A stretch of 64,000 nucleotides of DNA from Marinomonas primoryensis (lineage in GTDB: Bacteria; Pseudomonadota; Gammaproteobacteria; Pseudomonadales; Marinomonadaceae), in contig NZ_CP054301.1 of assembly GCF_013372285.1 (NCBI RefSeq), forward strand, positions 62,001 through 126,000, read 5' to 3'. The notes beneath the pieces were generated by a model, which worked only from the letters and a program-made list of their open reading frames with translations, did not search any database and had not been told where the DNA came from. Shown here piece by piece: positions 1 through 64,000 of the stretch (the stretch's first letter is position 1; each line of letters begins with the position of its first letter). A program made the translations under genes and the position numbers.

Positions 1-679
1 GGGCACGAAGCTTCTTCAAAAAGCTTGCTGAGGCTTTGTAAAAACCACCTTCACCTTGAACGGGTTCAATGATGATAGCGGCAACACGAGAAGGTTCAAT
101 GTCACAAATAAAGCGTAATTGAAGGTCAGCAAGTGCTTGTTCTTCGGTAATGCCTAAATAGTCATTGGGGTAAGGAATATGGAAAATATCGCTGGGGAAA
201 GGACCGAAACCAATTTTATATGGCGTCACTTTTCCTGTTAGACCCAACGTCATATTCGTACGGCCGTGATAACCACCGTTAAACGCGATAATACCTGGGC
301 GGCCAGTGTGAGCGCGGGCTATTTTCACGCAATTCTCGACGGCTTCAGCGCCAGTAGTGACAAAAATAGATTTTTTAGGAGTGTCTCCCGGAGCCGCCGC
401 GTTTAGCTTTTCAGCCAATGCTACGGCGGATTCGTATGGGCTAACCATCACGCAAGTGTGAGTGAAGCGTTCTAGCTGTGCGAGTACCGCAGCTTTTACT
501 TTAGGATGATTATGGCCGGTATTGACGACGGCGATACCAGCACCAAAATCGATGTAGCGTTTGCCTTCCACATCCCAAATCTCAGCGTTTAAAGCACGGT
601 CAACATAGACTGGCGCCATGTTAGCTTGGCCACGAGCGATAGCACTCTCTTTACGTTTTTGTAGATCAGCGTTGTTCAT
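1..679 (-). CDS. gabT: 4-aminobutyrate aminotransferase, C-terminus cut by window edge
   Basis: PLP-dependent class-III aminotransferase that transfers the amino group of GABA to 2-oxoglutarate, giving succinate semialdehyde and glutamate. The reading frame is open from an ATG at 677-679 to the window edge and gives the family N-terminus, with IDFGAGIAVVNTGHNHPKV, TTGAEAVENCVKIAR and the EPVQGEGGF stretch. The PLP lysine lies outside the window. The start has AGGTGA just upstream. It lies 109 bp downstream of gabD on the same strand, so the order is gabD-gabT in one probable operon for GABA catabolism. Related omega-amino acid aminotransferases (for example 5-aminovalerate) cannot be excluded from the N-terminal half alone. 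Confidence 0.9.
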   Translation of the reverse strand, partial: MNNADLQKRKESAIARGQANMAPVYVDRALNAEIWDVEGKRYIDFGAGIAVVNTGHNHPKVKAAVLAQLERFTHTCVMVSPYESAVALAEKLNAAAPGDTPKKSIFVTTGAEAVENCVKIARAHTGRPGIIAFNGGYHGRTNMTLGLTGKVTPYKIGFGPFPSDIFHIPYPNDYLGITEEQALADLQLRFICDIEPSRVAAIIIEPVQGEGGFYKASASFLKKLRA

Positions 680-788
680 TTTTCTTCACCTTATCAATAG
701 ATGGCTCTAAATTTTTTGGAAGCCACTGGGAACACGTGGCGTCCACCATAAAGAGTCTGTGTTATGTCGTAAGTTGTTTAGTAGCGGG

Positions 789-2252
789 TTACGCTAATCC
801 ACCCATGCACATGTATTTGATTTCAACGTATTCGTCGATACCGTATTGAGAACCTTCGCGGCCACTTCCTGACTCTTTCACACCACCAAATGGCGCGACT
901 TCGCTGGAAATAATGCCTTCGTTAATGCCCACCATGCCGTATTCCAAGGCTTCAGAAACACGCCAGATACGCGCAATATTTTGGGAATAGAAGTAAGACG
1001 CCAAGCCAAATGGGGTATTGTTCGCCATGGCAACGGCTTCTTCCTCGGTTTTGAATTTAAACAAGGGCGCAACAGGACCAAATATTTCGTTAGAGAAAAT
1101 GTCCATGTTTTCGGTCACGCCAGTCAAAATGGTTGGCTCAAAGAAACGCTCGCCCGCCGTTGACTTGCTTCCGCCGATGAGTACTTTTGCCCCTTTGGCA
1201 ATCGCATCGCTCACCAACTGTTCGACTTTGCTGATGGCCGCATTATTAATAAGCGGACCAATGGAAACGCCGTCAGAAAAACCGTCGCCTGTTTTGAATG
1301 TCGCTACCCGCTTCGCTAATTTTTCAGCGAAAGCATCGTACACGCCCTCTTGAATCAGCAGGCGATTTGCACAAACACAGGTTTGGCCAGCGTTACGGTA
1401 TTTAGACGCAATCGCGCCTTCTACGGCGGCGTCTAGGTCTGCATCGTCAAACACAATGAAAGGCGCGTTGCCGCCCAATTCCATCGAGGTACGTTTTACG
1501 GTTTGCGCACATTGCGACAGCAGTAATTTACCAACCGGCGTTGACCCAGTGAATGACAATTTACGCACCGTAGGATGACCCGTTAATACGCCACCAATGG
1601 CTTTTGCGTCTTGTCCAACCACGACGTTTAACACACCGGCCGGAATACCCGCTTGATGTGCCAGCTCCGCTAGCGCTAGCGCACACAAAGGCGTTTCGTC
1701 AGAGGGTTTGATGACAATAGTACAACCCGCCGCCAACGCTGGGCCGGCTTTACGAGTGATCATTGCGATAGGAAAGTTCCATGGTGTAATAGCGGCGACC
1801 ACACCAATGGGTTGTTTTATCGTTAATATGCGCTTGTCTTTGGCAAATGTTGGAATCACATCGCCATTCAAGCGACGCGCTTCGTCGGCAAACCAATCAA
1901 TAAAGGACGCGCCATAAGCAACTTCCCCTTTGGCTTCAGCAAGCGGCTTGCCTTGCTCTAATGTCATCAAGGTCGCTAAGTCGTCTTGGTTGTCTAAAAT
2001 CAGCTGATTCCAGCGACGTAATAAAGTAGCACGCTCTTTTGCTGTTCGGCCTTGCCATTCTTTTTGGGCTTTTTCAGCGGCTTCAACCGCCAGCGTTGTT
2101 TCTTCCGCACCTAAGTCTGCGACGTCTATAATGTGTTCACCGTTTGCAGGGTTGGTAATCGAAAACGTCTTACCCGACTTAGCACCGACCCACTCGCCTC
2201 CAATATAAGAATGGCTTTTTAATAGAGTAGGCTGAGATAGTATTGCTTTCAT
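789..2252 (-). CDS. gabD: NAD(P)+ succinate-semialdehyde dehydrogenase
   Basis: Oxidises succinate semialdehyde to succinate, the second step of GABA degradation. The 487-residue length is typical of GabD. It has the aldehyde dehydrogenase signature: PWNFP near residue 150, FTGSTPVG, the general-base Glu in ELGGNAP (about 257) and the catalytic Cys in NAGQTCVC (about 291). The frame extends to a TTG at 2264, but the ATG at 2252 is the likelier start because GGAG lies 8 nt before it. The partner gabT follows on the same strand. A perfect 10-bp inverted repeat at 2377-2402 lies about 125 bp upstream and may be the operator. Confidence 0.93.
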   Translation of the reverse strand: MKAILSQPTLLKSHSYIGGEWVGAKSGKTFSITNPANGEHIIDVADLGAEETTLAVEAAEKAQKEWQGRTAKERATLLRRWNQLILDNQDDLATLMTLEQGKPLAEAKGEVAYGASFIDWFADEARRLNGDVIPTFAKDKRILTIKQPIGVVAAITPWNFPIAMITRKAGPALAAGCTIVIKPSDETPLCALALAELAHQAGIPAGVLNVVVGQDAKAIGGVLTGHPTVRKLSFTGSTPVGKLLLSQCAQTVKRTSMELGGNAPFIVFDDADLDAAVEGAIASKYRNAGQTCVCANRLLIQEGVYDAFAEKLAKRVATFKTGDGFSDGVSIGPLINNAAISKVEQLVSDAIAKGAKVLIGGSKSTAGERFFEPTILTGVTENMDIFSNEIFGPVAPLFKFKTEEEAVAMANNTPFGLASYFYSQNIARIWRVSEALEYGMVGINEGIISSEVAPFGGVKESGSGREGSQYGIDEYVEIKYMCMGGLA

Positions 2253-2376
2253 ATAAGACTCCAAGCTTGGCGATGTAGGTTTATTAATAAGTGAATCTTT
2301 AGACTAACAATCGCACTGTTAATAGCAATCCATAGTAGGCAATGGTCGAAGTTTGAAAAATGAGAAGCTATCAATT

Positions 2377-2402
2377 CAATGTTTGATGTTGTTCAAACAT
2401 TG
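2377..2402. promoter_or_regulatory. Perfect 10-bp inverted repeat upstream of gabD
   Basis: CAATGTTTGA, a 6-bp spacer, then TCAAACATTG: a perfect inverted repeat with a centre-to-centre geometry typical of dimeric repressors. A further half site (TTGTTTGAG) follows directly. It lies about 125 bp before the gabD start, in the region expected for its promoter. The regulator is not encoded next to it and cannot be named. Confidence 0.5.
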
Positions 2403-2486
2403 TTTGAGAGAAAATCTGTTTTGGCGTGCAGACGACGTATAAAAAAGCGTTGCTCATTTCATGTGCATTGGCAGAGAGAACTACAG

Positions 2487-2530
2487 CCCCCTCCTCTTAT
2501 GTCTTCGAAGGGGAGGATTAGGGAGGGGTT
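2487..2530 (+). repeat. REP-like GC-rich hairpin element, copy A
   Basis: Contains a cccctcc ... gggaggggtt pair typical of REP-like hairpins. The right half (GAGGATTAGGGAGGGGTT) matches the elements at 9562-9600 and 12638-12676 apart from one base. This copy lies upstream of the small gene at 2593, unlike the other two, which lie between convergent stops. Confidence 0.7.
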
Positions 2531-2592
2531 GAACTTGATGGTTTACCAGCTAAAATCGAGCCGTTGAAATGTGGTTCATTTAGGAGAAAAAA

Positions 2593-2946
2593 TTGCCTTA
2601 TTTAGAGCAGTTTATGCAGCAGTGGAAAGCGTATTTGTCGAACGAATTTACCGCTCACGGATTTGTCTATCTGGAAACAAAGGACGGCGATTTTTTTGAT
2701 ATCAAAGCCAATTCGTTGGTCTATTTCAGTTGGCTGCGGACGACTTCTAGAGCCGATGATGGCTTTGATGAATCAAGAGACGCTATCGCTTGGAAGATGC
2801 TAGAGAGGCAGTTAAGAGAACTCGCGAAGAAAGCCGAAAAAGGCACCTTTGATCTTGTCTCTAAGCTGCATCTTGAAGAAAACCAAATCCAGATTGTTCT
2901 CAATTTTAGTTATGATGACGAGCAACATATTGTTTATGTAAGCTAG
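2593..2946 (+). CDS. Hypothetical protein, 117 aa, unrecognised
   Basis: No family was recognised. It is read as a real gene because AGGAG lies six bases before the TTG start, the frame fills the space up to a perfect terminator, and the composition is that of a soluble mixed-charge protein with no membrane segment or signal peptide. It is rich in aromatic and acidic residues, with a basic helical middle (WKMLERQLRELAKKAEKG, about residues 73-90) and a C-terminal half of alternating hydrophobic residues that suggests beta strands. It stands alone, convergent with lpdA. The antisense frames are shadows. Confidence 0.65.
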   Translation: MPYLEQFMQQWKAYLSNEFTAHGFVYLETKDGDFFDIKANSLVYFSWLRTTSRADDGFDESRDAIAWKMLERQLRELAKKAEKGTFDLVSKLHLEENQIQIVLNFSYDDEQHIVYVS

Positions 2947-2960
2947 CCACAGATTTAAGT

Positions 2961-2990
2961 ATCCTTTTATCGCTTTCACGATAAAAGGAT
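2961..2990. terminator. Bidirectional terminator between the 117-aa gene and lpdA
   Basis: Perfect 12-bp stem (ATCCTTTTATCG / CGATAAAAGGAT) with a 6-nt loop, followed on the plus strand by TTGTTTTTC. It lies between two convergent genes. Confidence 0.85.
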
Positions 2991-3024
2991 TTGTTTTTCT
3001 CATACGTTAATGAAGAAATGTTTT

Positions 3025-4440
3025 TTAGTTAGTCTGTTGTTTCTTCGCTTTCTTATTCGGCAGGTCGGTAATCGTCCCAGCACCTAACTCCGCTGCTAAG
3101 CCAACCGTTTCATGAAGACTTGGATGGGCATGAATCGTTAAGGCGATGTCTTCCAGTGTGGCGCCGAATTCGATGGCTAAAGTCAGTTCCCCAAGTAATT
3201 CGCCGGCATGAGAGCCAACGATGCCAGCGCCTAAGACACGTTCGGTAATTTCATCATAGATGAGTTTGGTTTTGCCCTGAGTCACGCCAGACGCGATGGC
3301 TCGACCGCTGGCGCTCCAAGGAAAAACAGCGTTTTTGACGGCGATATCTTGTTTTTTCGCTTCGGTTTCCGTTAAACCAACCCAGGCCACTTCTGGAAAA
3401 GTATAAGCAATGGAAGGAATCGCCAGTGGTAGGAAGTCCACCTTGTGGCCCGCAATCACTTCGGCCGCCGCGTGGCCTTGGTGAGACGCTTTGTGTGCTA
3501 GCATCGGGCCATGAGTTACATCACCAATGGCGTAAATATTAGATACAGATGTTTGACACCTGTCATTAATCAATACAAATCCGCGTTCGTCTAGCTCAAC
3601 CCCGACGTCAGAAATACCAGCGGTTTTACCATTGGGAGAGCGACCAACAGCGACGAGTACGGCGTCTACCGCTAGATTGCGTTCGCCATCTTTGTCTTGC
3701 AAGGTGACATTCAAGGCTTCGGGTGTGGCTTCTATGTTGGTGACTTGGGTCTTGGTCAAAAATGTCATGCGATCTTTGTTTACTTGCTCGAAGACTTGCA
3801 CGAGATCTTTGTCGGCGCCAGTCATGATTTGCTCACCAAGCTCCGCGACGGTGATTTTCGCGCCGAGTGATTGGTAAACCGTGGCCATTTCCAAGCCAAT
3901 AATGCCACCCCCAAGGACTAATAGATGCTCAGGAATTCGCTCGAGTTGCAGTGCGCTGGTGGAGTCTAAAATACGTGGGTCGTCGTAAGGCACAAAAGGC
4001 AGCTTAATAGCACGAGAACCGACGGCAATAATGGCATTTTTAAATTCTACTTTTTCCTCTGAACCTTCTTTGGTAACAATAATGGAGCTTGTGGAGTCAA
4101 ACTTCCCTTCGCCATGCAGGACGGTGACCTTCCTTCCCTTAGCCATCATTGTGAGGCCGCCAGTTAATGTGTCTACTGTCGATTGTCTGTGTTGCCGAAC
4201 CTCGTCTAGATTGATGGTTGGTTTGGCAAATTGCACGCCATGGGCTGGTTCATCGGCCATGAGGATTTTTCCGGCGACGTGCAAAAGTGCTTTGGAGGGA
4301 ATGCAGCCAACATTAAGACAAACGCCACCCAAGGTGTTATGACGTTCTATCATGGCAACGGTTAACCCTAAATCCGCAGCACGAAAGGCGGCCGCATAAC
4401 CGCCAGGACCGCTGCCTAAAACCACAAGATCGTATGTCAT
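3025..4440 (-). CDS. lpdA: Dihydrolipoyl dehydrogenase (E3)
   Basis: FAD disulfide oxidoreductase that reoxidises dihydrolipoyl groups of 2-oxoacid dehydrogenase or glycine cleavage complexes with NAD+. The 471 residues match the family length. Visible are the N-terminal FAD motif GSGPGGY (9-15), the redox-active Cys41/Cys46 in CLNVGC, a central NAD-binding GGGIIGLE and the C-terminal His-Glu pair in HAHPSLHE. The start has GGAG at good spacing. Unusually for lpd, no E1/E2 genes adjoin it. It stands alone, divergent from a TetR regulator with two palindromes between, so it may be a second, separately controlled E3. A Lys/Gln-rich tail ends the protein. Confidence 0.92.
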   Translation of the reverse strand: MTYDLVVLGSGPGGYAAAFRAADLGLTVAMIERHNTLGGVCLNVGCIPSKALLHVAGKILMADEPAHGVQFAKPTINLDEVRQHRQSTVDTLTGGLTMMAKGRKVTVLHGEGKFDSTSSIIVTKEGSEEKVEFKNAIIAVGSRAIKLPFVPYDDPRILDSTSALQLERIPEHLLVLGGGIIGLEMATVYQSLGAKITVAELGEQIMTGADKDLVQVFEQVNKDRMTFLTKTQVTNIEATPEALNVTLQDKDGERNLAVDAVLVAVGRSPNGKTAGISDVGVELDERGFVLINDRCQTSVSNIYAIGDVTHGPMLAHKASHQGHAAAEVIAGHKVDFLPLAIPSIAYTFPEVAWVGLTETEAKKQDIAVKNAVFPWSASGRAIASGVTQGKTKLIYDEITERVLGAGIVGSHAGELLGELTLAIEFGATLEDIALTIHAHPSLHETVGLAAELGAGTITDLPNKKAKKQQTN

Positions 4441-4483
4441 TATTTACTCCGTTCATTGTTTTTGTGAGGAAGAGTGAAGCTAT

Positions 4484-4556
4484 CTATCACTAGGTAGGTT
4501 AAATATAACTTGTGGATTTACGTTGGGTCAATAAAATACCTATCACCAGATAGACA
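4484..4556. promoter_or_regulatory. Two putative TetR operators between lpdA and tetR
   Basis: Two similar sites lie in the 138-bp divergent gap: 4484-4500 (CTATCACTAGGTAGGTT) and 4540-4556 (CTATCACCAGATAGACA). Each has CTATC, four bases, then GATAG or GGTAG, so each is itself a palindrome, exact in the second copy. Their position between a TetR gene and its divergent neighbour is the classic arrangement for autoregulation plus control of the neighbour. Binding by the adjacent TetR is inferred. Confidence 0.6.
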
Positions 4557-4578
4557 AATCTTGCGATGAGATACCTTA

Positions 4579-5145
4579 ATGACCGTTGAGAAAAATGATA
4601 CAAAAAACAAAATACAGGACGCCGCGGAGCGTTTAATTATCCAAGGCGGCTATGGCGCGTTTAGTTTTCGCGATATTGCAGAAGAAGTCGGTATTAAGAG
4701 TGCAAGTGTTCACTACCATTATCCAACCAAAGGCGATCTTGCTTCGGCGGTCATGACCCGTTATATCAATGAGTTTTCAGCGCAGCTACCAAACCCAAAT
4801 GATGAGAGTCTCGACCCTAACGCTATGCTGGAGGGGTTCATTAATGGCTTTAAGGCCAAGATTGTTGACCACCAGAATATGAGCCTCTGCACCATGCTGA
4901 CGGCGGATAAACATATCCTGCCAGACGAAGTAAGCGCTGCTCTTGCTGCATTTTATAATGTCAAAATAGAATGGTTAACGTTGCTTTTTATGCGCTTGGC
5001 GTCTTTGCAGGAAGTGCAGGCGAAAACTCAAACGATTCAGTTTCTCGCCACACTCCATGGCGCCTCTGTTTTGGTCCAAGCAACCGGTAATGCCGATTTT
5101 TTTGAAAGAGCCTTGTCTTATTGGAGAATGGTATACGTTAAATAA
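4579..5145 (+). CDS. TetR/AcrR-family transcriptional regulator
   Basis: A 188-aa one-component repressor. The N-terminal HTH is clear: IQDAAERLIIQGGYGAFSF, then IAEEVGIKSASVHYHYPTK (about residues 10-50), the canonical TetR DNA-binding helix pair with the HYHYPTKGDL cap. The C-terminal 130 residues are helical ligand-binding sequence of no recognised subfamily. The gene is divergent from lpdA with paired palindromes between them, so it probably represses itself and lpdA. The ligand is unknown. Confidence 0.9.
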   Translation: MTVEKNDTKNKIQDAAERLIIQGGYGAFSFRDIAEEVGIKSASVHYHYPTKGDLASAVMTRYINEFSAQLPNPNDESLDPNAMLEGFINGFKAKIVDHQNMSLCTMLTADKHILPDEVSAALAAFYNVKIEWLTLLFMRLASLQEVQAKTQTIQFLATLHGASVLVQATGNADFFERALSYWRMVYVK

Positions 5146-5213
5146 GAGACGCTATATAAAGTAACGGCTTCCTTGGGGTAACATGATTATCCAATAGAAA
5201 AATTCACTTATAA

Positions 5214-6173
5214 ATGAATGAAACGACCTACATGACCGCATCAGATAAAAATCTACATAACCCTAAGTTTGCATGGCGTTTTCTTGCCCCACGGTTTTGG
5301 CTTACTTGGCTGATAGTGCTGTTTGCGCTTGTTTTGGCTTATGTGCCTTTTCGTATTCGTGACAAGTTAGCGACGAAAGTTGTTCCTTTGATTATGAAGA
5401 AAAAAAGCGGGGCGTTAAAACGTGCTCGCTTAAATATTCAGCACTGTTTTCCAGAAAAATCGTTACAAGAGCGAGAAACCATTTTACGTAAGAGTTTAGA
5501 AACCGCAGCTCAATTTTGTTTTGCGTACGGTGAACTGTTGGTTCGTAGCGATAAGTACAAAGAAAGCCGCAATGACATCATTGGCGGTGAGAATCTGTTT
5601 CCTTTGTTGGATAGAGGCGAAAATGTCATTACCTTGGTGCCGCATTGCTGGTCCATTGATTACACGGGTTCAATGTTAGCCTCGCTTGGTTACACAGTGA
5701 CAACCATTATGAAACCTCAAAAAAACCCATTAACCGATTGGCTGATGCACACCCAACGTATGCAGTACGGACGTGGTGTTGTTTACCCTAGAAGTGCAGG
5801 CATCAAACCTTTTCTTCAATCGGTTAAAAAAGGGTATGTAGGTTATTACCTGCCTGATGAAGATCTAGGAGCACAGCATTCGGTTTTTGTGCCCTTTTTC
5901 GGCGCTGAAAAAGCCACCATGAAAGGGTTAGGCAAGCTAACCAAATTAACAAAAGCCAATATCGTGCCAATGTTTCAAGCCTATAACGCAAAAACAGGCA
6001 AGTATGAACTGCATATTTTCCCAGCGCTTGAGAACTTTCCTACGGGCGATGACACTCAAGATGCCATTGTGATGAATAAGGCATTAGAAGCCATGATTGA
6101 AACTCATACTGAGCAGTACATGTGGATTTTGAGTTTGCTGCGTAGCCGGCCTGATGGCACTAAACTTTATTAA
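5214..6173 (+). CDS. lpxM: Lipid A late acyltransferase, LpxM (MsbB)-type
   Basis: Inner-membrane acyltransferase that adds the last secondary acyl chain to Kdo2-lipid A from acyl-ACP. The protein has 319 aa, close to E. coli LpxM (323). It has one N-terminal membrane anchor (about residues 25-47), the HX4D acyltransferase motif (HCWSID, His144) and GIKPFLQSVKKGYVGYYLPD, which matches the MsbB/LpxM branch more closely than LpxL. The last residues (EQYMWILSLLRSRPDG) are also LpxM-like. Starts at 5214 or 5232 are possible; neither has a strong ribosome site. It lies directly before hemF in the same direction. Confidence 0.85.
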   Translation: MNETTYMTASDKNLHNPKFAWRFLAPRFWLTWLIVLFALVLAYVPFRIRDKLATKVVPLIMKKKSGALKRARLNIQHCFPEKSLQERETILRKSLETAAQFCFAYGELLVRSDKYKESRNDIIGGENLFPLLDRGENVITLVPHCWSIDYTGSMLASLGYTVTTIMKPQKNPLTDWLMHTQRMQYGRGVVYPRSAGIKPFLQSVKKGYVGYYLPDEDLGAQHSVFVPFFGAEKATMKGLGKLTKLTKANIVPMFQAYNAKTGKYELHIFPALENFPTGDDTQDAIVMNKALEAMIETHTEQYMWILSLLRSRPDGTKLY

Positions 6174-6216
6174 TTATAAAAAGTTAACGGCATGATTTCT
6201 TTTAGTATTCGATTAA

Positions 6217-7173
<957 letters not shown>

Positions 7174-7223
7174 TATCCGGCTCACAGAAATTGCGTTTTA
7201 CAGAATAAATAAGAGGACATATT

Positions 7224-8033
7224 TTGGATCAATACGCCGTGGTTGGTAATCCGATTGCTCACAGCAAATCGCCTAGCATACATAAGCATTTTGCCGAGCA
7301 AACACAGCAAGAACTTATCTATTCGACACTATTAGGCGACGATGTTCAATTTGAGCGCCAAGTAAGAGATTTTTTTGCCAACGACGGCAAAGGCATGAAC
7401 ATTACGATGCCGTTTAAAGAACGTGCTTATGCCATGTGTGACGTATTAAGCAAGCGAGCAGAACAAGCTGGCGCAGTGAACACCTTGCTTATGAGTGAAA
7501 ATGGCGACATTTTCGGCGACAATACCGACGGTATCGGCATGGTTCGAGACATAACGCATAATCATGGGCAAGCATTAACCGGCAAGCGCGTGTTGATTTT
7601 AGGCGCTGGCGGCGCGGTGCGTGGTGTGCTTGAACCTCTTTTATCTGAGAACCCAGAATCTGTCACCATTGCCAATCGTACGGTCGAAAAAGCGCAGGCG
7701 TTGGCCGAGCTTTTTGATTGTTTAGCCTCGACGTTTGAAGGTTTAAAAGGCGAATTCGATATCATAATCAATGGTACATCGGCGAGTTTGTCCGGTAGTC
7801 TACCACCGTTAAAAGACGAATTAGCGGGCTCGAAAACATGGTGTTACGACATGATGTACGGCAAAGAGCGCACGGTGTTTCTGCAATGGGCCGATGACCA
7901 TGGCGGCAAAGGAGCAGACGGTCTTGGTATGTTAGTGGGTCAAGCCGCAGAAGCGTTTTATCTATGGCGTCAGGTTCGTCCTGACACCGCCAGCCTGGTT
8001 GCCTTGATGCGCAAACAAATGGAAGCCAGCTGA
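7224..8033 (+). CDS. aroE: Shikimate dehydrogenase (NADP+)
   Basis: Reduces 3-dehydroshikimate to shikimate in aromatic amino-acid synthesis. The 269 aa match AroE. The substrate motif HSKSPSIH (13-20), catalytic Lys65 in TMPFKERA, Asn86 in GAVNTL and Asp102 in DNTDGIG are in place, followed by the Rossmann motif GAGGAVRGV and the NADP-binding NRTVEKA. Translation starts at TTG (7224) with AGAGGA upstream. It lies 50 bp after hemF and 31 bp before the FemAB-like gene, so it is probably co-transcribed. Confidence 0.96.
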   Translation: MDQYAVVGNPIAHSKSPSIHKHFAEQTQQELIYSTLLGDDVQFERQVRDFFANDGKGMNITMPFKERAYAMCDVLSKRAEQAGAVNTLLMSENGDIFGDNTDGIGMVRDITHNHGQALTGKRVLILGAGGAVRGVLEPLLSENPESVTIANRTVEKAQALAELFDCLASTFEGLKGEFDIIINGTSASLSGSLPPLKDELAGSKTWCYDMMYGKERTVFLQWADDHGGKGADGLGMLVGQAAEAFYLWRQVRPDTASLVALMRKQMEAS

Positions 8034-8064
8034 TCAGTAAAATAAGCGAACGAAAGGACACCGT

Positions 8065-9222
8065 ATGAAAGCGCAGTGGTTCAATTCTGTTGATCAAATA
8101 GGTGAATCCAAGTGGCAGGCGGCTATTGGAGAAACGCGTTATCCCTTTGCGCAATTTGCCTTTCATAAAGCCTTAGAGCAAAGCAAAAGTATCGGTGATG
8201 GCACTGGCTGGTATCCAGAATATTTACTGGTGATGGACGATGATGATGTTCCACTTGCTATTGCGCCAACCTATTTGAAAACCCATTCTCAGGGTGAATT
8301 TGTCTTTGATTGGTCATGGGCGGACGCCTATCAGCGTTACGGCATGGATTATTTTCCTAAACGTATTTGGGCGATTCCCTTCTCCCCGGTAACAGGTTCA
8401 AGAATTTTTTCTCGCCTTGATCCAAAAGGCGATGATGTTCAGTTTTCTCATTTGTACCCTGCGCTTGCGGAGTTGATGACACAAGCAAACCAAGATCGAG
8501 GTTTCTCAAGCTGGCATCTGTTATTTACCAAGCCAGAACACGCCGCCTTATTCGCGTCAAACAAAGACCTTCTGCATCGTATTTCCTGTCAGTTTCATTG
8601 GTTCAATCGTGACTATCAGGACATGGAACACTACTTTTCTCACTTCTCCAGCCGCAAACGCAAAGCCGCGCGCAAAGAGCGAGACAAGGTTACCAAGCAA
8701 GGCATTCATCTTACTCGAACGCTAGGCAATGAACTGACGTCGGCCGAGATCGATTTCTTTTACTTGTGCTATCAATCGACGTACGCCAAACGCGGTCAGC
8801 AAGGTTATTTAACGCGTGAGTTTTTCGGCCAATTAGCCGACACCATGGGCGAGAAAATTGTTTTGGTACAAGCTTGCCGAGGTGAGGATGCGATCGCGGC
8901 GTCATGGTGTTTCTTCGACAATCACTCATTATACGGCCGTTATTGGGGTTGTTTGGAAGAAGTTGATTGTTTGCACTTCGAAGCGTGTTATTACCAAGGT
9001 ATTGAATTTTGCCTTGAAAAAGGCTTACAGCACTTCGATCCGGGCACGCAAGGAGAACACAAAATCGCCCGCGGCTTTGAGCCCGTCTTTAGCCATAGCA
9101 TTCATTATATTGCTCATGAAGGTTTTCGTGATGCGATTGGTAATTTCTGTGAAGAAGAAGCGGAATCAGTGCGTGGATATCATCAAGATACTCACGCTCT
9201 TTTGCCTTTTAAAGAGAAGTAA
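8065..9222 (+). CDS. FemAB-like / GNAT-fold protein (COG3146, DUF482 type)
   Basis: A 385-aa cytoplasmic protein of the peptidogalycan/FemAB-like family, which has a duplicated acyltransferase fold. No member function is firmly established; FemAB relatives transfer amino acids from aminoacyl-tRNA. Family traits seen are FAQFAFHKALEQS near the start, DWSWADAYQRYG, the basic segment SSRKRKAARKERDKV (about 200-214) and the closing block FDPGTQGEHKIARGFEP. The ATG has GAAAGGA upstream. Its stop codon directly abuts a REP-like repeat array. The position after aroE suggests the tail of a housekeeping operon. Confidence 0.85.
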   Translation: MKAQWFNSVDQIGESKWQAAIGETRYPFAQFAFHKALEQSKSIGDGTGWYPEYLLVMDDDDVPLAIAPTYLKTHSQGEFVFDWSWADAYQRYGMDYFPKRIWAIPFSPVTGSRIFSRLDPKGDDVQFSHLYPALAELMTQANQDRGFSSWHLLFTKPEHAALFASNKDLLHRISCQFHWFNRDYQDMEHYFSHFSSRKRKAARKERDKVTKQGIHLTRTLGNELTSAEIDFFYLCYQSTYAKRGQQGYLTREFFGQLADTMGEKIVLVQACRGEDAIAASWCFFDNHSLYGRYWGCLEEVDCLHFEACYYQGIEFCLEKGLQHFDPGTQGEHKIARGFEPVFSHSIHYIAHEGFRDAIGNFCEEEAESVRGYHQDTHALLPFKEK

Positions 9223-9602
9223 AACCCCCTCCCAGCCTCCCCCTTAACAGGGGGAGGAGCCAGTGATTTAGCGCATATCTCATCCCCCTTAGCAGGAGGA
9301 GGAGCCAGTGATTTAGCGCGTATCTCATCCCCTCTTAGCAGAGGGAGGAGCCAGTGATTTAGCGCGTATCTCATTCCCCCTTAGCAGGTGGAGGAGTCAG
9401 TGATTTAGCGCGTATCTCATCCCCCCTTAGCAGAGGGAGGAGCCAGTGATTTAGCGCGTATCTCATCCCCCCTTAGCAGCAGGGAGGAGCCAGTGATTTA
9501 GCGGGTATCTCATCCTCTCTTAGCACAGGGAGGAGTCAGTGATTTAGCGCGTATCTCATCCCCTCCCCTTATCTTCAAGGGGAGGGTTAGGGAGGGGTTA
9601 AA
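9223..9602. repeat. REP-like element expanded by seven 46-bp tandem units
   Basis: This fills the whole space between the convergent stop codons of the FemAB-like gene and hmp. The ends (9223-9260 and 9562-9600) match the two ends of the compact element at 12586-12677. Between them the core cagtgatttagcgcgta recurs at 9261, 9306, 9352, 9398, 9444, 9491 and 9537, spaced 45, 46, 46, 46, 47 and 46 bp. Each unit contains a small hairpin of the type CCCCTCTTAGCAGAGGGAGG. Units differ by a few bases. Slippage expansion of an internal segment of a REP-like element is the simplest reading. Confidence 0.9.
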
Positions 9603-9603
9603 A

Positions 9604-10794
9604 TCACACGTCTTTGTGAGGGCCAAACAATTCGTAATGAATACGATCTGCTTCTACCCCAAGCGTTAACAGCTGTTGCTTAACAAACATCATAAAGCCA
9701 ACCGGACCGCATAAGTAGAATTCGCCATTCGAAATCGGCAAACCTTCTTTGATGACGTCCAGTTGCATGTTGCCTTGATAAACGCCCTCTTCTGTTTTGT
9801 CTGTTTGCTCATACCAAGTGTGTACGTTTAACGCCAAAGACCCTTTTAGCCCGTTTACATGGCTTTTAAAGGAATGTTGGCCTTGGTTTGCACAAGCGTG
9901 CAAATAATGGACTGGTTGCGCGTAGCTTTGTTTTGCGAATGTGTTCAGCATGGCTTGCATTGGTGTTAAGCCAACACCACCAGAAATGAGTACGACAGGT
10001 GTTTGCTTGTCTTCAAAGAAGAAGTCACCTGCTGGTGGCATGGCTTCGATTTCGTCTCCTACGTTTAGGTGATCGTGTAGATAATTGGACATAACACCGG
10101 CCATGTCGTCACTGCCTTCGCGTTTTACACTGATGCGATATGTCTGGTTGTTTGGCGCTGTTGATAGCGAATATTGACGTATCTCATCGTACTCGTTGCC
10201 TTTTGGATGTAATTTAATGCCCAAGTATTGGCCTGGAAGATAGTCAATGACTGGACCACCGTCGATTGGTTCAAATACAAAGCTGGTAACCAGATCAGAC
10301 TCAGGTGTTTTTGATGCGACACGAAAGCGGCGGAAATCAGTCCAACCACCGGCTTGCGCCGCGCGTTCTTTGTAAAGGTCGCTTTCTATTTTGATAAAGA
10401 TGCCTGCCAATTGACCATAAGCTGCAACCCACGCTTCTTCAACGTCTTTGGTGAAAGCATCTGGTGCGAGTTCGCGCAATGTTTCGATTAAGTGGTGGCC
10501 GACAATATCGTATTGATCTGGTTGAATGTTAAAGCTGGTGTGCTTATGAGCGATACGCATGACGGCGCTGGTGAGCACTTCTAGATTGTCGATGTGCGTC
10601 GCGTAAGCGGCAATGGCGTTGAATAAGGCCGCAGGTTGACCGCCAGTCTTTTGGTGCGTCATGTTAAATACGTGTTTTAGCTCAGGGTTGTGCAAAAACA
10701 TACGTTTGTAAAAGTGCTCAGTAATCGCTGGCCCTGCGGAAGCAAGCAGTGGGATTGTACTTTTAACTGTGTCTATGTGTTGTTGAGATAACAT
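9604..10794 (-). CDS. hmp: Flavohaemoprotein, nitric oxide dioxygenase
   Basis: Converts NO to nitrate with O2 and NAD(P)H; cytoplasmic. The 396 aa match E. coli Hmp. The globin domain has Tyr29, Phe43, Gln53 and proximal His85 at the family positions. The FAD domain carries RQYSLS and the NAD domain GGVGLTPMQAML and LCGPVGFM. The start has AGGA at good spacing. Upstream on this strand are a sigma-54 promoter with correct GG/GC spacing and NorR-like sites, and norR is divergent, so NO-induced control by NorR is likely. Confidence 0.97.
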   Translation of the reverse strand: MLSQQHIDTVKSTIPLLASAGPAITEHFYKRMFLHNPELKHVFNMTHQKTGGQPAALFNAIAAYATHIDNLEVLTSAVMRIAHKHTSFNIQPDQYDIVGHHLIETLRELAPDAFTKDVEEAWVAAYGQLAGIFIKIESDLYKERAAQAGGWTDFRRFRVASKTPESDLVTSFVFEPIDGGPVIDYLPGQYLGIKLHPKGNEYDEIRQYSLSTAPNNQTYRISVKREGSDDMAGVMSNYLHDHLNVGDEIEAMPPAGDFFFEDKQTPVVLISGGVGLTPMQAMLNTFAKQSYAQPVHYLHACANQGQHSFKSHVNGLKGSLALNVHTWYEQTDKTEEGVYQGNMQLDVIKEGLPISNGEFYLCGPVGFMMFVKQQLLTLGVEADRIHYELFGPHKDV

Positions 10795-10840
10795 TTTTGT
10801 TTCCTTTTAAACGATGAATAACAATTTCTTATCTACAGTA

Positions 10841-10858
10841 TTGCTAAGAACGTGCCAA
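10841..10858 (-). promoter_or_regulatory. Sigma-54 (-24/-12) promoter of hmp
   Basis: On the minus strand the sequence reads TTGGCACGTTCTTAGC. The -24 GG and -12 GC are separated by exactly 10 bases, as sigma-54 requires, and TTGGCACG is a perfect -24 box. The -12 box has one mismatch (TAGC for TTGC). It lies about 45 bp before the hmp start, and the activator gene beside it (norR) belongs to the sigma-54-dependent class. Confidence 0.8.
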
Positions 10859-10910
10859 CTAATAAAATACTTATAAATCATGTGTTTACGTTTTACAGGT
10901 TTGATAAAGA

Positions 10911-10965
10911 GTCAATAAGACTCACAAAATAATAAGTCGATATGATATGTTAGAGTCTAAATGAC
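10911..10965. promoter_or_regulatory. NorR-type enhancer sites between hmp and norR
   Basis: The NorR consensus is GT-N7-AC. Two exact matches are seen, GTCAATAAGAC (10911-10921) and GTCTAAATGAC (10955-10965), and one near match, GTCGATATGAT (10936-10946). They lie about 55-110 bp upstream of the hmp sigma-54 promoter, a suitable distance for enhancers. Three sites is also the number upstream of E. coli norVW. Confidence 0.65.
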
Positions 10966-10998
10966 ACGGTTAGTCTTTCTTCTTATAAGTTGATGATC

Positions 10999-12585
10999 AT
11001 GAATCAGGTTTCCAATAACGCCCTACTTAGCTTTGCTTTAGATCTTGCCAGTGCGGTGACACAACCCAATCGTTTTGAACAATTAGTCTACGCCGTACGT
11101 GCCACGATCAATTGCGATGCGGTTGTATTGCTGATCCATAATAATGCGGTGTTGACGCCGATTGCTCAGCGAGGCTTGTCAGAAGACTTAATGGGTCGAC
11201 GCTTTACAATTGCGGAGCACCCGAGGTTAAAAGCGATTTGTGGCGGGCATTATCCTGTTCGCTTTGCGGCCGATTCCCCTCTTCCAGATCCATACGATGG
11301 CATGGTGCTGGGTCATGATGAGCAGTTGCGAGTGCATTCTTGTATGGGTGTGCCCTTGTATTTGGAAGGAAAATTGATTGGTGCTGTGACGTTAGACAGT
11401 ATCCTGCCGGGCGTTTTTGATGACATAGATGCTCGCGCTTTAGAAATCATTGGCACCATGGCCGCGATGACCTTAAACACCGCCATCTTAATGGAGCAAT
11501 TAGAGAATAAGTCGCAACATGCCCAGCATGTTTTAAAAGTGATGAGCGAACAAACTCTCGAGATGATTGGACAAAGTAAGGCCATACAAGAACTTAAACA
11601 GTCTATCGATTTGGTTGCACCGTCAGATTTTGCCATCCTGATCGAAGGGGAAACCGGTGTTGGTAAAGAGCTGGTGGCGCGTGCACTGCACGAACATTCC
11701 TCTCGCTTTGAAGCGCCTATGGTGTATGTCAACTGCGCAGCGATTCCTCATCATCTCATCGAAAGTGAGCTGTTTGGTCATGTAAAAGGCGCTTTTACGG
11801 GCGCCGATCGCGATCGCCAAGGCAAATTTTTATTGGCAGATGGTGGTACATTATTTTTGGATGAAATCGGTGAATTGCCACTAGAAGTGCAAGGATCATT
11901 ACTCAGAGCGATTCAAAATCAAGAAATCCAAGCGGTGGGTAAAGACCAAATTCGCAAAGTGGATGTGCGAATTATTGCGGCCACTAACCGACATCTGGAA
12001 ACGGAAGTCGCGGAGCATCGTTTTCGTGCCGACTTATTTCATCGACTTAGTGTGTTTCCTATAAAAGTGCCGGCGTTGCGAGATCGCCAAGGCGATGTTC
12101 CTTTACTCGCGGGTTTTTTTGCTGAGCGCTTTCGTCGTAAATTAGGCTTGCAGCAACTGACGTTATCGCCATCAGCAATCAATCTGCTAGAAACCTACCA
12201 TTGGCCTGGTAACGTCCGAGAGCTAGAGCATGTGATTTCGCGCGCGGCCTTATTTGCAAAGGCAGAGAGCGCCAAAGACGAAAGCCCAACGAGTATTACC
12301 GTTATCTCACCTGCGCATTTAACGGGGTTACAAATTGAAAAAAGTGATAAAGAAGAGATACAGCGTGTGATAGAACATACGCAGAAAGACGCTATAATAT
12401 CTAACGAGCCTATCGATTTACGAGAAAAAACAGAGACTTACCAGCGTGACATGATTCGACAAGCATTAGAAGTAACAGAGGGAAACTGGACTAAAGCCGC
12501 CCAGCATTTATCCATGGATCGAGCGAACCTAGCAAGATTAGCGAAACGCTTGGGGATTCGTGTGACCAAAGAAGTACGAAGTTAA
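10999..12585 (+). CDS. norR: NO-responsive sigma-54-dependent activator
   Basis: Senses NO through a non-haem iron in its GAF domain and drives sigma-54 transcription of NO-detoxification genes. Domains in order: GAF (about 20-165, with the NorR-like [10 protein letters not shown] and DPYDG), AAA+ (about 185-415) with Walker A GETGVGKE and the sigma-54 contact loop GAFTGA, Walker B LDEIGEL, and a C-terminal Fis-type HTH ([20 protein letters not shown]). ATG at 10999 aligns with the start of E. coli NorR; in-frame TTG 10990 and ATG 10993 also exist. It is divergent from hmp, its likely target. Confidence 0.93.
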
Positions 12586-12677
12586 ACCCCCTCCCAACCT
12601 CCCCCTTGACAGGGGGAGGAGCTAAGGCTTTTTGTTCCCTCCCCTTATCTTCAAGGGGAGGGTTAGGGAGGGGTTTT
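12586..12677. repeat. REP-like double hairpin between norR and the globin gene
   Basis: Two hairpin arms: CCTCCCCCTTGACAGGGGG at the left and CCCCTTATCTTCAAGGGG at the right, with terminal AACCCC... and ...GGGGTT. The left end abuts the norR stop codon. It lies between two convergent genes and could act as a bidirectional terminator. It shares both ends with the expanded element at 9223-9602. Confidence 0.85.
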
Positions 12678-12685
12678 AAAAGATG

Positions 12686-13114
12686 TTAAGCATTATGCCG
12701 AGCAGCACTGACTTGTCGAATGCGTTCAGCAGGGAACTTAAGCTTCGGAAGTAGGTACGCTTTTACGTCTTCTGGGTAACCCAGTTCGTCTAATGCGGCG
12801 GCCATGCAGTTTAACCACATGGCTTTTTCTTTTTCAGTGATGATTAGGTGAGCATGGGCTTGAGGCAAGCTAATAGGCCCATATTTCTTGGTAAATAATT
12901 TTTCGCCGCCCATCCAGCCTGATAAAAAAGACACCAGTTTGTCGATGGTCAGTTCAAGGTTGTTTGGATGCATGTCAAATAACGGTCGGTATTCTGGTGT
13001 GTTTTCCATGATGCGGTAAAATGCTTCTACCAGTGATTGCAAACCAGCGATACCGCCCACTTTTTGTAAGGTGCCATCGCTTTCACCGTAAACAGGCGGG
13101 TTAGAATCGGCCAT
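12686..13114 (-). CDS. Group II truncated haemoglobin (trHbO)
   Basis: A 142-aa 2-over-2 globin. Group II features are the early segment VGGIAGLQSLVEAFYRIM, PNNLELTIDKLVSFLSGWMGG, the proximal haem His in the QAHAHLIIT stretch and the group II Trp at G8 (AMWLNCMAAAL). Such globins bind O2 and NO and are linked to redox or nitrosative stress. It starts one base after the stop of a small membrane-protein gene on the same strand and is convergent with norR, so the two NO-related loci adjoin. Direct NorR control is not shown. Confidence 0.9.
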   Translation of the reverse strand: MADSNPPVYGESDGTLQKVGGIAGLQSLVEAFYRIMENTPEYRPLFDMHPNNLELTIDKLVSFLSGWMGGEKLFTKKYGPISLPQAHAHLIITEKEKAMWLNCMAAALDELGYPEDVKAYLLPKLKFPAERIRQVSAARHNA

Positions 13115-13115
13115 T

Positions 13116-13331
13116 TTATTCTATGTCTTGTTTGGAGGTGTTCGGTTGATTTTGTTCTTTTTTAGCCGCTTTTTCACGATCCATTTTGATGGAGTTACGA
13201 TAGCCGCCTAGTGCGGCCAAAGCGCCGATGATAAAACTCATGTACAACGGAATTTCAAACAACATAGTGATACTAATAAAAACACAACCGACGGCCAAAC
13301 CTTCAATAAAGGGTTTAAGTTGCTTGGGCAT
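13116..13331 (-). CDS. Small two-TM membrane protein, 71 aa
   Basis: A short hydrophobic protein with two likely membrane segments (about residues 9-22 and 28-43), then a charged tail (KMDREKAAKKEQ) rich in Lys, Glu and Gln. The longest frame starts at 13424, but the ATG at 13331 has GGAG seven bases upstream and removes a non-conserved-looking basic leader. It is directly followed by the truncated haemoglobin with one base between, so translation is probably coupled. Function unknown; I recognise no family. Confidence 0.75.
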   Translation of the reverse strand: MPKQLKPFIEGLAVGCVFISITMLFEIPLYMSFIIGALAALGGYRNSIKMDREKAAKKEQNQPNTSKQDIE

Positions 13332-13662
13332 AAGTTTTCTCCGGAAGATGAAAAATAAGCGCAAGTTTAGCAAATTTATACGACGATGCGAGCCAGATTG
13401 TGGAAAAAAGCATGAGTTATCCAATATTTAAGAAATATATAATCAACTGTTTTTTATTTTCTTGCTATGTGGACAAGTGATTGAAATACGAAATTAATGG
13501 TCATGAATAGTCTCCTTCTGTCTAAAAAGTGCACAATGATAGGAAGGTCTGACGCTAAATGTGAATAACTGCTATGATTTTCCACAAATCGTTACGCGTA
13601 AGAATGGTTAGTCTGGTTGATTTTTATCCACAAAATATGAAATATCCACAAGTGAGCCTCGT

Positions 13663-15042
13663 GTGTCGAAATTATCCCTAAATTCTATCTTTTGCGCACA
13701 TCGTGCAAACGCCCCATTGAATCGTAAGATTTGGCATATGGCGTGGCCGCCGATGATTTCAAATATCACAACACCCCTACTTGGTTTGGTTGATACGGCG
13801 GTCGTTGGACACTTGGGAACGGCAACACATCTTGGTGCTGTCGCGATTGGAGCAAGTGTGTTCAGCTTTTTGTTTTGGGCGTTTGGTTTTTTGCGGATGG
13901 GGTCAACAGGATTGACGGCTCAAGCTCTGGGCCAAGGCGATGATAGACGGGTTCGTGAGTTGCTGTTGCAGTCGATTCTAATGGGCGTTTTCATCGGTTT
14001 AATGCTGATACTGTTTCGCGCCCCTTTAATCGATCTTTTTATTCATTTGATGGCGCCCAGTGCGGATGTTGAACCTTGGGCACGCATTTATTGTGAAGCA
14101 CGAATTTTCAGTGCGCCAGCGGTATTAGCAGGTTACGCTTTAATGGGCTGGTTTTTTGGCGTGCAGTATTCCAAGGGCGCGCTGTGGATGTTACTGGTGA
14201 TCAACGTCGCTAACATGGCGCTTGATTATTTTGCCGTTTATGGTTTAGGAATGGCCAGTGATGGCGTTGCTTGGGCGACGGTGTTTGCGCATTACATCGG
14301 CGTGACGGTCGCGGGCGTTTTAGCGTGGCATAAGCTGAAAGGCTTCTCGGGTCATGTGCCTATGCGTGCGTTGGCGCAGTGGCGTGAATATGTGGCATTG
14401 GTGCAAGTGAATCGTTACTTATTTGTGCGCACTATTCTCTTGTTGTTGGTGATGTTATTTTTTACCGCTCAGGGCGCACGCCAAGGAGATTCGATTCTTG
14501 CTGCTAATGCCGTTTTACTGACTTTTTTGATGATCATCTCCAATGCGCTAGACGGTTTTGCGTTTTCTGTAGAAGCCTTGTGCGGCGAATATTATGGCCG
14601 CAAAGACAAGGCTAACTTTAAGAAAGTGATACAGCTTTCAACCTATTGGGCTTTGTTGGCCGCTTTGATTTTGATGTTCATTTTCTGGCTTTTCGGCAAC
14701 CAAATCATTGGCTTACTAACGAACGTACAAAGCGTACGTGACGACGCCGCACTGTACCTACCTTGGTTGGTTTTCTTTCCACTGTTGGGTATTTGGTCGT
14801 TTATGTTGGATGGGATTTTCATCGGTACAACCAGCGTAAAACAGATGCAAAATACCATGATCATCTGCGTCGTCGGCGTATTTTTCCCTGTTTGGTATTT
14901 TTCTCAACACCTGGGTGACGAAGGCTTAGGCAATCATGGTTTATGGCTTAGTCTTGCTGTGTTGTTCATTGCTAGAGCGGTCACGTTATATTGGTGTTAT
15001 TTACAAAATATGAAGAAAGGTGTTTGGTTTAAAAACCAGTAA
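13663..15042 (+). CDS. dinF: MATE-family efflux protein, DinF type
   Basis: Cation-coupled drug/toxin antiporter of the inner membrane with about 12 membrane segments and 459 aa. DinF-branch sequence is visible near the N-terminus (PMISNITTPLLGLVDTAVVGHLG) with FLRMGSTGLTAQALG and FFTAQGARQGD later. It starts at GTG 13663; the upstream ribosome site is poor, so the start is less sure. In E. coli dinF follows lexA; here lexA is absent and no SOS box was found in the 230 bp upstream. It is convergent with the PdhR-like gene. Confidence 0.88.
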   Translation: MSKLSLNSIFCAHRANAPLNRKIWHMAWPPMISNITTPLLGLVDTAVVGHLGTATHLGAVAIGASVFSFLFWAFGFLRMGSTGLTAQALGQGDDRRVRELLLQSILMGVFIGLMLILFRAPLIDLFIHLMAPSADVEPWARIYCEARIFSAPAVLAGYALMGWFFGVQYSKGALWMLLVINVANMALDYFAVYGLGMASDGVAWATVFAHYIGVTVAGVLAWHKLKGFSGHVPMRALAQWREYVALVQVNRYLFVRTILLLLVMLFFTAQGARQGDSILAANAVLLTFLMIISNALDGFAFSVEALCGEYYGRKDKANFKKVIQLSTYWALLAALILMFIFWLFGNQIIGLLTNVQSVRDDAALYLPWLVFFPLLGIWSFMLDGIFIGTTSVKQMQNTMIICVVGVFFPVWYFSQHLGDEGLGNHGLWLSLAVLFIARAVTLYWCYLQNMKKGVWFKNQ

Positions 15043-15047
15043 TCCTA

Positions 15048-15824
15048 TCAACGCGGATTTTGGTGCTCGTTTCTTCGTAGCGAGCGCTGTATCCGTGTTT
15101 CCTCTTGGCGCATTTTAAGTAAATTATCTTCCACAAATACCAAGTGCGTGTGAGCGGCGGCTCTCGCCTCTTCTGCTTTACCTTCCATGATGGCTTGATA
15201 AAGGTGAGTGTGCTGTTCCATAACACGCTGCCGTGCGGCTTTTTTCTCGAATAAATTCTTTAAATTACTCGAAATGCTTTTTGCCAACACCGCGTGCAGA
15301 CTGCGTAGCGTGTGCAACAAGACCACATTATGGGCTGCTTCGGCAATGATCATGTGAAACTCTACGTCGAGCTTGGCTTCCAGCGCGAAAGCTTGGTTTT
15401 GGTTGGCTTCTACCAGCTGAGTAAAGCACTGTGTGAGTTTGGTTTTATCGGCGTCGGTACTGCGCAATGCGGCGTAATAAGCGGCAAGACTTTCTAGCGC
15501 ATCGCGAAATTCCAATTGGTCGTACAAGAACTCGTCGTGGGCGCAGAGTAAATCTTGCAGCGGATCGGCAAAAGAACTGCCGAGTTGTTCAGACACATAA
15601 GTGCCGTCGCCATGACGACTGAATAATACGCCGCGAGCGATCAGCTTTTGAATGGCTTCTCGTAACGACGGACGCGACACGTCAAATCGTGCGGCCAGTT
15701 CACGCTCTGCTGGAAGTTTTTGCCCCGCCGTGAAACTGCCTTCTACGATCATGCTTTCGAGTTCTTTCATTATGATGTCGGAGATTTTAGGTTGTTTAAC
15801 GCGACCAAATTGATTGTTTTCCAT
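15048..15824 (-). CDS. GntR/FadR-family regulator, PdhR-like
   Basis: A 258-aa repressor with an N-terminal winged HTH (PAERELAARFDVSRPSLREA, about 40-60) and a C-terminal FCD ligand domain. Blocks such as KQPKISDIIMKELE, AAYYAALRSTD and AAHNVVLLHTLRS match E. coli PdhR, the pyruvate-sensing regulator. The ATG at 15824 with AGGA is preferred over the longer frame to 15911. It is divergent from a D-lactate dehydrogenase, and both PdhR-type boxes lie between, so lactate/pyruvate control of that gene plus autoregulation is likely. No pyruvate dehydrogenase genes are nearby. Confidence 0.88.
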   Translation of the reverse strand: MENNQFGRVKQPKISDIIMKELESMIVEGSFTAGQKLPAERELAARFDVSRPSLREAIQKLIARGVLFSRHGDGTYVSEQLGSSFADPLQDLLCAHDEFLYDQLEFRDALESLAAYYAALRSTDADKTKLTQCFTQLVEANQNQAFALEAKLDVEFHMIIAEAAHNVVLLHTLRSLHAVLAKSISSNLKNLFEKKAARQRVMEQHTHLYQAIMEGKAEEARAAAHTHLVFVEDNLLKMRQEETRIQRSLRRNEHQNPR

Positions 15825-15873
15825 GAATTTTCCTAAAAATAGTTTCTTCAAAGACTTCTGTGTATAACTTGAA

Positions 15874-15890
15874 AAGTGGTAAAACCAATT
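15874..15890. promoter_or_regulatory. PdhR-type operator 1
   Basis: AAGTGGTAAAACCAATT, one mismatch from the PdhR box AATTGGTnnnACCAATT. It lies 50 bp upstream of the regulator's own start and suggests autoregulation. Confidence 0.75.
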
Positions 15891-15981
15891 GATATTGTCG
15901 CTAAAATGCACGAAATGTAGTCTAAACTAGTAGTTGACAAAGTTTCTCTAGCTTCTTAATGTTCCTTGTATTCAGAAGGTA

Positions 15982-15998
15982 AATTGGTCTTACCAATT
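15982..15998. promoter_or_regulatory. PdhR-type operator 2, perfect palindrome
   Basis: AATTGGTCTTACCAATT is an exact match to the PdhR consensus. It lies 57 bp upstream of the D-lactate dehydrogenase start, where a repressor would block its promoter. Confidence 0.85.
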
Positions 15999-16054
15999 TG
16001 TCTAGCATTTATTGTTTGATAATAAGAAATAGGCTATTCGCCGTGGAATGTCTG

Positions 16055-18937
16055 ATGAACTCTGCCTCAACTGCTAATGATTCGCTTGCTTATAAAGCAG
16101 CGCAATACCGTGATCTATACCTTGCCTTGAAAGACGCTAAAAACGGCGCGATTGATGAGTCTCGATTGATCCAAGATCCACTTCGAACCTTAGCGTACGG
16201 GACGGATGCTAGTTTCTATCGATTAATTCCGCAACTCGTGGTGCGGGTAGACAACGAAGATGACGTGCAGTTGGTGTTAAAAGAAGCCAGAAAGCGCAAT
16301 CTACCTGTGACGTTCCGTGCCGCGGGGACTAGCTTGTCGGGGCAAGCGGTAACAGATTCCATCTTGATGCAATTATCCGATCAGTGGAAAGGCTATAAAA
16401 TTCATCAACATGGCCATAGTGTTTCTCTTCAGCCCGGTATTATTGGCGCGCGAGCCAACCAAATACTCGCGCCGTTTCAACGAAAAATCGGTCCAGATCC
16501 CGCGTCCATCAATGCATGTATGATTGGTGGCATCGCGGCGAATAACGCCAGCGGCATGTGCTGTGGTACGGCGCAAAACAGTTATCACACGATTCAAAGT
16601 GCGCGTTTAATTTTCGCCGATGGTTCAATGTTAGACACTGCTGATGACGCCAGCCGTTTGGCGTTTGGTAATCGCCATGCAGATTTACTAGATACACTGA
16701 CACGCTTGTCTAAGAGCGTGAAAGACAATACCAAACTGGCCGATAAAATTAGACACAAATATCGTTTAAAAAACACCACAGGATACAGTTTAAACAGCTT
16801 GATCGATTTCGAAAATCCGTTCGACATTCTGCTGCATTTGATGGTTGGCTCAGAAGGCACGCTTGGTTTTATCAGCGAAGTGACCTATGAAACTGTATTG
16901 GATCATCCCATCAAAGCCGCCGCGATGATCTTCTTTAACGATATGGAACTGGCGTGCAGAGCGGTAACTGCGTTGAAAAGCGCGCCAGTGTCGGCTGTGG
17001 AACTCATTGACCGTGCAGGATTAAAAGCCGTAGAAGGCAAACCGGGCATGCCGGAAATTTTGTCTTCTTTAGGTTCGCAAGCAACGGGGTTATTGGTGGA
17101 TGTTCGGGCAGCAACGGCGGAGGAATTGTCTGCAAACCTTGAGGCTGTTACTCACGCTTTAGGTGGATTGAAAGCCATCAACGACATCGATTTCACTCAA
17201 GACAAAGTTATTTATGATTCTTATTGGAAAATCCGCAAAGGCTTGTTTCCAGCCGTTGGTGCTGTGCGCCCAGTCGGCACAACCGTAATTATTGAAGACG
17301 TCGCCTTTCCGGTCGAGCAGTTAGCAGAAGGTGTTGTAGAGCTGCAAGGCGTGTTTCAAAAACACGGTTACAGCGAAGCGATTTTGTTCGGTCATGCTTT
17401 AGAAGGCAATTTACATTTCGTTTTCACACAAGGCTTTGATGATCCGAAAGAAGTGAGTCGCTATGCCGCGTTGATGGATGACGTCGCGCAATTAGTTGCG
17501 GTGAAGTACCAAGGTTCTCTGAAAGCAGAGCACGGCACAGGCCGAAACATGGCGCCTTATGTGGAACTGGAATGGGGCAAAGAAGCCTATGACATTATGT
17601 GGGAAATCAAACGGGCGTTTGACCCGCAAAGCTTGCTGAATCCCGATGTGATTCTTTCCCACAATGCCAACTTGCATGTGGAAAATTTGAAACCTATGCC
17701 AAAGGCAAATGACAAGGTTGATACCTGTATTGAGTGTGGTTTCTGTGAACCCGTTTGCCCTTCTAAATCGCTAACTTTAAGTCCTCGCCAACGTATTGTT
17801 ATCTGGCGTGAGATTCAGAGTTTACGGGCTTCTGGGAAAGATCTAGAACGCTTGGCGAGATTGCAAAAAGACTATGATTATCAATCGATAGACACCTGTG
17901 CTGCGTGTGGTTTGTGTTCTACTCAATGCCCTGTTGGCATCAACACGGGTGATTTAACGAGAGAGCTACGACACGACAGAAACCCAGACAGTAAAGTCGG
18001 CTATTGGGTCGCGGATCATTTTGAAGGTGTCACCAAAACCGCTAAGCTTGGATTAATGGTAGCGAATGGCGCGCGTAATATTTTGGGTAACAAAGGTATG
18101 GGCATGGCGACGGGCGCTTTGAATAAAGTGTCTGGCGGTGTAGTGCCTAAATGGCACAATCAAATGCCGAAACCGGCGGGCTTGATTCCAACCGTTGAAT
18201 GTAGCGATTCAAAAAATACTGATACACTGAAAGAAGTGGTTTATTTCCCAAGTTGCGCAACGCGTGTCATGGGCGCAGGACCCAATGCAGAAGACAAACG
18301 TTCAGTAATGGCGGTGATGTTTTCTGTACTTGAAAAATCCGGTTACAACATCATTGTACCTAATAATGTCGACAGCCAATGTTGTGGTATGGCCTTTGAG
18401 TCGAAAGGCCAATTCGAAGCGGCGAACCAAAAAGCCAATGATCTCAATAGTTTATTGTTAGCCGCGAGCGACAATGGCCGCATACCTATTGTTTGTGACG
18501 TGAGTCCTTGCTTGCTACGTATGAAGGAAAGCCTGGATCCTCGCTTAGAATTACACGAACAAGTGGGCTTTCTATCAACGCATGTGATGCCCAATCTAAG
18601 GGTGAAAGAAAAGCTCGGCAAAATAGCGCTTCATGTTACCTGTAGCACAACTCGCATGGGACTTGCCGACAGCTTCGTGCAATTGGCACATCAACTTGCC
18701 GATGAAGTCGTGATTCCGCCAGACATTACCTGCTGTGGCTTTGCGGGCGACAAAGGCTTCTCGACACCCGAACTTAACGCCAGCGCTTTAAAGACCTTAG
18801 CCAAAGCAGTAGAAGGCTGTGAAGTGGGTTATTCAAACAGCCGCACCTGCGAGATTGGTTTATCAGAGCACAGCGGCATTGAGTATCAATCCATCGTCTA
18901 CTTGGTTGATCAACTGACTGAATCCTCGCGAGCTTAG
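16055..18937 (+). CDS. FAD- and Fe-S-containing D-lactate dehydrogenase (Dld-II type)
   Basis: A 960-residue fusion of a glycolate-oxidase-like FAD domain and a Fe-S/CCG oxidoreductase, as in the respiratory quinone-linked D-lactate dehydrogenase Dld-II. In order: FAD_binding_4 with FRAAGTSLSGQAV and GGIAANNASGMCCG, the FAD oxidase C domain with FGHALEGNLHF and KAEHGTGRNMAP, two [4Fe-4S] motifs CIECGFCEPVCP (about 557) and CAACGLCSTQCP (about 614), and two CCG motifs (CCGMAF and CCGFAGDKG). An upstream TTG at 15998 overlaps the operator, so the ATG at 16055 is preferred. Control by the divergent PdhR-like protein is likely. D-2-hydroxyglutarate or another 2-hydroxyacid is the alternative substrate. 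Confidence 0.85.
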   Translation: MNSASTANDSLAYKAAQYRDLYLALKDAKNGAIDESRLIQDPLRTLAYGTDASFYRLIPQLVVRVDNEDDVQLVLKEARKRNLPVTFRAAGTSLSGQAVTDSILMQLSDQWKGYKIHQHGHSVSLQPGIIGARANQILAPFQRKIGPDPASINACMIGGIAANNASGMCCGTAQNSYHTIQSARLIFADGSMLDTADDASRLAFGNRHADLLDTLTRLSKSVKDNTKLADKIRHKYRLKNTTGYSLNSLIDFENPFDILLHLMVGSEGTLGFISEVTYETVLDHPIKAAAMIFFNDMELACRAVTALKSAPVSAVELIDRAGLKAVEGKPGMPEILSSLGSQATGLLVDVRAATAEELSANLEAVTHALGGLKAINDIDFTQDKVIYDSYWKIRKGLFPAVGAVRPVGTTVIIEDVAFPVEQLAEGVVELQGVFQKHGYSEAILFGHALEGNLHFVFTQGFDDPKEVSRYAALMDDVAQLVAVKYQGSLKAEHGTGRNMAPYVELEWGKEAYDIMWEIKRAFDPQSLLNPDVILSHNANLHVENLKPMPKANDKVDTCIECGFCEPVCPSKSLTLSPRQRIVIWREIQSLRASGKDLERLARLQKDYDYQSIDTCAACGLCSTQCPVGINTGDLTRELRHDRNPDSKVGYWVADHFEGVTKTAKLGLMVANGARNILGNKGMGMATGALNKVSGGVVPKWHNQMPKPAGLIPTVECSDSKNTDTLKEVVYFPSCATRVMGAGPNAEDKRSVMAVMFSVLEKSGYNIIVPNNVDSQCCGMAFESKGQFEAANQKANDLNSLLLAASDNGRIPIVCDVSPCLLRMKESLDPRLELHEQVGFLSTHVMPNLRVKEKLGKIALHVTCSTTRMGLADSFVQLAHQLADEVVIPPDITCCGFAGDKGFSTPELNASALKTLAKAVEGCEVGYSNSRTCEIGLSEHSGIEYQSIVYLVDQLTESSRA

Positions 18938-18998
18938 TTAGCCGCTCAGCCGCGCTTATCAAGACAACAAAGACCAACGCCTCGTCATTGATTTATTT

Positions 18999-19123
18999 GT
19001 AGGCCGGATGAGGGAGGAACGACTGTAATCCGGCGTTGGTTTGCCCGAAGAATTTTGTGTCATGTGTCTTTTTATGTGTGGTAATGCCGGATTACATCTC
19101 GTGCCTCGATTCATCCGGCCTAC
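18999..19123. repeat. BIME-like inverted repeat with REP-type ends
   Basis: GTAGGCCGGATGA (18999) and GTAATCCGGC on the left face GCCGGATTAC (19086) and TCATCCGGCCTAC (19111) on the right: nested, nearly perfect inverted repeats about 125 bp long. The arms resemble enterobacterial REP arms (GCCGGAT...ATCCGGCCTAC). It lies 60 bp after the D-lactate dehydrogenase stop. Confidence 0.8.
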
Positions 19124-19227
19124 TAAACTTTCTCATTTCAACAAGTAGTCACAAGATCAATATCTCGCACAATTATCTGCTAGAGGTTGATTTTGTGACT
19201 GAGTTGGCCGCAAGTGACAAACTAAAG

Positions 19228-19277
19228 CCAATAACCTCAAAGCATAAACGTCGAGTACAAGCCAAATCCACAGACGA
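19228..19277 (-). pseudogene. Remnant of a TSUP permease gene 3' end
   Basis: A 50-bp segment matches 21743-21792, the 3' end of the intact TSUP gene, with six differences. Translated on the minus strand it gives VCGFGLYSTFML-stop, identical to the intact protein's last 12 residues. All six differences are at third codon positions, so the two copies diverged under protein-level selection before one lost the rest of its gene. It marks the left edge of the AT-rich patch. Confidence 0.85.
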
Positions 19278-19440
19278 AAATTGTATCGATACCATGAATC
19301 TGCATTTCACTTGGCAAAACCAGAGACTATTCTCTTGAGTGTTGATGGTGGCGTTTTGAACTTCAATCGCGAATATATAAATTGGAAATAGTAGAGATCG
19401 TTTTCTATTCAGAGCCGAGCACTGGAATGGCGTTAAATAG

Positions 19441-19947
19441 CTAAGAAAGATCATCCATTTCTGGTTGAGGGCCACGTTCAAGTTTAGAGCTAAGAACAAC
19501 AAAGCATTTAACTTTCTTAACACCATCAACTAGTTGAACCTTTTCGATCAGCTTTTCCAAATCAATTGAATCCCTAGTTCGGACTTTAAATATAATATTC
19601 GTTTCACCTGCGACCGAATGTATTTCTTCAACGTCTGCAATCGAATAAAACTCATTTAGCATATCCATCCTAACAGAACCTTCTGCTTCAACATGCAGAA
19701 AACTTAATAACGAGCACCCTAGGCTAGGTCCATCTAAAACTGCATGAGTTCCCTTTATCACACCATTTCTTCTAAGTTTTTGCACTCTCTCATGCACTGC
19801 CGGCGGAGAGAGAAAAACCAATTCACTAAGCTCTGAATACGTTTTATCCGAATCTTTAGCAAGCAGCCTTAATAATTTCCGGTCAATCTTATCTAACTTA
19901 ACCCTTTCGGCTCTATCTGGCCTAATATTATTCGTTTTTGAGTCCAT
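19441..19947 (-). CDS. Lrp/AsnC-family transcriptional regulator
   Basis: A 168-aa regulator. The N-terminal winged HTH is typical (LDKIDRKLLRLLAKDSDKTY, then LSPPAVHERVQKLRRNGVI), followed by the RAM ligand/oligomerisation domain with VAGETNIIFKVRTRD. It carries an N-terminal extension rich in Asn, Asp and Arg (about 15 aa) and a polar tail. It lies within an AT-rich patch next to an MFS exporter whose expression it may control, although an IS remnant separates them. Confidence 0.88.
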   Translation of the reverse strand: MDSKTNNIRPDRAERVKLDKIDRKLLRLLAKDSDKTYSELSELVFLSPPAVHERVQKLRRNGVIKGTHAVLDGPSLGCSLLSFLHVEAEGSVRMDMLNEFYSIADVEEIHSVAGETNIIFKVRTRDSIDLEKLIEKVQLVDGVKKVKCFVVLSSKLERGPQPEMDDLS

Positions 19948-20070
19948 ATGAATTCCATCCCTTGTTAATCCACGTTAATACTGTTTAATAGGTTTGAGTT
20001 TAAACCATTAATATTATGATTAAAACGAACCCATAGATTTGAGATTTGTAAAAAATAGATTTTTCATTGG

Positions 20071-20201
20071 TGTTATGGGTCCACTTTTGTAGACATCTCA
20101 TAGTTATATAATAATAGGTAAACATGAGATGAATTATGAGTGGAAAACGTTATATCGAAGATTTAAAAATTGAAGCGGTTAAACAAATGATAATGCAATA
20201 A
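20071..20201 (+). mobile_element. IS3-family left end and orfA 5' fragment
   Basis: An open frame from the ATG at 20136 encodes MSGKRYIEDLKIEAVKQ, the standard N-terminus of IS3-group OrfA transposase subunits, then ends at TAA (20199). About 60 bp upstream, GGTCCACTTTTGTAGACATC resembles an IS3-type terminal inverted repeat. The rest of orfA and all of orfB are missing here; a further orfA-like piece lies 1.3 kb downstream past the MFS gene. Confidence 0.75.
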
Positions 20202-20365
20202 TACTTGGAAAGTAAAATTGGATATGTTTCACAAGTTATATCGCGGATCTAATCACCATTAAGGATGAACCTTCAAAAAAATCGTGTCAATACATAATGA
20301 TGGAAACATTTAGTACCTAATTCAAAAAGGTCATATAGTTCAATCTATTTTTGGTGAGATTTAAT

Positions 20366-21526
20366 ATGTTTAAGCAAAAAAATCTATTTTTATTTCAAAC
20401 AATTATTTTACTAGTCGGTGTTAGTATAATTGGATCAAATGCTTTTTTAATGAGTCCAATTTTGAGCAATATTGCTCAATCTCTTAATACAGATGTTACA
20501 AAAATTGCTTGGTCTATATCTGCGTACGGTGGAGCAATGGCTTTAGGAGGGTTATTTTTAACTGGCCTTCCACAACGTATAGGTTCGAAATCAACTCTAC
20601 TCCTCACAGGAACAATACTTTCTATTGGGATATTAATTACAGGTCTTGCAACAAACTGGATCATGCTTGTGGTAGCACAAATTATAACTGGGTTAAGTGC
20701 GGGAGTTTTACTTCCAACCTTGTATTCGATGACAGCTATTATTGCACCAAAGGGAAAAGAGTCTGCAACGTTAGGAAAAGTTATTTCTGGCTGGTCATTA
20801 GCTATGGTTGCTGGGGTTCCATTAAGTGCCTTTATTTCAGAATTACTATCTTGGCGATATTCCTATTTTTTTGTTTTCATATTGTCATCTATATCTACAT
20901 TAGGATATTCTCTACTTCCTTCTAAAGAAAGTTCTTCTACCGTTACCTCCCTAAAGTCTGCCTTTCAAGTTCCAATGGCAAAACCCATATTTATTATAAC
21001 TTTTTTGTACATGGTTAGCTTTTATGGAACCTACACATTTTTGGGAAGCTATATACAACAGAAGTTACTCTACTCCGTAGTATATGCTGGTATGGTTGTT
21101 TTATCTTATGGATTTGGGTTTGGTGTTGCTGGAATGTTTTTAGGAAAATTTATTGATAAAAGAGACTCATGGGAGGTTATATCCCCCACTCTATTATTAG
21201 TATGTGGAATCTACTTGTTATTATTGATTTTATCAAATCACTATTGGAGCTTACTAATTGGATGTGCATTTTGGGGGCTAATTAACCAGATTGCCTTAAA
21301 TTGCCTCGTGTCCATTCTCAGCAAGCTCGATTATCGTCAACGAGTAAGGCTCATTGGCATATACAGTGCGGTAGCATATGGAGGAACAATGGTCGCTGCA
21401 CTATCTTACGGTGTCCTCTATTTATATGGGGGCTTCCATTATATATTGATTACCTCTGCTTTATTATGCATGTTTGCCTTCCTGATCGTATACAGGCTAA
21501 AGCGTCACAACCGAACTACTCTATAA
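20366..21526 (+). CDS. MFS drug/metabolite exporter (DHA1-like)
   Basis: A 386-aa inner-membrane transporter with about 12 hydrophobic segments. The loop 2-3 motif is present in altered form (LTGLPQRIGSKSTLLLTG) and GLSAGVLLPTLYSM marks TM4, as in AraJ/NepI-like DHA1 exporters. ATG 20366 with GGTGAG upstream is preferred over TTG 20351. Codons are far more A/T-rich than in the flanking genes, and both ends abut pieces of an IS3 orfA, so recent acquisition is likely. The 3' end overlaps the downstream orfA remnant. Substrate unknown. Confidence 0.88.
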   Translation: MFKQKNLFLFQTIILLVGVSIIGSNAFLMSPILSNIAQSLNTDVTKIAWSISAYGGAMALGGLFLTGLPQRIGSKSTLLLTGTILSIGILITGLATNWIMLVVAQIITGLSAGVLLPTLYSMTAIIAPKGKESATLGKVISGWSLAMVAGVPLSAFISELLSWRYSYFFVFILSSISTLGYSLLPSKESSSTVTSLKSAFQVPMAKPIFIITFLYMVSFYGTYTFLGSYIQQKLLYSVVYAGMVVLSYGFGFGVAGMFLGKFIDKRDSWEVISPTLLLVCGIYLLLLILSNHYWSLLIGCAFWGLINQIALNCLVSILSKLDYRQRVRLIGIYSAVAYGGTMVAALSYGVLYLYGGFHYILITSALLCMFAFLIVYRLKRHNRTTL

Positions 21527-21614
21527 ATGGAAGGACGAAATTGGAGCTGATCTTGATGTTACAGAATTCTTCTATGGAGAAAGAGAGGAATTAAAACGTC
21601 TTCAAAAATACTAA
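21501..21614 (+). pseudogene. IS3-type orfA internal fragment
   Basis: In the frame +1 to the MFS gene this reads LLYKWKDEIGADLDVTEF... and ends EELKRLQKY-stop. LYKW followed by a charged linker and an ELKRL segment is the middle of IS3-group OrfA, after the HTH. It overlaps the last codons of the MFS gene and continues where the N-terminal fragment at 20136-20201 stops, leaving a gap of roughly 15 residues. The MFS segment seems to sit inside one broken orfA. Confidence 0.6.
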
Positions 21615-21641
21615 TATACACTTGGTGTAAATGACTAGATT

Positions 21642-21700
21642 TTGTAGGTTATGCCTTTAGGACAACAATGTATTGTTGTCGGGATAAATCCCGACCTACA
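21642..21700. repeat. REP-like hairpin element
   Basis: Contains GACAACAATGTATTGTTGTC (21661-21680, 9-bp perfect stem), GGGATAAATCCC (21681-21692) and outer arms GTAGGT / ACCTAC. It lies between the orfA remnant and the TSUP gene and could end transcription from both sides. Confidence 0.75.
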
Positions 21701-21751
21701 AAAAAAACAATGCTTTCACGGGCTATGGCTGAGCTGCAATACCCAATAACC

Positions 21752-22558
21752 TCAAAGCATGAACGTCGAATACAAACCAAACCCGCAAACGATGAGGAGC
21801 GCCCAGCCGACGAATTGGAAGAAGACGGGTGTTTCGGCTTTTTGAATGCGGTTGTAGAGCTTTTGCCCAAACACATGGCCCAGTAAAGCGCATGGTAATA
21901 ACCAAAGCTGATGAATAAGTTGTAGGTCGATGCCAGCGATGAGGAAAGACACCATTTTGATCATTACGAGAATGAACCAGAGCACAAACAAGGTATCGCG
22001 AAGTTGGTGACGCGGTACTTTGGTGGCGAAGACGGAGACGATGAGCGGCGCGCCGATTAAGGAGGTGCCGCTGACGTAGCCGCCGAGCATAAGGAAGATG
22101 GTGTCGAGGAATTTGTTGTTGGTGTAAAACGGTTTATTGAGAATATAAGACACAGCGAATATGGAGACGATGATAAAAATCACGCCGGTGACGATGTTGC
22201 CCGGTAAGGTTAATAAACCAAATACGCCAATCAGTTTGGGCACAATCATGATGCCGAGGGCTTTTTTCAAGTAACCCCATGCAATGTTGCCCTGCTCTTC
22301 TTTCGGCGCTTCACCTCGCTCTGCTGCGAGGATGGCTTGCTGTTTGGTCTTTTTCGCTCCTTGCCAAGCAATCCAGCTCGAAAATACGAGTAAATGCACG
22401 GAAATGATCGGTAAGAATAATAATGGGTCGTTTTTCACTAGTAATAGGAATGGTAAAGCGAGTACGGCACCGCCAAATCCTAAGCCACTGCGGACAAAAC
22501 CGCTCCAAATAAAAATGGCGCCAATTAAGGCATATTGCCACCAGATTAAGTTTTCCAT
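21752..22558 (-). CDS. TSUP-family (TauE/SafE) permease
   Basis: A 268-aa membrane protein of the sulfite exporter TauE/SafE family with about eight hydrophobic segments and the two-fold repeat of this family. SGLGFGGAVLALPFLLL near the N-terminus and GYVSGTSLIGAPLIVSVFA in the second half are the paired signature loops. Members export sulfite, sulfoacetate or other organosulfur anions. ATG 22558 with AGGA is preferred over the extended frame to 22615. Its last 12 codons are duplicated in diverged form at 19228-19277, with the AT-rich patch in between. Confidence 0.9.
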   Translation of the reverse strand: MENLIWWQYALIGAIFIWSGFVRSGLGFGGAVLALPFLLLVKNDPLLFLPIISVHLLVFSSWIAWQGAKKTKQQAILAAERGEAPKEEQGNIAWGYLKKALGIMIVPKLIGVFGLLTLPGNIVTGVIFIIVSIFAVSYILNKPFYTNNKFLDTIFLMLGGYVSGTSLIGAPLIVSVFATKVPRHQLRDTLFVLWFILVMIKMVSFLIAGIDLQLIHQLWLLPCALLGHVFGQKLYNRIQKAETPVFFQFVGWALLIVCGFGLYSTFML

Positions 22559-22755
22559 GCTTGTCCTTTGGGAATATCGGATAAAGAGAGTTGATGTTTT
22601 GGTTAGTGTAACCAAGTTTTCATTTTTAGACTAAGGTGTTCGCCAATAAGCTTGGTGCACGGTGAATAACCCCGTGTTTGTTAAATATCGTTATGTTACT
22701 GGTATGGATGTTTGCTAATCTTATATTAATAAAAACTGATATATAGGATGGTTAC

Positions 22756-22971
22756 GTGAAACACAGATTCATTTTTGCTTTGCTTATGTCCTTTACGCTC
22801 ACGTTGATCATGTCGGCGTGGATTACCTATTTGAACATCGGCTTAGATCCGGAGTTTTTATCTTTTTGGATGCATGCGTGGTTTCTTGCTTGGCCTGTGG
22901 CTGGGGTTGTCGCGTTCATTGCAGGGCCATTTTTGCATAAATTAGCGCAAAAAATTGTTGATAAAATGTAG
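22756..22971 (+). CDS. DUF2798 small membrane protein
   Basis: A 71-aa protein with two membrane segments. The pattern FIFALLMSFTLTLIMSAWIT followed by FWMHAWFLAWPVAGVVAFIAGP is that of DUF2798, a family of unknown function. It starts at GTG with AGGA upstream and is followed by a strong terminator. Confidence 0.85.
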   Translation: MKHRFIFALLMSFTLTLIMSAWITYLNIGLDPEFLSFWMHAWFLAWPVAGVVAFIAGPFLHKLAQKIVDKM

Positions 22972-22995
22972 GTTCGACAGACAATGTTGAGATGA

Positions 22996-23030
22996 AAAAA
23001 ACCGCTAATCAAAAAGGTTAGCGGTTTTTT
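22996..23030. terminator. Bidirectional terminator
   Basis: AAAAAACCGCTAA, a 9-nt loop, then TTAGCGGTTTTTT: 13-bp perfect stem with U-tracts on both strands, between two convergent genes. Confidence 0.93.
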
Positions 23031-23063
23031 ATTGAGTGTCGATCGAGCGTTAGATGAACCCCT

Positions 23064-24470
23064 CTATTTCTGAGGTTTTTCGTCCCAAACGGTTAGATCA
23101 ATGTCATCTCGTACTTCTGGGTAGTCGTCTGAGTTGAAAACCGGTGTATGGGTTTTAAGTTGAGAAAAATAGTCTTTTGTTAACTTCACCACGGTTCCAG
23201 ACAACATCATGATCGCAATCAGGTTAATGGTCGCCATTAAGCCCATTGCTGCGTCGGCAACATTAAATACCATTGCCACGCTTTCGTATGCGCCCCATGG
23301 AATCATTGCGAGTGCCAAAATACGCAGAATGAAAATCCCCGGTTTGTTTGCCCATTTAAGGTACGTCAGTGCATTTTCTGCGTAACTGTAGTTACCTATG
23401 ATGGAGGTGAACGCGAAGAAGAAAATAGCAACCGCAACAAAATACTGCCCTGCGCTGCCGATGTGTGTTGTCAATGCGGTTTGAGTCAAGGCGATACCTG
23501 TTTGACCGTTCCCTAACGCACCAGAAAGTAGAATCATCAAGGCGGTTGCGGTACAAATTAGAATGGTGTCAATGAACACACCCAATGATTGAACCATACC
23601 CTGTGATGATGGATGGTGAGGGTTGGGTGTGGCCACGGCAGCGATGTTTGGCGCCGAGCCCATGCCGGCTTCGTTCGAGAACAAACCGCGTTTAATGCCG
23701 TTAAGCATCGCACCTAACACACCGCCAGCGGCTTGTTCGATACCAAATGCGCTTTTAAATATTAACGCGAACGCAGCAGGAACTTCTTCGATATTCATGA
23801 AAATCACGTATAACGCGACCAAAAGATACAGCACGGCCATAAATGGCACGACGATTTCGGCAAAGCGTGCAATTTTCTTGATACCGCCGAAGATCACAAT
23901 CGCTGCCAATGCCATGATCACCAAACCTGTTACGTTGGTATCAATCCCAAACGCGCCTTCCATAGCCCCCGCAATTGAATTTGCTTGCACCGCATTGAAG
24001 ACTAAGCCAAAGGCTAAAATAAGCGCCAGAGAGAAAACCGCGCCAGCCCAAGGGGCTTTTAACCCTTTGCTGATATAAAACGCAGGGCCGCCACGAAGCT
24101 GGCCATTTTGGTCGCGCATTTTATAAAGCTGTGCAAGAGTGCTTTCTGCGTAAGCCGTCGCCATGCCAATTACAGCAACAACCCACATCCAAAAAATCGC
24201 ACCAGGTCCTCCTAAAAATAAAGCGACTGCTACACCAGTCATGTTGCCGGTTCCAACTCGGGAGGCAAGGCTCGTACAAAGCGCTTGAAAAGGAGAGATA
24301 CCACCACGGTCTGATTGCGGTGCTTTAAGAACGGTGCGGATAAACTCTGGAAAACGGCGGATTTGGATAAAGCCTAAACGCAATGTGAAATATACTCCCA
24401 CCGCTAGGAGGCCATAAATGAGGATGTAGCTCCAGAAAATCGTATTTAAAAAGTCTATGATGGCGGCCAT
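23064..24470 (-). CDS. Sodium:alanine/glycine symporter (AGCS family)
   Basis: A 468-aa inner-membrane Na+/amino-acid symporter. The AGCS pattern is strong: FIQIRRFPEFIRTVL, GGISPFQALCTSLASRVGTGN (ion-binding region), GPGAIFWMWVVAVIGMATAYAE and RGLFSNEAGMGSAPNIAA. About ten membrane segments are seen and the tail is acidic. The ribosome site GGGAG lies 8 bases before the ATG. It is transcribed alone. Alanine or glycine is the usual substrate, but cannot be decided from sequence. Confidence 0.93.
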   Translation of the reverse strand: MAAIIDFLNTIFWSYILIYGLLAVGVYFTLRLGFIQIRRFPEFIRTVLKAPQSDRGGISPFQALCTSLASRVGTGNMTGVAVALFLGGPGAIFWMWVVAVIGMATAYAESTLAQLYKMRDQNGQLRGGPAFYISKGLKAPWAGAVFSLALILAFGLVFNAVQANSIAGAMEGAFGIDTNVTGLVIMALAAIVIFGGIKKIARFAEIVVPFMAVLYLLVALYVIFMNIEEVPAAFALIFKSAFGIEQAAGGVLGAMLNGIKRGLFSNEAGMGSAPNIAAVATPNPHHPSSQGMVQSLGVFIDTILICTATALMILLSGALGNGQTGIALTQTALTTHIGSAGQYFVAVAIFFFAFTSIIGNYSYAENALTYLKWANKPGIFILRILALAMIPWGAYESVAMVFNVADAAMGLMATINLIAIMMLSGTVVKLTKDYFSQLKTHTPVFNSDDYPEVRDDIDLTVWDEKPQK

Positions 24471-24795
24471 GTAAGGCTCTCCCTTAATTCGATAATATCG
24501 ATTGTTTTATTGTTCGTGGGTTGAATGATAGGAATGCATTTTGATAAAAAGCACCCTAAGAAACGCGTCGAAGCTTAAAAAAGTTTGCAAGATTAGCGAA
24601 TTTATTGAAAACCGCAAGGCAAAAACCACTGCAATGTGCACAAATGGTGCATAAAAAATGGGTTTATTCGATTTGGCGAGAGCGGGCTTAATTTGAAGGG
24701 GAAATGATGTGGCACCATGAGCCGCAGGGCGACTCTGGTTAACCAATCAAATTTTATGCAATGTCGGTTGATGACGTTGTTTTATGAATAAAAGA
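24471..24795. other. Promoter region of the AGCS gene; no gene seen
   Basis: A 325-bp gap on the 5' side of the symporter. The only longer open frame (24507-24746, minus) has no ribosome site or family features. A small palindrome TGCACAAATGGTGCA lies at 24637-24651, and a symmetrical GCCGCAGGGCGAC stretch near 24721. No riboswitch was recognised. Confidence 0.5.
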
Positions 24796-25443
24796 TCAGC
24801 AGGCGTTTGGATTGGTTGGTAAGGCGAAATCTTTTGTTTGAATCGGATCTTGCTCTGCCTCCGCCCATTTTTTGTCTAACGGAATGACGCCAGCCCAAAC
24901 AGGCCAATCGTTGTCTTCTGGATCATCAATCGGTGGTTCTGCTCGCATCTTGATTGACGCTTCTTCTATTTTGATTCGTACTAAGCCTGTGGCTTTTATC
25001 TCTATGTCATTGACGGGTCGTAATGTCTCCCAGCGGCCGGGGCTAACTTTGTCTAAAAATAGTTTAAATTGACGAACCTTTTCTTCTTTATCATCAATCA
25101 GTTCTGGAATACCAAATAAAGTTACGGAGCGATAGTTGACCGAATGGTGCATCGCTGAGCGCGCCATGACCAAACCATCCAATTGGGAAATATTGATGCA
25201 CACCTTTTCTGGTTCGTCGATTGGGCCTTTGACGTTACGCGCTTTGGAATGAGCGTGCCAGTAGAAGTAGTCGCCATCGCGCCAATGGCACGTTGGCGTG
25301 ACAAAGACTTGTCCGTCTTTCGTTTGACCAACATGACACATTAATGAAGCATCCATAATATTAAACGCGGTTTCTTTGTCGTATTGAGCGCGGTTTGGCC
25401 CACGCTTCACTTTACTTAACGCTGTTTCGAGAGAATCGCTCAT
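24796..25443 (-). CDS. Pyridoxamine-phosphate-oxidase-like flavin protein
   Basis: A 215-aa split-barrel FMN-binding protein of the Pyridox_ox_2 type. The barrel starts with FNIMDASLMCHVGQTKDGQ, followed by TPTCHWRDGDYFYWHAHSKA and SVNYRSVTLFG. Members bind flavin or haem and rarely have known substrates. It is divergent from a MocR/PdxR-type regulator with a 105-bp gap, the usual arrangement of a MocR protein and its target, so vitamin B6 or amine metabolism is a reasonable guess. Confidence 0.85.
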   Translation of the reverse strand: MSDSLETALSKVKRGPNRAQYDKETAFNIMDASLMCHVGQTKDGQVFVTPTCHWRDGDYFYWHAHSKARNVKGPIDEPEKVCINISQLDGLVMARSAMHHSVNYRSVTLFGIPELIDDKEEKVRQFKLFLDKVSPGRWETLRPVNDIEIKATGLVRIKIEEASIKMRAEPPIDDPEDNDWPVWAGVIPLDKKWAEAEQDPIQTKDFALPTNPNAC

Positions 25444-25499
25444 ACTCTAAATCCTTGTCATTGTTGATTCGTGTCTATATAACAACAGAATAGAGAAGG

Positions 25500-25546
25500 C
25501 TGGCCTCTTTAAAAATAGCCAGAATAGATATAAAAAAACAGGCCAG
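25500..25546. promoter_or_regulatory. Candidate MocR operator
   Basis: CTGGC (25500-25504) and GCCAG (25518-25522) form an inverted repeat, and a further GGCCAG lies at 25541-25546, just before the regulator start at 25549. MocR proteins typically bind spaced repeats in such divergent gaps; binding is inferred. Confidence 0.35.
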
Positions 25547-25548
25547 TT

Positions 25549-27057
25549 ATGAAGCATGCGATTGCTAGTTTACGTTTTTCATTGGATGAAAGCGGAGCAC
25601 CCTATTACCAACAACTGATGAGGCAAATTCAGCAGGGCGTGGTATCGGGAGAATTGTCTGTGGGTGACAAACTGCCCTCTTCTCGTTTTTTGGCTGGATC
25701 GTTAGGCGTGTCACGGAGTACCACATCACGGGCTTATGACCAGTTAATTGCAGAAGGCATTTTAACCAGTGAAGAAAAGCGCGGAGTGTTCGTTGCGGCG
25801 TTGCCGATGGTGAGTAATCGCTTGAAGAGAATGCAGGGTTCTTCTGTTCCATCTACTCAGAAGCACTTGGGAACGTTGGCATTTGATTCGGGTGTTGATG
25901 TGTCCGTGTTTCCAACCAAGGAGTGGGCAGCAAGCATGCGGCGAAGTTGGTTAAATCCAGACTTAACCGTGTTGCAAGGTGGTTATTTGACCGGATACCC
26001 AGACTTAAAAGAAGCCATTGTTGACTATTTGTATCGCGTTCGTGGTCTTGAGTGTGTGGCTGAGCAAGTGATTGTGACGGCGGGCGCTCGTGATTCATTG
26101 CTGCTCCTGCAACATGCAATCACGCTATTGGCTCGTTCAGAGACGGATTCAGATGATAGCGTAGGAGCTCAAACTATTAAGTGGTGGACGGAAGAACCCA
26201 CTTATCCGCCCATCCGCGAGGCCATTCGTTCGCATGAACAAACCGGAGCGCTGCTTATTGACGAAGAAGGTCCGTGCCTGCCCGCGAGTGACACTGTTTC
26301 GAATGTGGCGGTAATGACACCAAATCGACAATACCCACTTGGTGTGAGCATCAGCTCAGTTCGTCGTCAGCGGTGGATTCAAGCGATGCAAATGACGAAT
26401 GCACGCTGGTGGTTGATCGAAGACGATTATGATAATGAGTTTGTGTATCAAGGTCGGAGTAATGTGCCATTTATGCAAACAGTGAGTGTTCATGATCAGG
26501 CTAAAGATCGGGTTTTCTTTGTGGGCAGCTTCTCAAAAGTGCTGTTTCGCGGCTTAAGGTTGGGGTTTATTGTCGCACCAGTGGTACATGTGCCGGTCTT
26601 ACAGCAAAGCCAACGAGAGTTAGGGTCATCCGCGTCTTTGCCCATACAGCCAGCGGTGGCGGATTTTATGCTGCAAGGGCATTTCGACCGCCATTTGAAT
26701 CGTATGCGTCGGCATTATCGGCTCAAGCGTGATGCGCTGTTAATTTTATTAGAGGCGCATTTAGCGAGGTGGTTTGATTGGAAAAAACCACGCGGCGGTA
26801 TGCATGTCTTGATTGAAATTAAACCCGAATTTGTTTCTTTGATTCGCACAGAGGCTGTTTTAGATCAGAGGATTGCCCACGACATTGCCAAGAACGATAT
26901 TCTTCTTTCTACCTTGTCTGAGCATTTTGCTCACAAACAGTATCATGACGGTCGATTTGGCTTTGTGTTGGGTTTTAGTGGACCATCGGAAGAAAAAATG
27001 AAAAAAATAATTATCGCACTAGAAAAGTGGTTTACCGAGATATTAGACAATGTGTAA
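25549..27057 (+). CDS. MocR/PdxR-family regulator (GntR HTH fused to aminotransferase fold)
   Basis: A 502-aa chimeric regulator. The N-terminal GntR winged HTH (about 10-78) shows YYQQLMRQIQQGVVSGELSV and LAGSLGVSRSTTSRAYDQL. The rest is a fold-type-I aminotransferase domain with EDDYDNEF and the PLP Lys330 in GSFSKVLFRGLRLGFIV. Such proteins sense PLP or amino-group compounds and activate a divergent gene, here the pyridoxamine-oxidase-like gene. The tail after residue 480 is helical. Confidence 0.92.
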   Translation: MKHAIASLRFSLDESGAPYYQQLMRQIQQGVVSGELSVGDKLPSSRFLAGSLGVSRSTTSRAYDQLIAEGILTSEEKRGVFVAALPMVSNRLKRMQGSSVPSTQKHLGTLAFDSGVDVSVFPTKEWAASMRRSWLNPDLTVLQGGYLTGYPDLKEAIVDYLYRVRGLECVAEQVIVTAGARDSLLLLQHAITLLARSETDSDDSVGAQTIKWWTEEPTYPPIREAIRSHEQTGALLIDEEGPCLPASDTVSNVAVMTPNRQYPLGVSISSVRRQRWIQAMQMTNARWWLIEDDYDNEFVYQGRSNVPFMQTVSVHDQAKDRVFFVGSFSKVLFRGLRLGFIVAPVVHVPVLQQSQRELGSSASLPIQPAVADFMLQGHFDRHLNRMRRHYRLKRDALLILLEAHLARWFDWKKPRGGMHVLIEIKPEFVSLIRTEAVLDQRIAHDIAKNDILLSTLSEHFAHKQYHDGRFGFVLGFSGPSEEKMKKIIIALEKWFTEILDNV

Positions 27058-27286
27058 GGCTTACAATTTGTAAGGATTTTGTAGTGAAAGAGTGCTAACC
27101 TCAGTGTTTTCAGGTTGAACTGTCGAGATTCACTCAAGACAAGAATGTGATTTTTTACGAAAAGACCGTGAAGCAAACAGGAACAAAGGCTAAACTAGAC
27201 TTTGTGCGGTTGTTTAAATTTTGCTATATTCCGCACACTTAAAATCGTATGACACGAATAAAAACAGCATTTTCATTTTAGTTTTT

Positions 27287-27680
27287 ATGGATTGGATGAA
27301 GAAATTGAACATTTTTCAAGACATTCTGCATTTTTCTGTGCATTCGTTATCCAGCGCTTTGGCGGCTTCTATGCGCCCATTTATTACCGTATCTTGCTTG
27401 TTTTTGTGCTTCTTTGTATTTACTACATTATTCTCTTCATCTGTCGAACCTATTCTTAATTCGGGGCTACTTTCTGGTCTCGCATTAATCACCCTGTTAT
27501 TGGTTAGTTATTTGTCCCTTATGATAAATATCAACCCTGCTCGCCAAAAAATGGCCTTCTTTTTAACTCGTGTTGGTGCCCCTTATGGGTATTCCTATCG
27601 TGCTGAGGCACGATACACGAAGAGATGTAGAGCTCCCTTTTTCAGATTTAGGTGATCCAAAAAAACTATTGCTGCGTTAA
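27287..27680 (+). pseudogene. Small two-TM protein gene with a probable frameshift
   Basis: From the ATG at 27287 the frame encodes two membrane segments (PFITVSCLFLCFFVF and GLLSGLALITLLLVSYL), then PARQKMAFFLTRVGAPYG, and runs on in an odd Arg/Tyr-rich tail to 27655. If one C is dropped from the C4 run at 27579-27582, the frame continues instead as LMGIPIVLRHDTRRDVEL... ending DLGDPKKLLLR at TAA 27678-27680, which looks far more protein-like. So either a real frameshift, a read error, or two overlapping genes. It lies just upstream of cyoA; I recognise no family. Confidence 0.5.
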
Positions 27681-27812
27681 TACTCTTAACTAGGTAATGG
27701 TCTTTGTGCTGTTTTCAGTGTGGTGATCTTTACTGAAATACCCGGCATTGCCGGATTTTCGTTCTGTTGCTTGATGGTCAAGTGGCAGTTTTGTGAACCT
27801 CGGGGTTAGAGG

Positions 27813-28841
27813 ATGATTCTCTTGTTAACTCGTATCCTAAGTAAAGTCGCTTTGGCGGTAATGGTGGGCTTGCTCGCCGGTTGTCAGGGTGGTGTGCTCG
27901 ATCCTAAAGGGCAAGTTGGTATTGAAGAAAAGCAACTTATTATTGTTGCTACTTTGTTGATGCTTCTTGTTGTGATTCCTGTCATCTTCATGACACTTTA
28001 TTTCGCTTGGAAATATCGTGAAGGTCGTGACGAAATCTACGAACCAAAATGGTCGCACTCCACAAAAATTGAAACTATTGTTTGGGCTATTCCAATTGTC
28101 ATCGTCATTATTCTTGGCGTGATTACATGGAAATCTACCCATGCATTGGATCCTTATAAACCTTTGAAATCGGATAAAGATCACATCAATGTTCAGGTCG
28201 TTTCGATGAACTGGAAGTGGTTGTTTATCTATCCGGACCTTGGTATTGCTTCTGTGAACGAGCTTAGATTCCCAGCAAACGTTCCTGTTGCTTTCCAAAT
28301 TTCATCTGAAGGCACGATGAACTCTTTCTTCATTCCGCAGCTGGGTAGTCAAATTTACTCGATGGCAGGCATGGTGACTAAGCTTCATTTGATTGCTAAT
28401 GAACCAGGTACATTTGACGGTATTTCCGCAAACTATAGCGGTGCCGGATTTACTGGTATGAAGTTCGATGCGATCGCTACTCCAACAGAAGCTGATTTTG
28501 ATGCTTGGGTTGAAGGTGTTAAGGCTGGAACTCATGATGTCATCAACAATGGCATATTGGATCAAACGTCCTACGAGAAGCTTGCTGAATTTGATCTAGA
28601 TGCACATCATCATGAACCAACTCCAGTTCAGTATTACAACTCAATTGAACCAAGCATTTTCATGGACAACGTTACGAAGTTTATGAAAGATCATGGTCAA
28701 GTTGAATTGCTGAAAGGAACTTCTTTTGAACCTAAAATGATTCACGACGATTCAAGTCATGGTGAAATGAATCATAGTGATATGAATCATGACGAGTCTC
28801 AAGACTCATCGCATGATATGCATACGGAGGTTGAAAAATAA
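27813..28841 (+). CDS. cyoA: Cytochrome bo3 quinol oxidase subunit II
   Basis: Subunit II of the haem-copper quinol oxidase. A lipoprotein signal ends in the lipobox LLAGC (Cys24), then two membrane segments and a periplasmic cupredoxin domain. [18 protein letters not shown] and [14 protein letters not shown] are CyoA-like, and the CuA ligands of cytochrome c oxidases are absent, so quinol is the donor. The C-terminus carries a His/Met/Asp-rich tail (about residues 310-338). AGAGG overlaps the ATG at 27813, so a TTG at 27822 could be the real start. First gene of cyoABCDE; its stop overlaps the cyoB ATG by one base. Confidence 0.95.
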
Positions 28842-30820
28842 TGTCTGCACTCTTAGGCAAACTATCGTGGGACGCTCTTCCGTACGACCCGATCGTTATT
28901 GGCACATTGTGTGTCGTTGCGATCGTGGGTTGTGTACTCGCTTTCCTACTTATCAAGCACAAATTACTCGGCGTACTCTGGAGTGATTGGTTGACATCTG
29001 TTGACCATAAAAAACTGGGTATCATGTATATCGTTCTAGCGTTAGTAATGCTAATCCGTGGTTTTGCGGATGCCATTATGATGCGTTTGCAGCTTGCGCT
29101 AGCAACGAACGGTGACCCTGGCTATTTACCTCCGGATCATTACGACCAAGTCTTTACAGCTCACGGTGTTATTATGATCATCTTTATGGCTATGCCATTT
29201 ATGATTGGTCTAATGAACATTGTTGTGCCACTACAGATTGGTGCTCGTGATGTTGCCTTCCCGTTCCTAAACAACCTTAGCTTCTGGCTAGCGGTGTCTG
29301 GAGCGATCTTGATTAACATCTCTTTGGGACTTGGCGAATTTGCTAAAACAGGTTGGGTGGCTTATCCGCCGCTGTCTGGTTTGCAGTATAGTCCAAGTGT
29401 CGGGGTCGATTATTACATCTGGGCACTGCAGATATCCGGTATCGGTACGACATTAACAGCAGTTAACTTCTTGGCTACTGTTTTCAAAATGCGTGCACCT
29501 GGTATGAAATTGATGGACATGCCGATCTTTACTTGGACCTGTACTTGGGCCAATATTTTGATCGCAGCATCGTTCCCAATTTTGACAGCTGTATTGGCCA
29601 TGTTGACACTTGACCGTTACCTAGACTTCCACTTCTTCACGAATGATGGTGGCGGTAACTCAATGATGTATATCAACTTGTTCTGGGCATGGGGTCACCC
29701 TGAGGTGTACATTCTTGTACTTCCAGCATTTGGTATCTTCTCTGAGATCGTTTCTACCTTTACTGGTAAACGTTTGTTCGGTTACAAATCCATGGTTTGG
29801 GCAACGGCGTCGATTTCCATTCTTGGCTTTATCGTATGGTTGCATCACTTCTTTACCATGGGTTCCAGCGCAAATGTTAACGCTTTCTTTGGCGTAATGA
29901 CGATGATCATCGCGGTACCAACGGGTGTGAAACTGTTTAACTGGTTGTTCACTATGTACCGTGGTCGCCTTCGTGTGACGGTTCCGGTGCTATGGACGCT
30001 TGGTTTTATGGTGACGTTCACTATCGGTGGTATGACAGGTGTTCTACTTGCTGTACCAGGTGCTGACTATGTATTGCATAACAGCTTGTTCTTGATTGCC
30101 CATTTCCATAACACCATCATTGGTGGTGCGGTATTTGGTTATCTTGCTGGTTTTGCTTTCTGGTTCCCTAAAGCGATGGGCTTTCACCTTAACGTTAAGT
30201 TGGGTAAAGCGGCGTTCTGGTGTTGGTTAGTCGGTTTCTTCTTAGCCTTTATGCCATTGTACGTGTTGGGCTTCTTGGGTATGACACGCCGCCTAAATCA
30301 CACGGATAATCCTGATTGGAACATCTGGTTATATATTGCATTGGTTGGCGCATTTGTTATTTTGGCCGGCATTATTTGTCAGTTACTACAATTGTATGTC
30401 AGCTTCCGAGATCGTGCGCAAAACATGGACACTACTGGTGACCCATGGAATGGCCACACTCTTGAATGGTCTACATCTTCTCCACCGCAGTACTATAATT
30501 TTGCAGAAGTGCCTGTCGTGTCTGACATCGACGCTTTCACTGATATGAAAGAGAAAGGCCAAGCTTATGTTCGTAAAGAAACCTATGCTCCAATCCACAT
30601 GCCTAAAAACACTAAGGCTGGGATTATCATTGGTGCTCTTATTACGGCGTTTGGTTTTGCAATGATTTGGCATATTTGGTGGTTGGCAATTGTTGGCTTA
30701 GTAGGTTCTATCGTGACCTTTATTGCTCGTGCCTACACAACAGATGTTGATTACTATGTTCAGCCTGATGAAATCGCTCGGATCGAAAATGAGCACCTAG
30801 ATAACGTGGCTAAGGGGTAA
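28841..30820 (+). CDS. cyoB: Cytochrome bo3 quinol oxidase subunit I
   Basis: Catalytic subunit holding the low-spin haem and the haem o3-CuB centre; reduces O2 to water and pumps protons. The 659 aa length and about 15 membrane segments match CyoB. Visible are the haem-ligand block [16 protein letters not shown], the CuB/His-Tyr block [25 protein letters not shown] and the haem-ligand segment [12 protein letters not shown]. It overlaps the cyoA stop by one base and is followed two bases later by cyoC. Confidence 0.97.
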
Positions 30821-30822
30821 TC

Positions 30823-31446
30823 ATGAGTACTACACATATGAATACGCACGACGCTCACGAAGCTGATGCGCATCACGACGAGCACCACGATACTGGTGGA
30901 AATACGGTATTTGGGTTCTGGATTTACCTAATGACGGATTGCTTGTTATTCGCATCCGTCTTCGCTACCTACGCTGTGCTCTTTATGAACACAGCTGGTG
31001 GTGTGTCTGGTAAAGAGATTTTTGAATTAGACTTCGTATTGGTTGAAACCGCCGCGCTACTTGTTTCAAGTATCACTTACGGTTTTGCAATGATCTGCGC
31101 GCACAGTAAAAACAAAAAAGGCACCCTATCTTGGTTGGCTGTTACGTTTTTATTGGGCGCTGTGTTCATTGCGATGGAAATCTATGAATTCCATCACCTA
31201 ATCGTTAACGGTAACGGTCCGCAAGAAAGTGCGTTCTTGTCAGCTTTCTTTACCCTAGTGGGTACTCATGGCTTACACGTAACCGCTGGTTTGATTTGGA
31301 TGTTTATCATGATGATTGAAGTCATGAAAACGGGTCTTACTGGGCGTGCTTTGACTCGCCTTAGTTGCCTAAGTTTATTCTGGCACTTTTTGGATGTTGT
31401 CTGGATTTGTGTTTTCACCGTTGTTTATCTGATGGGGGCGATCTAA
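30823..31446 (+). CDS. cyoC: Cytochrome bo3 quinol oxidase subunit III
   Basis: A 207-aa membrane protein with five membrane segments and the subunit III motifs [19 protein letters not shown] and [15 protein letters not shown]. The N-terminus is unusually His/Asp-rich ([15 protein letters not shown]), a possible metal-binding cytoplasmic leader. The start is two bases after cyoB and its stop overlaps the cyoD ATG by one base. Confidence 0.95.
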
Positions 31447-31766
31447 TGAGCGATCATTCTTCTGAAGCAAATTTACACGGTAGCGTTAAGTCCTACCTAA
31501 CCGGTTTTGTATTGTCTGTTATTTTAACAGGCATTCCATTCTGGATGGTAATGACGGAAGCGTTTGATAAAGGTCCAACATATATCACTATTGTGTTATT
31601 AGCAGTTGTGCAGATTTTTGTTCACTTGAAGTATTTCCTTCACTTGAACTTCTCTGACCAAGGCAAGCTGGATACTTATTCATTCATTTTTTCTGCAGTG
31701 ATTATTGTGATGGTTGTCGCGTTATCCGTATGGATTATCTACGCCTCCAACGCAATGATGATGTAA
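31446..31766 (+). CDS. cyoD: Cytochrome bo3 quinol oxidase subunit IV
   Basis: A 106-aa three-TM assembly subunit with the conserved QIFVHLKYFLHL. The frame extends upstream to 31365, but the true start is the ATG overlapping the cyoC stop (TAATG) at 31446, as usual in this operon. Confidence 0.94.
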   Translation: MSDHSSEANLHGSVKSYLTGFVLSVILTGIPFWMVMTEAFDKGPTYITIVLLAVVQIFVHLKYFLHLNFSDQGKLDTYSFIFSAVIIVMVVALSVWIIYASNAMMM

Positions 31767-31834
31767 GCAGAATTATTTGATGAATATGCGGACTTCTTTC
31801 ATTTTAAATAATGCGCGTCCGATGGGAGCTTATA

Positions 31835-32728
31835 ATGATGTTTAAGCGTTATCTTCAGGTAACTAAACCAGGCATCATTATGGGCAACCTCATCTCTGTT
31901 GCGGGGGGCTTTTTTCTAGCCTCTCGTGGCGAGATTGACTGGATTCTTATGCTAGCGACTGTGATTGGCTTGTCGTTGGTGGTTGCTTCTGGCTGTGTCA
32001 TTAACAACTTTGTCGATAGAGATATTGATGCCAAAATGCAGCGTACACGTAACCGTGTGACGGTAAACGGAGAAATGTCAGGCAAAGCCGCTTTTTTCCA
32101 TGGTGTTGTATTAGGTATTGTTGGTTTTGGTTTACTCGCATTTTTCACTAATTGGGTCGCCGTCGCTTTTGCGGTATTCGGTTATGTGGTTTATGTTGGT
32201 TTTTACACACTTTACTTTAAGCGCAAGTCCGTTTATGGGACTTTTGTTGGTAGCTTATCTGGCGCTGTGCCTCCTGTTGTAGGTTATTGTGCCGCAGCGG
32301 GTCAGTTTGATGCTGGTGCTGCGATATTGCTGGCAATGTTTTGCATTTGGCAAATGCCACATTCTTACGCTATCGCTATTTTTCGCTACAAAGATTACGA
32401 AGCGGCGGGCATTCCTGTATTGCCTGTTTCTCAAGGTATAGCGAAAGCTAAACGACATATCATTTTTCACATTGCCCTCTTTGCGATAGTAGCAGCGCTT
32501 TTACCGCTGACGGGTTATGTTGGAATTGGCTTTATGGTCGTTGCTTTGGCAACCAGCCTTTGGTGGCTTGCCATGGCGTTACGAGGGTATCGTCCAGGTA
32601 TTGATGTAAATGGTTGGGCACGACAAGTGTTTTTCTTTTCTATCATTACTGTCACGGCACTTAGCGTGACGATGGCGCTAGATTTTAACGAAGTGTCACC
32701 GAATTTACTGGTGTTTGCAGCACATTAA
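31835..32728 (+). CDS. cyoE: Protohaem IX farnesyltransferase (haem O synthase)
   Basis: A 297-aa polytopic UbiA-family prenyltransferase that adds a farnesyl group to haem B to make haem O for CyoB. The first Asp-rich motif is [18 protein letters not shown] (about 65-82) and the second region is [17 protein letters not shown] 31835 (or the adjacent 31838) follows GGGAGC and is preferred over 31811. Last gene of the cyo operon, followed by a strong terminator. Confidence 0.95.
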
Positions 32729-32737
32729 GCCACACAC

Positions 32738-32764
32738 AAAAACGAGCTTCTTGGCTCGTTTTTT
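32738..32764 (+). terminator. Terminator after cyoE
   Basis: AAAAACGAGC, a 6-nt loop, then GCTCGTTTTT and a further T: intrinsic terminator 10 bases after the cyoE stop. Confidence 0.92.
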
Positions 32765-32934
32765 ATTTCCACTAATTTCCCCCCGCCTTGTTAACTTCCT
32801 ATTTTGTCAATTATTCGTTATTTTGAATGCTTGCTCGTTGAATCTCATTTTTAAAAATAACGTTTTATCCTATAGTCGTTATCGTTTGAAATAGAACGTT
32901 GGTTTGACGTCCACAATCAAAAAGGATGATGTGA

Positions 32935-34599
32935 ATGAAAACGCTTTTAACTTTATTGGCGCCGGTAATAATGCTCTGCTTGCTCGCTTCTAACGCAGCG
33001 TATGCCGATGCGGTGCATTGCAAAGCGTTATTAACCAAAGCGCCAGAAAACGTTCAGATTACGGCCGTCATGCAGAGGCCAGATAAAGAGGTAAGAAGCC
33101 CTTATTGTTTGGTCACAGGAATTATGGCTCAACGAATAGGGGTTGATAGTAAATTATATTCCATACAATTTGAGTTGCGACTGCCCAATTTTTGGCAAGG
33201 CCGTTTTGCTTATCAGTTTAATGGCGGAAATGATGGCGAAGTGAAGCCAGCATTAGGGTCTGTTACGGGGCTTCTCGGTTCACAATATGCGATTAACCAA
33301 GGCTTTGCAGTTGTTTCTAGTAATGGTGGGCACGACGCTAGGGCTAACCCTGAAGCTGGCCTTGCTGGCGGTGCCGTGTTTGGTCATGACCCAGAAGCAC
33401 GTCGTGATTACGGTTACGGCGCTGTTCAAAAATTAAATCCCGTCGCTCGTTCTTTGGTTGAAAGCTACTACCAAGCTCCGATCAAATACTCTTACGGCAT
33501 CGGTCAGTCCAATGGTGGCCGTATAGCGATGGTCGCTGCGTCTCGTTTCCCTGATATGTTTGATGGCCTATTGGTCGGGTATCCTGGTTTTAATTTACCC
33601 AAGGCCGCGCTGCAACATGCTTGGGATATTCAGGCTTTACATCGAGTCAGCGACGATATTAGTCAAGCGTTAACCACGCGAGACTTAGATGTATTTGCGA
33701 AAAACATTCTTGATCAATGTGACGCACTAGATGGCATCAATGACGATATGATTTTTGCTACAGAAGCTTGTCAAAATGTCTTTCAGCCAAAAGCCTTGGT
33801 TTGCACCAGTAATTTTGATCGAGACTGTTTATCACTCAATAAAGTCGCCGCTTTGATTCGCATGCACAAAGGACCACACAACTCAAAAAACCAAGCGTTG
33901 TACACCAGTTGGGACTACGACGCGGGTATTCGTTCTAAAAATTGGCGCATGTGGAAAGTAGAAAGCACGATATCCGCTTGGAGCAATAAGCCAATTGGCG
34001 TCGTGATGGGCGCCGCTTCTCTAGCACACATATTCACCACGCCTTTTACTAATGTCGTTGGCGACGTGTATTCGCTTGAAAAGTATTTATTGGCGTTTGA
34101 TTTTGACAAAGATGCGCCCAAAATTTATGGGACGAATAATCAATTTAAAGAATCGGCGATGTCGATCATGACCCCGCCTGATGCCGTAAAACCAACACTA
34201 ACTGAGTTCAAACGGTTGGGCGGAAAAATGATGATTTTCCACGGTAACAGCGATCCGGTTTTTTCAGTGAAAGACACCATGCGCTGGTATGATTTCTTGA
34301 ATTTCGCTTTAGAAGGTCGAGCCCCTGAGTTTGTGCGCTTGTATCGAGTTCCCGGTATGCCTCATGGTCAGGGCGGGCCGTCGGCGGATCAATTCGATAT
34401 GCTTCAGCCATTAGTTTCATGGGTAGAAAGGAAAAAAACTCCTCAGGAAGTGATGGCGACCACTCGCTCTGAAAATCCAGAAATTACCGCTCGCATGGCT
34501 GGTATGACACGCCCTTTGTGTCCTTACCCATCTTACGCCAAGTATAAAAAAGGCGATCTTCTTAAAGCGAGTTCTTTCCAATGCGTTGTCACCAAATAA
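32935..34599 (+). CDS. Exported tannase/feruloyl-esterase-family hydrolase
   Basis: A 554-aa alpha/beta hydrolase with a Sec signal peptide (MKTLLTLLAPVIMLCLLASN, cut after AYA) and so periplasmic or outer-membrane linked. The nucleophile Ser192 is in GQSNGGR, the acid loop is DALDGINDDMI (the calcium-binding region of tannases), and MPHGQGGP holds a likely catalytic His. Six or more cysteines fit the disulfides of this family. Members cleave gallate or ferulate esters or related polyphenols. It is transcribed alone, convergent with an SDR gene. Confidence 0.88.
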   Translation: MKTLLTLLAPVIMLCLLASNAAYADAVHCKALLTKAPENVQITAVMQRPDKEVRSPYCLVTGIMAQRIGVDSKLYSIQFELRLPNFWQGRFAYQFNGGNDGEVKPALGSVTGLLGSQYAINQGFAVVSSNGGHDARANPEAGLAGGAVFGHDPEARRDYGYGAVQKLNPVARSLVESYYQAPIKYSYGIGQSNGGRIAMVAASRFPDMFDGLLVGYPGFNLPKAALQHAWDIQALHRVSDDISQALTTRDLDVFAKNILDQCDALDGINDDMIFATEACQNVFQPKALVCTSNFDRDCLSLNKVAALIRMHKGPHNSKNQALYTSWDYDAGIRSKNWRMWKVESTISAWSNKPIGVVMGAASLAHIFTTPFTNVVGDVYSLEKYLLAFDFDKDAPKIYGTNNQFKESAMSIMTPPDAVKPTLTEFKRLGGKMMIFHGNSDPVFSVKDTMRWYDFLNFALEGRAPEFVRLYRVPGMPHGQGGPSADQFDMLQPLVSWVERKKTPQEVMATTRSENPEITARMAGMTRPLCPYPSYAKYKKGDLLKASSFQCVVTK

Positions 34600-34616
34600 G
34601 GTGAGGCCTTGTTAGG

Positions 34617-35366
34617 TTAGCGACCGCCACCCACGTCAATAAAACCACCCGTGGTGTAGCTGGCCTTGTCGCTGAGTAACCAGAGGATTGCTTCAGCGAC
34701 TTCTTCTGGTTGCCCACCCCGTTGTAATGGTAGATTGGGGCCGATGCGATCAACGCGTCCTGCTTCGCCGCCGTCGGCGTGCATATCGGTGTAAATCAAA
34801 CCGGGTCGAACGACGTTTACGCGAATGCCATCATTTGCGACCTCCAATGCAAAACCTTTAGAGAAAGAGTCTACCGCCCCTTTGCTTGCGGCATAATCCA
34901 CATACTCATTTGGAGAACCGTATACAGAAGCAAGAGATGAAACGTTAACAATGCTGCCGCCCGAGCCGTTTTGGCTGATTGCCATGTGCTTAAAGGCCGC
35001 TTGGCTGCACAGCATCGTCCCGAAGACATTGGTTTCAAAAATTCGTTTCCAGCGGCTCAGATCCGTTTGAGAAAACGACATTTGAGTTTCTAAAATACCC
35101 GCGTTGTTCACGAGAGCGCTGATGGGGCCCCAATGAGTATGAATGTGATCGAATAACTCGGTGACTTGTTCCGCATCACTTATGTCGGCTTGAATGCAAT
35201 GCGCTAAGCCGCCAAAGGCGAGAATATCGGCGACGACTTGCTCTGCCGACGTTGCGCTCTTTCTATAATTAATAATGACTCGATAACCTTGTTGGGCTGC
35301 CAACTTAGCGGTTGCAGCCCCAATGCCTCTCCCTCCGCCAGTGATCAGCAAAATAGGCTTGTTCAT
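34617..35366 (-). CDS. Short-chain dehydrogenase/reductase
   Basis: A 249-aa classical SDR. The cofactor motif TGGGRGIG (9-16), NNAG (87-90), catalytic Ser in VSS (143-144), Tyr158 and Lys162 (YAASK) and the C-terminal TTGGFIDVGGGR all match FabG-like reductases. Arg35 after the second strand favours NADPH. The start follows GGGAG. The substrate is unknown; the hydrolase gene next door is convergent. Confidence 0.93.
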   Translation of the reverse strand: MNKPILLITGGGRGIGAATAKLAAQQGYRVIINYRKSATSAEQVVADILAFGGLAHCIQADISDAEQVTELFDHIHTHWGPISALVNNAGILETQMSFSQTDLSRWKRIFETNVFGTMLCSQAAFKHMAISQNGSGGSIVNVSSLASVYGSPNEYVDYAASKGAVDSFSKGFALEVANDGIRVNVVRPGLIYTDMHADGGEAGRVDRIGPNLPLQRGGQPEEVAEAILWLLSDKASYTTGGFIDVGGGR

Positions 35367-35597
35367 ATCATTCTCCCTGTATTTTTACCGACGATGGTTT
35401 AACAATAACCTGCTTCATTGAGCAAAACCAGATGACAAATTGTTACGAGGTTGTTGTTCGCTCTCATGGGAAACGCTTTAAGCTTTAAGGCATTTTTTGT
35501 GTCTTTGTCGATCAATGTAGACATAAGCTAGTACTGTCTAGAGGCACACGTTATCATGCGCACTTATCTATTATCTTGGTTTTGTCTGGAGGCTGGC

Positions 35598-36206
35598 ATG
35601 AGCTCATTAGATCGACACTTTATTTTGGGCTATGGAAGCCTAATCAATGGCGAAAGTCGTGCAATGACGGGTGAAACGGGGAATGTTTGGCCAGTTAAAT
35701 TGCAGGGTTTTGAACGCCATTGGTCGGTGATGTCAGTCGATTATGGTATGAGCTCGGTTGCGGTTATTGAAGCACCGGAAAAAGCCTGCAATGGCGTATT
35801 AGTCGAAGTACCATACGATCAATTTCCTTTGTTTGATGAACGAGAAAAAGGCTATCAGCGAGTCATGCTTAAAGCTGAACAGTTAATAGCGTATCAAGAT
35901 GATCCTTTACCAGAAGGCACGTATTGGGTTTATCATACTAGGGATGTGGTTGAGCCTCATCATCATTGCCCCATTGCGTTGAGCTATCTTGATGTTATTT
36001 TGTCTGGCTGCTTAGAATATGGCGATGCGTTCACACAAGATTTTCTGACGTTAACCAAAGGCTGGACATCGCCTCTGCTGAATGACCGAAAAGCACCCCG
36101 TTATCCTAGAGTGCAACCAGACCTTGCTACAGAACGTTTGAATATATTATTAGCGCCTGTAACCACCCTTACTATTAAAGAGCTATCCGTAACTTATGAA
36201 TCTTAA
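35598..36206 (+). CDS. Gamma-glutamylcyclotransferase-like protein
   Basis: A 202-aa soluble protein of the GGCT/AIG2 fold, marked by the N-terminal GYGSLI and the DEREKGYQRVML segment holding the likely catalytic acid. Members turn gamma-glutamyl amides into 5-oxoproline or have similar roles. GGAGG five bases before ATG 35598 fixes the start; the frame itself opens at 35556. It overlaps rsmC by 11 bases, so translation is coupled, though no functional link is obvious. Confidence 0.83.
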   Translation: MSSLDRHFILGYGSLINGESRAMTGETGNVWPVKLQGFERHWSVMSVDYGMSSVAVIEAPEKACNGVLVEVPYDQFPLFDEREKGYQRVMLKAEQLIAYQDDPLPEGTYWVYHTRDVVEPHHHCPIALSYLDVILSGCLEYGDAFTQDFLTLTKGWTSPLLNDRKAPRYPRVQPDLATERLNILLAPVTTLTIKELSVTYES

Positions 36207-37257
36207 CTCGACGAGCCAATTACTGGCACGCAACGAAGACGAACTGTCTGGCAAAATTTTATTTGCCAATCCAGAAGACATTTATCCTCTGAATTTAAGC
36301 AAACAAGCCGATGTGTATGCTTGGTGCCAATCAAAAACCATTTATGATGCTTTGTCGCGAGTCGGTTTTGCGGAAGAGAAACTGTCGTTGTCCGCACAAT
36401 GGTCTGTCGACAATGGCGGTGACTTTGATCACATTGTGATTTATCAGTCAAAAGCCAAAGAATTATTAGACTACTTACTAGCCGCAGTATTGCCTCTTTT
36501 AAAAGAAGGCGGTCGAGTATGGTTAGTGGGAGACAATAAAAGCGGCGTAAAATCTTCTATGAAGCGTCTAGAAGTCGGTTTGGACGAAGTAGGTAAGCAT
36601 GATGGCGCTAAGCACTGTTTACTTTACAGCGGCTTCAAGCGACGTCCTGCTAAACCTTTTGTGTTCGAAGACTGGATTGTGACGTGGAAACAAGACGTGG
36701 CAGGACAAAGTGTGACGCTATGCAGTTTGCCGGGCGTGTTTGGTCACGGTAAATTAGACAAAGGCACTGAGCTTTTCTTGAACCAACTGAACCAGCATCG
36801 CTTTATTAGTGACGTAGCCAACGCTCGCATACTCGACTTTGGTTGTGGCGACGGTATTCTTTCTCTTTGGCTACACAATAAAACAGGCGCACACATTACC
36901 GCACTGGATGACAGCGCATTGGCGTTAAAGGCAACGGAATTAACTTTTGCGGCAAACCAACTAAGTGATGCGGTTACCTTGGTTGCTTCGAATGGTTTGT
37001 CAGAAGTAAAAGGCCGCTTCAATTATGTCGTCTCAAATCCGCCTTTTCACAAGGGTGTAAATACCGACTACAGCATTGCGGAAAGCTTTTTCATGACGAT
37101 CAAACAGCACTTAACATTGAACGGTGAATTGTTTGTTGTGGCGAATGACTTCTTACGCTATCCGCCGATGTTAGACGCCGCGTTGGGTTCTCATACTCGT
37201 CTTTTCCGAGACAAAGGCTACGCGATTTATCAAGGCCGACAACCAAAAAAACGCTAG
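36196..37257 (+). CDS. rsmC: 16S rRNA (guanine1207-N2)-methyltransferase
   Basis: Methylates G1207 of 16S rRNA in the 30S subunit with SAM. The 353-aa protein has the duplicated fold: an inactive N-terminal half (about 1-170) and a C-terminal MTase domain with motif I ILDFGCGDGILSL and the catalytic NPPF (281-284) in VSNPPFHKGV. It overlaps the preceding GGCT-like gene and is followed by a terminator. Confidence 0.93.
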   Translation: MNLNSTSQLLARNEDELSGKILFANPEDIYPLNLSKQADVYAWCQSKTIYDALSRVGFAEEKLSLSAQWSVDNGGDFDHIVIYQSKAKELLDYLLAAVLPLLKEGGRVWLVGDNKSGVKSSMKRLEVGLDEVGKHDGAKHCLLYSGFKRRPAKPFVFEDWIVTWKQDVAGQSVTLCSLPGVFGHGKLDKGTELFLNQLNQHRFISDVANARILDFGCGDGILSLWLHNKTGAHITALDDSALALKATELTFAANQLSDAVTLVASNGLSEVKGRFNYVVSNPPFHKGVNTDYSIAESFFMTIKQHLTLNGELFVVANDFLRYPPMLDAALGSHTRLFRDKGYAIYQGRQPKKR

Positions 37258-37278
37258 GACCTAAGCTTCTGACTTAAC

Positions 37279-37315
37279 AAAAAAACGCGCAATCTTCACA
37301 GAGTGCGCGTTTTTT
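37279..37315. terminator. Terminator between rsmC and pchP-like gene
   Basis: AACGCGCA ... TGCGCGTT stem with a 12-nt loop and A/T tracts on both sides, so it can serve both convergent genes. Confidence 0.9.
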
Positions 37316-37336
37316 GTTTATCTATTGCTGTATATT

Positions 37337-38386
37337 TTAATGTAACTGATCTGGCGTCACGACTAACCAGTTTTTATCTGCTGTAACTGGCTGACCTAGA
37401 GCGGATTGCTGCTTAGCGGCATCATCCCACCACGCTTCCATCTGCTTCATGTATTTCGCTTTGCGGTTGACCCAAATACGCATGCCGCCTTTATCGGTAT
37501 CTGTACCGTTGAACAACATGTAACCATCGGAAAGAGGAGAATCTCCCGCCACTAATACTGGTTTTTTCCACTGATCAATCCACCCAAGAATCGAACCAAG
37601 TTTGCCTTCGTACCATGTCATAGGGTTCATCAAGAAGGAGGTTAGTTGTAAATCAAGGTTCTTTTCTTGATCATACGTCCCCTTCTTGATTTGCAGTCTT
37701 GACGTGGTTAAATCGCCTGTTTTCATGTCTTTTAACAGCATGTTTACACCAATAACATTTTCTGGTTTTACGTTATAGCCGTATTGAGGGTCGCTGGCGA
37801 TCATCCGTACGATTTCTTCGCTCGCCGCCGTCATCACATAAACTTCAATGCCATTTTCTTGAAGGCGGCTATAAAGCTCCGTCATACCGGTAAAGACTTT
37901 AGGTGTATTTACGCTGCTTTTTACGACCTTGTCACCATCGTAATAGGTGATTGGAACGGGTTTATTGTAAGCCATCACTTCATCTACATAACCTTTGAGT
38001 TCTTTTAAGGTGAATCCAGCGAAGATTTGAGCGACCCACGGGTAGCAGACTAAATTATCAATCTCACAGAGACGATAGTAATAGCTGTTTAGGCTTTCTT
38101 TGTAATCAGCGGTGTCTTTGAATGGAATCAACTTTAACGATGCGTCCATCGATTCTCGGGTTAACAAACCTTTCATTTCCAAATAGGGTAATAGAGATTC
38201 TTCTATATCGTACTGGTAGCTAGTGTTATCCATATCGAATACAGCATAAGCACCAGTATTCGCATTTTTCTCGATCATTGTATTGAGTTCTTCAGCAACG
38301 CTTTCGGGCCAGTGAGTGAGCTCGGTTGCGTAGATAGATACACTGCATAACATGAGAGAGGTACAGAGAATGGATTGGAATTTCAT
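37337..38386 (-). CDS. Periplasmic HAD phosphatase, phosphorylcholine-phosphatase-like
   Basis: A 349-aa exported HAD phosphatase with a 20-residue signal peptide (cut after IYA). Motif I is DMDNT (51-55), motif II the TAASEE stretch and motif [18 protein letters not shown]. Length, signal and the DMDNT motif match Pseudomonas PchP, which releases choline from phosphorylcholine. The cap carries Cys residues ([11 protein letters not shown]) that may form a disulfide. Other periplasmic phosphomonoesters remain possible. It is transcribed alone. Confidence 0.8.
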
Positions 38387-38511
38387 AAGGCTTCCTTATT
38401 TAATGAGTGATAAGGGTAACGTTTATAGGAACTCAACACCAATATCAAAACCGACACATTCTTGCTCACTAAATAGGATAGAGATGAGAAAACTAGTGGC
38501 TATTTAGATGG

Positions 38512-39129
38512 TTAACGTTCAGTAAAGACCAATTTAGCGGCCAATAAAGCGAAACTCGCGGCAAAGGCTCGTTGTAGATATTTTGCCACGTTAGAGGAGC
38601 CGATTAAGTACTGGCGCGCTTTGCTAGCAAGTACCCCGTAGAGAATAAAAACCACGAGAGTCATCCCCATAAAAATACCGCCAAGTAGCAGCATTTGGCC
38701 AACAGTAGAGCCAATATTGGTCACAATAAACTGAGGTAAAAACGCTAAGAAAAAGAGAGTAAGTTTTGGGTTTAATACATTGATCAAACAGCCTTTCAGC
38801 GCGACTTGAAATAGATTGATGTTTTGCGCTTCTTTATTTCCTAATGTTAAGCCGTCTGTTTCAGTCCACATACACCACGCTAGATAGAGCAGATAAGCTA
38901 CGCCAGCAAACTTCACGACCTGAAACGCCAACGCGCTGGTATTAAGAATTACGGCTAAGCCAAAAATGCTTGCTAACATGGAAGGCACAATGCCTAAAGT
39001 ACAGCCAAAAGCCGCCGCAAACGAGGCTCGCACTCCCTGAAAAAGCCCTGTTGAGAGGGTGTAAATCACGCCAGTGCCAGGGATCAGAACTAGAATAAGA
39101 GAAGTGATTAAAAACTCTGTACTTACCAT
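38512..39129 (-). CDS. LysE/RhtB-family amino-acid exporter
   Basis: A 205-aa inner-membrane protein with six hydrophobic segments. Family marks are LVLIPGTGVIYTLSTGLFQG near the N-terminus, FAGVAYLLYLAWCMW and LKGCLINVLNPKLTLFFLAFLP. It exports an amino acid such as threonine, homoserine or leucine; the substrate cannot be deduced. The start has AAAGGA upstream. Confidence 0.92.
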   Translation of the reverse strand: MVSTEFLITSLILVLIPGTGVIYTLSTGLFQGVRASFAAAFGCTLGIVPSMLASIFGLAVILNTSALAFQVVKFAGVAYLLYLAWCMWTETDGLTLGNKEAQNINLFQVALKGCLINVLNPKLTLFFLAFLPQFIVTNIGSTVGQMLLLGGIFMGMTLVVFILYGVLASKARQYLIGSSNVAKYLQRAFAASFALLAAKLVFTER

Positions 39130-39327
39130 GAGCTATTCCTTTATTTGTGGACGTTAGGCTGTATTTTTTATTGTGGACTATTTATTCTGGACTAATGGTA
39201 GCTCAAAATACGGTGGTTTTTTCAAATAATGAATAGGGCGCTTTTCTCAACTCTGTTAAAGTGACAGGTATGAATCTCACAGCCCATTATGTTGATGGCG
39301 CTGACACCCTAACACTAGGAATTTACT

Positions 39328-39786
39328 GTGAACAATAACGATATCTTGCGCCGTCTTCGCTACACTTTTGATCTTAAAGAACTGTCCATTGTAGACATTT
39401 TTGCCTCTGCCGATGGTGTTGCCACACAAGAACAAGTGGTTAGCTGGTTGAAGAAAGACGACGACGCAGGCTTTGTTGATATGATCGACTTAGAGATGGC
39501 GACGTTTCTAAATGGCTTTATTAACACTAAGCGTGGTAAACGTGAAGGACCACAACCTGAACCTGAAAAGCGTCTAACCAACAATACTATTTTCATGAAA
39601 CTGCGTATCGCTTTGAACCTGCAAGCAGAAGAAATTTTAGACATCATGCAACTGGCAGAATTTAACCTTAGCAAGCATGAACTGAGCTCTTTTTTCCGCA
39701 AGCCAGACAACCGTCATTACTGCGAATGCAAAGACCAAATTTTGCGTAATTTCTTGATGGGGTTGCAAAAACAGTTCCGAGCTTAA
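39328..39786 (+). CDS. DUF1456 protein (YehS-like)
   Basis: A 152-aa soluble protein with two copies of a helical DUF1456 unit: NDILRRLRYTFDLKEL at the start and NTIFMKLRIALNLQAEEI in the middle. The family's function is unknown. It starts at GTG with AGGA upstream and is followed by a strong terminator. The basic tail includes a CEC motif (about 138-140). Confidence 0.92.
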   Translation: MNNNDILRRLRYTFDLKELSIVDIFASADGVATQEQVVSWLKKDDDAGFVDMIDLEMATFLNGFINTKRGKREGPQPEPEKRLTNNTIFMKLRIALNLQAEEILDIMQLAEFNLSKHELSSFFRKPDNRHYCECKDQILRNFLMGLQKQFRA

Positions 39787-39800
39787 ATAAGCGTTTTTAA

Positions 39801-39830
39801 AAGCAAAAAACCGCTCGTGGTTTTTTGCTT
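39801..39830. terminator. Terminator after the DUF1456 gene
   Basis: AAGCAAAAAACC, a 6-nt loop, then GGTTTTTTGCTT: 12-bp perfect stem containing its own U-tract. Confidence 0.88.
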
Positions 39831-40018
39831 ATTTCCACTGCCTTCCCTGTCCTCTCTGCGTTTGCGTTTGCTTTTCTTCAAGCCCTCTCTTTTTTTATAC
39901 TCTTTTCACTCAATGGACAAAGATTGCACTATGTGGCTATTTCATTGAACGGCTCTTTGCGATATTGGCTTCTCATAATAAATATAAATGATAAAAACAG
40001 AGTGGTATCAAGATGCTA

Positions 40019-41077
40019 ATGAAAAATAAAATTGCGCAAGCCGTTATCGTTGCAAGCCTTTCCTCTCAAGGGTTTGCTCTAGAATTAGGTGATTTTAATG
40101 GCACTCAATTTAGCGTAGGAGGCTATCTTAAGTCCGAAGGCGTTTTTAATAACCCGGATGAAGGAAGCAGCACTTTTGAAGGAAGTGCCAGTCAGTCTCG
40201 TTTGAACTTCACAACCAGCCGCACAGAAGGTGACCACAGTCTAAAAGGGTTTATAGAAGGTGACTTTAGAGGTACTTCTTCTGTGTTTCGTTTGCGTCAC
40301 GCCACGATTACGGTCGATAACTTAACCATCGGTCAAACATGGACAGGGCAGTTTTTTGCCAATGCACCTTTTGATACAGAAATGATTAATTTCTACGGAA
40401 CAGGTATTGGTACTGTCTCAGGAAACGGTGCGGTAGTAAGGCCAGATCTTGTTGTGCATTATGCAAAAGACGGCATGCGCTTAACGATGCAAGATCCAGT
40501 TTATAGCAATGCAAGCACCCCTGATCTAGTCGCGGGTTATACACATCGAACGGCAGAAGGTCATGCGTTTAACGTCACTGCCACTGGTCGTGATGTCGAC
40601 ACAACGCCTTCCGTGACGACAGACAGTGAGTCTAAATTTGGGACGACGTTGTCCTTAGCGACTAAGCTGAAGTTTGGTGATACAAGCGTATCGTTAAGCG
40701 GATTTTCCGGTAAAGGTGCAGCAATATACGCAGGCTGGGGCTACAACGGCGCAGCTGGAACCGCCGGATCTTCGGAATTAGACGGTAATGGCGATCTATT
40801 AACGGTGAGTGGGTTTTCTGCGGGCATTGGTCATAAGGTAAGCGACAAACTGCGAGTGAACCTGCGTTATGGTCAGGTCACGACCGATGCCTCAAGCCTT
40901 GCGGATGACACGCTTAAAATCACAACCGCAAACATGATTTACGCCTATGTTCCTGGGCTTGAGTTTGGTCTAGAGCTACGAGATCAAAGTGCAGCCAGTA
41001 ATGGTGCACCGAGCGGCAATATAGCAACGCGTCCTGCTGGACAGCAAGTTGAAGTCATGGCGATGTACAAGTTTTAA
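40019..41077 (+). CDS. DcaP-like trimeric outer-membrane porin
   Basis: A 352-aa outer-membrane beta-barrel. It has a signal peptide (MKNKIAQAVIVASLSSQGFA), alternating amphipathic strands, GYLKSEG in the first strand, IGQTWTGQF in the DcaP manner, and ends in Phe as required for Bam-dependent insertion. DcaP porins take up negatively charged organic acids. The ribosome site is weak and MLM allows starts at 40013 or 40019. It faces an AraC-family gene convergently across a terminator. Confidence 0.83.
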   Translation: MKNKIAQAVIVASLSSQGFALELGDFNGTQFSVGGYLKSEGVFNNPDEGSSTFEGSASQSRLNFTTSRTEGDHSLKGFIEGDFRGTSSVFRLRHATITVDNLTIGQTWTGQFFANAPFDTEMINFYGTGIGTVSGNGAVVRPDLVVHYAKDGMRLTMQDPVYSNASTPDLVAGYTHRTAEGHAFNVTATGRDVDTTPSVTTDSESKFGTTLSLATKLKFGDTSVSLSGFSGKGAAIYAGWGYNGAAGTAGSSELDGNGDLLTVSGFSAGIGHKVSDKLRVNLRYGQVTTDASSLADDTLKITTANMIYAYVPGLEFGLELRDQSAASNGAPSGNIATRPAGQQVEVMAMYKF

Positions 41078-41099
41078 TAAAGAGCACTGACAAGAACAC

Positions 41100-41124
41100 A
41101 CTGGGCTTTACCCTTTTGCCCAGT
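41100..41124. terminator. Terminator after the porin gene
   Basis: ACTGGGC ... GCCCAGT stem with a short loop, followed by TTGTTCTTTTT on the plus strand. Confidence 0.82.
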
Positions 41125-41144
41125 TTGTTCTTTTTAGAACCGAA

Positions 41145-42104
41145 TTAAGGTGCAAAATCCCGCAGCGTTTGCGAAGGCAGCTCCCCAATTTGTTCACGGT
41201 ATTGAGCCGAGAATCTTCCCAAGTTAGTAAAGCCATATTTTAATGCCACTTGCGTCACGTTTCTAATGTGTTCGTTGTTCTTTAATTCGGAATAGGCGCT
41301 TTCCAATTTGAGGCGGCGCACATAAACAGAAGGCGTTAGGCCTGCTTCTTTTTCAAAAAGGTTATACAGAGACTTGCGGCTTATTTGGCATACATTGGCT
41401 AATTCATCGATCGTGATGTCGGCGGTAATATTATCCAGTACATAATTCCGCAAGCGTCCTATATGGCGATGCACCGACAAAGCCGCAAGAGAAGACTGGT
41501 TAAAATTGTTGTTGAACATAGTCAAAATGGCACTATTGAACAGCCTGCAGTAATAGACCAAGGCTCGATCATACAGTGTGCTTTTATCCTGCTGTAACAT
41601 GTCATTTAGTAAATTAAACAACGGCCCCGTCATTGGGAATACGTTTGTTTTATGCTCGAATTGAATCGGTTCTTTGGTCGAAATATAGCCAAATTTTCGT
41701 GCGGTTTGGTGCAAAAAGTCGGTTGGTATTTTGACGATGAGTTTCCGACAGTCTTTGGTGTTATGTGATTCAAATCGAGTGCCGGGCATCACTAAAATGG
41801 AGTCGCCTGTTTTTAATGTGCGTTCTTCGTTATTGGATTTACCGATACTCTGACCTGCGAGAATGATGTGTAGGTAGTAGGCATTCGTGCCTTTAGACGC
41901 GCGAATCGTGGTGACGGCGCCTGCTTCGTATTCCAAAATAGAAAGCGGTCCGAATTCTTTAAATCTTAACTTTGCAAGCTGCTTCAGAGGCGTACTCTGA
42001 ATGAAACGATACTCTCCAAATCCCTTGTCCAGTAACACTTTCGTGAGCGTTTGCGAAGAAGCTTCTGCGACCTGAAGGTCGTAGATAGAAAAATCAAACT
42101 TCAT
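41145..42104 (-). CDS. AraC-family transcriptional regulator
   Basis: A 319-aa regulator from the ATG at 42104 (the frame opens at 42152). The N-terminal 190 residues form an AraC-binding-like cupin domain (YYLHIILAGQ, TGDSILVMPG). The C-terminal pair of HTHs is clear: DITIDELANVCQISRKSLYNLF and RNVTQVALKYGFTNLGRFSAQY, ending in the typical GELPSQTLRD. It lies between a porin gene and the dpp operon; a role in either is not shown. Confidence 0.88.
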   Translation of the reverse strand: MKFDFSIYDLQVAEASSQTLTKVLLDKGFGEYRFIQSTPLKQLAKLRFKEFGPLSILEYEAGAVTTIRASKGTNAYYLHIILAGQSIGKSNNEERTLKTGDSILVMPGTRFESHNTKDCRKLIVKIPTDFLHQTARKFGYISTKEPIQFEHKTNVFPMTGPLFNLLNDMLQQDKSTLYDRALVYYCRLFNSAILTMFNNNFNQSSLAALSVHRHIGRLRNYVLDNITADITIDELANVCQISRKSLYNLFEKEAGLTPSVYVRRLKLESAYSELKNNEHIRNVTQVALKYGFTNLGRFSAQYREQIGELPSQTLRDFAP

Positions 42105-42315
42105 ACTGACACCAATGCATTCATTATTTTTATAAGTTAGCAATCTGAGCAAAGCGTTGAATGGCTTTTCTCAGAGTATAAAGTGTAATGCTTGGGGTGG
42201 GGACTTAGTCATCCAATTTAGTGCTGTAGATATCAATTATTGGTATAGTAAACAATATAAATTTATGATGTCTTTGTATTGGCAATAAGGCATACATATA
42301 ATTTAGCCATAAAAA

Positions 42316-42333
42316 AACGCCCTTTCGGGCGTT
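42316..42333 (-). terminator. Terminator of the dpp operon
   Basis: AACGCCC, TTTC loop, GGGCGTT; on the minus strand it is followed by a run of T, 43 bases after the dppF stop. Confidence 0.92.
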
Positions 42334-42376
42334 AAAAATTCACTGGGAGTGAATGTCCTTTTCGTGCCGCTGTTGG

Positions 42377-43429
42377 TTAAGCAGCGCCTTCCACTAAGCT
42401 TTCAATACGATTTTCTTCTACCGCATGGCAGGCAATCAAGTGGCCTTGTTCTTGACTTTCATCGCTGTCTAATCTCAATACTGGTGTTTCACTGCTGCAG
42501 CGGTCGTTTGCATAACTGCAACGTCCGTGAAAAGCACAGCCAGATGGCGGATTCAGCGGCGAAGGCAATTCGCCTTCCAGCTTGATACGGGTACGGCGTT
42601 TTTCTGGCGAAAGCTGCGGCGTGCTAGACAACAATGCCAAGGTATAAGGGTGTTTTGGGTTCTCGAACAGTTGTGCACACGAACCTTGTTCAACCACTTT
42701 TCCTAGATACATTACCATCACGTCATCGGCGATGTGTTCCACCACAGACAAGTCGTGGGAGATGAACACATAGCTCAAACCAAACTCTTCCTGCAGATCC
42801 ATCATTAAGTTCAATACTTGCGCTTGAACCGATACGTCAAGCGCTGACACAGGTTCGTCTGCGACGATGACGTTTGGGTCGAGCATAAGGCCGCGAGCGA
42901 TGGCAATACGCTGACGTTGTCCACCAGAGAACATATGCGGGTAGCGGTCGTAATGTTCTGTCTTTAGACCCACTTTCGCCATGATAGCGAGAGCTTTCTT
43001 TTTGCGTTCAGCTTTAGAAAGCGTGGTATTGATTACCAAAGGTTCTTCTAAAATAGAGCCGATTTTCTTACGTGGATTCAATGAGCCATAAGGGTTTTGG
43101 AAGATGATTTGGATCTTCTGACGTAACTTCGCTTGAGCGTCTGCGCTCAAAGTTAGTAAGTCTTCACCTAGGTGAGCCAAGCTACCACTAGTCGGTGTTT
43201 CAATCATGGTGAGCATGCGACCAAGGGTGGATTTACCACAGCCAGATTCGCCTACTACTGCAAGGGTTTTGCCTTTTTCAAGATTGAAACTAATACCATC
43301 GACGGCTTTCACTACTGCGTTTGGCTTGAAGAGGCCTTGTTTTACCTGATAATGCTGCTTTAGGTTTTCCGCTTTTAAAATTAATTGCTTATCTAATGTA
43401 TTGTCGAATGAATTGTCGGGTTGGTTCAT
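42377..43429 (-). CDS. dppF: Dipeptide ABC transporter ATPase
   Basis: One of two ATPases of the dipeptide importer. A 350-aa protein with Walker [10 protein letters not shown], the signature [16 protein letters not shown], Walker [13 protein letters not shown] and the oligopeptide-permease C-terminal domain with Cys ligands ([15 protein letters not shown]), which suggest a metal or Fe-S site common in this subfamily. Its ATG overlaps the dppD stop by four bases. Confidence 0.93.
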
Positions 43430-44394
43430 GTGGATGGTCTCCCTTCACTGTCCAATGGCGTGTGGCACTTCACTTGGCGATCAAGGTCGCCTTGGTTCGC
43501 AGGTTCAACCTTGCGGCAATGGTCTGTCGCGTAAGGGCAGCGAGGGCTTAACAAACAACCCAAAGGACGATCGTATTGACCCGGCACCACGCCTGGTAAG
43601 GCTTCAAGTCGTGCTTTACCCGCTGCCGATTCTGGTAGCGATGCAAGTAAGGCTTGCGTGTATGGGTGCTTTGGTGTGCTGAATACTTCTGACGCAGGGC
43701 CAGATTCAACGATTTGACCAGCGTACATAACAATCACGCGATGAGCGACTTCGGCGACTAAGGCCAAATCGTGAGTAATTAACACCAAACCCATTTGCTT
43801 TTGACGTTGTAAATCAATCAACAAGTCGATGATCTGCGCTTGAATGGTTACGTCAAGCGCCGTTGTCGGCTCGTCAGCGATCAATAGACGTGGATTACAG
43901 CCAATGGCCATGGCAATCATCACTCGTTGGCTCATACCGCCTGAGAGCTGATGTGGGTAGTTGTCTAAACGTGACTCTGGCGCTGGGATCCCCACTTGAA
44001 TTAATAGTTCTATGGCGCGCGCTTTCAGTTCTTTTTTGCTACCGCCTTGATGGGTTTTCAAGGCTTCAATAATCTGATAACCCACGGTAAAACAAGGGTT
44101 AAGGCTGGTCATCGGATCTTGGAAGATCATCGCAATGTCAGAGCCGGTGAGCTTACGACGTTGCTTTTCTGGCATGGCTTGAAGGTCTTGACCCTCAAAG
44201 GTCAGTTGATCGGCGCTGACTTTACCGGGAAAATCGATTAAGCCCATGATAGACAAAGAACTCACACTTTTGCCTGAGCCCGATTCCCCAACGATGCCGA
44301 GAACTTCCCCTTCTTCGACCTTGTAACTGATGTTATCCACGGCGCGAAAATTGCCGAAGGTAACGCTTAAATTTTCCAACTGTAACAGTGACAT
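43426..44394 (-). CDS. dppD: Dipeptide ABC transporter ATPase
   Basis: The second ATPase (322 aa) with Walker [10 protein letters not shown], signature [16 protein letters not shown], Walker [13 protein letters not shown] and the C-terminal Cys-rich block [16 protein letters not shown]. The ribosome site GAGG is good. It lies 11 bases after dppC and overlaps dppF, so the ATPases are translationally linked. Confidence 0.94.
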
Positions 44395-44405
44395 AAAAAC
44401 CTCTC

Positions 44406-45320
44406 TTACTGTTTCAACTTGGGATCAAGGGCATCACGTAAGCCATCGCCCATGAGGTTAAACGCCAATACGGTGATCAAAATCATCAAACCGGGGAAAG
44501 TAACTACCCACCACGCGCGCTGTACGAACTGCAACGCATTGGCCAACATAGATCCCCACTCTGGGGTGGGTGGCTGCGCGCCAAGACCCAGAAAGCCCAA
44601 CGCCGCCATATCAAGAATCGCACTAGAAAAGCCAAGAGTGGCTTGCACGATAAGTGGCGCTAAACAGTTTGGTAAAATACAAACAAACATCAAACGCAAT
44701 GGACTGGCGCCGATCACGCGAGACGATGTCACGTAATCACGAGACATTTCCGACATAGTGGCAGCACGAGTCAAACGCACATAATGCGGCAGCGAGACAA
44801 TGGAAATGGCGAGCGCAGCGTTGACGATGCTTGGCCCTAAAATCGCCACAATGGCAATGGCCAAAAGCAAGCTTGGCATCGCCAACATGATGTCGACGAT
44901 GCGCATAATTGCAGTGTCGATCATGCCTTTGAAATACCCAGCCACAAGACCAAGTAAAATTCCTATTACCAAAGACGCGGTAACGGCCACGATGCCAACA
45001 GCAATGGAAAGACGAGAACCATAGATCAAACGCGATAAAATATCGCGACCTACGTCATCGGTTCCCAATACAAAAGACCAGTTTCCGCCTTCTAACCACG
45101 CTGGTGGTAACAAAAGCGCATCGCGGTACTGATCGGATGGTGAATGTGGTGCCACAAAGTTGGCAAAAATGGCCATGAAGAAAATCAATGCGATAACAAT
45201 AAGGCCTGCGACTGCGCCTTTGTTGGTGCGAAAATAATGCCAGAACTCTTGAAATGGCGTCATGGGCACTGGCGCAGTGACGACGCCGCTGTCCGTTGAC
45301 GTTTTTATAGAAGTTGTCAT
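44406..45320 (-). CDS. dppC: Dipeptide ABC transporter permease
   Basis: A 304-aa membrane subunit with about six membrane segments, the N-terminal OppC cap ([16 protein letters not shown]) and the EAA-type coupling loop [22 protein letters not shown] lies before the ATG. Nine bases separate it from dppB. Confidence 0.95.
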
Positions 45321-45329
45321 AACGTCTCC

Positions 45330-46340
45330 TTATCGGCTGTGTCGAATACGTGGATTTACAATGCCGTAAGTAATATCTACTAAGAGATTCACGACAATGA
45401 TGATACAAGCGACAATCAAAATACCGCCTTGTACAACGGGGTAATCACGACGTCCGATCGATTCGATTAACCATTTACCAATGCCCGGCCAAGCGAACAC
45501 GGTTTCGGTCAAAATCGCCCCAGACAGCAAAATGCCGACCTGCAAACCGATCACGGTAATGACAGGAATCAAGGCGTTGCGCAGCGCATGAATCACGATG
45601 ACTCGCCAAGGGGCAATGCCTTTCGCACGAGCCGTTCGAATGTAGTCTTCGCTTAGCACTTCCAACATAGAAGAACGCGTCATACGAGCGATTACAGCCA
45701 TAGGAATCGTGCCGAGGACGATACTGGGCAAAATGAGATGTGAAACAGCCGAAGTAAACGCGCCAGCTTCATCAGATAATAATGAGTCAATCAGCATAAA
45801 GCCGGTGACATCCTCAATCCAATAGGTAACGTCGATCCGCCCGGAGACGGGCGTCCAACCTAGGTTGACGGAAAACACCAGCATTAATAACAGTGCCCAC
45901 CAGAATATGGGCATCGAGTATCCAGTGAGAGAAAAGGTCATCACCGAGTGATCAATAATGGTTCCGCGTTTAACCGCCGCAAAAATACCGGCGGGTAAAC
46001 CAATAAAAATAGCAAAGATAGCGGCACAAGTTGCCAATTCTATGGTGGCGGGAAATAGAGTGAGGAACTCTTTCATCACGGGTTCTCGGGTGATTAGAGA
46101 GTTGCCTAAGTCACCTTGTAAAACACCGGTTACGTAATGAAAGTATTGAACATACAACGGCTGATCAAAGCCTAATTGGGCACTAAGTTCGGCATGGCGC
46201 TCTGCGCTCACACCGCGTTCTCCGGCCATCACTTCGATGGGGTCTCCGGGAATTAAGCGAATAAGGGTAAAAGTCAGCAAGGTTATTCCGATGAAAGTTG
46301 GAAGAACGAGGCTTAAGCGACGAAAAATAAATTGGAACAT
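45330..46340 (-). CDS. dppB: Dipeptide ABC transporter permease
   Basis: A 336-aa membrane subunit from the ATG at 46340, whose N-terminus MFQFIFRRLSLVLPTFIGI aligns with DppB; the frame itself opens at 46379. It has the family's periplasmic domain (QLGFDQPLYVQYFHYV) and the EAA loop TARAKGIAPWRVIVIHALRN. The ribosome site is poor, and a 16-bp hairpin separates it from dppA, which would lower its expression relative to the binding protein. Confidence 0.94.
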   Translation of the reverse strand: MFQFIFRRLSLVLPTFIGITLLTFTLIRLIPGDPIEVMAGERGVSAERHAELSAQLGFDQPLYVQYFHYVTGVLQGDLGNSLITREPVMKEFLTLFPATIELATCAAIFAIFIGLPAGIFAAVKRGTIIDHSVMTFSLTGYSMPIFWWALLLMLVFSVNLGWTPVSGRIDVTYWIEDVTGFMLIDSLLSDEAGAFTSAVSHLILPSIVLGTIPMAVIARMTRSSMLEVLSEDYIRTARAKGIAPWRVIVIHALRNALIPVITVIGLQVGILLSGAILTETVFAWPGIGKWLIESIGRRDYPVVQGGILIVACIIIVVNLLVDITYGIVNPRIRHSR

Positions 46341-46392
46341 AAAGGACGGGCTCTCTTGCGATGTTATGTGATCGAGCAAGGTGCTCGGTCAA

Positions 46393-46430
46393 CAAAACAC
46401 CTACTCGCGTCCCAGCGAGTAGGTGTTTTG
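46393..46430 (-). terminator. Strong hairpin between dppA and dppB
   Basis: A 16-bp perfect stem (CAAAACACCTACTCGC with its complement) and a 6-nt loop, in the 120-bp dppA-dppB gap. On the minus strand it ends GUGUUUUG. It may act as a partial terminator or as a 3' stabiliser of dppA mRNA; such elements commonly raise binding-protein levels over the membrane subunits. Confidence 0.8.
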
Positions 46431-46460
46431 TAGTCCGAAGGACTTATTTCTAAACGTCTA

Positions 46461-48053
46461 TTATTTGCTTACGTTGTAGAAGTAGTGACCACCAAGTGGA
46501 TCGATTTTGTAGCCTTTCACTTCTTTACGAATTGGCTCGTACACAACAGAGTGAGCAATCGTTACCCAAGGCGCTTCACGTTTGAAGACAACCTGAGATT
46601 CTTCGTACAGTGTCGTACGCTCAGCTTTGTTTGGTGTTTGTTTTGCTTTCAGCAACAGGTTGTTGAATTCTTCGTTACACCACTGTGCACGGTTAGATCC
46701 GCCAACGCCGTCACAACCTAGCAATACGTATAGGAAGTTATCTGGGTCACCATTATCACCAGTCCAACCTAGCAATACCGTATCGTGCTCACCTTTCTTA
46801 GAACGGTTTAGGTATTCACCCCATTCGTAAGAAATAATTTCGGCTTTCACGCCCACTTTAGACCAGTCTTCTTGCATGATTTCAGCCATACGACGGGCAT
46901 TTGGGTTGTATGGACGTTGTACTGGCATTGCCCAAATATTGGTTGAGAAACCATCTGGGTAGCCTGCTTCAGCTAATAGTTTTTTCGCTTTCACTGGATC
47001 GTATGGGTAATCCACAACTTTCTTGTTATAAGACCACATGGTTGGCGGAATTGGGTTCTTAGCCGCTTTACCTGCGCCTTGGAAAACCGCATCAATAATC
47101 GCGTTCTTATTTGTTGCATAGTTTAGAGCTTGGCGAACACGAATATCAGTAAAAGGTTTTTTCTGAGTGTTAAACGCTAAATAACCTACGTTCAAACCTT
47201 CTTGGCTCATTAAGTTGATGCTTGGATCAGATTCCATCTGTTTAAGGTCAGCTGGATTCGGGTAAGGCATCACATCACATTCGCCTGCTTTCAATTTCGC
47301 ATAACGAACAGAAGCGTCTGGAGTGATAGAGAAAACAAGACGGTCGATTTTCGCTTTGCCTTTCCAGTAGTCTTTAAACGCTGTGTAGCGGATCAAAGAA
47401 TCTTTTTGATACTGAACTTTTTGGAAAGGACCGGTGCCAACTGGATCAAGATCCAATTTTTCAGGCGTACCCGCTTTCATCAGAACATCGGCTTGTTCTT
47501 TTGAAAAGATCGACGCAAAGTCCATTGCCAAGTTAGCAACAAAAGGTGCTTCTGGTTGATTCAATACAAATTTGACCGTGTAGTCGTCGACTCTCACCAT
47601 CTCTTTGATCAAAGTATCCATGCCCATACCGGTGAAGTACTCGTAAGAGCCACCAGATACAGTGTGGTAAGGGTTGTTTTTGTTACCCTGACGATCAAAC
47701 GTGAAAATGACATCGTCAGCGTTAAAATCACGTGTCGGTTTGAAGTCTTTCGTAGAATGGAACTTCACGCCTTTACGTAAATGGAAAGTGTATTCAAGAC
47801 CGTCGCTAGAGACGTCATAGCTTGTTGCTAAGCCTGCCTCTGTTTCTGTTGTGCCCAGTTTGAACTCAACCAAACGGTTGAACATGTTTTTGGATGTTGC
47901 ATCAAAAGTCGTTCCAGACGTGTAAAACGCAGGGTTAAAGCCTTCAGGGCTACCTTCTGAACAATAAACCAGTGTGGATGCAGCGTGAGCAGAAGTGCCA
48001 ATTGCTCCAGCCGCCATGAGTGCAAGCGTAAGTTTTGCTAGCCCTTTTTTCAT
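46461..48053 (-). CDS. dppA: Periplasmic dipeptide-binding protein
   Basis: The 530-aa binding protein (SBP_bac_5). The signal peptide is cut after SAHA. The mature protein opens with STLVYCSEGSPEGFNP and continues FYTSGTTFDATSKNMFNRLV, YTFHLRKGVKFH, GPFQKVQYQKDSLI and DNFLYVLLGCDGVGGSN, closely following E. coli DppA; haem or delta-aminolaevulinate may also be bound, as known for DppA. GGAG lies 7 bases before the ATG. First gene of dppABCDF. Confidence 0.95.
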   Translation of the reverse strand: MKKGLAKLTLALMAAGAIGTSAHAASTLVYCSEGSPEGFNPAFYTSGTTFDATSKNMFNRLVEFKLGTTETEAGLATSYDVSSDGLEYTFHLRKGVKFHSTKDFKPTRDFNADDVIFTFDRQGNKNNPYHTVSGGSYEYFTGMGMDTLIKEMVRVDDYTVKFVLNQPEAPFVANLAMDFASIFSKEQADVLMKAGTPEKLDLDPVGTGPFQKVQYQKDSLIRYTAFKDYWKGKAKIDRLVFSITPDASVRYAKLKAGECDVMPYPNPADLKQMESDPSINLMSQEGLNVGYLAFNTQKKPFTDIRVRQALNYATNKNAIIDAVFQGAGKAAKNPIPPTMWSYNKKVVDYPYDPVKAKKLLAEAGYPDGFSTNIWAMPVQRPYNPNARRMAEIMQEDWSKVGVKAEIISYEWGEYLNRSKKGEHDTVLLGWTGDNGDPDNFLYVLLGCDGVGGSNRAQWCNEEFNNLLLKAKQTPNKAERTTLYEESQVVFKREAPWVTIAHSVVYEPIRKEVKGYKIDPLGGHYFYNVSK

Positions 48054-48598
48054 TGAAACTCTCCATTAACGTAATTATATTTCGTGTTAAACACGTGGGA
48101 AGTCGAATTAAGGTGTTCGTTACTTTTGTGATTTTTTTGGCGGGTAAAGAGCCTTCTTTATTTAATATGAGAAACAAACCCCATCCAAACTCCTAGTTCA
48201 AATGGGGTTGTTCTGCCTCATCCTTGAGCCCCCTTTAGCCATAGTTGGTGGAAGATCCACCAAAAACAGCGTCTTTGAAGATTACTCAAGCCTATCTAAA
48301 TGACCAATCGAAATAACGATATAGCCTATGCGTGGAATGAATACCAACTAACGATAAGAGCCGGAGAGCCTTGAAAACAAAGGTTTTGGCTATAAAGCTG
48401 GATTGTAAGAAATGTGGAAAAAAAGAGGGCGTTTTTTTTAATGGGTTAAAAATAACACGCTATTTTGACTATAAAATTCCGATACAGCCCATTATAAGGC
48501 CGCGATAAAGAGAATAAAGAAGTGATAAAACAAGGAAGTAATATAAAGAACGCGCTTCGGAGGTTAACCGATACCAAAGCGCGTGATGTTAGGTATGC
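48054..48598. other. dppA upstream region with two palindromes
   Basis: A 545-bp gap without a convincing gene. AACCCCAT/ATGGGGTT (48177-48209) and TTGGTGGAAGATCCACCAA (48245-48263, 8-bp stem) lie 125-210 bp before the dppA start and could be a leader hairpin and an operator. The end next to the dehydrogenase gene holds the ACGCGCTT/AAGCGCGT hairpin. Confidence 0.5.
48550..48584 (-). terminator. Putative terminator of the dehydrogenase gene
   Basis: ACGCGCTT ... AAGCGCGT (8-bp stem) with a GGTTAACC palindrome inside the loop, 14 bases after the stop of the gene at 48599. The following T-tract is short (TTCTTTATATT), so efficiency is uncertain. Confidence 0.6.
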
Positions 48599-49468
48599 TT
48601 AGGATTTTTTATCGAACGCTTTTACCAATACAGACGTGTCTTGGCGACCTCGGCCTTCTGCCATGAGATCTTGATAATCTTGATCGACGGCTTGAGTAAG
48701 GGGCAGCGCTAACCCCATTTTTTCAGCGTGAGCCAAACAAAGACCTAAGTCTTTATGCATCCACTCGATGGCGAAGCCAAAATCAAACTCATCTTTTGAC
48801 ATGGTTTCACCGCGATTCTCTAATTGCCAAGAACCCGCAGCGCCATGTTTTAGGGTATCGACTAACGTAGCGACGTCCAGGCCGGCTTTTTGAGCAAAAC
48901 GAATGCCCTCTGACAAACCGGATAACACGCCACCGATAAGAATCTGGTTGACCATTTTTGCAATTTGGCCATTGCCGACTGGCCCCATTAATGTGCTGGC
49001 TTTTGCATAACAATCGAGTACAGGCTGGGCTTTATCTAAATCGTTTTTTTCGCCGCCAATCATCACCGTAAGCACACCGTTCACGGCACCGGCTTGACCG
49101 CCCGAAACTGGTGCGTCCATAAAGAAGAAGCCACGTTCTTGAGCGGCATGATGAAGCTCTTTGGCGACCTCTGCCGAAGCGGTTGTGTGGTCGATAAATA
49201 AAGTGCCTACTTTGGCGTTTTGAAAAGCACCATCAGGCCCTAAATACACCGCGCGTAAATCGTCATCGTTACCCACACAGGTTAAAACAACGTCGCTGTT
49301 TTGAGCGGCTAATGCTGGCGTATTGGCGAACGTGCCTGTGTGTTCTTCGCACCACTTTTGGGCTTTTTCAGATGAACGATTATAAACAACAACAGTGTGC
49401 CCCGCTTTGCTAACGTGTCCTGCCATTGGGTAGCCCATAGTACCTAGTCCGATGAAACTGACTTTCAT
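48599..49468 (-). CDS. Beta-hydroxyacid dehydrogenase (3-hydroxyisobutyrate / tartronate semialdehyde reductase type)
   Basis: A 289-aa NAD(P)-dependent enzyme of the 6-phosphogluconate-dehydrogenase superfamily. The Rossmann motif is IGLGTMGYPMAGHV, the substrate loop DAPVSGGQAGAVNGVLTVM and the catalytic Lys is in GNGQIAKMVNQIL. Arg after the second strand (YNRSSEKA) suggests NADPH. 3-hydroxyisobutyrate, tartronate semialdehyde or a related short hydroxyacid are options. It stands alone. Confidence 0.88.
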   Translation of the reverse strand: MKVSFIGLGTMGYPMAGHVSKAGHTVVVYNRSSEKAQKWCEEHTGTFANTPALAAQNSDVVLTCVGNDDDLRAVYLGPDGAFQNAKVGTLFIDHTTASAEVAKELHHAAQERGFFFMDAPVSGGQAGAVNGVLTVMIGGEKNDLDKAQPVLDCYAKASTLMGPVGNGQIAKMVNQILIGGVLSGLSEGIRFAQKAGLDVATLVDTLKHGAAGSWQLENRGETMSKDEFDFGFAIEWMHKDLGLCLAHAEKMGLALPLTQAVDQDYQDLMAEGRGRQDTSVLVKAFDKKS

Positions 49469-49902
49469 TGTTTTTTCCTTTTGTCTTGGTTCGTTATTAC
49501 TAGATCATACGGATTTACTCGTTGATTACGAGGTACAAAAAATACGAATATCAGGCATACAGAAGGGTGTTTTTTAGTGTTTTTGCACGATTTACTGGCA
49601 TTTTTATTGATATTTGGATAAGGACGATTCGCCTAAATCTCCTGTGGATAAGTTTGTGCAAGAAAATTTAGACGATGGATTATTTCATTAAAAAGCGAGT
49701 ATTTGTAAAGAATCGTGCATATATCATACGATTTTCATTCTTTCCTTCTCGGTTGCAAGTTATTGCCTGTTTTGTCAAGGGCTATAAGCAAGATTATGGG
49801 AAGAGAATACATCTTAAAAATCTAATATTTAATGACTGATTATATTTCCATCTTTCATTGAAATTAACTTGATTTTATAAAAAAGCATTTAAAAACAATA
49901 AA
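49469..49902. other. AT-rich gap without recognised features
   Basis: 434 bp upstream of the beta-hydroxyacid dehydrogenase and downstream of the SGNH hydrolase. It is A/T-rich with no open frame of note, no clear terminator and no strong palindrome. It must hold the dehydrogenase promoter. Confidence 0.5.
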
Positions 49903-50529
49903 TTAGCTCTTTATTGTATCTTTTATAAGCATATAAACCGCTTGGGCGAGTTGTTCATTTGCTTTTGTGTCTAAATGCACGCCATCAGCCTCACTGGGCT
50001 GTAAAACGCCAGCCGCATTAAGGAAAATGCAATGGTTATGAACGGCAATATCTTGGTAGTGTTGATGAAAATGTTGTGACTTTTCAACGGCTCCGTCAAA
50101 ACTCTCCGCCATAACGCCCGTTGGGGATAAAATATTTGGCGGAGCGATCACTACAAGGCTTGGGTGAGGAAAATCGTGAGAATCTGGCATTCTTGACTTC
50201 TCGATCAGTTTCTCGACGCCTTTTGCTGCTTCGAAGGCGCCAACATGAAAGTGCCGCTTCAGATCATTGGTTCCCAACATTAAGATTAAAATATCGACAG
50301 GACCAAAGGTTTCTAATGCCGCTTGGAGGTACGCTAAGCCATTTCTGCCTTCTAAGAAGGGGTCATTCCAGAGAGTGGTTCGTCCCGGTAAACCGAAATT
50401 AATGACTTGATGCTGACTGCCTAATAACCCGTTTAAGAGGGCAGGCCAGCGCAAATGTTTAGGGTAGCGTCCTCCATTAGGAATACGTCCCCAAGTGAGA
50501 GAATCGCCATAACATAAAATAGTCGCCAT
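49903..50529 (-). CDS. SGNH/GDSL-family hydrolase
   Basis: A 208-aa esterase-like protein with no signal peptide. Block I is CYGDSLTWG (Ser10), block II holds Gly in NFGLPGRTT, block III is GTNDL and block V DGVHLD gives the catalytic Asp-His. Members include arylesterases, lysophospholipases and acetylxylan esterases. AGGAG six bases before ATG 50529 fixes the start; the frame opens at 50559. It is divergent from the aldehyde dehydrogenase. Confidence 0.9.
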   Translation of the reverse strand: MATILCYGDSLTWGRIPNGGRYPKHLRWPALLNGLLGSQHQVINFGLPGRTTLWNDPFLEGRNGLAYLQAALETFGPVDILILMLGTNDLKRHFHVGAFEAAKGVEKLIEKSRMPDSHDFPHPSLVVIAPPNILSPTGVMAESFDGAVEKSQHFHQHYQDIAVHNHCIFLNAAGVLQPSEADGVHLDTKANEQLAQAVYMLIKDTIKS

Positions 50530-50678
50530 GATTTGCTCCTTGCATTCTTTGTGAGTCATTAGATAGTGTAGTTAATGAAGCGCAGGTTTGATCAATAATC
50601 GTCGCCATAAAATAGAGATTGCACAATGCGTATCAGGGTTTGATCATAAAATAATAATGCACATAAGAAGAGGTCATA

Positions 50679-52112
50679 ATGACAGCAACCGTTTCACCTT
50701 CTTTTTCTTCTAAAGATGAGATTCACTTGGCGTATTTTCGGCTGAAAAATTTGACTCAGCAAACCCCTTTTCCAACGCTAGAAGAGCGTCGGCAATGTTT
50801 GCAGCGTTTACAAGCGGCGTTATTGGTTAATGAAGAGCCTTTGTTAGACGCTTTGCTGGCAGACTTTGGACACCGTGCTCCGCAAGAGTCTAGATTGCTT
50901 GAGCTCATTCCCCTTATGGGAGAAATAAAACACGCCAAACGACATTTATCGAAGTGGATGAAGGCGTCTCGTCGGCGTGTACACATTAGTACGCTGCCAG
51001 GGAGCGCTAAGGTGCTCTATCAACCAAAAGGTGTAGTAGGAGTGATCTCACCTTGGAACTATCCTGTCTTACTGTCTCTGGGGCCTTTAGTGGGGGCGTT
51101 GGCGGCGGGAAATCGAGTGATGATGAAAATGTCGGAGTTTTGTCCAGAAACGAATCGCGTGTTGCGTGACATAGTGGATCAATCACTTGGTGAGAATTGG
51201 GTCGAAGTCGTCGAAGGGGAAGCTGAAATTGCCAACGAATTTAGCCAGTTGGCGTTTGACCATTTATTGTTTACCGGCTCGACCTCAGTGGGTCACATTA
51301 TTATGCGCAACGCTGCCAAGCATCTAACGCCAGTCACATTAGAATTAGGCGGTAAATCGCCTTTGCTTGTGGCGCCTTCTGCTGACTTAAAAGACACCGC
51401 GAAAAAGTTAGTGTTCGGCAAAGTGCTTAATGCAGGACAAACCTGCGTCGCACCCGATTATGTATTTTGTCATCATGATCAAAAACACACCCTAATTGAT
51501 TATATAAAGCAGGAACTGGCGGCGTATTATCCTGACGGTGTATTGAGCTCGGATTACACCAGTTTGATTAACGCCCGTCAGTTGGACCGCCTGAAAGGTT
51601 ATTTAGACGAAGCGCGAGCCGCTGGTGTCGAATGTGACAATTTGATGCCGCAAGGGCCGGTAGAAAGTGATGGAAAACTGGCCTTTCATATCGTTCATCA
51701 GCCAGGTGATGAATTAAGCGTGATGCAAGACGAGATATTTGGGCCTGTATTGCCGATTTTGACGTACTCCAATATGGATGAGGCGTTGTCTTATATTCAG
51801 CAAAGACCTCGACCTTTATCTATGTACTTATTTACGCAACAAAGTGACGATCAGACGCGATGTGAAGAACGAATTGTGAGCGGCAGTTTGGTGATTAATC
51901 ACACGCTCATTCAAGTGGCGCAAGCGGATTTGCCTTTTGGTGGTATTGGGGCGTCTGGAATGGGGGCGTACCATGCTGAAGAAGGTTTCCGCACTTTCTC
52001 TCATAGTAAGTCCGTACTGCGTAAGCGTGGGCCAAATACCTTAGCGTTACTACGACCGCCTTATCGACGAAGAATGCATAAACTGATTGCCAAATACTGG
52101 CCTTTTTTATGA
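50679..52112 (+). CDS. Aldehyde dehydrogenase, coniferyl-aldehyde-dehydrogenase type
   Basis: A 477-aa NAD(P)-dependent aldehyde dehydrogenase. Catalytic Glu in LELGGKSP and Cys256 in NAGQTCVAPDY are in place, and the long basic C-terminus (LLRPPYRRRMHKLI) resembles the CalB/fatty-aldehyde branch. PWNYP and FTGSTSVG are the usual cofactor motifs. The name coniferyl follows annotation custom; a broad aromatic or long-chain aldehyde range is equally possible. AGAGG precedes the ATG. Confidence 0.87.
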   Translation: MTATVSPSFSSKDEIHLAYFRLKNLTQQTPFPTLEERRQCLQRLQAALLVNEEPLLDALLADFGHRAPQESRLLELIPLMGEIKHAKRHLSKWMKASRRRVHISTLPGSAKVLYQPKGVVGVISPWNYPVLLSLGPLVGALAAGNRVMMKMSEFCPETNRVLRDIVDQSLGENWVEVVEGEAEIANEFSQLAFDHLLFTGSTSVGHIIMRNAAKHLTPVTLELGGKSPLLVAPSADLKDTAKKLVFGKVLNAGQTCVAPDYVFCHHDQKHTLIDYIKQELAAYYPDGVLSSDYTSLINARQLDRLKGYLDEARAAGVECDNLMPQGPVESDGKLAFHIVHQPGDELSVMQDEIFGPVLPILTYSNMDEALSYIQQRPRPLSMYLFTQQSDDQTRCEERIVSGSLVINHTLIQVAQADLPFGGIGASGMGAYHAEEGFRTFSHSKSVLRKRGPNTLALLRPPYRRRMHKLIAKYWPFL

Positions 52113-52148
52113 GGCTTTACTCTAAAGCACGTTAACACTTTTAAGTTA

Positions 52149-52185
52149 AACCAGTGAGGTGCTGTCTGTACTCTACTGGTTTTTT
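52149..52185 (+). terminator. Terminator after the aldehyde dehydrogenase gene
   Basis: AACCAGT ... ACTGGTT followed by TTTT; 19-nt loop. Confidence 0.75.
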
Positions 52186-52354
52186 CATGCCCTTCTTTTG
52201 CTGCCTTTATTGTATTTTTACCTTTAATACAACCTCGTTTAGCTTTAACGAATGTTAACCATTACGTTAAATACAGTTCATTTCAAAAGAATTTATGTGG
52301 CTTTGTTGGTTATTTATACTCTTCATTCAATTATCAACTCGATAATTTTAAGGA

Positions 52355-53536
52355 ATGAAATCATTAATAATGATCAAAAAGTATGTGTATCCCTCCTTGC
52401 TTGTGCTTGTTCTATTTACGGTCACTTTTGCCGTCAATTTACAAGCTCCGTTATATGGCGTATATGCTCAAGAAAGTAATGTTGGCTCCGTTGCTGTCAC
52501 CATTGCATTTGCCGCTTATGTGGCAGGGTTACTACCGACGTTACTTTTCCTTGGAGGACTGTCTGACCGTGTAGGACGAAAGGGGCCAATTATTATCTCA
52601 TTGGTCCTAGGTATCGCCGCAACGGCGTTGTTAGTGGTGTCTCCAAGTTGGGCCAGTCTTTTTGTTGCTCGACTGTTGCTTGGCGTTGGTACAGGGTTAG
52701 CAACAACGTCTGGCGCCGCTTATATGACAGAGCTAGTAGGTGAAAATAAGGCGGGCACTGCAACTGTTCTTGTTACTTCTGCCACCTCTCTCGGTTTTGG
52801 CAGTGGGGCATTAGCGACGAGCTTTAGTCTTAGTTTATACGGACCAACTCTTTTACCTGTTAGTTATATTGTTCTTTTTATATTGGGAGCGGTGCTCATC
52901 ATGGCATCAGCTATGATGCCGAAGACGGATAAAACAAAAAATCTTTCATTGTTTAGATTACCTGTTTTTCCTTCAGGAACATGGGTATATGGACTCGCTA
53001 TGATGCTATCTTGGGCGACAACAGGCATGATCATTGCCGTCGTCCCTTTAGAGCTTAAGGCATTGAAATTAGACCAGTGGATTGGACTGGTTATTTTTCT
53101 TGGGATATTTGTAGGCTTTCTATGTCAACCTCTAGCAAGAAAAATAAGCTCGTTTAAGTCGCTCTCTCTAGGCCTTATTTTTATTCCTGTCGGTTTTTTT
53201 GTGATTATATTAGGGTCTGTCACTTCTTCAATTTCTTTAATTCTTATTGGCTCTTCTATCACCAGTGCGGCAAGTTACGGCTTTCTCTATCTTTCTGCCT
53301 TATATGAATTTGGTTCTAGGGACCCTAAAAATAGAGCGAGAGCCACGGCTGACTTATTTATTTATGCTTACGCTGGTTTTTCAATTCCTGTCGTTCTTAG
53401 TGGTGTATTAGCCGATCTTTTTGGTGTGATAGTTGCTATGAAAATATTCATGCTCTTTATCACCATTGTGACGGTTTTTATTTTGATGTTATGTTTTTTC
53501 AAAAGAAAACATTCCAGTTTCAATGTTATAAAATAA
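52355..53536 (+). CDS. MFS transporter
   Basis: A 393-aa 12-TM inner-membrane transporter. The loop 2-3 motif is GGLSDRVGRKGPIIISL and TM4 LLGVGTGLATTSGAAYM. Sequence resembles sugar-efflux or drug-export DHA1 members. The start is 52355 (AAGGA directly before the ATG) or the in-frame ATG 52370. It is transcribed alone, with a terminator after it. Substrate unknown. Confidence 0.88.
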   Translation: MKSLIMIKKYVYPSLLVLVLFTVTFAVNLQAPLYGVYAQESNVGSVAVTIAFAAYVAGLLPTLLFLGGLSDRVGRKGPIIISLVLGIAATALLVVSPSWASLFVARLLLGVGTGLATTSGAAYMTELVGENKAGTATVLVTSATSLGFGSGALATSFSLSLYGPTLLPVSYIVLFILGAVLIMASAMMPKTDKTKNLSLFRLPVFPSGTWVYGLAMMLSWATTGMIIAVVPLELKALKLDQWIGLVIFLGIFVGFLCQPLARKISSFKSLSLGLIFIPVGFFVIILGSVTSSISLILIGSSITSAASYGFLYLSALYEFGSRDPKNRARATADLFIYAYAGFSIPVVLSGVLADLFGVIVAMKIFMLFITIVTVFILMLCFFKRKHSSFNVIK

Positions 53537-53606
53537 ATTCTCTCCCAATAGTTGGGTGGCATATTATTCGCACCTTCTCTAGGGTGTTGACCTCTTCTAC
53601 GACAAT

Positions 53607-53642
53607 AAAAAAGCTCATGATGTTGCCATCATGAGCTTTTTT
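53607..53642. terminator. Bidirectional terminator
   Basis: AAAAAAGCTCATGATG, a 4-nt loop, then CATCATGAGCTTTTTT: 16-bp perfect stem between convergent MFS and chemoreceptor genes. Confidence 0.95.
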
Positions 53643-53661
53643 CACGCTTCTGTTTGAGTGT

Positions 53662-55647
53662 TTATTTTAGTTCGTTGAGTCGATTTGCAATCGCATCGAT
53701 TTCTTTACTCATACGACTAAGGTGACTTGAGTCACTGGCATTGCTGCCTGTCAGTTCCTGCAATCGAGACACAAACATACTCAAATCCTGAGACACTTTT
53801 TGTTGTTCCCCAGCGGCTACGGAAATTTGCGTTGCTTGGTCCGTAATTTGCGAGAACGCATCCACCACCTGCTGTAAATGGCTTGCTGTTGATTCTGCGG
53901 TTGTTACGGCCCTTTCTGTTTCACTGTGACCAAGCTCCATTGAGGTAACAGATTCTTTAGACGCTATTTGTAAGCGGCCTAGTACCTGCTCAATCTCGAC
54001 CGCGGAGCTTTCACTTTTCGCCGCAAGATTTCGAACTTCATCAGCCACCACTGCAAACCCACGACCCGTTTCACCGGCCCGTGCAGCTTCGATAGCGGCG
54101 TTTAGTGCCAATAAGTTAGTTTGCTCTGCGATATCTCGGATCACGCCTAACATGCCATTGGCGCGACGACTGTCTTCATCGAGTTGGAGGATGTTTGTCT
54201 GTGCTTGTTTCATCGCACTGGTTAATGAACGCATGGTTTCAATAACCGTATTCATTTCTTTACCACTGTTACGAACGTCCTTATGTATCCGCTCAACGGT
54301 AACTTTAGTTTCGTTGGCGTACATGGCGACATCATGAGAAGTGGCACCGAGCTGTTCAGTCGCCGCGGCAAGCGTGATATTTTCATCGCTCAAACTGTTG
54401 GCTTTGCTTAAAAAGTCGTTACTAAATTTGCTTAGACGACCCGCATCACCCACTAGGTTCGCGGACTCTATGTGAATCTGTTCAAGCAATTTTTTCAACT
54501 TATCGCCATAAGCGTTAACGGCTTGACGTAAATCGCCCAGTTCATTCAACTTACCAACAACCAACTCTTGAGTACTGCCACCATCGGCTAGGTCTTGGAT
54601 TTGCTGCGTCGTTTGATTGACCTTACCCAGTAAGCTGCGGAAAAAGGAAACGGCAATGATGCTAACAATGATTAACAACGCGCCGATCGTTAGCATAAGG
54701 AACCACCCCATATTCTGGGCCGTTTCTATCATGCGAGCTTTGGGAACGACTAAACCAATCGTCCAACCTGTTTGAGGGTGTTTGAATAAATCAACATAAG
54801 CCGCACCACCCAAGATCTCATCATAATCAAGAGAGACGACTTGTTTGCTACCGGTCAGCTTAACCAGCGCGGGTTTCAACCAAGGTAATTCGCTTCCAAG
54901 TTGGTTTGCGGTCAGCATGCTGCCATCATTTTTGACTAAAGCGGCTTGGCCTTTTGGAAAACTTAATACTTGCCCCGTTTGGTCAATAGCGAATACATAA
55001 CCTTGATTTTCTGTGCCATATTTTTCTAGCGTTTTCGTGATGCCATCCAACATCATATCGACAGTGGAGACTCCGGTGAATTTACTGTTCTCTTTCATTG
55101 GAATCGTACAGGTCACCATTGGAATGTTCGTGACAGGGTCAATGTAGGCTTCAGACCATGCACAAAGCTTAACCGATGCGGTTTTACCGACTTTGTACCA
55201 ACCTTCGTTATGATACCCAGACCCTGCTGGGTCATTATAATCATCTAAATAGCTCATTTTAGAACCATCGCGGCCCCAGAAAAAACTGCGACGCTCTGTT
55301 CCCTTATTAAAAGCAGAGGGCTCGGGCCAAATACCACCACCAGCAATGCTTTTGTCGTCGTGATTGTTAATAATGCTAGGAAATACTTTTTTGAAGAGGG
55401 CTTCATCTTTAGGAAGCTGAGAACCCGCGATAGCCAGTGTGCTGGTGAGAAGTTGAATTTTTTCCAGCTTCGCGCTGAGTAGTTCACTTAATCCTTGTTG
55501 GTTAACGGCTATTTGTTTTTGGCGTTCATCGGTTAGATCGGGCTTTACTTTTACTTCAATGACGAGATAAATACTGGCTAGAGCGAGTAAAAGAATAACG
55601 ACTAAGCCTATACCTATCTGCTGACTGATTCTAAGGGGGGACTTCAT
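53662..55647 (-). CDS. Methyl-accepting chemotaxis protein with dCACHE sensor
   Basis: A 661-aa transmembrane chemoreceptor. TM1 spans about residues 11-30, then a long periplasmic dCACHE-type domain (about 35-310, with [16 protein letters not shown] and GWYKVGK, ligand-pocket-like), TM2 about 312-335, HAMP, and the cytoplasmic signalling hairpin whose tip is [20 protein letters not shown]. No C-terminal NWETF-type pentapeptide is seen. The ligand is unknown; dCACHE receptors often bind amino acids or carboxylates. It is followed by DeoR upstream, but is not clearly linked. Confidence 0.94.
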
Positions 55648-55805
55648 AAAAACCTCAATCTATACAATATATGTACTAAGACAATAGTCTGATACAAAGA
55701 CCGAGAGCAAGTGCATTTTTACACAATTCGAGATTGCCATGATTTGTTATCTAGAATAGGTCAATATGGATGAGCGTGTTATCACTGACTCAACATGTTT
55801 TTTGC

Positions 55806-55847
55806 TTAATACAGTATTTCAATATCCTGATAACTGAAGGTGCTTAA
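55806..55847 (-). pseudogene. Diverged second copy of the deoR 3' end
   Basis: Directly after the deoR stop, a 42-bp segment on the same strand reads LSTFSYQDIEILY-stop. It mirrors the actual end of the gene, LSTLTYQGVEILY-stop, with 8 of 42 bases different and 4 residues changed conservatively. The two copies overlap by the shared TTAA. It looks like the surviving 3' end of an older homologous regulator gene. Confidence 0.8.
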
Positions 55848-56593
55848 TACAATATTTCGACGCCCTGATAAGTGAGAGTGCTTAATAAAGCAGGTGCAGG
55901 TTGTTGGTCGGTGATGACGCAATCATAATCGCTCATTTTCCCCCACAAACAGCGAGACTCCGTATCGAATTTGGTGCTGTCGATCACCAAAATACGATAG
56001 TGGCAATGTTCTACTAACGCTTCTCTGGCCATGACTTCTTCGTCGGTAAAATCAAACAAATGCCCTTGTTTATTGGTTGCCGCGACGGAAAAAATACCAA
56101 TGTCGGCGCGATAACGCTGGAAAAAACGCATGGCATCTCCGCCAATCACATCTTGGTCGCGCATTCGCACTCGACCGCCTGAAATCGTCAGCTCGCAATC
56201 TGGGTGTTCACATAAGTTGCGCGCGGCATGCAGATTGGTCGTCATTACTTGTAGACCTTTGAACGGTGCGAGTTGGCTAGCCACTTCAGCAACACTTGAA
56301 CCGCTGCCGAGAAAGATCGATTGATAATCCGCAATCTTGCTCACACAAAGGTCGGCAATATGCTTTTTGCCTGCGGCATGGCGAATCCGTCGTTGGTCAA
56401 AACTGATATTTTCGCGATGAGGAAACGGAATTACTTCGCCGTGGCTACGCAGTATTAGTCCTTTTTCTGCTAATAATCGAATGTCCGAACGAATGGTTTG
56501 CACCGAAACCGAAAACTGGTCTGCGACGGCTTGTAATGTCTGCCGCCCTTGTAAATTCACCCATTGGACAATGTCATAGTGGCGCTTATTCAT
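55844..56593 (-). CDS. DeoR-family transcriptional repressor
   Basis: A 249-aa regulator with an N-terminal HTH (LQAVADQFSVSVQTIRSDIRLLAEKGLILRSHG, abbreviated: about 20-50) and a DeoRC sugar-phosphate-binding domain with FLGSGSSVAEVA and TNLHAARNL. It is divergent from the transporter operon starting at 56738, across a gap that carries TTTCG/CGAAA repeats. DeoR-family ligands are usually phosphorylated metabolites, which fits an operon of phosphatases. The 3' end is duplicated in diverged form. Confidence 0.9.
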   Translation of the reverse strand: MNKRHYDIVQWVNLQGRQTLQAVADQFSVSVQTIRSDIRLLAEKGLILRSHGEVIPFPHRENISFDQRRIRHAAGKKHIADLCVSKIADYQSIFLGSGSSVAEVASQLAPFKGLQVMTTNLHAARNLCEHPDCELTISGGRVRMRDQDVIGGDAMRFFQRYRADIGIFSVAATNKQGHLFDFTDEEVMAREALVEHCHYRILVIDSTKFDTESRCLWGKMSDYDCVITDQQPAPALLSTLTYQGVEILY

Positions 56594-56620
56594 AGTGATT
56601 CAGTCTCTTTTATTGTGTTT

Positions 56621-56666
56621 TTTCGAGATGATTTTCGAAACGAAAGAAAACCACCATTAAACGAAA
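56621..56666. promoter_or_regulatory. Putative DeoR operator cluster
   Basis: TTTCG at 56621-56625, a perfect palindrome TTTCGAAACGAAA at 56633-56645 and a further CGAAA at 56662-56666, all in the gap between deoR and the transporter operon. TTTCG/CGAAA half sites are typical of DeoR-family repressors. Binding is inferred. Confidence 0.6.
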
Positions 56667-56737
56667 ACTTTTTGTCACTATAGTGTCAAATTATGTCGGT
56701 ATTGTTGCAGCTCCCTTACCAAAAAGAGAGTTTCCCA

Positions 56738-57715
56738 ATGACCGTCAAGAAGACTTTATTGATATGCGCAGCGGCACTTGCTTTTCCTCTTTCTGCGCAA
56801 GCTCAAGAGACGTTGACCCTGTACACCAGTCAGCCAAACAAAGACGCGCAAATGACAGTGGACGCTTTTGAAGCGGCAAACCCAGACATTAAAGTGGAAT
56901 GGGTTCGCGATGGCACCACGAAATTGATGACTAAGTTGCGCGCTGAATTGTCTTCCGGCGTGGTGAAACCTGATGTGTTGTTAATCGCCGACAGCGTGAC
57001 CATGGAATCCATGGTGTCGGACGGTTATTTAGAATCCTATTTAAGCCCTAATCGCACACAATACGAAGACAGCTTATACAGCGACAAGGGTTATTACTAC
57101 GGCACAAAATTGATCACGACGGGCATTGTGCGTCATCAAAAAGCACTACAACAACCAACCGATTGGTCGGATCTGGTGAAGCCTGAGTATAAAAATCAAG
57201 TAGCGATGCCAAGCCCTTTGTATTCTGGCGCCGCGCTGATTCACCTTGCGACGTTAACGGATGACAAATCGCTGGGTTGGAATTACTACGAGCAATTGCA
57301 TGCTAATCAAATGAAAGCACAAGGTGGCAACGGTGGCGTATTGAAAGCCGTTGCGTCAGGTACAAAACCTTATGGTGTGATTGTGGATTTCTTGGCAATT
57401 CGCGAAGCAGCGAAAGGCTCGCCAATCGAGTTTATCTTCCCTAAAACGGGCGTAAGCATGGTGACGGAACCTGTTGCCATTATGAAAGGCGCGAAAAACA
57501 AAGTGGCCGCGAAGCGTTTTGTTGATTTTCTATTGTCCAAAGACGGCCAGCAGCTGGTATTGGAGCAAGGTTATTTGCCCGCACGTGGTGACATCGGCGT
57601 CCCAGCCGGTTTTCCTAAGCGTGACGCGATTCGTTTGATGCCATTCGATGCGGCGAAGACACTAGAAAACAATGAAGTGAATAAAGCCCGCTTCAGCAAG
57701 ATCTTTGAAGGTTAA
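56738..57715 (+). CDS. ABC-transporter periplasmic binding protein (Fe3+/phosphonate type)
   Basis: A 325-aa class-II (FbpA/AfuA-like) binding protein with a signal peptide cut near SAQA. The mature start ETLTLYTSQPNKDAQ, the block ELSSGVVKPDVLLIADS and KNQVAMPSPLYSGAALIHLA match the family that also binds sugar phosphates and 2-aminoethylphosphonate. The ferric-binding paired Tyr-Tyr is not evident, so an organic phosphate is plausible. ATG 56738 gives a normal signal peptide; the frame opens at 56693. First gene of the six-gene operon. Confidence 0.88.
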   Translation: MTVKKTLLICAAALAFPLSAQAQETLTLYTSQPNKDAQMTVDAFEAANPDIKVEWVRDGTTKLMTKLRAELSSGVVKPDVLLIADSVTMESMVSDGYLESYLSPNRTQYEDSLYSDKGYYYGTKLITTGIVRHQKALQQPTDWSDLVKPEYKNQVAMPSPLYSGAALIHLATLTDDKSLGWNYYEQLHANQMKAQGGNGGVLKAVASGTKPYGVIVDFLAIREAAKGSPIEFIFPKTGVSMVTEPVAIMKGAKNKVAAKRFVDFLLSKDGQQLVLEQGYLPARGDIGVPAGFPKRDAIRLMPFDAAKTLENNEVNKARFSKIFEG

Positions 57716-57720
57716 GCAGA

Positions 57721-59448
57721 ATGACACCTTCTTTGTTAAAAGCACGTGTGATGGATGGATTGACGATGGACAGCCAGCTTCGCTGGTTGTCCATCGGACT
57801 CTTCATATTGATTGCGACCTTGAGCGTCGTGCCCAGTTTGCGCTTGCTGGTGGAAGCGCTAAGTCATGTTACCTTTTCGGCATCATCACCTTTGGCAGAA
57901 GTATTACGCAGTGAGCGTACTTGGGTTGCCTTGAGAAACAGTTTTTATACGTCTGGTTTAGGCACCTTGATTGCGGTGATTCTGGGTTGCGGTTTTGGCT
58001 TTATTGTCACCTTGACGAACATTCGTGGTCGCGCAATTTGGGTGTTTTGTTTCATGTTGCCGATGATGATTCCACCTCAAGTCACGGCGTTGAGCTGGTT
58101 ACAATTGTTTGGTCCTGCGAGTCCTATTTTAAACACCTTGGGCATTGCGCCAGCGTTAGGCAGCCCGCAGCCGATGTATTCAGCAGAAGGCATTGCCTTG
58201 TTGTTGGGCATCCAAAGTGCGCCTTTGGTGTATCTCGCGCTTCGAACGCAACTCATTGCATTACCGCAAGACTTAATGGAAGCCGCACAGCTGGCGAAAG
58301 CGTCTCAGTGCCGAGTTTGGTTCGACATCATCGTGCCGCTGTGTCGTAGTGCGATTATCGCGGGTGCCGCATTGGCATTTGTTTCGTCGCTGGGTAATTT
58401 TGGTATTCCTGCGATGCTGGGTATTCCCGCCGGTTACATTGTTTTACCCACTTTGATTTATCAGCAAATGGCGGGATTCGGTAACGATATGCTGAGCCAA
58501 GTGGCTGGGCTGTCGATGATCATCGCTTTATTGGTGTTGGCGGGCATGTTGTTACAGCAATGGTTACAGCAACGTAGCCGTTATGCCTTGTTGGGTCACA
58601 CAGCCCAGTCGATTTCGTTTCGGTTACAGCGCTGGCGTTTGCCATTGGAAGTACTGTTGGCCTTGGTACTTTGCTTTATTTTGGTGGCGCCTTTGTTTGC
58701 TTTGGTCGTCAGTTCGCTCGTGCCTGCTTTGGGCATGTCGCTGACGTCCGACACCATTACCTTGTCTGCATTTTACGAGATGATCAGCCGCCAAGGCGTT
58801 ACTTCAAGAGCGTTTGAAAACAGCGCCTTCTTGGCCTTCTCATGCGCTTTGGTGTTGATGCTAGTGTCCTTACCTTTGGGCTATTTGTTGATGCGTTTAC
58901 CAATGCGCACCAGAGCTGTGATTGCCAGCTTGATCGAAGTGCCTTACGCCATCCCCAGTATTGTTTTGGCGATCGCCTTTATCTTGTTGTTTGCCAAGCC
59001 ATTACCTTTTATCGAAGTGAGTTTGTACGGCACGTTGGGGATTATTTTCTTGGCGTACCTTTCTTGCTTTTTGAGCGTGTGCTTGAAGCCAGTGTTAAGT
59101 GCGATGTCACAGCTAGACCCAGCATTAGAAGAAGCCGCTCAGCTTGCTGGTGCAAGACCAATACAGCGTTTGATCGACATTATTTTACCTCTTACAGCAC
59201 CGGCTTTTTTTGCGGGTGGATTATTGGTGTTTCTCATCTCGATTAATGAGCTGACGGTGTCGGCTTTGTTGTGGAGTGCGGGTAACGAAACCTTAGGCGT
59301 GCTGATTTTTAACTTAGATGAAAGTGGCGACAGCGTACTGGCTTCTGCCATTGCCGTGCTGGTGGTGTTACTGGTTGCAGGGCTGATGAGCCTATTGAGC
59401 TTGTTTGCTTCGCGTCTGCCAAAAGGAGTGATTCCATGGCACGATTAA
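57721..59448 (+). CDS. ABC-transporter permease, fused two-domain (FbpB/PhnV type)
   Basis: A 575-aa membrane protein with two BPD_transp_1 domains in tandem, as in FbpB, ThiP or AfuB-type permeases, about 12 membrane segments. EAA loops are EAAQLAKASQCRVWFDIIVP in the first half and EEAAQLAGARPIQRLIDIIL in the second. It starts five bases after the binding-protein stop and overlaps the ATPase gene by 13 bases. Confidence 0.93.
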   Translation: MTPSLLKARVMDGLTMDSQLRWLSIGLFILIATLSVVPSLRLLVEALSHVTFSASSPLAEVLRSERTWVALRNSFYTSGLGTLIAVILGCGFGFIVTLTNIRGRAIWVFCFMLPMMIPPQVTALSWLQLFGPASPILNTLGIAPALGSPQPMYSAEGIALLLGIQSAPLVYLALRTQLIALPQDLMEAAQLAKASQCRVWFDIIVPLCRSAIIAGAALAFVSSLGNFGIPAMLGIPAGYIVLPTLIYQQMAGFGNDMLSQVAGLSMIIALLVLAGMLLQQWLQQRSRYALLGHTAQSISFRLQRWRLPLEVLLALVLCFILVAPLFALVVSSLVPALGMSLTSDTITLSAFYEMISRQGVTSRAFENSAFLAFSCALVLMLVSLPLGYLLMRLPMRTRAVIASLIEVPYAIPSIVLAIAFILLFAKPLPFIEVSLYGTLGIIFLAYLSCFLSVCLKPVLSAMSQLDPALEEAAQLAGARPIQRLIDIILPLTAPAFFAGGLLVFLISINELTVSALLWSAGNETLGVLIFNLDESGDSVLASAIAVLVVLLVAGLMSLLSLFASRLPKGVIPWHD

Positions 59449-60494
59449 TATTAGACAACCTACATAAATCTTTTCATGGCGATCCCGTTGTTAAAGGCTT
59501 GAGTTTGACCATTGAACCGGGCGAGTTTGTCGCGCTGCTTGGTCCGAGTGGCTGTGGTAAATCGACGATTTTAAGAATGTTAGCGGGATTTGAACCCGTT
59601 TCAGACGGACAAATTATTCACGGTACGGACTGTCTTTCGAGCGCAAAGCGACATGTTCCCACCGAAGATAGAAACTTCGGCATGGTTTTTCAATCCTACG
59701 CACTGTGGCCGCACATGAGCGTAAAAGACAATGTCGGTTATCCGCTTAAGGTGCAAAAAATCCCTGCCGCCGAGCGCAATCGACGCATCCAAGAAGCGTT
59801 AGAGATCGTTCAGCTTGAAGACTATGCCGATCGATTACCAGCGCAGCTTAGCGGCGGACAACGTCAGCGTGTGGCATTGGCGCGAAGTTTGGTGACTGAA
59901 CCGGATGTGGTGTTGTTTGACGAGCCGCTGGCGAATTTAGATCGTCATTTACGTGCCACCATGGAAGAAACCTTTCGAGCGTTTCACAAGCGCACCGGAG
60001 CGACCATCGTTTATGTGACTCATGATCAATCCGAAGCCATGTCGTTGGCGGATCACATCGCGGTATTAAACAAAGGCCAACTTGTGCAATGGGGAACGCC
60101 ACAGGAATTGTACGCCACGCCGAAGAACACTTGGCTGGCGAACTTTATTGGTCGAGGTTCCGTATTAAACGTGGAAGCGATTGCGCCACAGCAATACATT
60201 AATAGCGCCGATTTACATCGTTTGATTGATGGCTATTTGCCACAAACAGTCTCCAGCAATGTGTTGGTTCGACCGCAAGATATTGCGTTTGTTGATGCGA
60301 GCGCCGATGTGGCGAATTCAAAACCGCTCGCAGTGACCGTTCGCCACTGTATTTTCCGTGGAGAGCGTTATGACATCGAGTTAATGCTAAACAATGGCCA
60401 GACGTTATCGGCCTACAGCGATGTGCCGATGACACTTGAAAGCGTGCATCATGTGCGTCTTGGGCAAGCTTGGTCGCTTGAGAGTGAATCATGA
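59436..60494 (+). CDS. ABC-transporter ATPase (FbpC/PotA type)
   Basis: A 352-aa ATPase with Walker A GPSGCGKST (36-44), signature QLSGGQRQRVALARSL, Walker B VVLFDEPLANLD, the switch His in VTHDQ and a C-terminal TOBE-like regulatory domain (about 240-350). It energises the preceding permease and overlaps both its neighbours (13 bases and 4 bases), so all three are translated together. Confidence 0.95.
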   Translation: MARLILDNLHKSFHGDPVVKGLSLTIEPGEFVALLGPSGCGKSTILRMLAGFEPVSDGQIIHGTDCLSSAKRHVPTEDRNFGMVFQSYALWPHMSVKDNVGYPLKVQKIPAAERNRRIQEALEIVQLEDYADRLPAQLSGGQRQRVALARSLVTEPDVVLFDEPLANLDRHLRATMEETFRAFHKRTGATIVYVTHDQSEAMSLADHIAVLNKGQLVQWGTPQELYATPKNTWLANFIGRGSVLNVEAIAPQQYINSADLHRLIDGYLPQTVSSNVLVRPQDIAFVDASADVANSKPLAVTVRHCIFRGERYDIELMLNNGQTLSAYSDVPMTLESVHHVRLGQAWSLESES

Positions 60495-61606
60495 AGGTCT
60501 GCGTTGAGATTCTCAGCGGCGCAGGTCGAAAAACGGCGGCGGCTATTTTGATCACTTATCAAGCGTCACCTCACGCTCGAACGCTGCGTTTTTTGCTCGA
60601 TGCTGGTGGCGCGTTAGAAGCAGGCGAAGCCAAAGGCTGGACACAACCTGACAATCTCGATGCTATTTTCATTTCCCACGATCACCAAGATCACATGGGC
60701 GGATTAGACGACGTAGATATCAAGGTACCGGTTTATGCGACCTTGTTGGTGCAGCAACAGCTGCCGAGTCATCTGAATCTACAGACCTTGCCGGTTTGCG
60801 GCACGACGGTGGTTGAAGGCGTTGAAGTCACCACTGGTTCCGCTGGGCATTCGTTTGGCGGCATTTGGCTACACCTTAATATTGGGAAGGGGGTGTTTTA
60901 CAGCGGTGATTTCAGTCTGGAATCTACCCTGTATCCTTTCACCATGCCGCCGAAAGCCAGCATCGCCTTGCTCGATGCATCCTATGGTTTATATGACAAT
61001 TCGTTAGAGCAATGCAAAAGTGCCTTGGTGAATTTCCTTGGCGATGAACGAGCGTTGTTGATGCCGGTACCACAAAGTGGACGCGCGTTAGAAATTGCCT
61101 GTTGGCTCACATCCTTTGGTTTCGATGATTGGACTTTAGGCGAAGATTGTTTGTCGCCAGAGTCCGCTTTGGCGGCACCAATAGAAGGTATTTGCACCGA
61201 GGTTCGTCCTATCTTAGAACGCATTAAGAGTCAGCCGTTTAACCCAGATGCCAAGGTGGTGTTATGCGGTGATCCCGATGGCATGAGCGGCGAAGCGGCG
61301 GTGTTATTACAGCAGCCCGAGCGTTATTTACCCGTTTATACCGGACATCTTCCTGAACACGCCCGACAAGCCGTCAGCGAAGACAAGGCGCATTTTGTCC
61401 GTTGGAATGTGCATCCGCGTAAGCGAGATTTAAAGCGCCTTGTCGATCATCTTGAGTGCGATGTGTGCTCGCCGCTCTTTCATCACATGAAAGACCTAAA
61501 TGAATGGAAAACCGCCCTTGGTTCTAGTGTGACGTCACAGGCAAATATTACACAGACTTATCTTTCACAGAGCAAAATTGAGCAACATTATGACGTTAAC
61601 CCATAA
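60491..61606 (+). CDS. MBL-fold hydrolase with beta-CASP-like motifs
   Basis: A 371-aa metallo-beta-lactamase protein. Metal motifs are complete: LLDAG (start), His63/His65/Asp67/His68 in SHDHQDH, His120 in GSAGHS and Asp140 in YSGDF. Beyond them lies LLDASYG (like beta-CASP motif A, ESTYG), a His in YTGHLP (286) and one in NVHPRKRD (308), which resemble motifs B and C of the RNase J/CPSF73 group. So a nuclease or cyclic-phosphodiesterase-type activity is possible; this is inference. It overlaps the ATPase gene by four bases. Confidence 0.82.
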   Translation: MKVCVEILSGAGRKTAAAILITYQASPHARTLRFLLDAGGALEAGEAKGWTQPDNLDAIFISHDHQDHMGGLDDVDIKVPVYATLLVQQQLPSHLNLQTLPVCGTTVVEGVEVTTGSAGHSFGGIWLHLNIGKGVFYSGDFSLESTLYPFTMPPKASIALLDASYGLYDNSLEQCKSALVNFLGDERALLMPVPQSGRALEIACWLTSFGFDDWTLGEDCLSPESALAAPIEGICTEVRPILERIKSQPFNPDAKVVLCGDPDGMSGEAAVLLQQPERYLPVYTGHLPEHARQAVSEDKAHFVRWNVHPRKRDLKRLVDHLECDVCSPLFHHMKDLNEWKTALGSSVTSQANITQTYLSQSKIEQHYDVNP

Positions 61607-62144
61607 ACCCTTTGTGTTCGCACGCCACGCTCAGAGTACGTTTAATGCTAATTATCTTATTGGTGGTTTTACTGATAGTCCGTTGAGTGAAAAAGGCGTT
61701 CAACAAGCCCAACAAGCGGCGCCGATTCTAAGTGTTATTGAGTGGAGCGCGGTGATTACCAGCACACTACAACGCACACAACAAACCGCGCTTCATGCAG
61801 TGCCAGAGCAAGCTATAGTGCCTTACGAACAGCTTAAAGAGCGCAATTGGGGCGATTTAGAAGGTTGTCCGATTGAGCAGCAACTCGCCTACGAAATTAC
61901 GCCGCCTAATGGCGAATCTTGGCAAGACTTTGAAACGCGCGTGATCAGCACGCTAAACACCATTTTAAGTGAACATGATTGGCCGTTAATCATTGCGCAT
62001 TCAGGCGTGTACCGCGTGTTGAACAATATCATTAATGGCACACCGTATTGCCCCAGAATTGGCAACGTGACCCCGATTTCTTTCGTTCCCAGCCAAGATG
62101 AAAACGGCTGGACTATTACCCCATTTAAAGGAAAAGTTTTATGA
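61590..62144 (+). CDS. Histidine phosphatase family protein
   Basis: A 184-aa phosphoglycerate-mutase-like phosphatase. The catalytic motif is ARHAQS (RHA in place of RHG, His13), with the proton donor in the ERNWGDLEG stretch and the second His in IIAHSGVYR. The ATG at 61590 lies 17 bases inside the MBL gene's 3' end; a TTG at 61578 is in frame but less likely. Members dephosphorylate small phosphomonoesters. It is coupled to both neighbours. Confidence 0.87.
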   Translation: MTLTHKPFVFARHAQSTFNANYLIGGFTDSPLSEKGVQQAQQAAPILSVIEWSAVITSTLQRTQQTALHAVPEQAIVPYEQLKERNWGDLEGCPIEQQLAYEITPPNGESWQDFETRVISTLNTILSEHDWPLIIAHSGVYRVLNNIINGTPYCPRIGNVTPISFVPSQDENGWTITPFKGKVL

Positions 62145-62593
62145 TGCCAAACGCCGTTATTGTTGATTTAGATGGCACCCTTGCTGAATTTGATCACACT
62201 CAAGTTGCCCATTGGGTATTGGGTGCTGAAAAACACTGGGACCCGTTCTTCGAACACATGAAGCATGCGCCAGTGATTGAAGATATATTGCGTTTGGTGA
62301 ATATTCTCAAGCAACAAGGTCAACATATTTTGATTTGCAGTGGTCGCCCAGAATCTCATAAACAGCACTCGCTTGAATGGATTCAAAAAAACAATATACC
62401 GTGCGATGGCATTTATCTTCGCCCAGAAGGCGCCGATGCCGTGCCTGATGAAGAGGTGAAAAAAGCCTTGTTAGAGCAAATTCATGCGGATGGTTTTTCC
62501 CCTTGGTTGGTGTTGGATGATCGCGATGCCGTCGTTAAAGGTTGGCGTAATTTGGGACTGACTTGCTTACAGTGCGCGCCGGGGGACTTTTAA
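62141..62593 (+). CDS. HAD phosphatase like the 3'-phosphatase domain of T4 polynucleotide kinase
   Basis: A 150-aa HAD enzyme. Motif I is VDLDGTLA (Asp9, Asp11), motif II CSGRPES, motif III/IV LDDRDAVVKGW, and the end LTCLQCAPGDF corresponds to the C-terminus of T4 Pnkp (DDRTQVVEMW ... QVASGDF). Stand-alone phosphatases of this type remove 3'-phosphates from nucleic acids or small phosphoesters. Its ATG overlaps the preceding stop (ATGA), and a terminator follows. Confidence 0.85.
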   Translation: MMPNAVIVDLDGTLAEFDHTQVAHWVLGAEKHWDPFFEHMKHAPVIEDILRLVNILKQQGQHILICSGRPESHKQHSLEWIQKNNIPCDGIYLRPEGADAVPDEEVKKALLEQIHADGFSPWLVLDDRDAVVKGWRNLGLTCLQCAPGDF

Positions 62594-62616
62594 CCGCTGC
62601 GTGCGGTAGCTTTTTT
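62593..62616 (+). terminator. Terminator of the DeoR-regulated operon
   Basis: ACCGC, 5-nt loop, GCGGT, then AGC and six T: starts at the last base of the HAD gene's stop codon. The stem is short but the T-run is clear. A second hairpin (AACCTTTCC/GGAAAGGTT, 62625-62654) follows. Confidence 0.7.
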
Positions 62617-62665
62617 GACGTGCTAACCTTTCCTAAATTCAAATCGGAAAGGTTCACTTCGTACC

Positions 62666-62863
62666 ATGAAAATTCTATTCCCAATTTTGCTTATTGTGGC
62701 GGTGGTTGGCTGTAGTAAAAAAGAGTTATACAGCAATCTACAAAACAACCATGCGCATTCTTGTCAGCGATTAAAGTCGAATCAATACGATGATTGCATG
62801 AGTCAATACAATGACTCGTACGAGGACTATACCCATAAGCGAGAAGGGACATTGGGTAAATAG
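62666..62863 (+). CDS. Small lipoprotein
   Basis: A 65-aa protein with a short type-II signal (MKILFPILLIVAVVGC) and lipobox VVGC, so anchored by Cys16. The mature part is polar, has two more Cys residues and is Tyr/Asp/Asn-rich. No family recognised. The ribosome site is weak. Confidence 0.75.
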   Translation: MKILFPILLIVAVVGCSKKELYSNLQNNHAHSCQRLKSNQYDDCMSQYNDSYEDYTHKREGTLGK

Positions 62864-62938
62864 AGCAATGTATTCTAGTGTTTAGCCATGTGTTCATGCT
62901 CGCGCTAGCATGATGGATTTGTCTTTGGAGTCGTGTCC

Positions 62939-64000
62939 ATGTTTCAACTTGTTCTTCTTAGTAATCAAAAACATATTGATGTTGGTAATTTGTCGCTGTC
63001 CGCAGAATTAATGGGCTTGCCTAAAGACATTCCGATTAGCATTCGACAAACTTGTTTGATGGGCGGGAAGCAAACAGGTTCTCGATTGATTACGTTAACC
63101 GTTGGCGATTCTGTCGTGCGGATTGTGCCGACACGCGGCATGGCGGTTCTGGATGTCGTTAGGAAAAATGTGGCTGGAGAAGACATTCGATTTGGTTGGG
63201 ATTCTCCTGTTAAGGAAGTGGTTCACCCGAGCTTTATTCATCAAGAAGCGTCTGGCGGCATCGGTTGGTTGGATGGTTTTAATGAAATGATTGTGCGCTG
63301 TGGTTATCAATGGGCAGGGCATCCAGGCCAAGACGGCGATGAGTTTTTGACCTTGCATGGACGAATCCAAAACACGCCCGCTGACGAGGTGATTTTAGAA
63401 GTCGAGCAAGAGCCGCCTTATCGTGTGACGTTACGCGGTCGAGTCGACGAAAAACGCTTTAAGTTCACTAACTTTGAATTGCAAACGGCCTTGTCTTTGA
63501 CGCCAGACGAACCCTATTTGTTGGTCGAAGACACGCTGACCAACAAAGGCAGTTACCCGCGCGAATACCAAGCGATTTATCACAATAATTTTGCGCAACC
63601 GATTCTTGAAAAGGGCGCGCAGCTGCATGTTCCTATTGCGGAACTGTCGCCTTTTAATGACTACGCTGTAGGCGGTTTGAGTGACTGGAACCAAATGCCA
63701 GCGCCAACGAAAGACTTTGATGAAATGGTGTTTAATATTCGACCACTGAGCGACGAGAATGGCTTTTCTCATGCTTTATTACACAATGCCAGCGGACGCT
63801 GCGGCATAGAAGTGAGTTATCAAACGGACACCTTGCCCGTGCTGACCGTGTGGAAAAATACGGACACGGTAGAGCAAGGTTATGTTGTCGGCATCGAACC
63901 GGGCACCAGCTTTGCGTATAACCGTTCTTATCAGCGCGGTTTAGGCTTGGTGCCGACAATTGACGCAGGTGAATCAAAACACTTTGTGGTGCGATTTGGC
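62939..64000 (+). CDS. DUF4432 family protein (aldose-1-epimerase-like), cut by window edge
   Basis: The frame opens at the ATG 62939 (GGAG upstream) and runs past the window end; at least 354 aa are seen. VVRIVPTRGMAVLDVVRKN, LDGFNEMIVRCG and the block LTLHGRIQNTPA are DUF4432 signatures; this family shares the galactose-mutarotase fold and probably acts on sugars. It lies after the lipoprotein gene and could belong to a new operon. Not classifiable further from the partial sequence. Confidence 0.85.
   Translation, partial: MFQLVLLSNQKHIDVGNLSLSAELMGLPKDIPISIRQTCLMGGKQTGSRLITLTVGDSVVRIVPTRGMAVLDVVRKNVAGEDIRFGWDSPVKEVVHPSFIHQEASGGIGWLDGFNEMIVRCGYQWAGHPGQDGDEFLTLHGRIQNTPADEVILEVEQEPPYRVTLRGRVDEKRFKFTNFELQTALSLTPDEPYLLVEDTLTNKGSYPREYQAIYHNNFAQPILEKGAQLHVPIAELSPFNDYAVGGLSDWNQMPAPTKDFDEMVFNIRPLSDENGFSHALLHNASGRCGIEVSYQTDTLPVLTVWKNTDTVEQGYVVGIEPGTSFAYNRSYQRGLGLVPTIDAGESKHFVVRFG

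Follow-up and report, generated by a model that had tools for sequence, protein, structure and literature searches.

A conserved operon joining an ABC importer to a beta-CASP-type hydrolase and exchangeable phosphatases: a probable phosphodiester-scavenging unit in Marinomonas and other bacteria

The intact uptake of dissolved organic phosphorus compounds by bacteria, followed by their intracellular breakdown, is poorly known. In Escherichia coli the UgpBAEC-UgpQ system, a member of the Pho regulon, combines import of glycerophosphodiesters with a cytoplasmic phosphodiesterase, and the agrocinopine acc operon of Agrobacterium unites an importer, a phosphodiesterase and a phosphatase under common regulation, dedicated to an opine. 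Nucleic acids are the substrates of the known beta-CASP enzymes and, as far as we are aware, the family is known only as nucleases, so that a member acting on small molecules would be unusual. Nor are we aware of any MBL or phosphatase genes within the operons of the AfuABC and P5PAB importers. AfuABC had itself been misnamed as an iron importer (PMC4546632). Here we describe an operon that places a beta-CASP-type MBL protein and phosphatases behind an importer of this broad kind.

Gene arrangement and distribution

The operon occupies positions 56738-62593 of the window, by which we mean the whole 64,000-nucleotide stretch of Marinomonas primoryensis DNA that was analyzed, and is divergent from a DeoR-type gene. 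The features of the region are:

55844..56593, minus strand: DeoR/GlpR-type regulator (DeoRC 1.2e-37, HTH_DeoR 1.3e-12; best NCBIfam model GlpR-like, below cut-off)
56638..56646, plus strand: AAACGAAAG, a putative DeoR half-site that lies within TTTTCGAAACGAAAG and is unchanged in 12 Marinomonas sequences
56659..56667, plus strand: second putative DeoR half-site AAACGAAAA, with AAACGAAA invariant in 12 Marinomonas sequences
56672..56689, plus strand: Pho-box-like site TTGTCACTATAGTGTCAA (TGTCA-N6-TGTCA), with GTCACTATA and TGTCAAA invariant in Marinomonas
56738..57715, plus strand: periplasmic binding protein (SBP), FbpA/AfuA/PhnS2-like (SBP_bac_6 5e-27; signal peptide MTVKKTLLICAAALAFPLSAQA)
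57721..59448, plus strand: two-domain fused ABC permease (gap +5; BPD_transp_1 in two stretches; PhnU2-like 4.8e-51, below cut-off)
59436..60494, plus strand: ABC ATPase (junction -13; ABC_tran 2.3e-36, TOBE_2)
60491..61606, plus strand: putative phosphodiesterase, a cytoplasmic beta-CASP-group hydrolase with an MBL fold (junction -4; Lactamase_B_2 1.6e-09)
61590..62144, plus strand: histidine phosphatase (HisPhos), branch 1, CobC-like (junction -17; His_Phos_1 2e-29)
62141..62593, plus strand: HAD phosphatase, PNKP 3'-phosphatase type (junction -4; HAD_PNKP 9.7e-29)

The original prediction had described six genes running in one direction; our open reading frames reproduce its coordinates and junctions exactly, and profile matches agree with the families that it had assigned. 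An alternative in-frame start of the SBP gene, an ATG at 56693, lies upstream and adjoins the Pho-box-like site. A DUF4432 gene begins downstream at 62933, and we left it out of the operon because it is about 340 bases away and is found in only part of Marinomonas.

The MBL gene lies beside the same importer in 79 loci, spanning 28 sampled genera and plasmid records, with the SBP, permease and ATPase all recognized next to it in 77 of these. Within Marinomonas the SBP and MBL are found in the identical 18 of 37 genomes. This recurrence and co-occurrence rule out a chance neighborhood, and conserved synteny extends beyond the ABC genes, contrary to one of the outcomes that the original prediction had named as its refutation. 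The module is carried by about 4% of the sampled Pseudomonadota genomes and by 13% of those from one sampled alphaproteobacterial order. We found no description of the gene set in the titles and abstracts of the literature searched, a body of text to which most subscription journals do not contribute. The original prediction, too, knew of no characterized pathway with this set. The module is apparently widespread yet undescribed.

The MBL protein and the replacement of enzymes beside a conserved SBP

Searches of the PDB with an MBL profile recovered aCPSF1 (5.7e-32) and CPSF73 (7e-31) ahead of any other family, and no PhnP-named chain was seen among the 60 best matches, which led us to reject PhnP as the family of this protein. 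In its AF2 model (pLDDT 94.1; like that of the SBP, built from alignments without the plasmid-record sequences) the 50 best Foldseek matches were all beta-CASP proteins, with TMq values of 0.60-0.79. The MBL motifs 1-4 (D, HxHxDH, H, D) are present, with H63, H65, D67, H68, H120 and D140 found in 79/79 loci and D37 in at least 95% of them. Residues fitting the beta-CASP motifs A (D/E), B (H) and C (H), as lettered by ourselves, are D162 (in DASYG) and H308, both in 79/79 loci, and H286, in at least 90%. At 371 residues the protein is shorter than the known beta-CASP nucleases, which have at least 431. By profile, predicted fold and motifs, it is a relative of the CPSF73/RNase J nucleases in reduced form. 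The original prediction had missed this beta-CASP relationship.

Catalytic residues are kept in all the operon enzymes. The histidine phosphatase conserves R16-H17, R66, E88 and H141 in 54 loci, and the HAD protein, whose solved relatives are Pnkp1 and T4 Pnkp, conserves D9-x-D11-G-T, S67, K107 and D126-D127. The complement of phosphatases differs between loci: HisPhos with HAD in 41 of the 79, HisPhos in 12, DUSP in 10, SurE in 6, HAD in 3 and none that we could recognize in 7. Since a single phosphatase was recognized in 31/79 loci and none in those 7, the proposal of dephosphorylation in two steps does not hold as a general feature. A Na/Pi cotransporter gene adjoins three of the six SurE loci, with a PhoU domain in the one tested. 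In three Rhizobiales genomes, which form one clade, the place of the MBL beside an orthologous SBP is taken by a cytoplasmic EEP (exonuclease/endonuclease/phosphatase) protein together with a Nudix-box-like protein, and several further SBP orthologues occur with neither enzyme; these, and the 7 loci without a recognized phosphatase, count against the pathway proposed below.

Throughout these changes the SBP retains 41-84% identity. On the SBP tree the enzyme set changed at least 13 times; the phosphatase types are largely clade-specific, and the loci therefore represent about 13 changes rather than 79 independent ones. That phosphatases have been replaced, and the MBL by other phosphoesterases, while the SBP was conserved speaks for a phosphodiester or phosphate ester being imported and then hydrolyzed. 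The original inference is to that extent largely supported, apart from its two-step part.

Upstream sites and the nature of the substrate

Among 43 dereplicated loci, Pho-box-like sites with at least 13/18 matches occur at 56% of operon starts, compared with 4.5% in a control set of 200 genes (p 3.6e-12), an enrichment limited to the forward strand. The EEP-type operons likewise possess such sites, and the exact pattern occurs at 13 sites in the genome versus 3 for a reversed control. The window's own site matches the generic consensus at 12/18 positions, which taken alone is no better than shuffles, and its support is comparative. These sites point to phosphorus scavenging, and on their account we infer control of the operon by PhoB. 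The Marinomonas intergenic region also keeps two operator-like AAACGAAA repeats; the 9-mer of the first half-site is by itself not rare. A DeoR-type gene accompanies 44/44 loci with a HAD phosphatase, including all those with both HisPhos and HAD, and other loci have LacI or SorC regulators. The divergent gene and the conserved putative repeats suggest that DeoR, too, would control the operon, in keeping with the link originally drawn.

Database names would make this a ferric-iron importer with incidental enzymes: plasmid records call the permease an 'iron ABC transporter permease', and the SBP fold is similar to that of FbpA/FutA. However, FbpA requires an adjacent pair of tyrosines for iron, and the family alignment of the SBP contains no invariant pair of this type, its invariant tyrosines (Y29, Y101, Y162 and Y212) being nowhere adjacent. 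Together with the conserved coupling to phosphoesterases and the Pho-box-like sites, this led us to reject iron import; the 'Fe3+' label of the original prediction is unlikely, and the reading as a whole is scarcely credible. An AfuABC-like importer of a phosphomonoester or bisphosphate, trimmed by the phosphatases while the MBL serves a side reaction, would suit the sugar-type regulators and the predicted structure of the SBP (pLDDT 90.4), whose best-matching folds are VcA0625/AfuA, MctA and FbpA, with AfuA/VcA0625 its closest solved relatives. The phosphate-site positions of AfuA (Ser37, Ser148-Gly149; PMC8427247) correspond to the invariant T60 and S163-G164 of the SBP, but its sugar-binding His205, Asp206 and Glu229 (PMC4546632) align with V216, D217 and V242, so that only Asp206 has an acidic counterpart. 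Membership in the AfuA type was therefore rejected, and since no single phosphatase is as constant across the 79 loci as the MBL, we regard this alternative as quite improbable.

A phosphonate or phosphonate ester substrate, with the MBL as an esterase or PhnP stand-in, is suggested by the NCBIfam comparisons, in which the nearest models are PhnS2 for the SBP (9.8e-44) and PhnU2 for the permease. Yet the scores lie well below the equivalog cut-offs (149.8 bits against 392.75 for PhnS2, 174 against 593.25 for PhnU2 and 317.1 against 457.7 for PhnT2, the ATPase model), and we did not place the importer in that group. In favor of it, three genomes have phnD-phnE-DUF1045-phnM-phnN directly ahead of the module (in one of them the whole stretch was read); this linkage, which also speaks for the wider phosphorus-scavenging reading, is confined to one genus. 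C-P lyase is present in 45/69 carrier genomes but in only 3 of the 18 Marinomonas carriers, the other 15 thereby excluding a strict link, and nearly all loci have phosphatases in place of C-P cleaving enzymes; phosphonates are accordingly a doubtful choice. A special case of phosphodiester import is that the substrate derives from RNA or DNA breakdown, whether as 2',3'-cyclic nucleotides, as 3'-nucleotides or as very short oligonucleotides. The MBL would then be a nuclease for small substrates or a cyclic phosphodiesterase, and the phosphatases would serve as nucleotidases. The MBL is nearest to the RNases CPSF73, aCPSF1 and RNase J, the HAD protein is of the PNKP 3'-phosphatase type, the SurE of one clade is annotated as a 5'/3'-nucleotidase, the EEP substitute is closest to the DNases ExeM/NucH and exonuclease III, and a Thermus relative of the SBP comes after a YmdB-type phosphodiesterase gene. 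Against this, no nucleosidase or nucleoside kinase was recognized in the operons, the ligands of SBP relatives are small (G6P, PLP, citrate), and the LacI, SorC and DeoR regulators suggest a sugar effector. This narrower version is conceivable, though on balance unlikely.

Proposed pathway and comparison with known systems

We consider it probable that the operon is a phosphorus-scavenging unit under PhoB and DeoR control, in which an intact phosphodiester is imported, cut in the cytoplasm and its product dephosphorylated. Expression would occur under phosphate limitation (PhoB) and in the presence of the specific substrate (DeoR). The SBP would capture a small molecule bearing a phosphate ester, most likely an intact phosphodiester, and the fused permease and ATPase would carry it into the cytoplasm. 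There the beta-CASP-type metallohydrolase may convert the phosphodiester to a phosphomonoester, from which HisPhos and the PNKP-type HAD protein would then free inorganic phosphate, leaving an alcohol (sugar, polyol or nucleoside) to general metabolism. More tentatively, a beta-CASP enzyme could have been turned into the small-molecule phosphodiesterase of a phosphate-starvation importer, making the module a widespread, unnamed route to environmental phosphodiester as a phosphorus source, with exchangeable downstream phosphatases. The module is now annotated as an iron importer; if this reading is true, it would add a phosphodiester route and would carry beta-CASP enzymes beyond nucleic-acid processing. 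It also offers a testable rule for re-annotation, namely that of 'iron' importers encoded beside an MBL and a phosphatase.

The proposed logic is that of UgpBAEC-UgpQ, with PhoB-type control (here predicted), uptake of a phosphodiester by an ABC importer and its cleavage in the cytoplasm, but the SBP family is unrelated, a beta-CASP MBL stands in place of GDPD, and there are dedicated phosphatases and a DeoR, LacI or SorC regulator. As in the acc operon, an importer, a phosphodiesterase (here putative) and a phosphatase are found in one operon, whereas the transporter and enzyme families differ and acc is tied to its opine. AfuABC (PMC4546632) and P5PAB (PMC8427247) belong to the same transporter superfamily and have equivalent phosphate-site positions, although two of the three sugar-binding residues of AfuA are valine here. 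The 2-aminoethylphosphonate importers AepX/PhnS2-PhnU2-PhnT2 provide the best or near-best NCBIfam models, fused permease included, but all subunits fall short of those models' cut-offs and most loci are without phosphonate-degrading enzymes. With the beta-CASP nucleases (CPSF73, aCPSF1, TTHA0252 and RNase J) the MBL shares its fold, motifs 1-4 and residues fitting motifs A, B and C; unlike them it is shorter, has no KH domain and is encoded in an importer operon, where its substrate is presumably a small molecule.

The operon and its conservation

Within the window (G000:C1:62001-126000 of the Marinomonas genome), a check of open reading frames returned the same six ORFs, strands and junctions (+5, -13, -4, -17 and -4) as the original prediction, which had proposed import and hydrolysis of a phosphodiester or multiply phosphorylated compound. 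Family searches showed that the transporter subunits are of the FbpA/AfuA/PhnS2 type and identified the three enzymes, with a DeoR gene divergent from the operon:

55844-56593 (-) DeoR regulator
56738-57715 (+) substrate-binding protein (SBP)
57721-59448 (+) fused permease
59436-60494 (+) ATPase
60491-61606 (+) metallo-beta-lactamase (MBL) hydrolase
61590-62144 (+) branch-1 histidine phosphatase (HisPhos)
62141-62593 (+) HAD_PNKP phosphatase

The six-gene unit is conserved. MBL homologues were gathered from named contigs, whole-genome samples and plasmids, and 79 MBL loci were annotated with profiles built from seeds. The SBP, permease and ATPase adjoin the MBL in 77 of these, one subunit being unrecognised in the other two (L044 and L141). 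MBL-positive genomes numbered 17/399, 26/197 and 9/199 in three samples, together covering 28 different genera, and in Marinomonas the SBP and MBL co-occur in an identical 18 of the 37 genomes searched for both. Clinical plasmids of Enterobacter cloacae and E. hormaechei (L041, L042) carry the SBP-permease-ATPase-MBL-HisPhos set; p48880_VIM_4 of this group is a 267-kb plasmid typed as conjugative, with an IS5-like element shortly upstream of the operon.

Downstream of the operon, a DUF4432 (aldose-epimerase-like) gene, present in part of Marinomonas, spans 62933-64000 and reaches the window end. Adjoining the DeoR gene, 53662-55647 encodes a chemoreceptor-like protein (methyl-accepting domain, by eye), with an equal-length ORF at this position in several other Marinomonas loci; its signal is possibly the same compound as that of the operon.

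Exchange of enzymes around the binding protein

The MBL, barely classifiable from single-sequence searches, is matched as a family profile by aCPSF1 (5.7e-32), CPSF73 (7.2e-31) and TTHA0252 (2.4e-27), and the best 50 PDB matches of its AF2 model (pLDDT 94.1) are beta-CASP proteins only. At 371 aa it is shorter than the solved beta-CASP members. The alignment suggests counterparts of motifs 1-4, A, B and C in D37, H63-x-H65-x-D67-H68, H120, D140, D162 (in DASYG), H286 and H308, with a putative assignment of letters.

The phosphatases following the MBL differ among the 79 loci:

HisPhos and HAD, 41
HisPhos, 12
DUSP, 10
SurE, 6
HAD, 3
none recognised, 7

In the proteins tested, Pfam matched SurE, Na_Pi_cotrans with PhoU, His_Phos_1 and HAD_PNKP; DSPc was matched in two of three DUSP proteins, below the curated cut-off, and the third (L047) had no Pfam match, its assignment coming from the record label and the profile built here. 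Catalytic residues are retained in all phosphatase families. DUSP is paired with LacI, SurE with SorC and HAD with DeoR regulators. The SBPs are 41-84% identical to that of the window, with over 50 invariant columns in an alignment of 28 members. Mapping the enzyme sets on the SBP tree requires at least 13 changes; thus, the phosphatase types are mostly clade-specific, with several real replacements.

In one alphaproteobacterial genus (L142, L143 and L144, from G994, G1092 and G1064) the module lies downstream of phnD-phnE-DUF1045-phnM-phnN and in the same orientation (as read in L142), and no phosphatase was recognised 3' of the MBL; in a fourth species (L140) the module lies elsewhere, behind a DnaJ-like gene. 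Beside one SurE-type operon, a convergent set (L136:10548-15413) weakly matches the HisPhos, ATPase, permease and SBP profiles, and is perhaps a second related importer.

The MBL itself is replaced in three Rhizobiales genomes, this clade name, like others here, being drawn from gene content and named relatives. Downstream of their SBP, permease and ATPase orthologues come an exonuclease/endonuclease/phosphatase (EEP) family protein without evident signal peptide and then Nudix-like and PhzF-like proteins:

L175:4136-9067
L176:3520-9614
L177:8388-14041

The EEP assignment is from Pfam for L176 and L177 and from likeness to these two for L175; that of the Nudix-like protein was by its Nudix box, by eye, with no match in Pfam or NCBIfam. 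The ATPase-to-EEP spacing is 50-70 bases in L175 and L177. In Thermus oshimai a more distant SBP relative lies directly downstream of a YmdB-type metallophosphoesterase gene, while further SBP orthologues had no recognised diesterase in their neighbourhood. Thermus plasmids (L170, L171) carry a distant SBP relative whose neighbours are a gene for a phytase-like esterase and a second ABC importer, of the sugar type.

Pho-box-like sites at the operon starts

The 144-base DeoR-SBP intergenic region contains two AAACGAAA repeats and TTGTCACTATAGTGTCAA (56672-56689), all kept in 12 Marinomonas sequences while the flanks drift. More distant Marinomonas loci (L011, L032, L033, L037) keep a spaced TGTCA or GTCA pair and have lost the central palindrome.

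In 43 dereplicated loci, operon starts scored higher against the Pho-box consensus than dinucleotide shuffles did (p 1.9e-8), and higher than the reverse strand (p 1.4e-6), which itself was not above shuffles (p 0.07). Matches of at least 13/18 occur in 56% of operon starts versus 4.5% of control genes (200, taken from these loci; p 3.6e-12). All these p-values overstate independence because the loci are related. MBL-less and EEP-type operons also have good sites, such as CTGTCACATCTCTGTCAA. The exact pattern occurs 13 times in the window's genome versus 3 for a reversed control; two other sites precede pstC-like and PAP2-phosphatase genes (translations, by eye), and others precede genes that look unrelated, such as a putA-like one (by eye).

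Function and ligand

We favour a role in scavenging phosphorus from an imported phosphodiester on several lines taken together: the conservation of the SBP and its phosphate-type site, the exchange of diesterases and phosphatases whose active sites stay intact, the Pho-box-like sites, the Na/Pi cotransporter gene adjoining 3 of the 6 SurE-type loci and the module behind the phn genes in one lineage. The compound would be imported and digested, with a presumed order of reactions. As to the substrate, the enzyme families (PNKP, SurE, beta-CASP and DNase-like EEP) lean toward nucleotides, and the regulators toward a sugar or polyol moiety.

The nearest solved structures to the SBP are AfuA and VcA0625 (G6P), P5PA (PLP), MctA (citrate) and FbpA. 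Iron was considered as a ligand; no adjacent tyrosine pair is invariant in the SBP family alignment, which argues against it. In AfuA, Ser37, Ser148, Gly149 and their neighbours contact the phosphate, and His205, Asp206 and Glu229 the sugar (PMC4546632, PMC8427247). The former align with T60 and S163-G164 of the SBP, and the latter with V216, D217 and V242. Relative to AfuA the phosphate end is thus retained and the sugar end altered, and therefore the SBP is probably a phosphate-ester binder that accommodates a different organic part.
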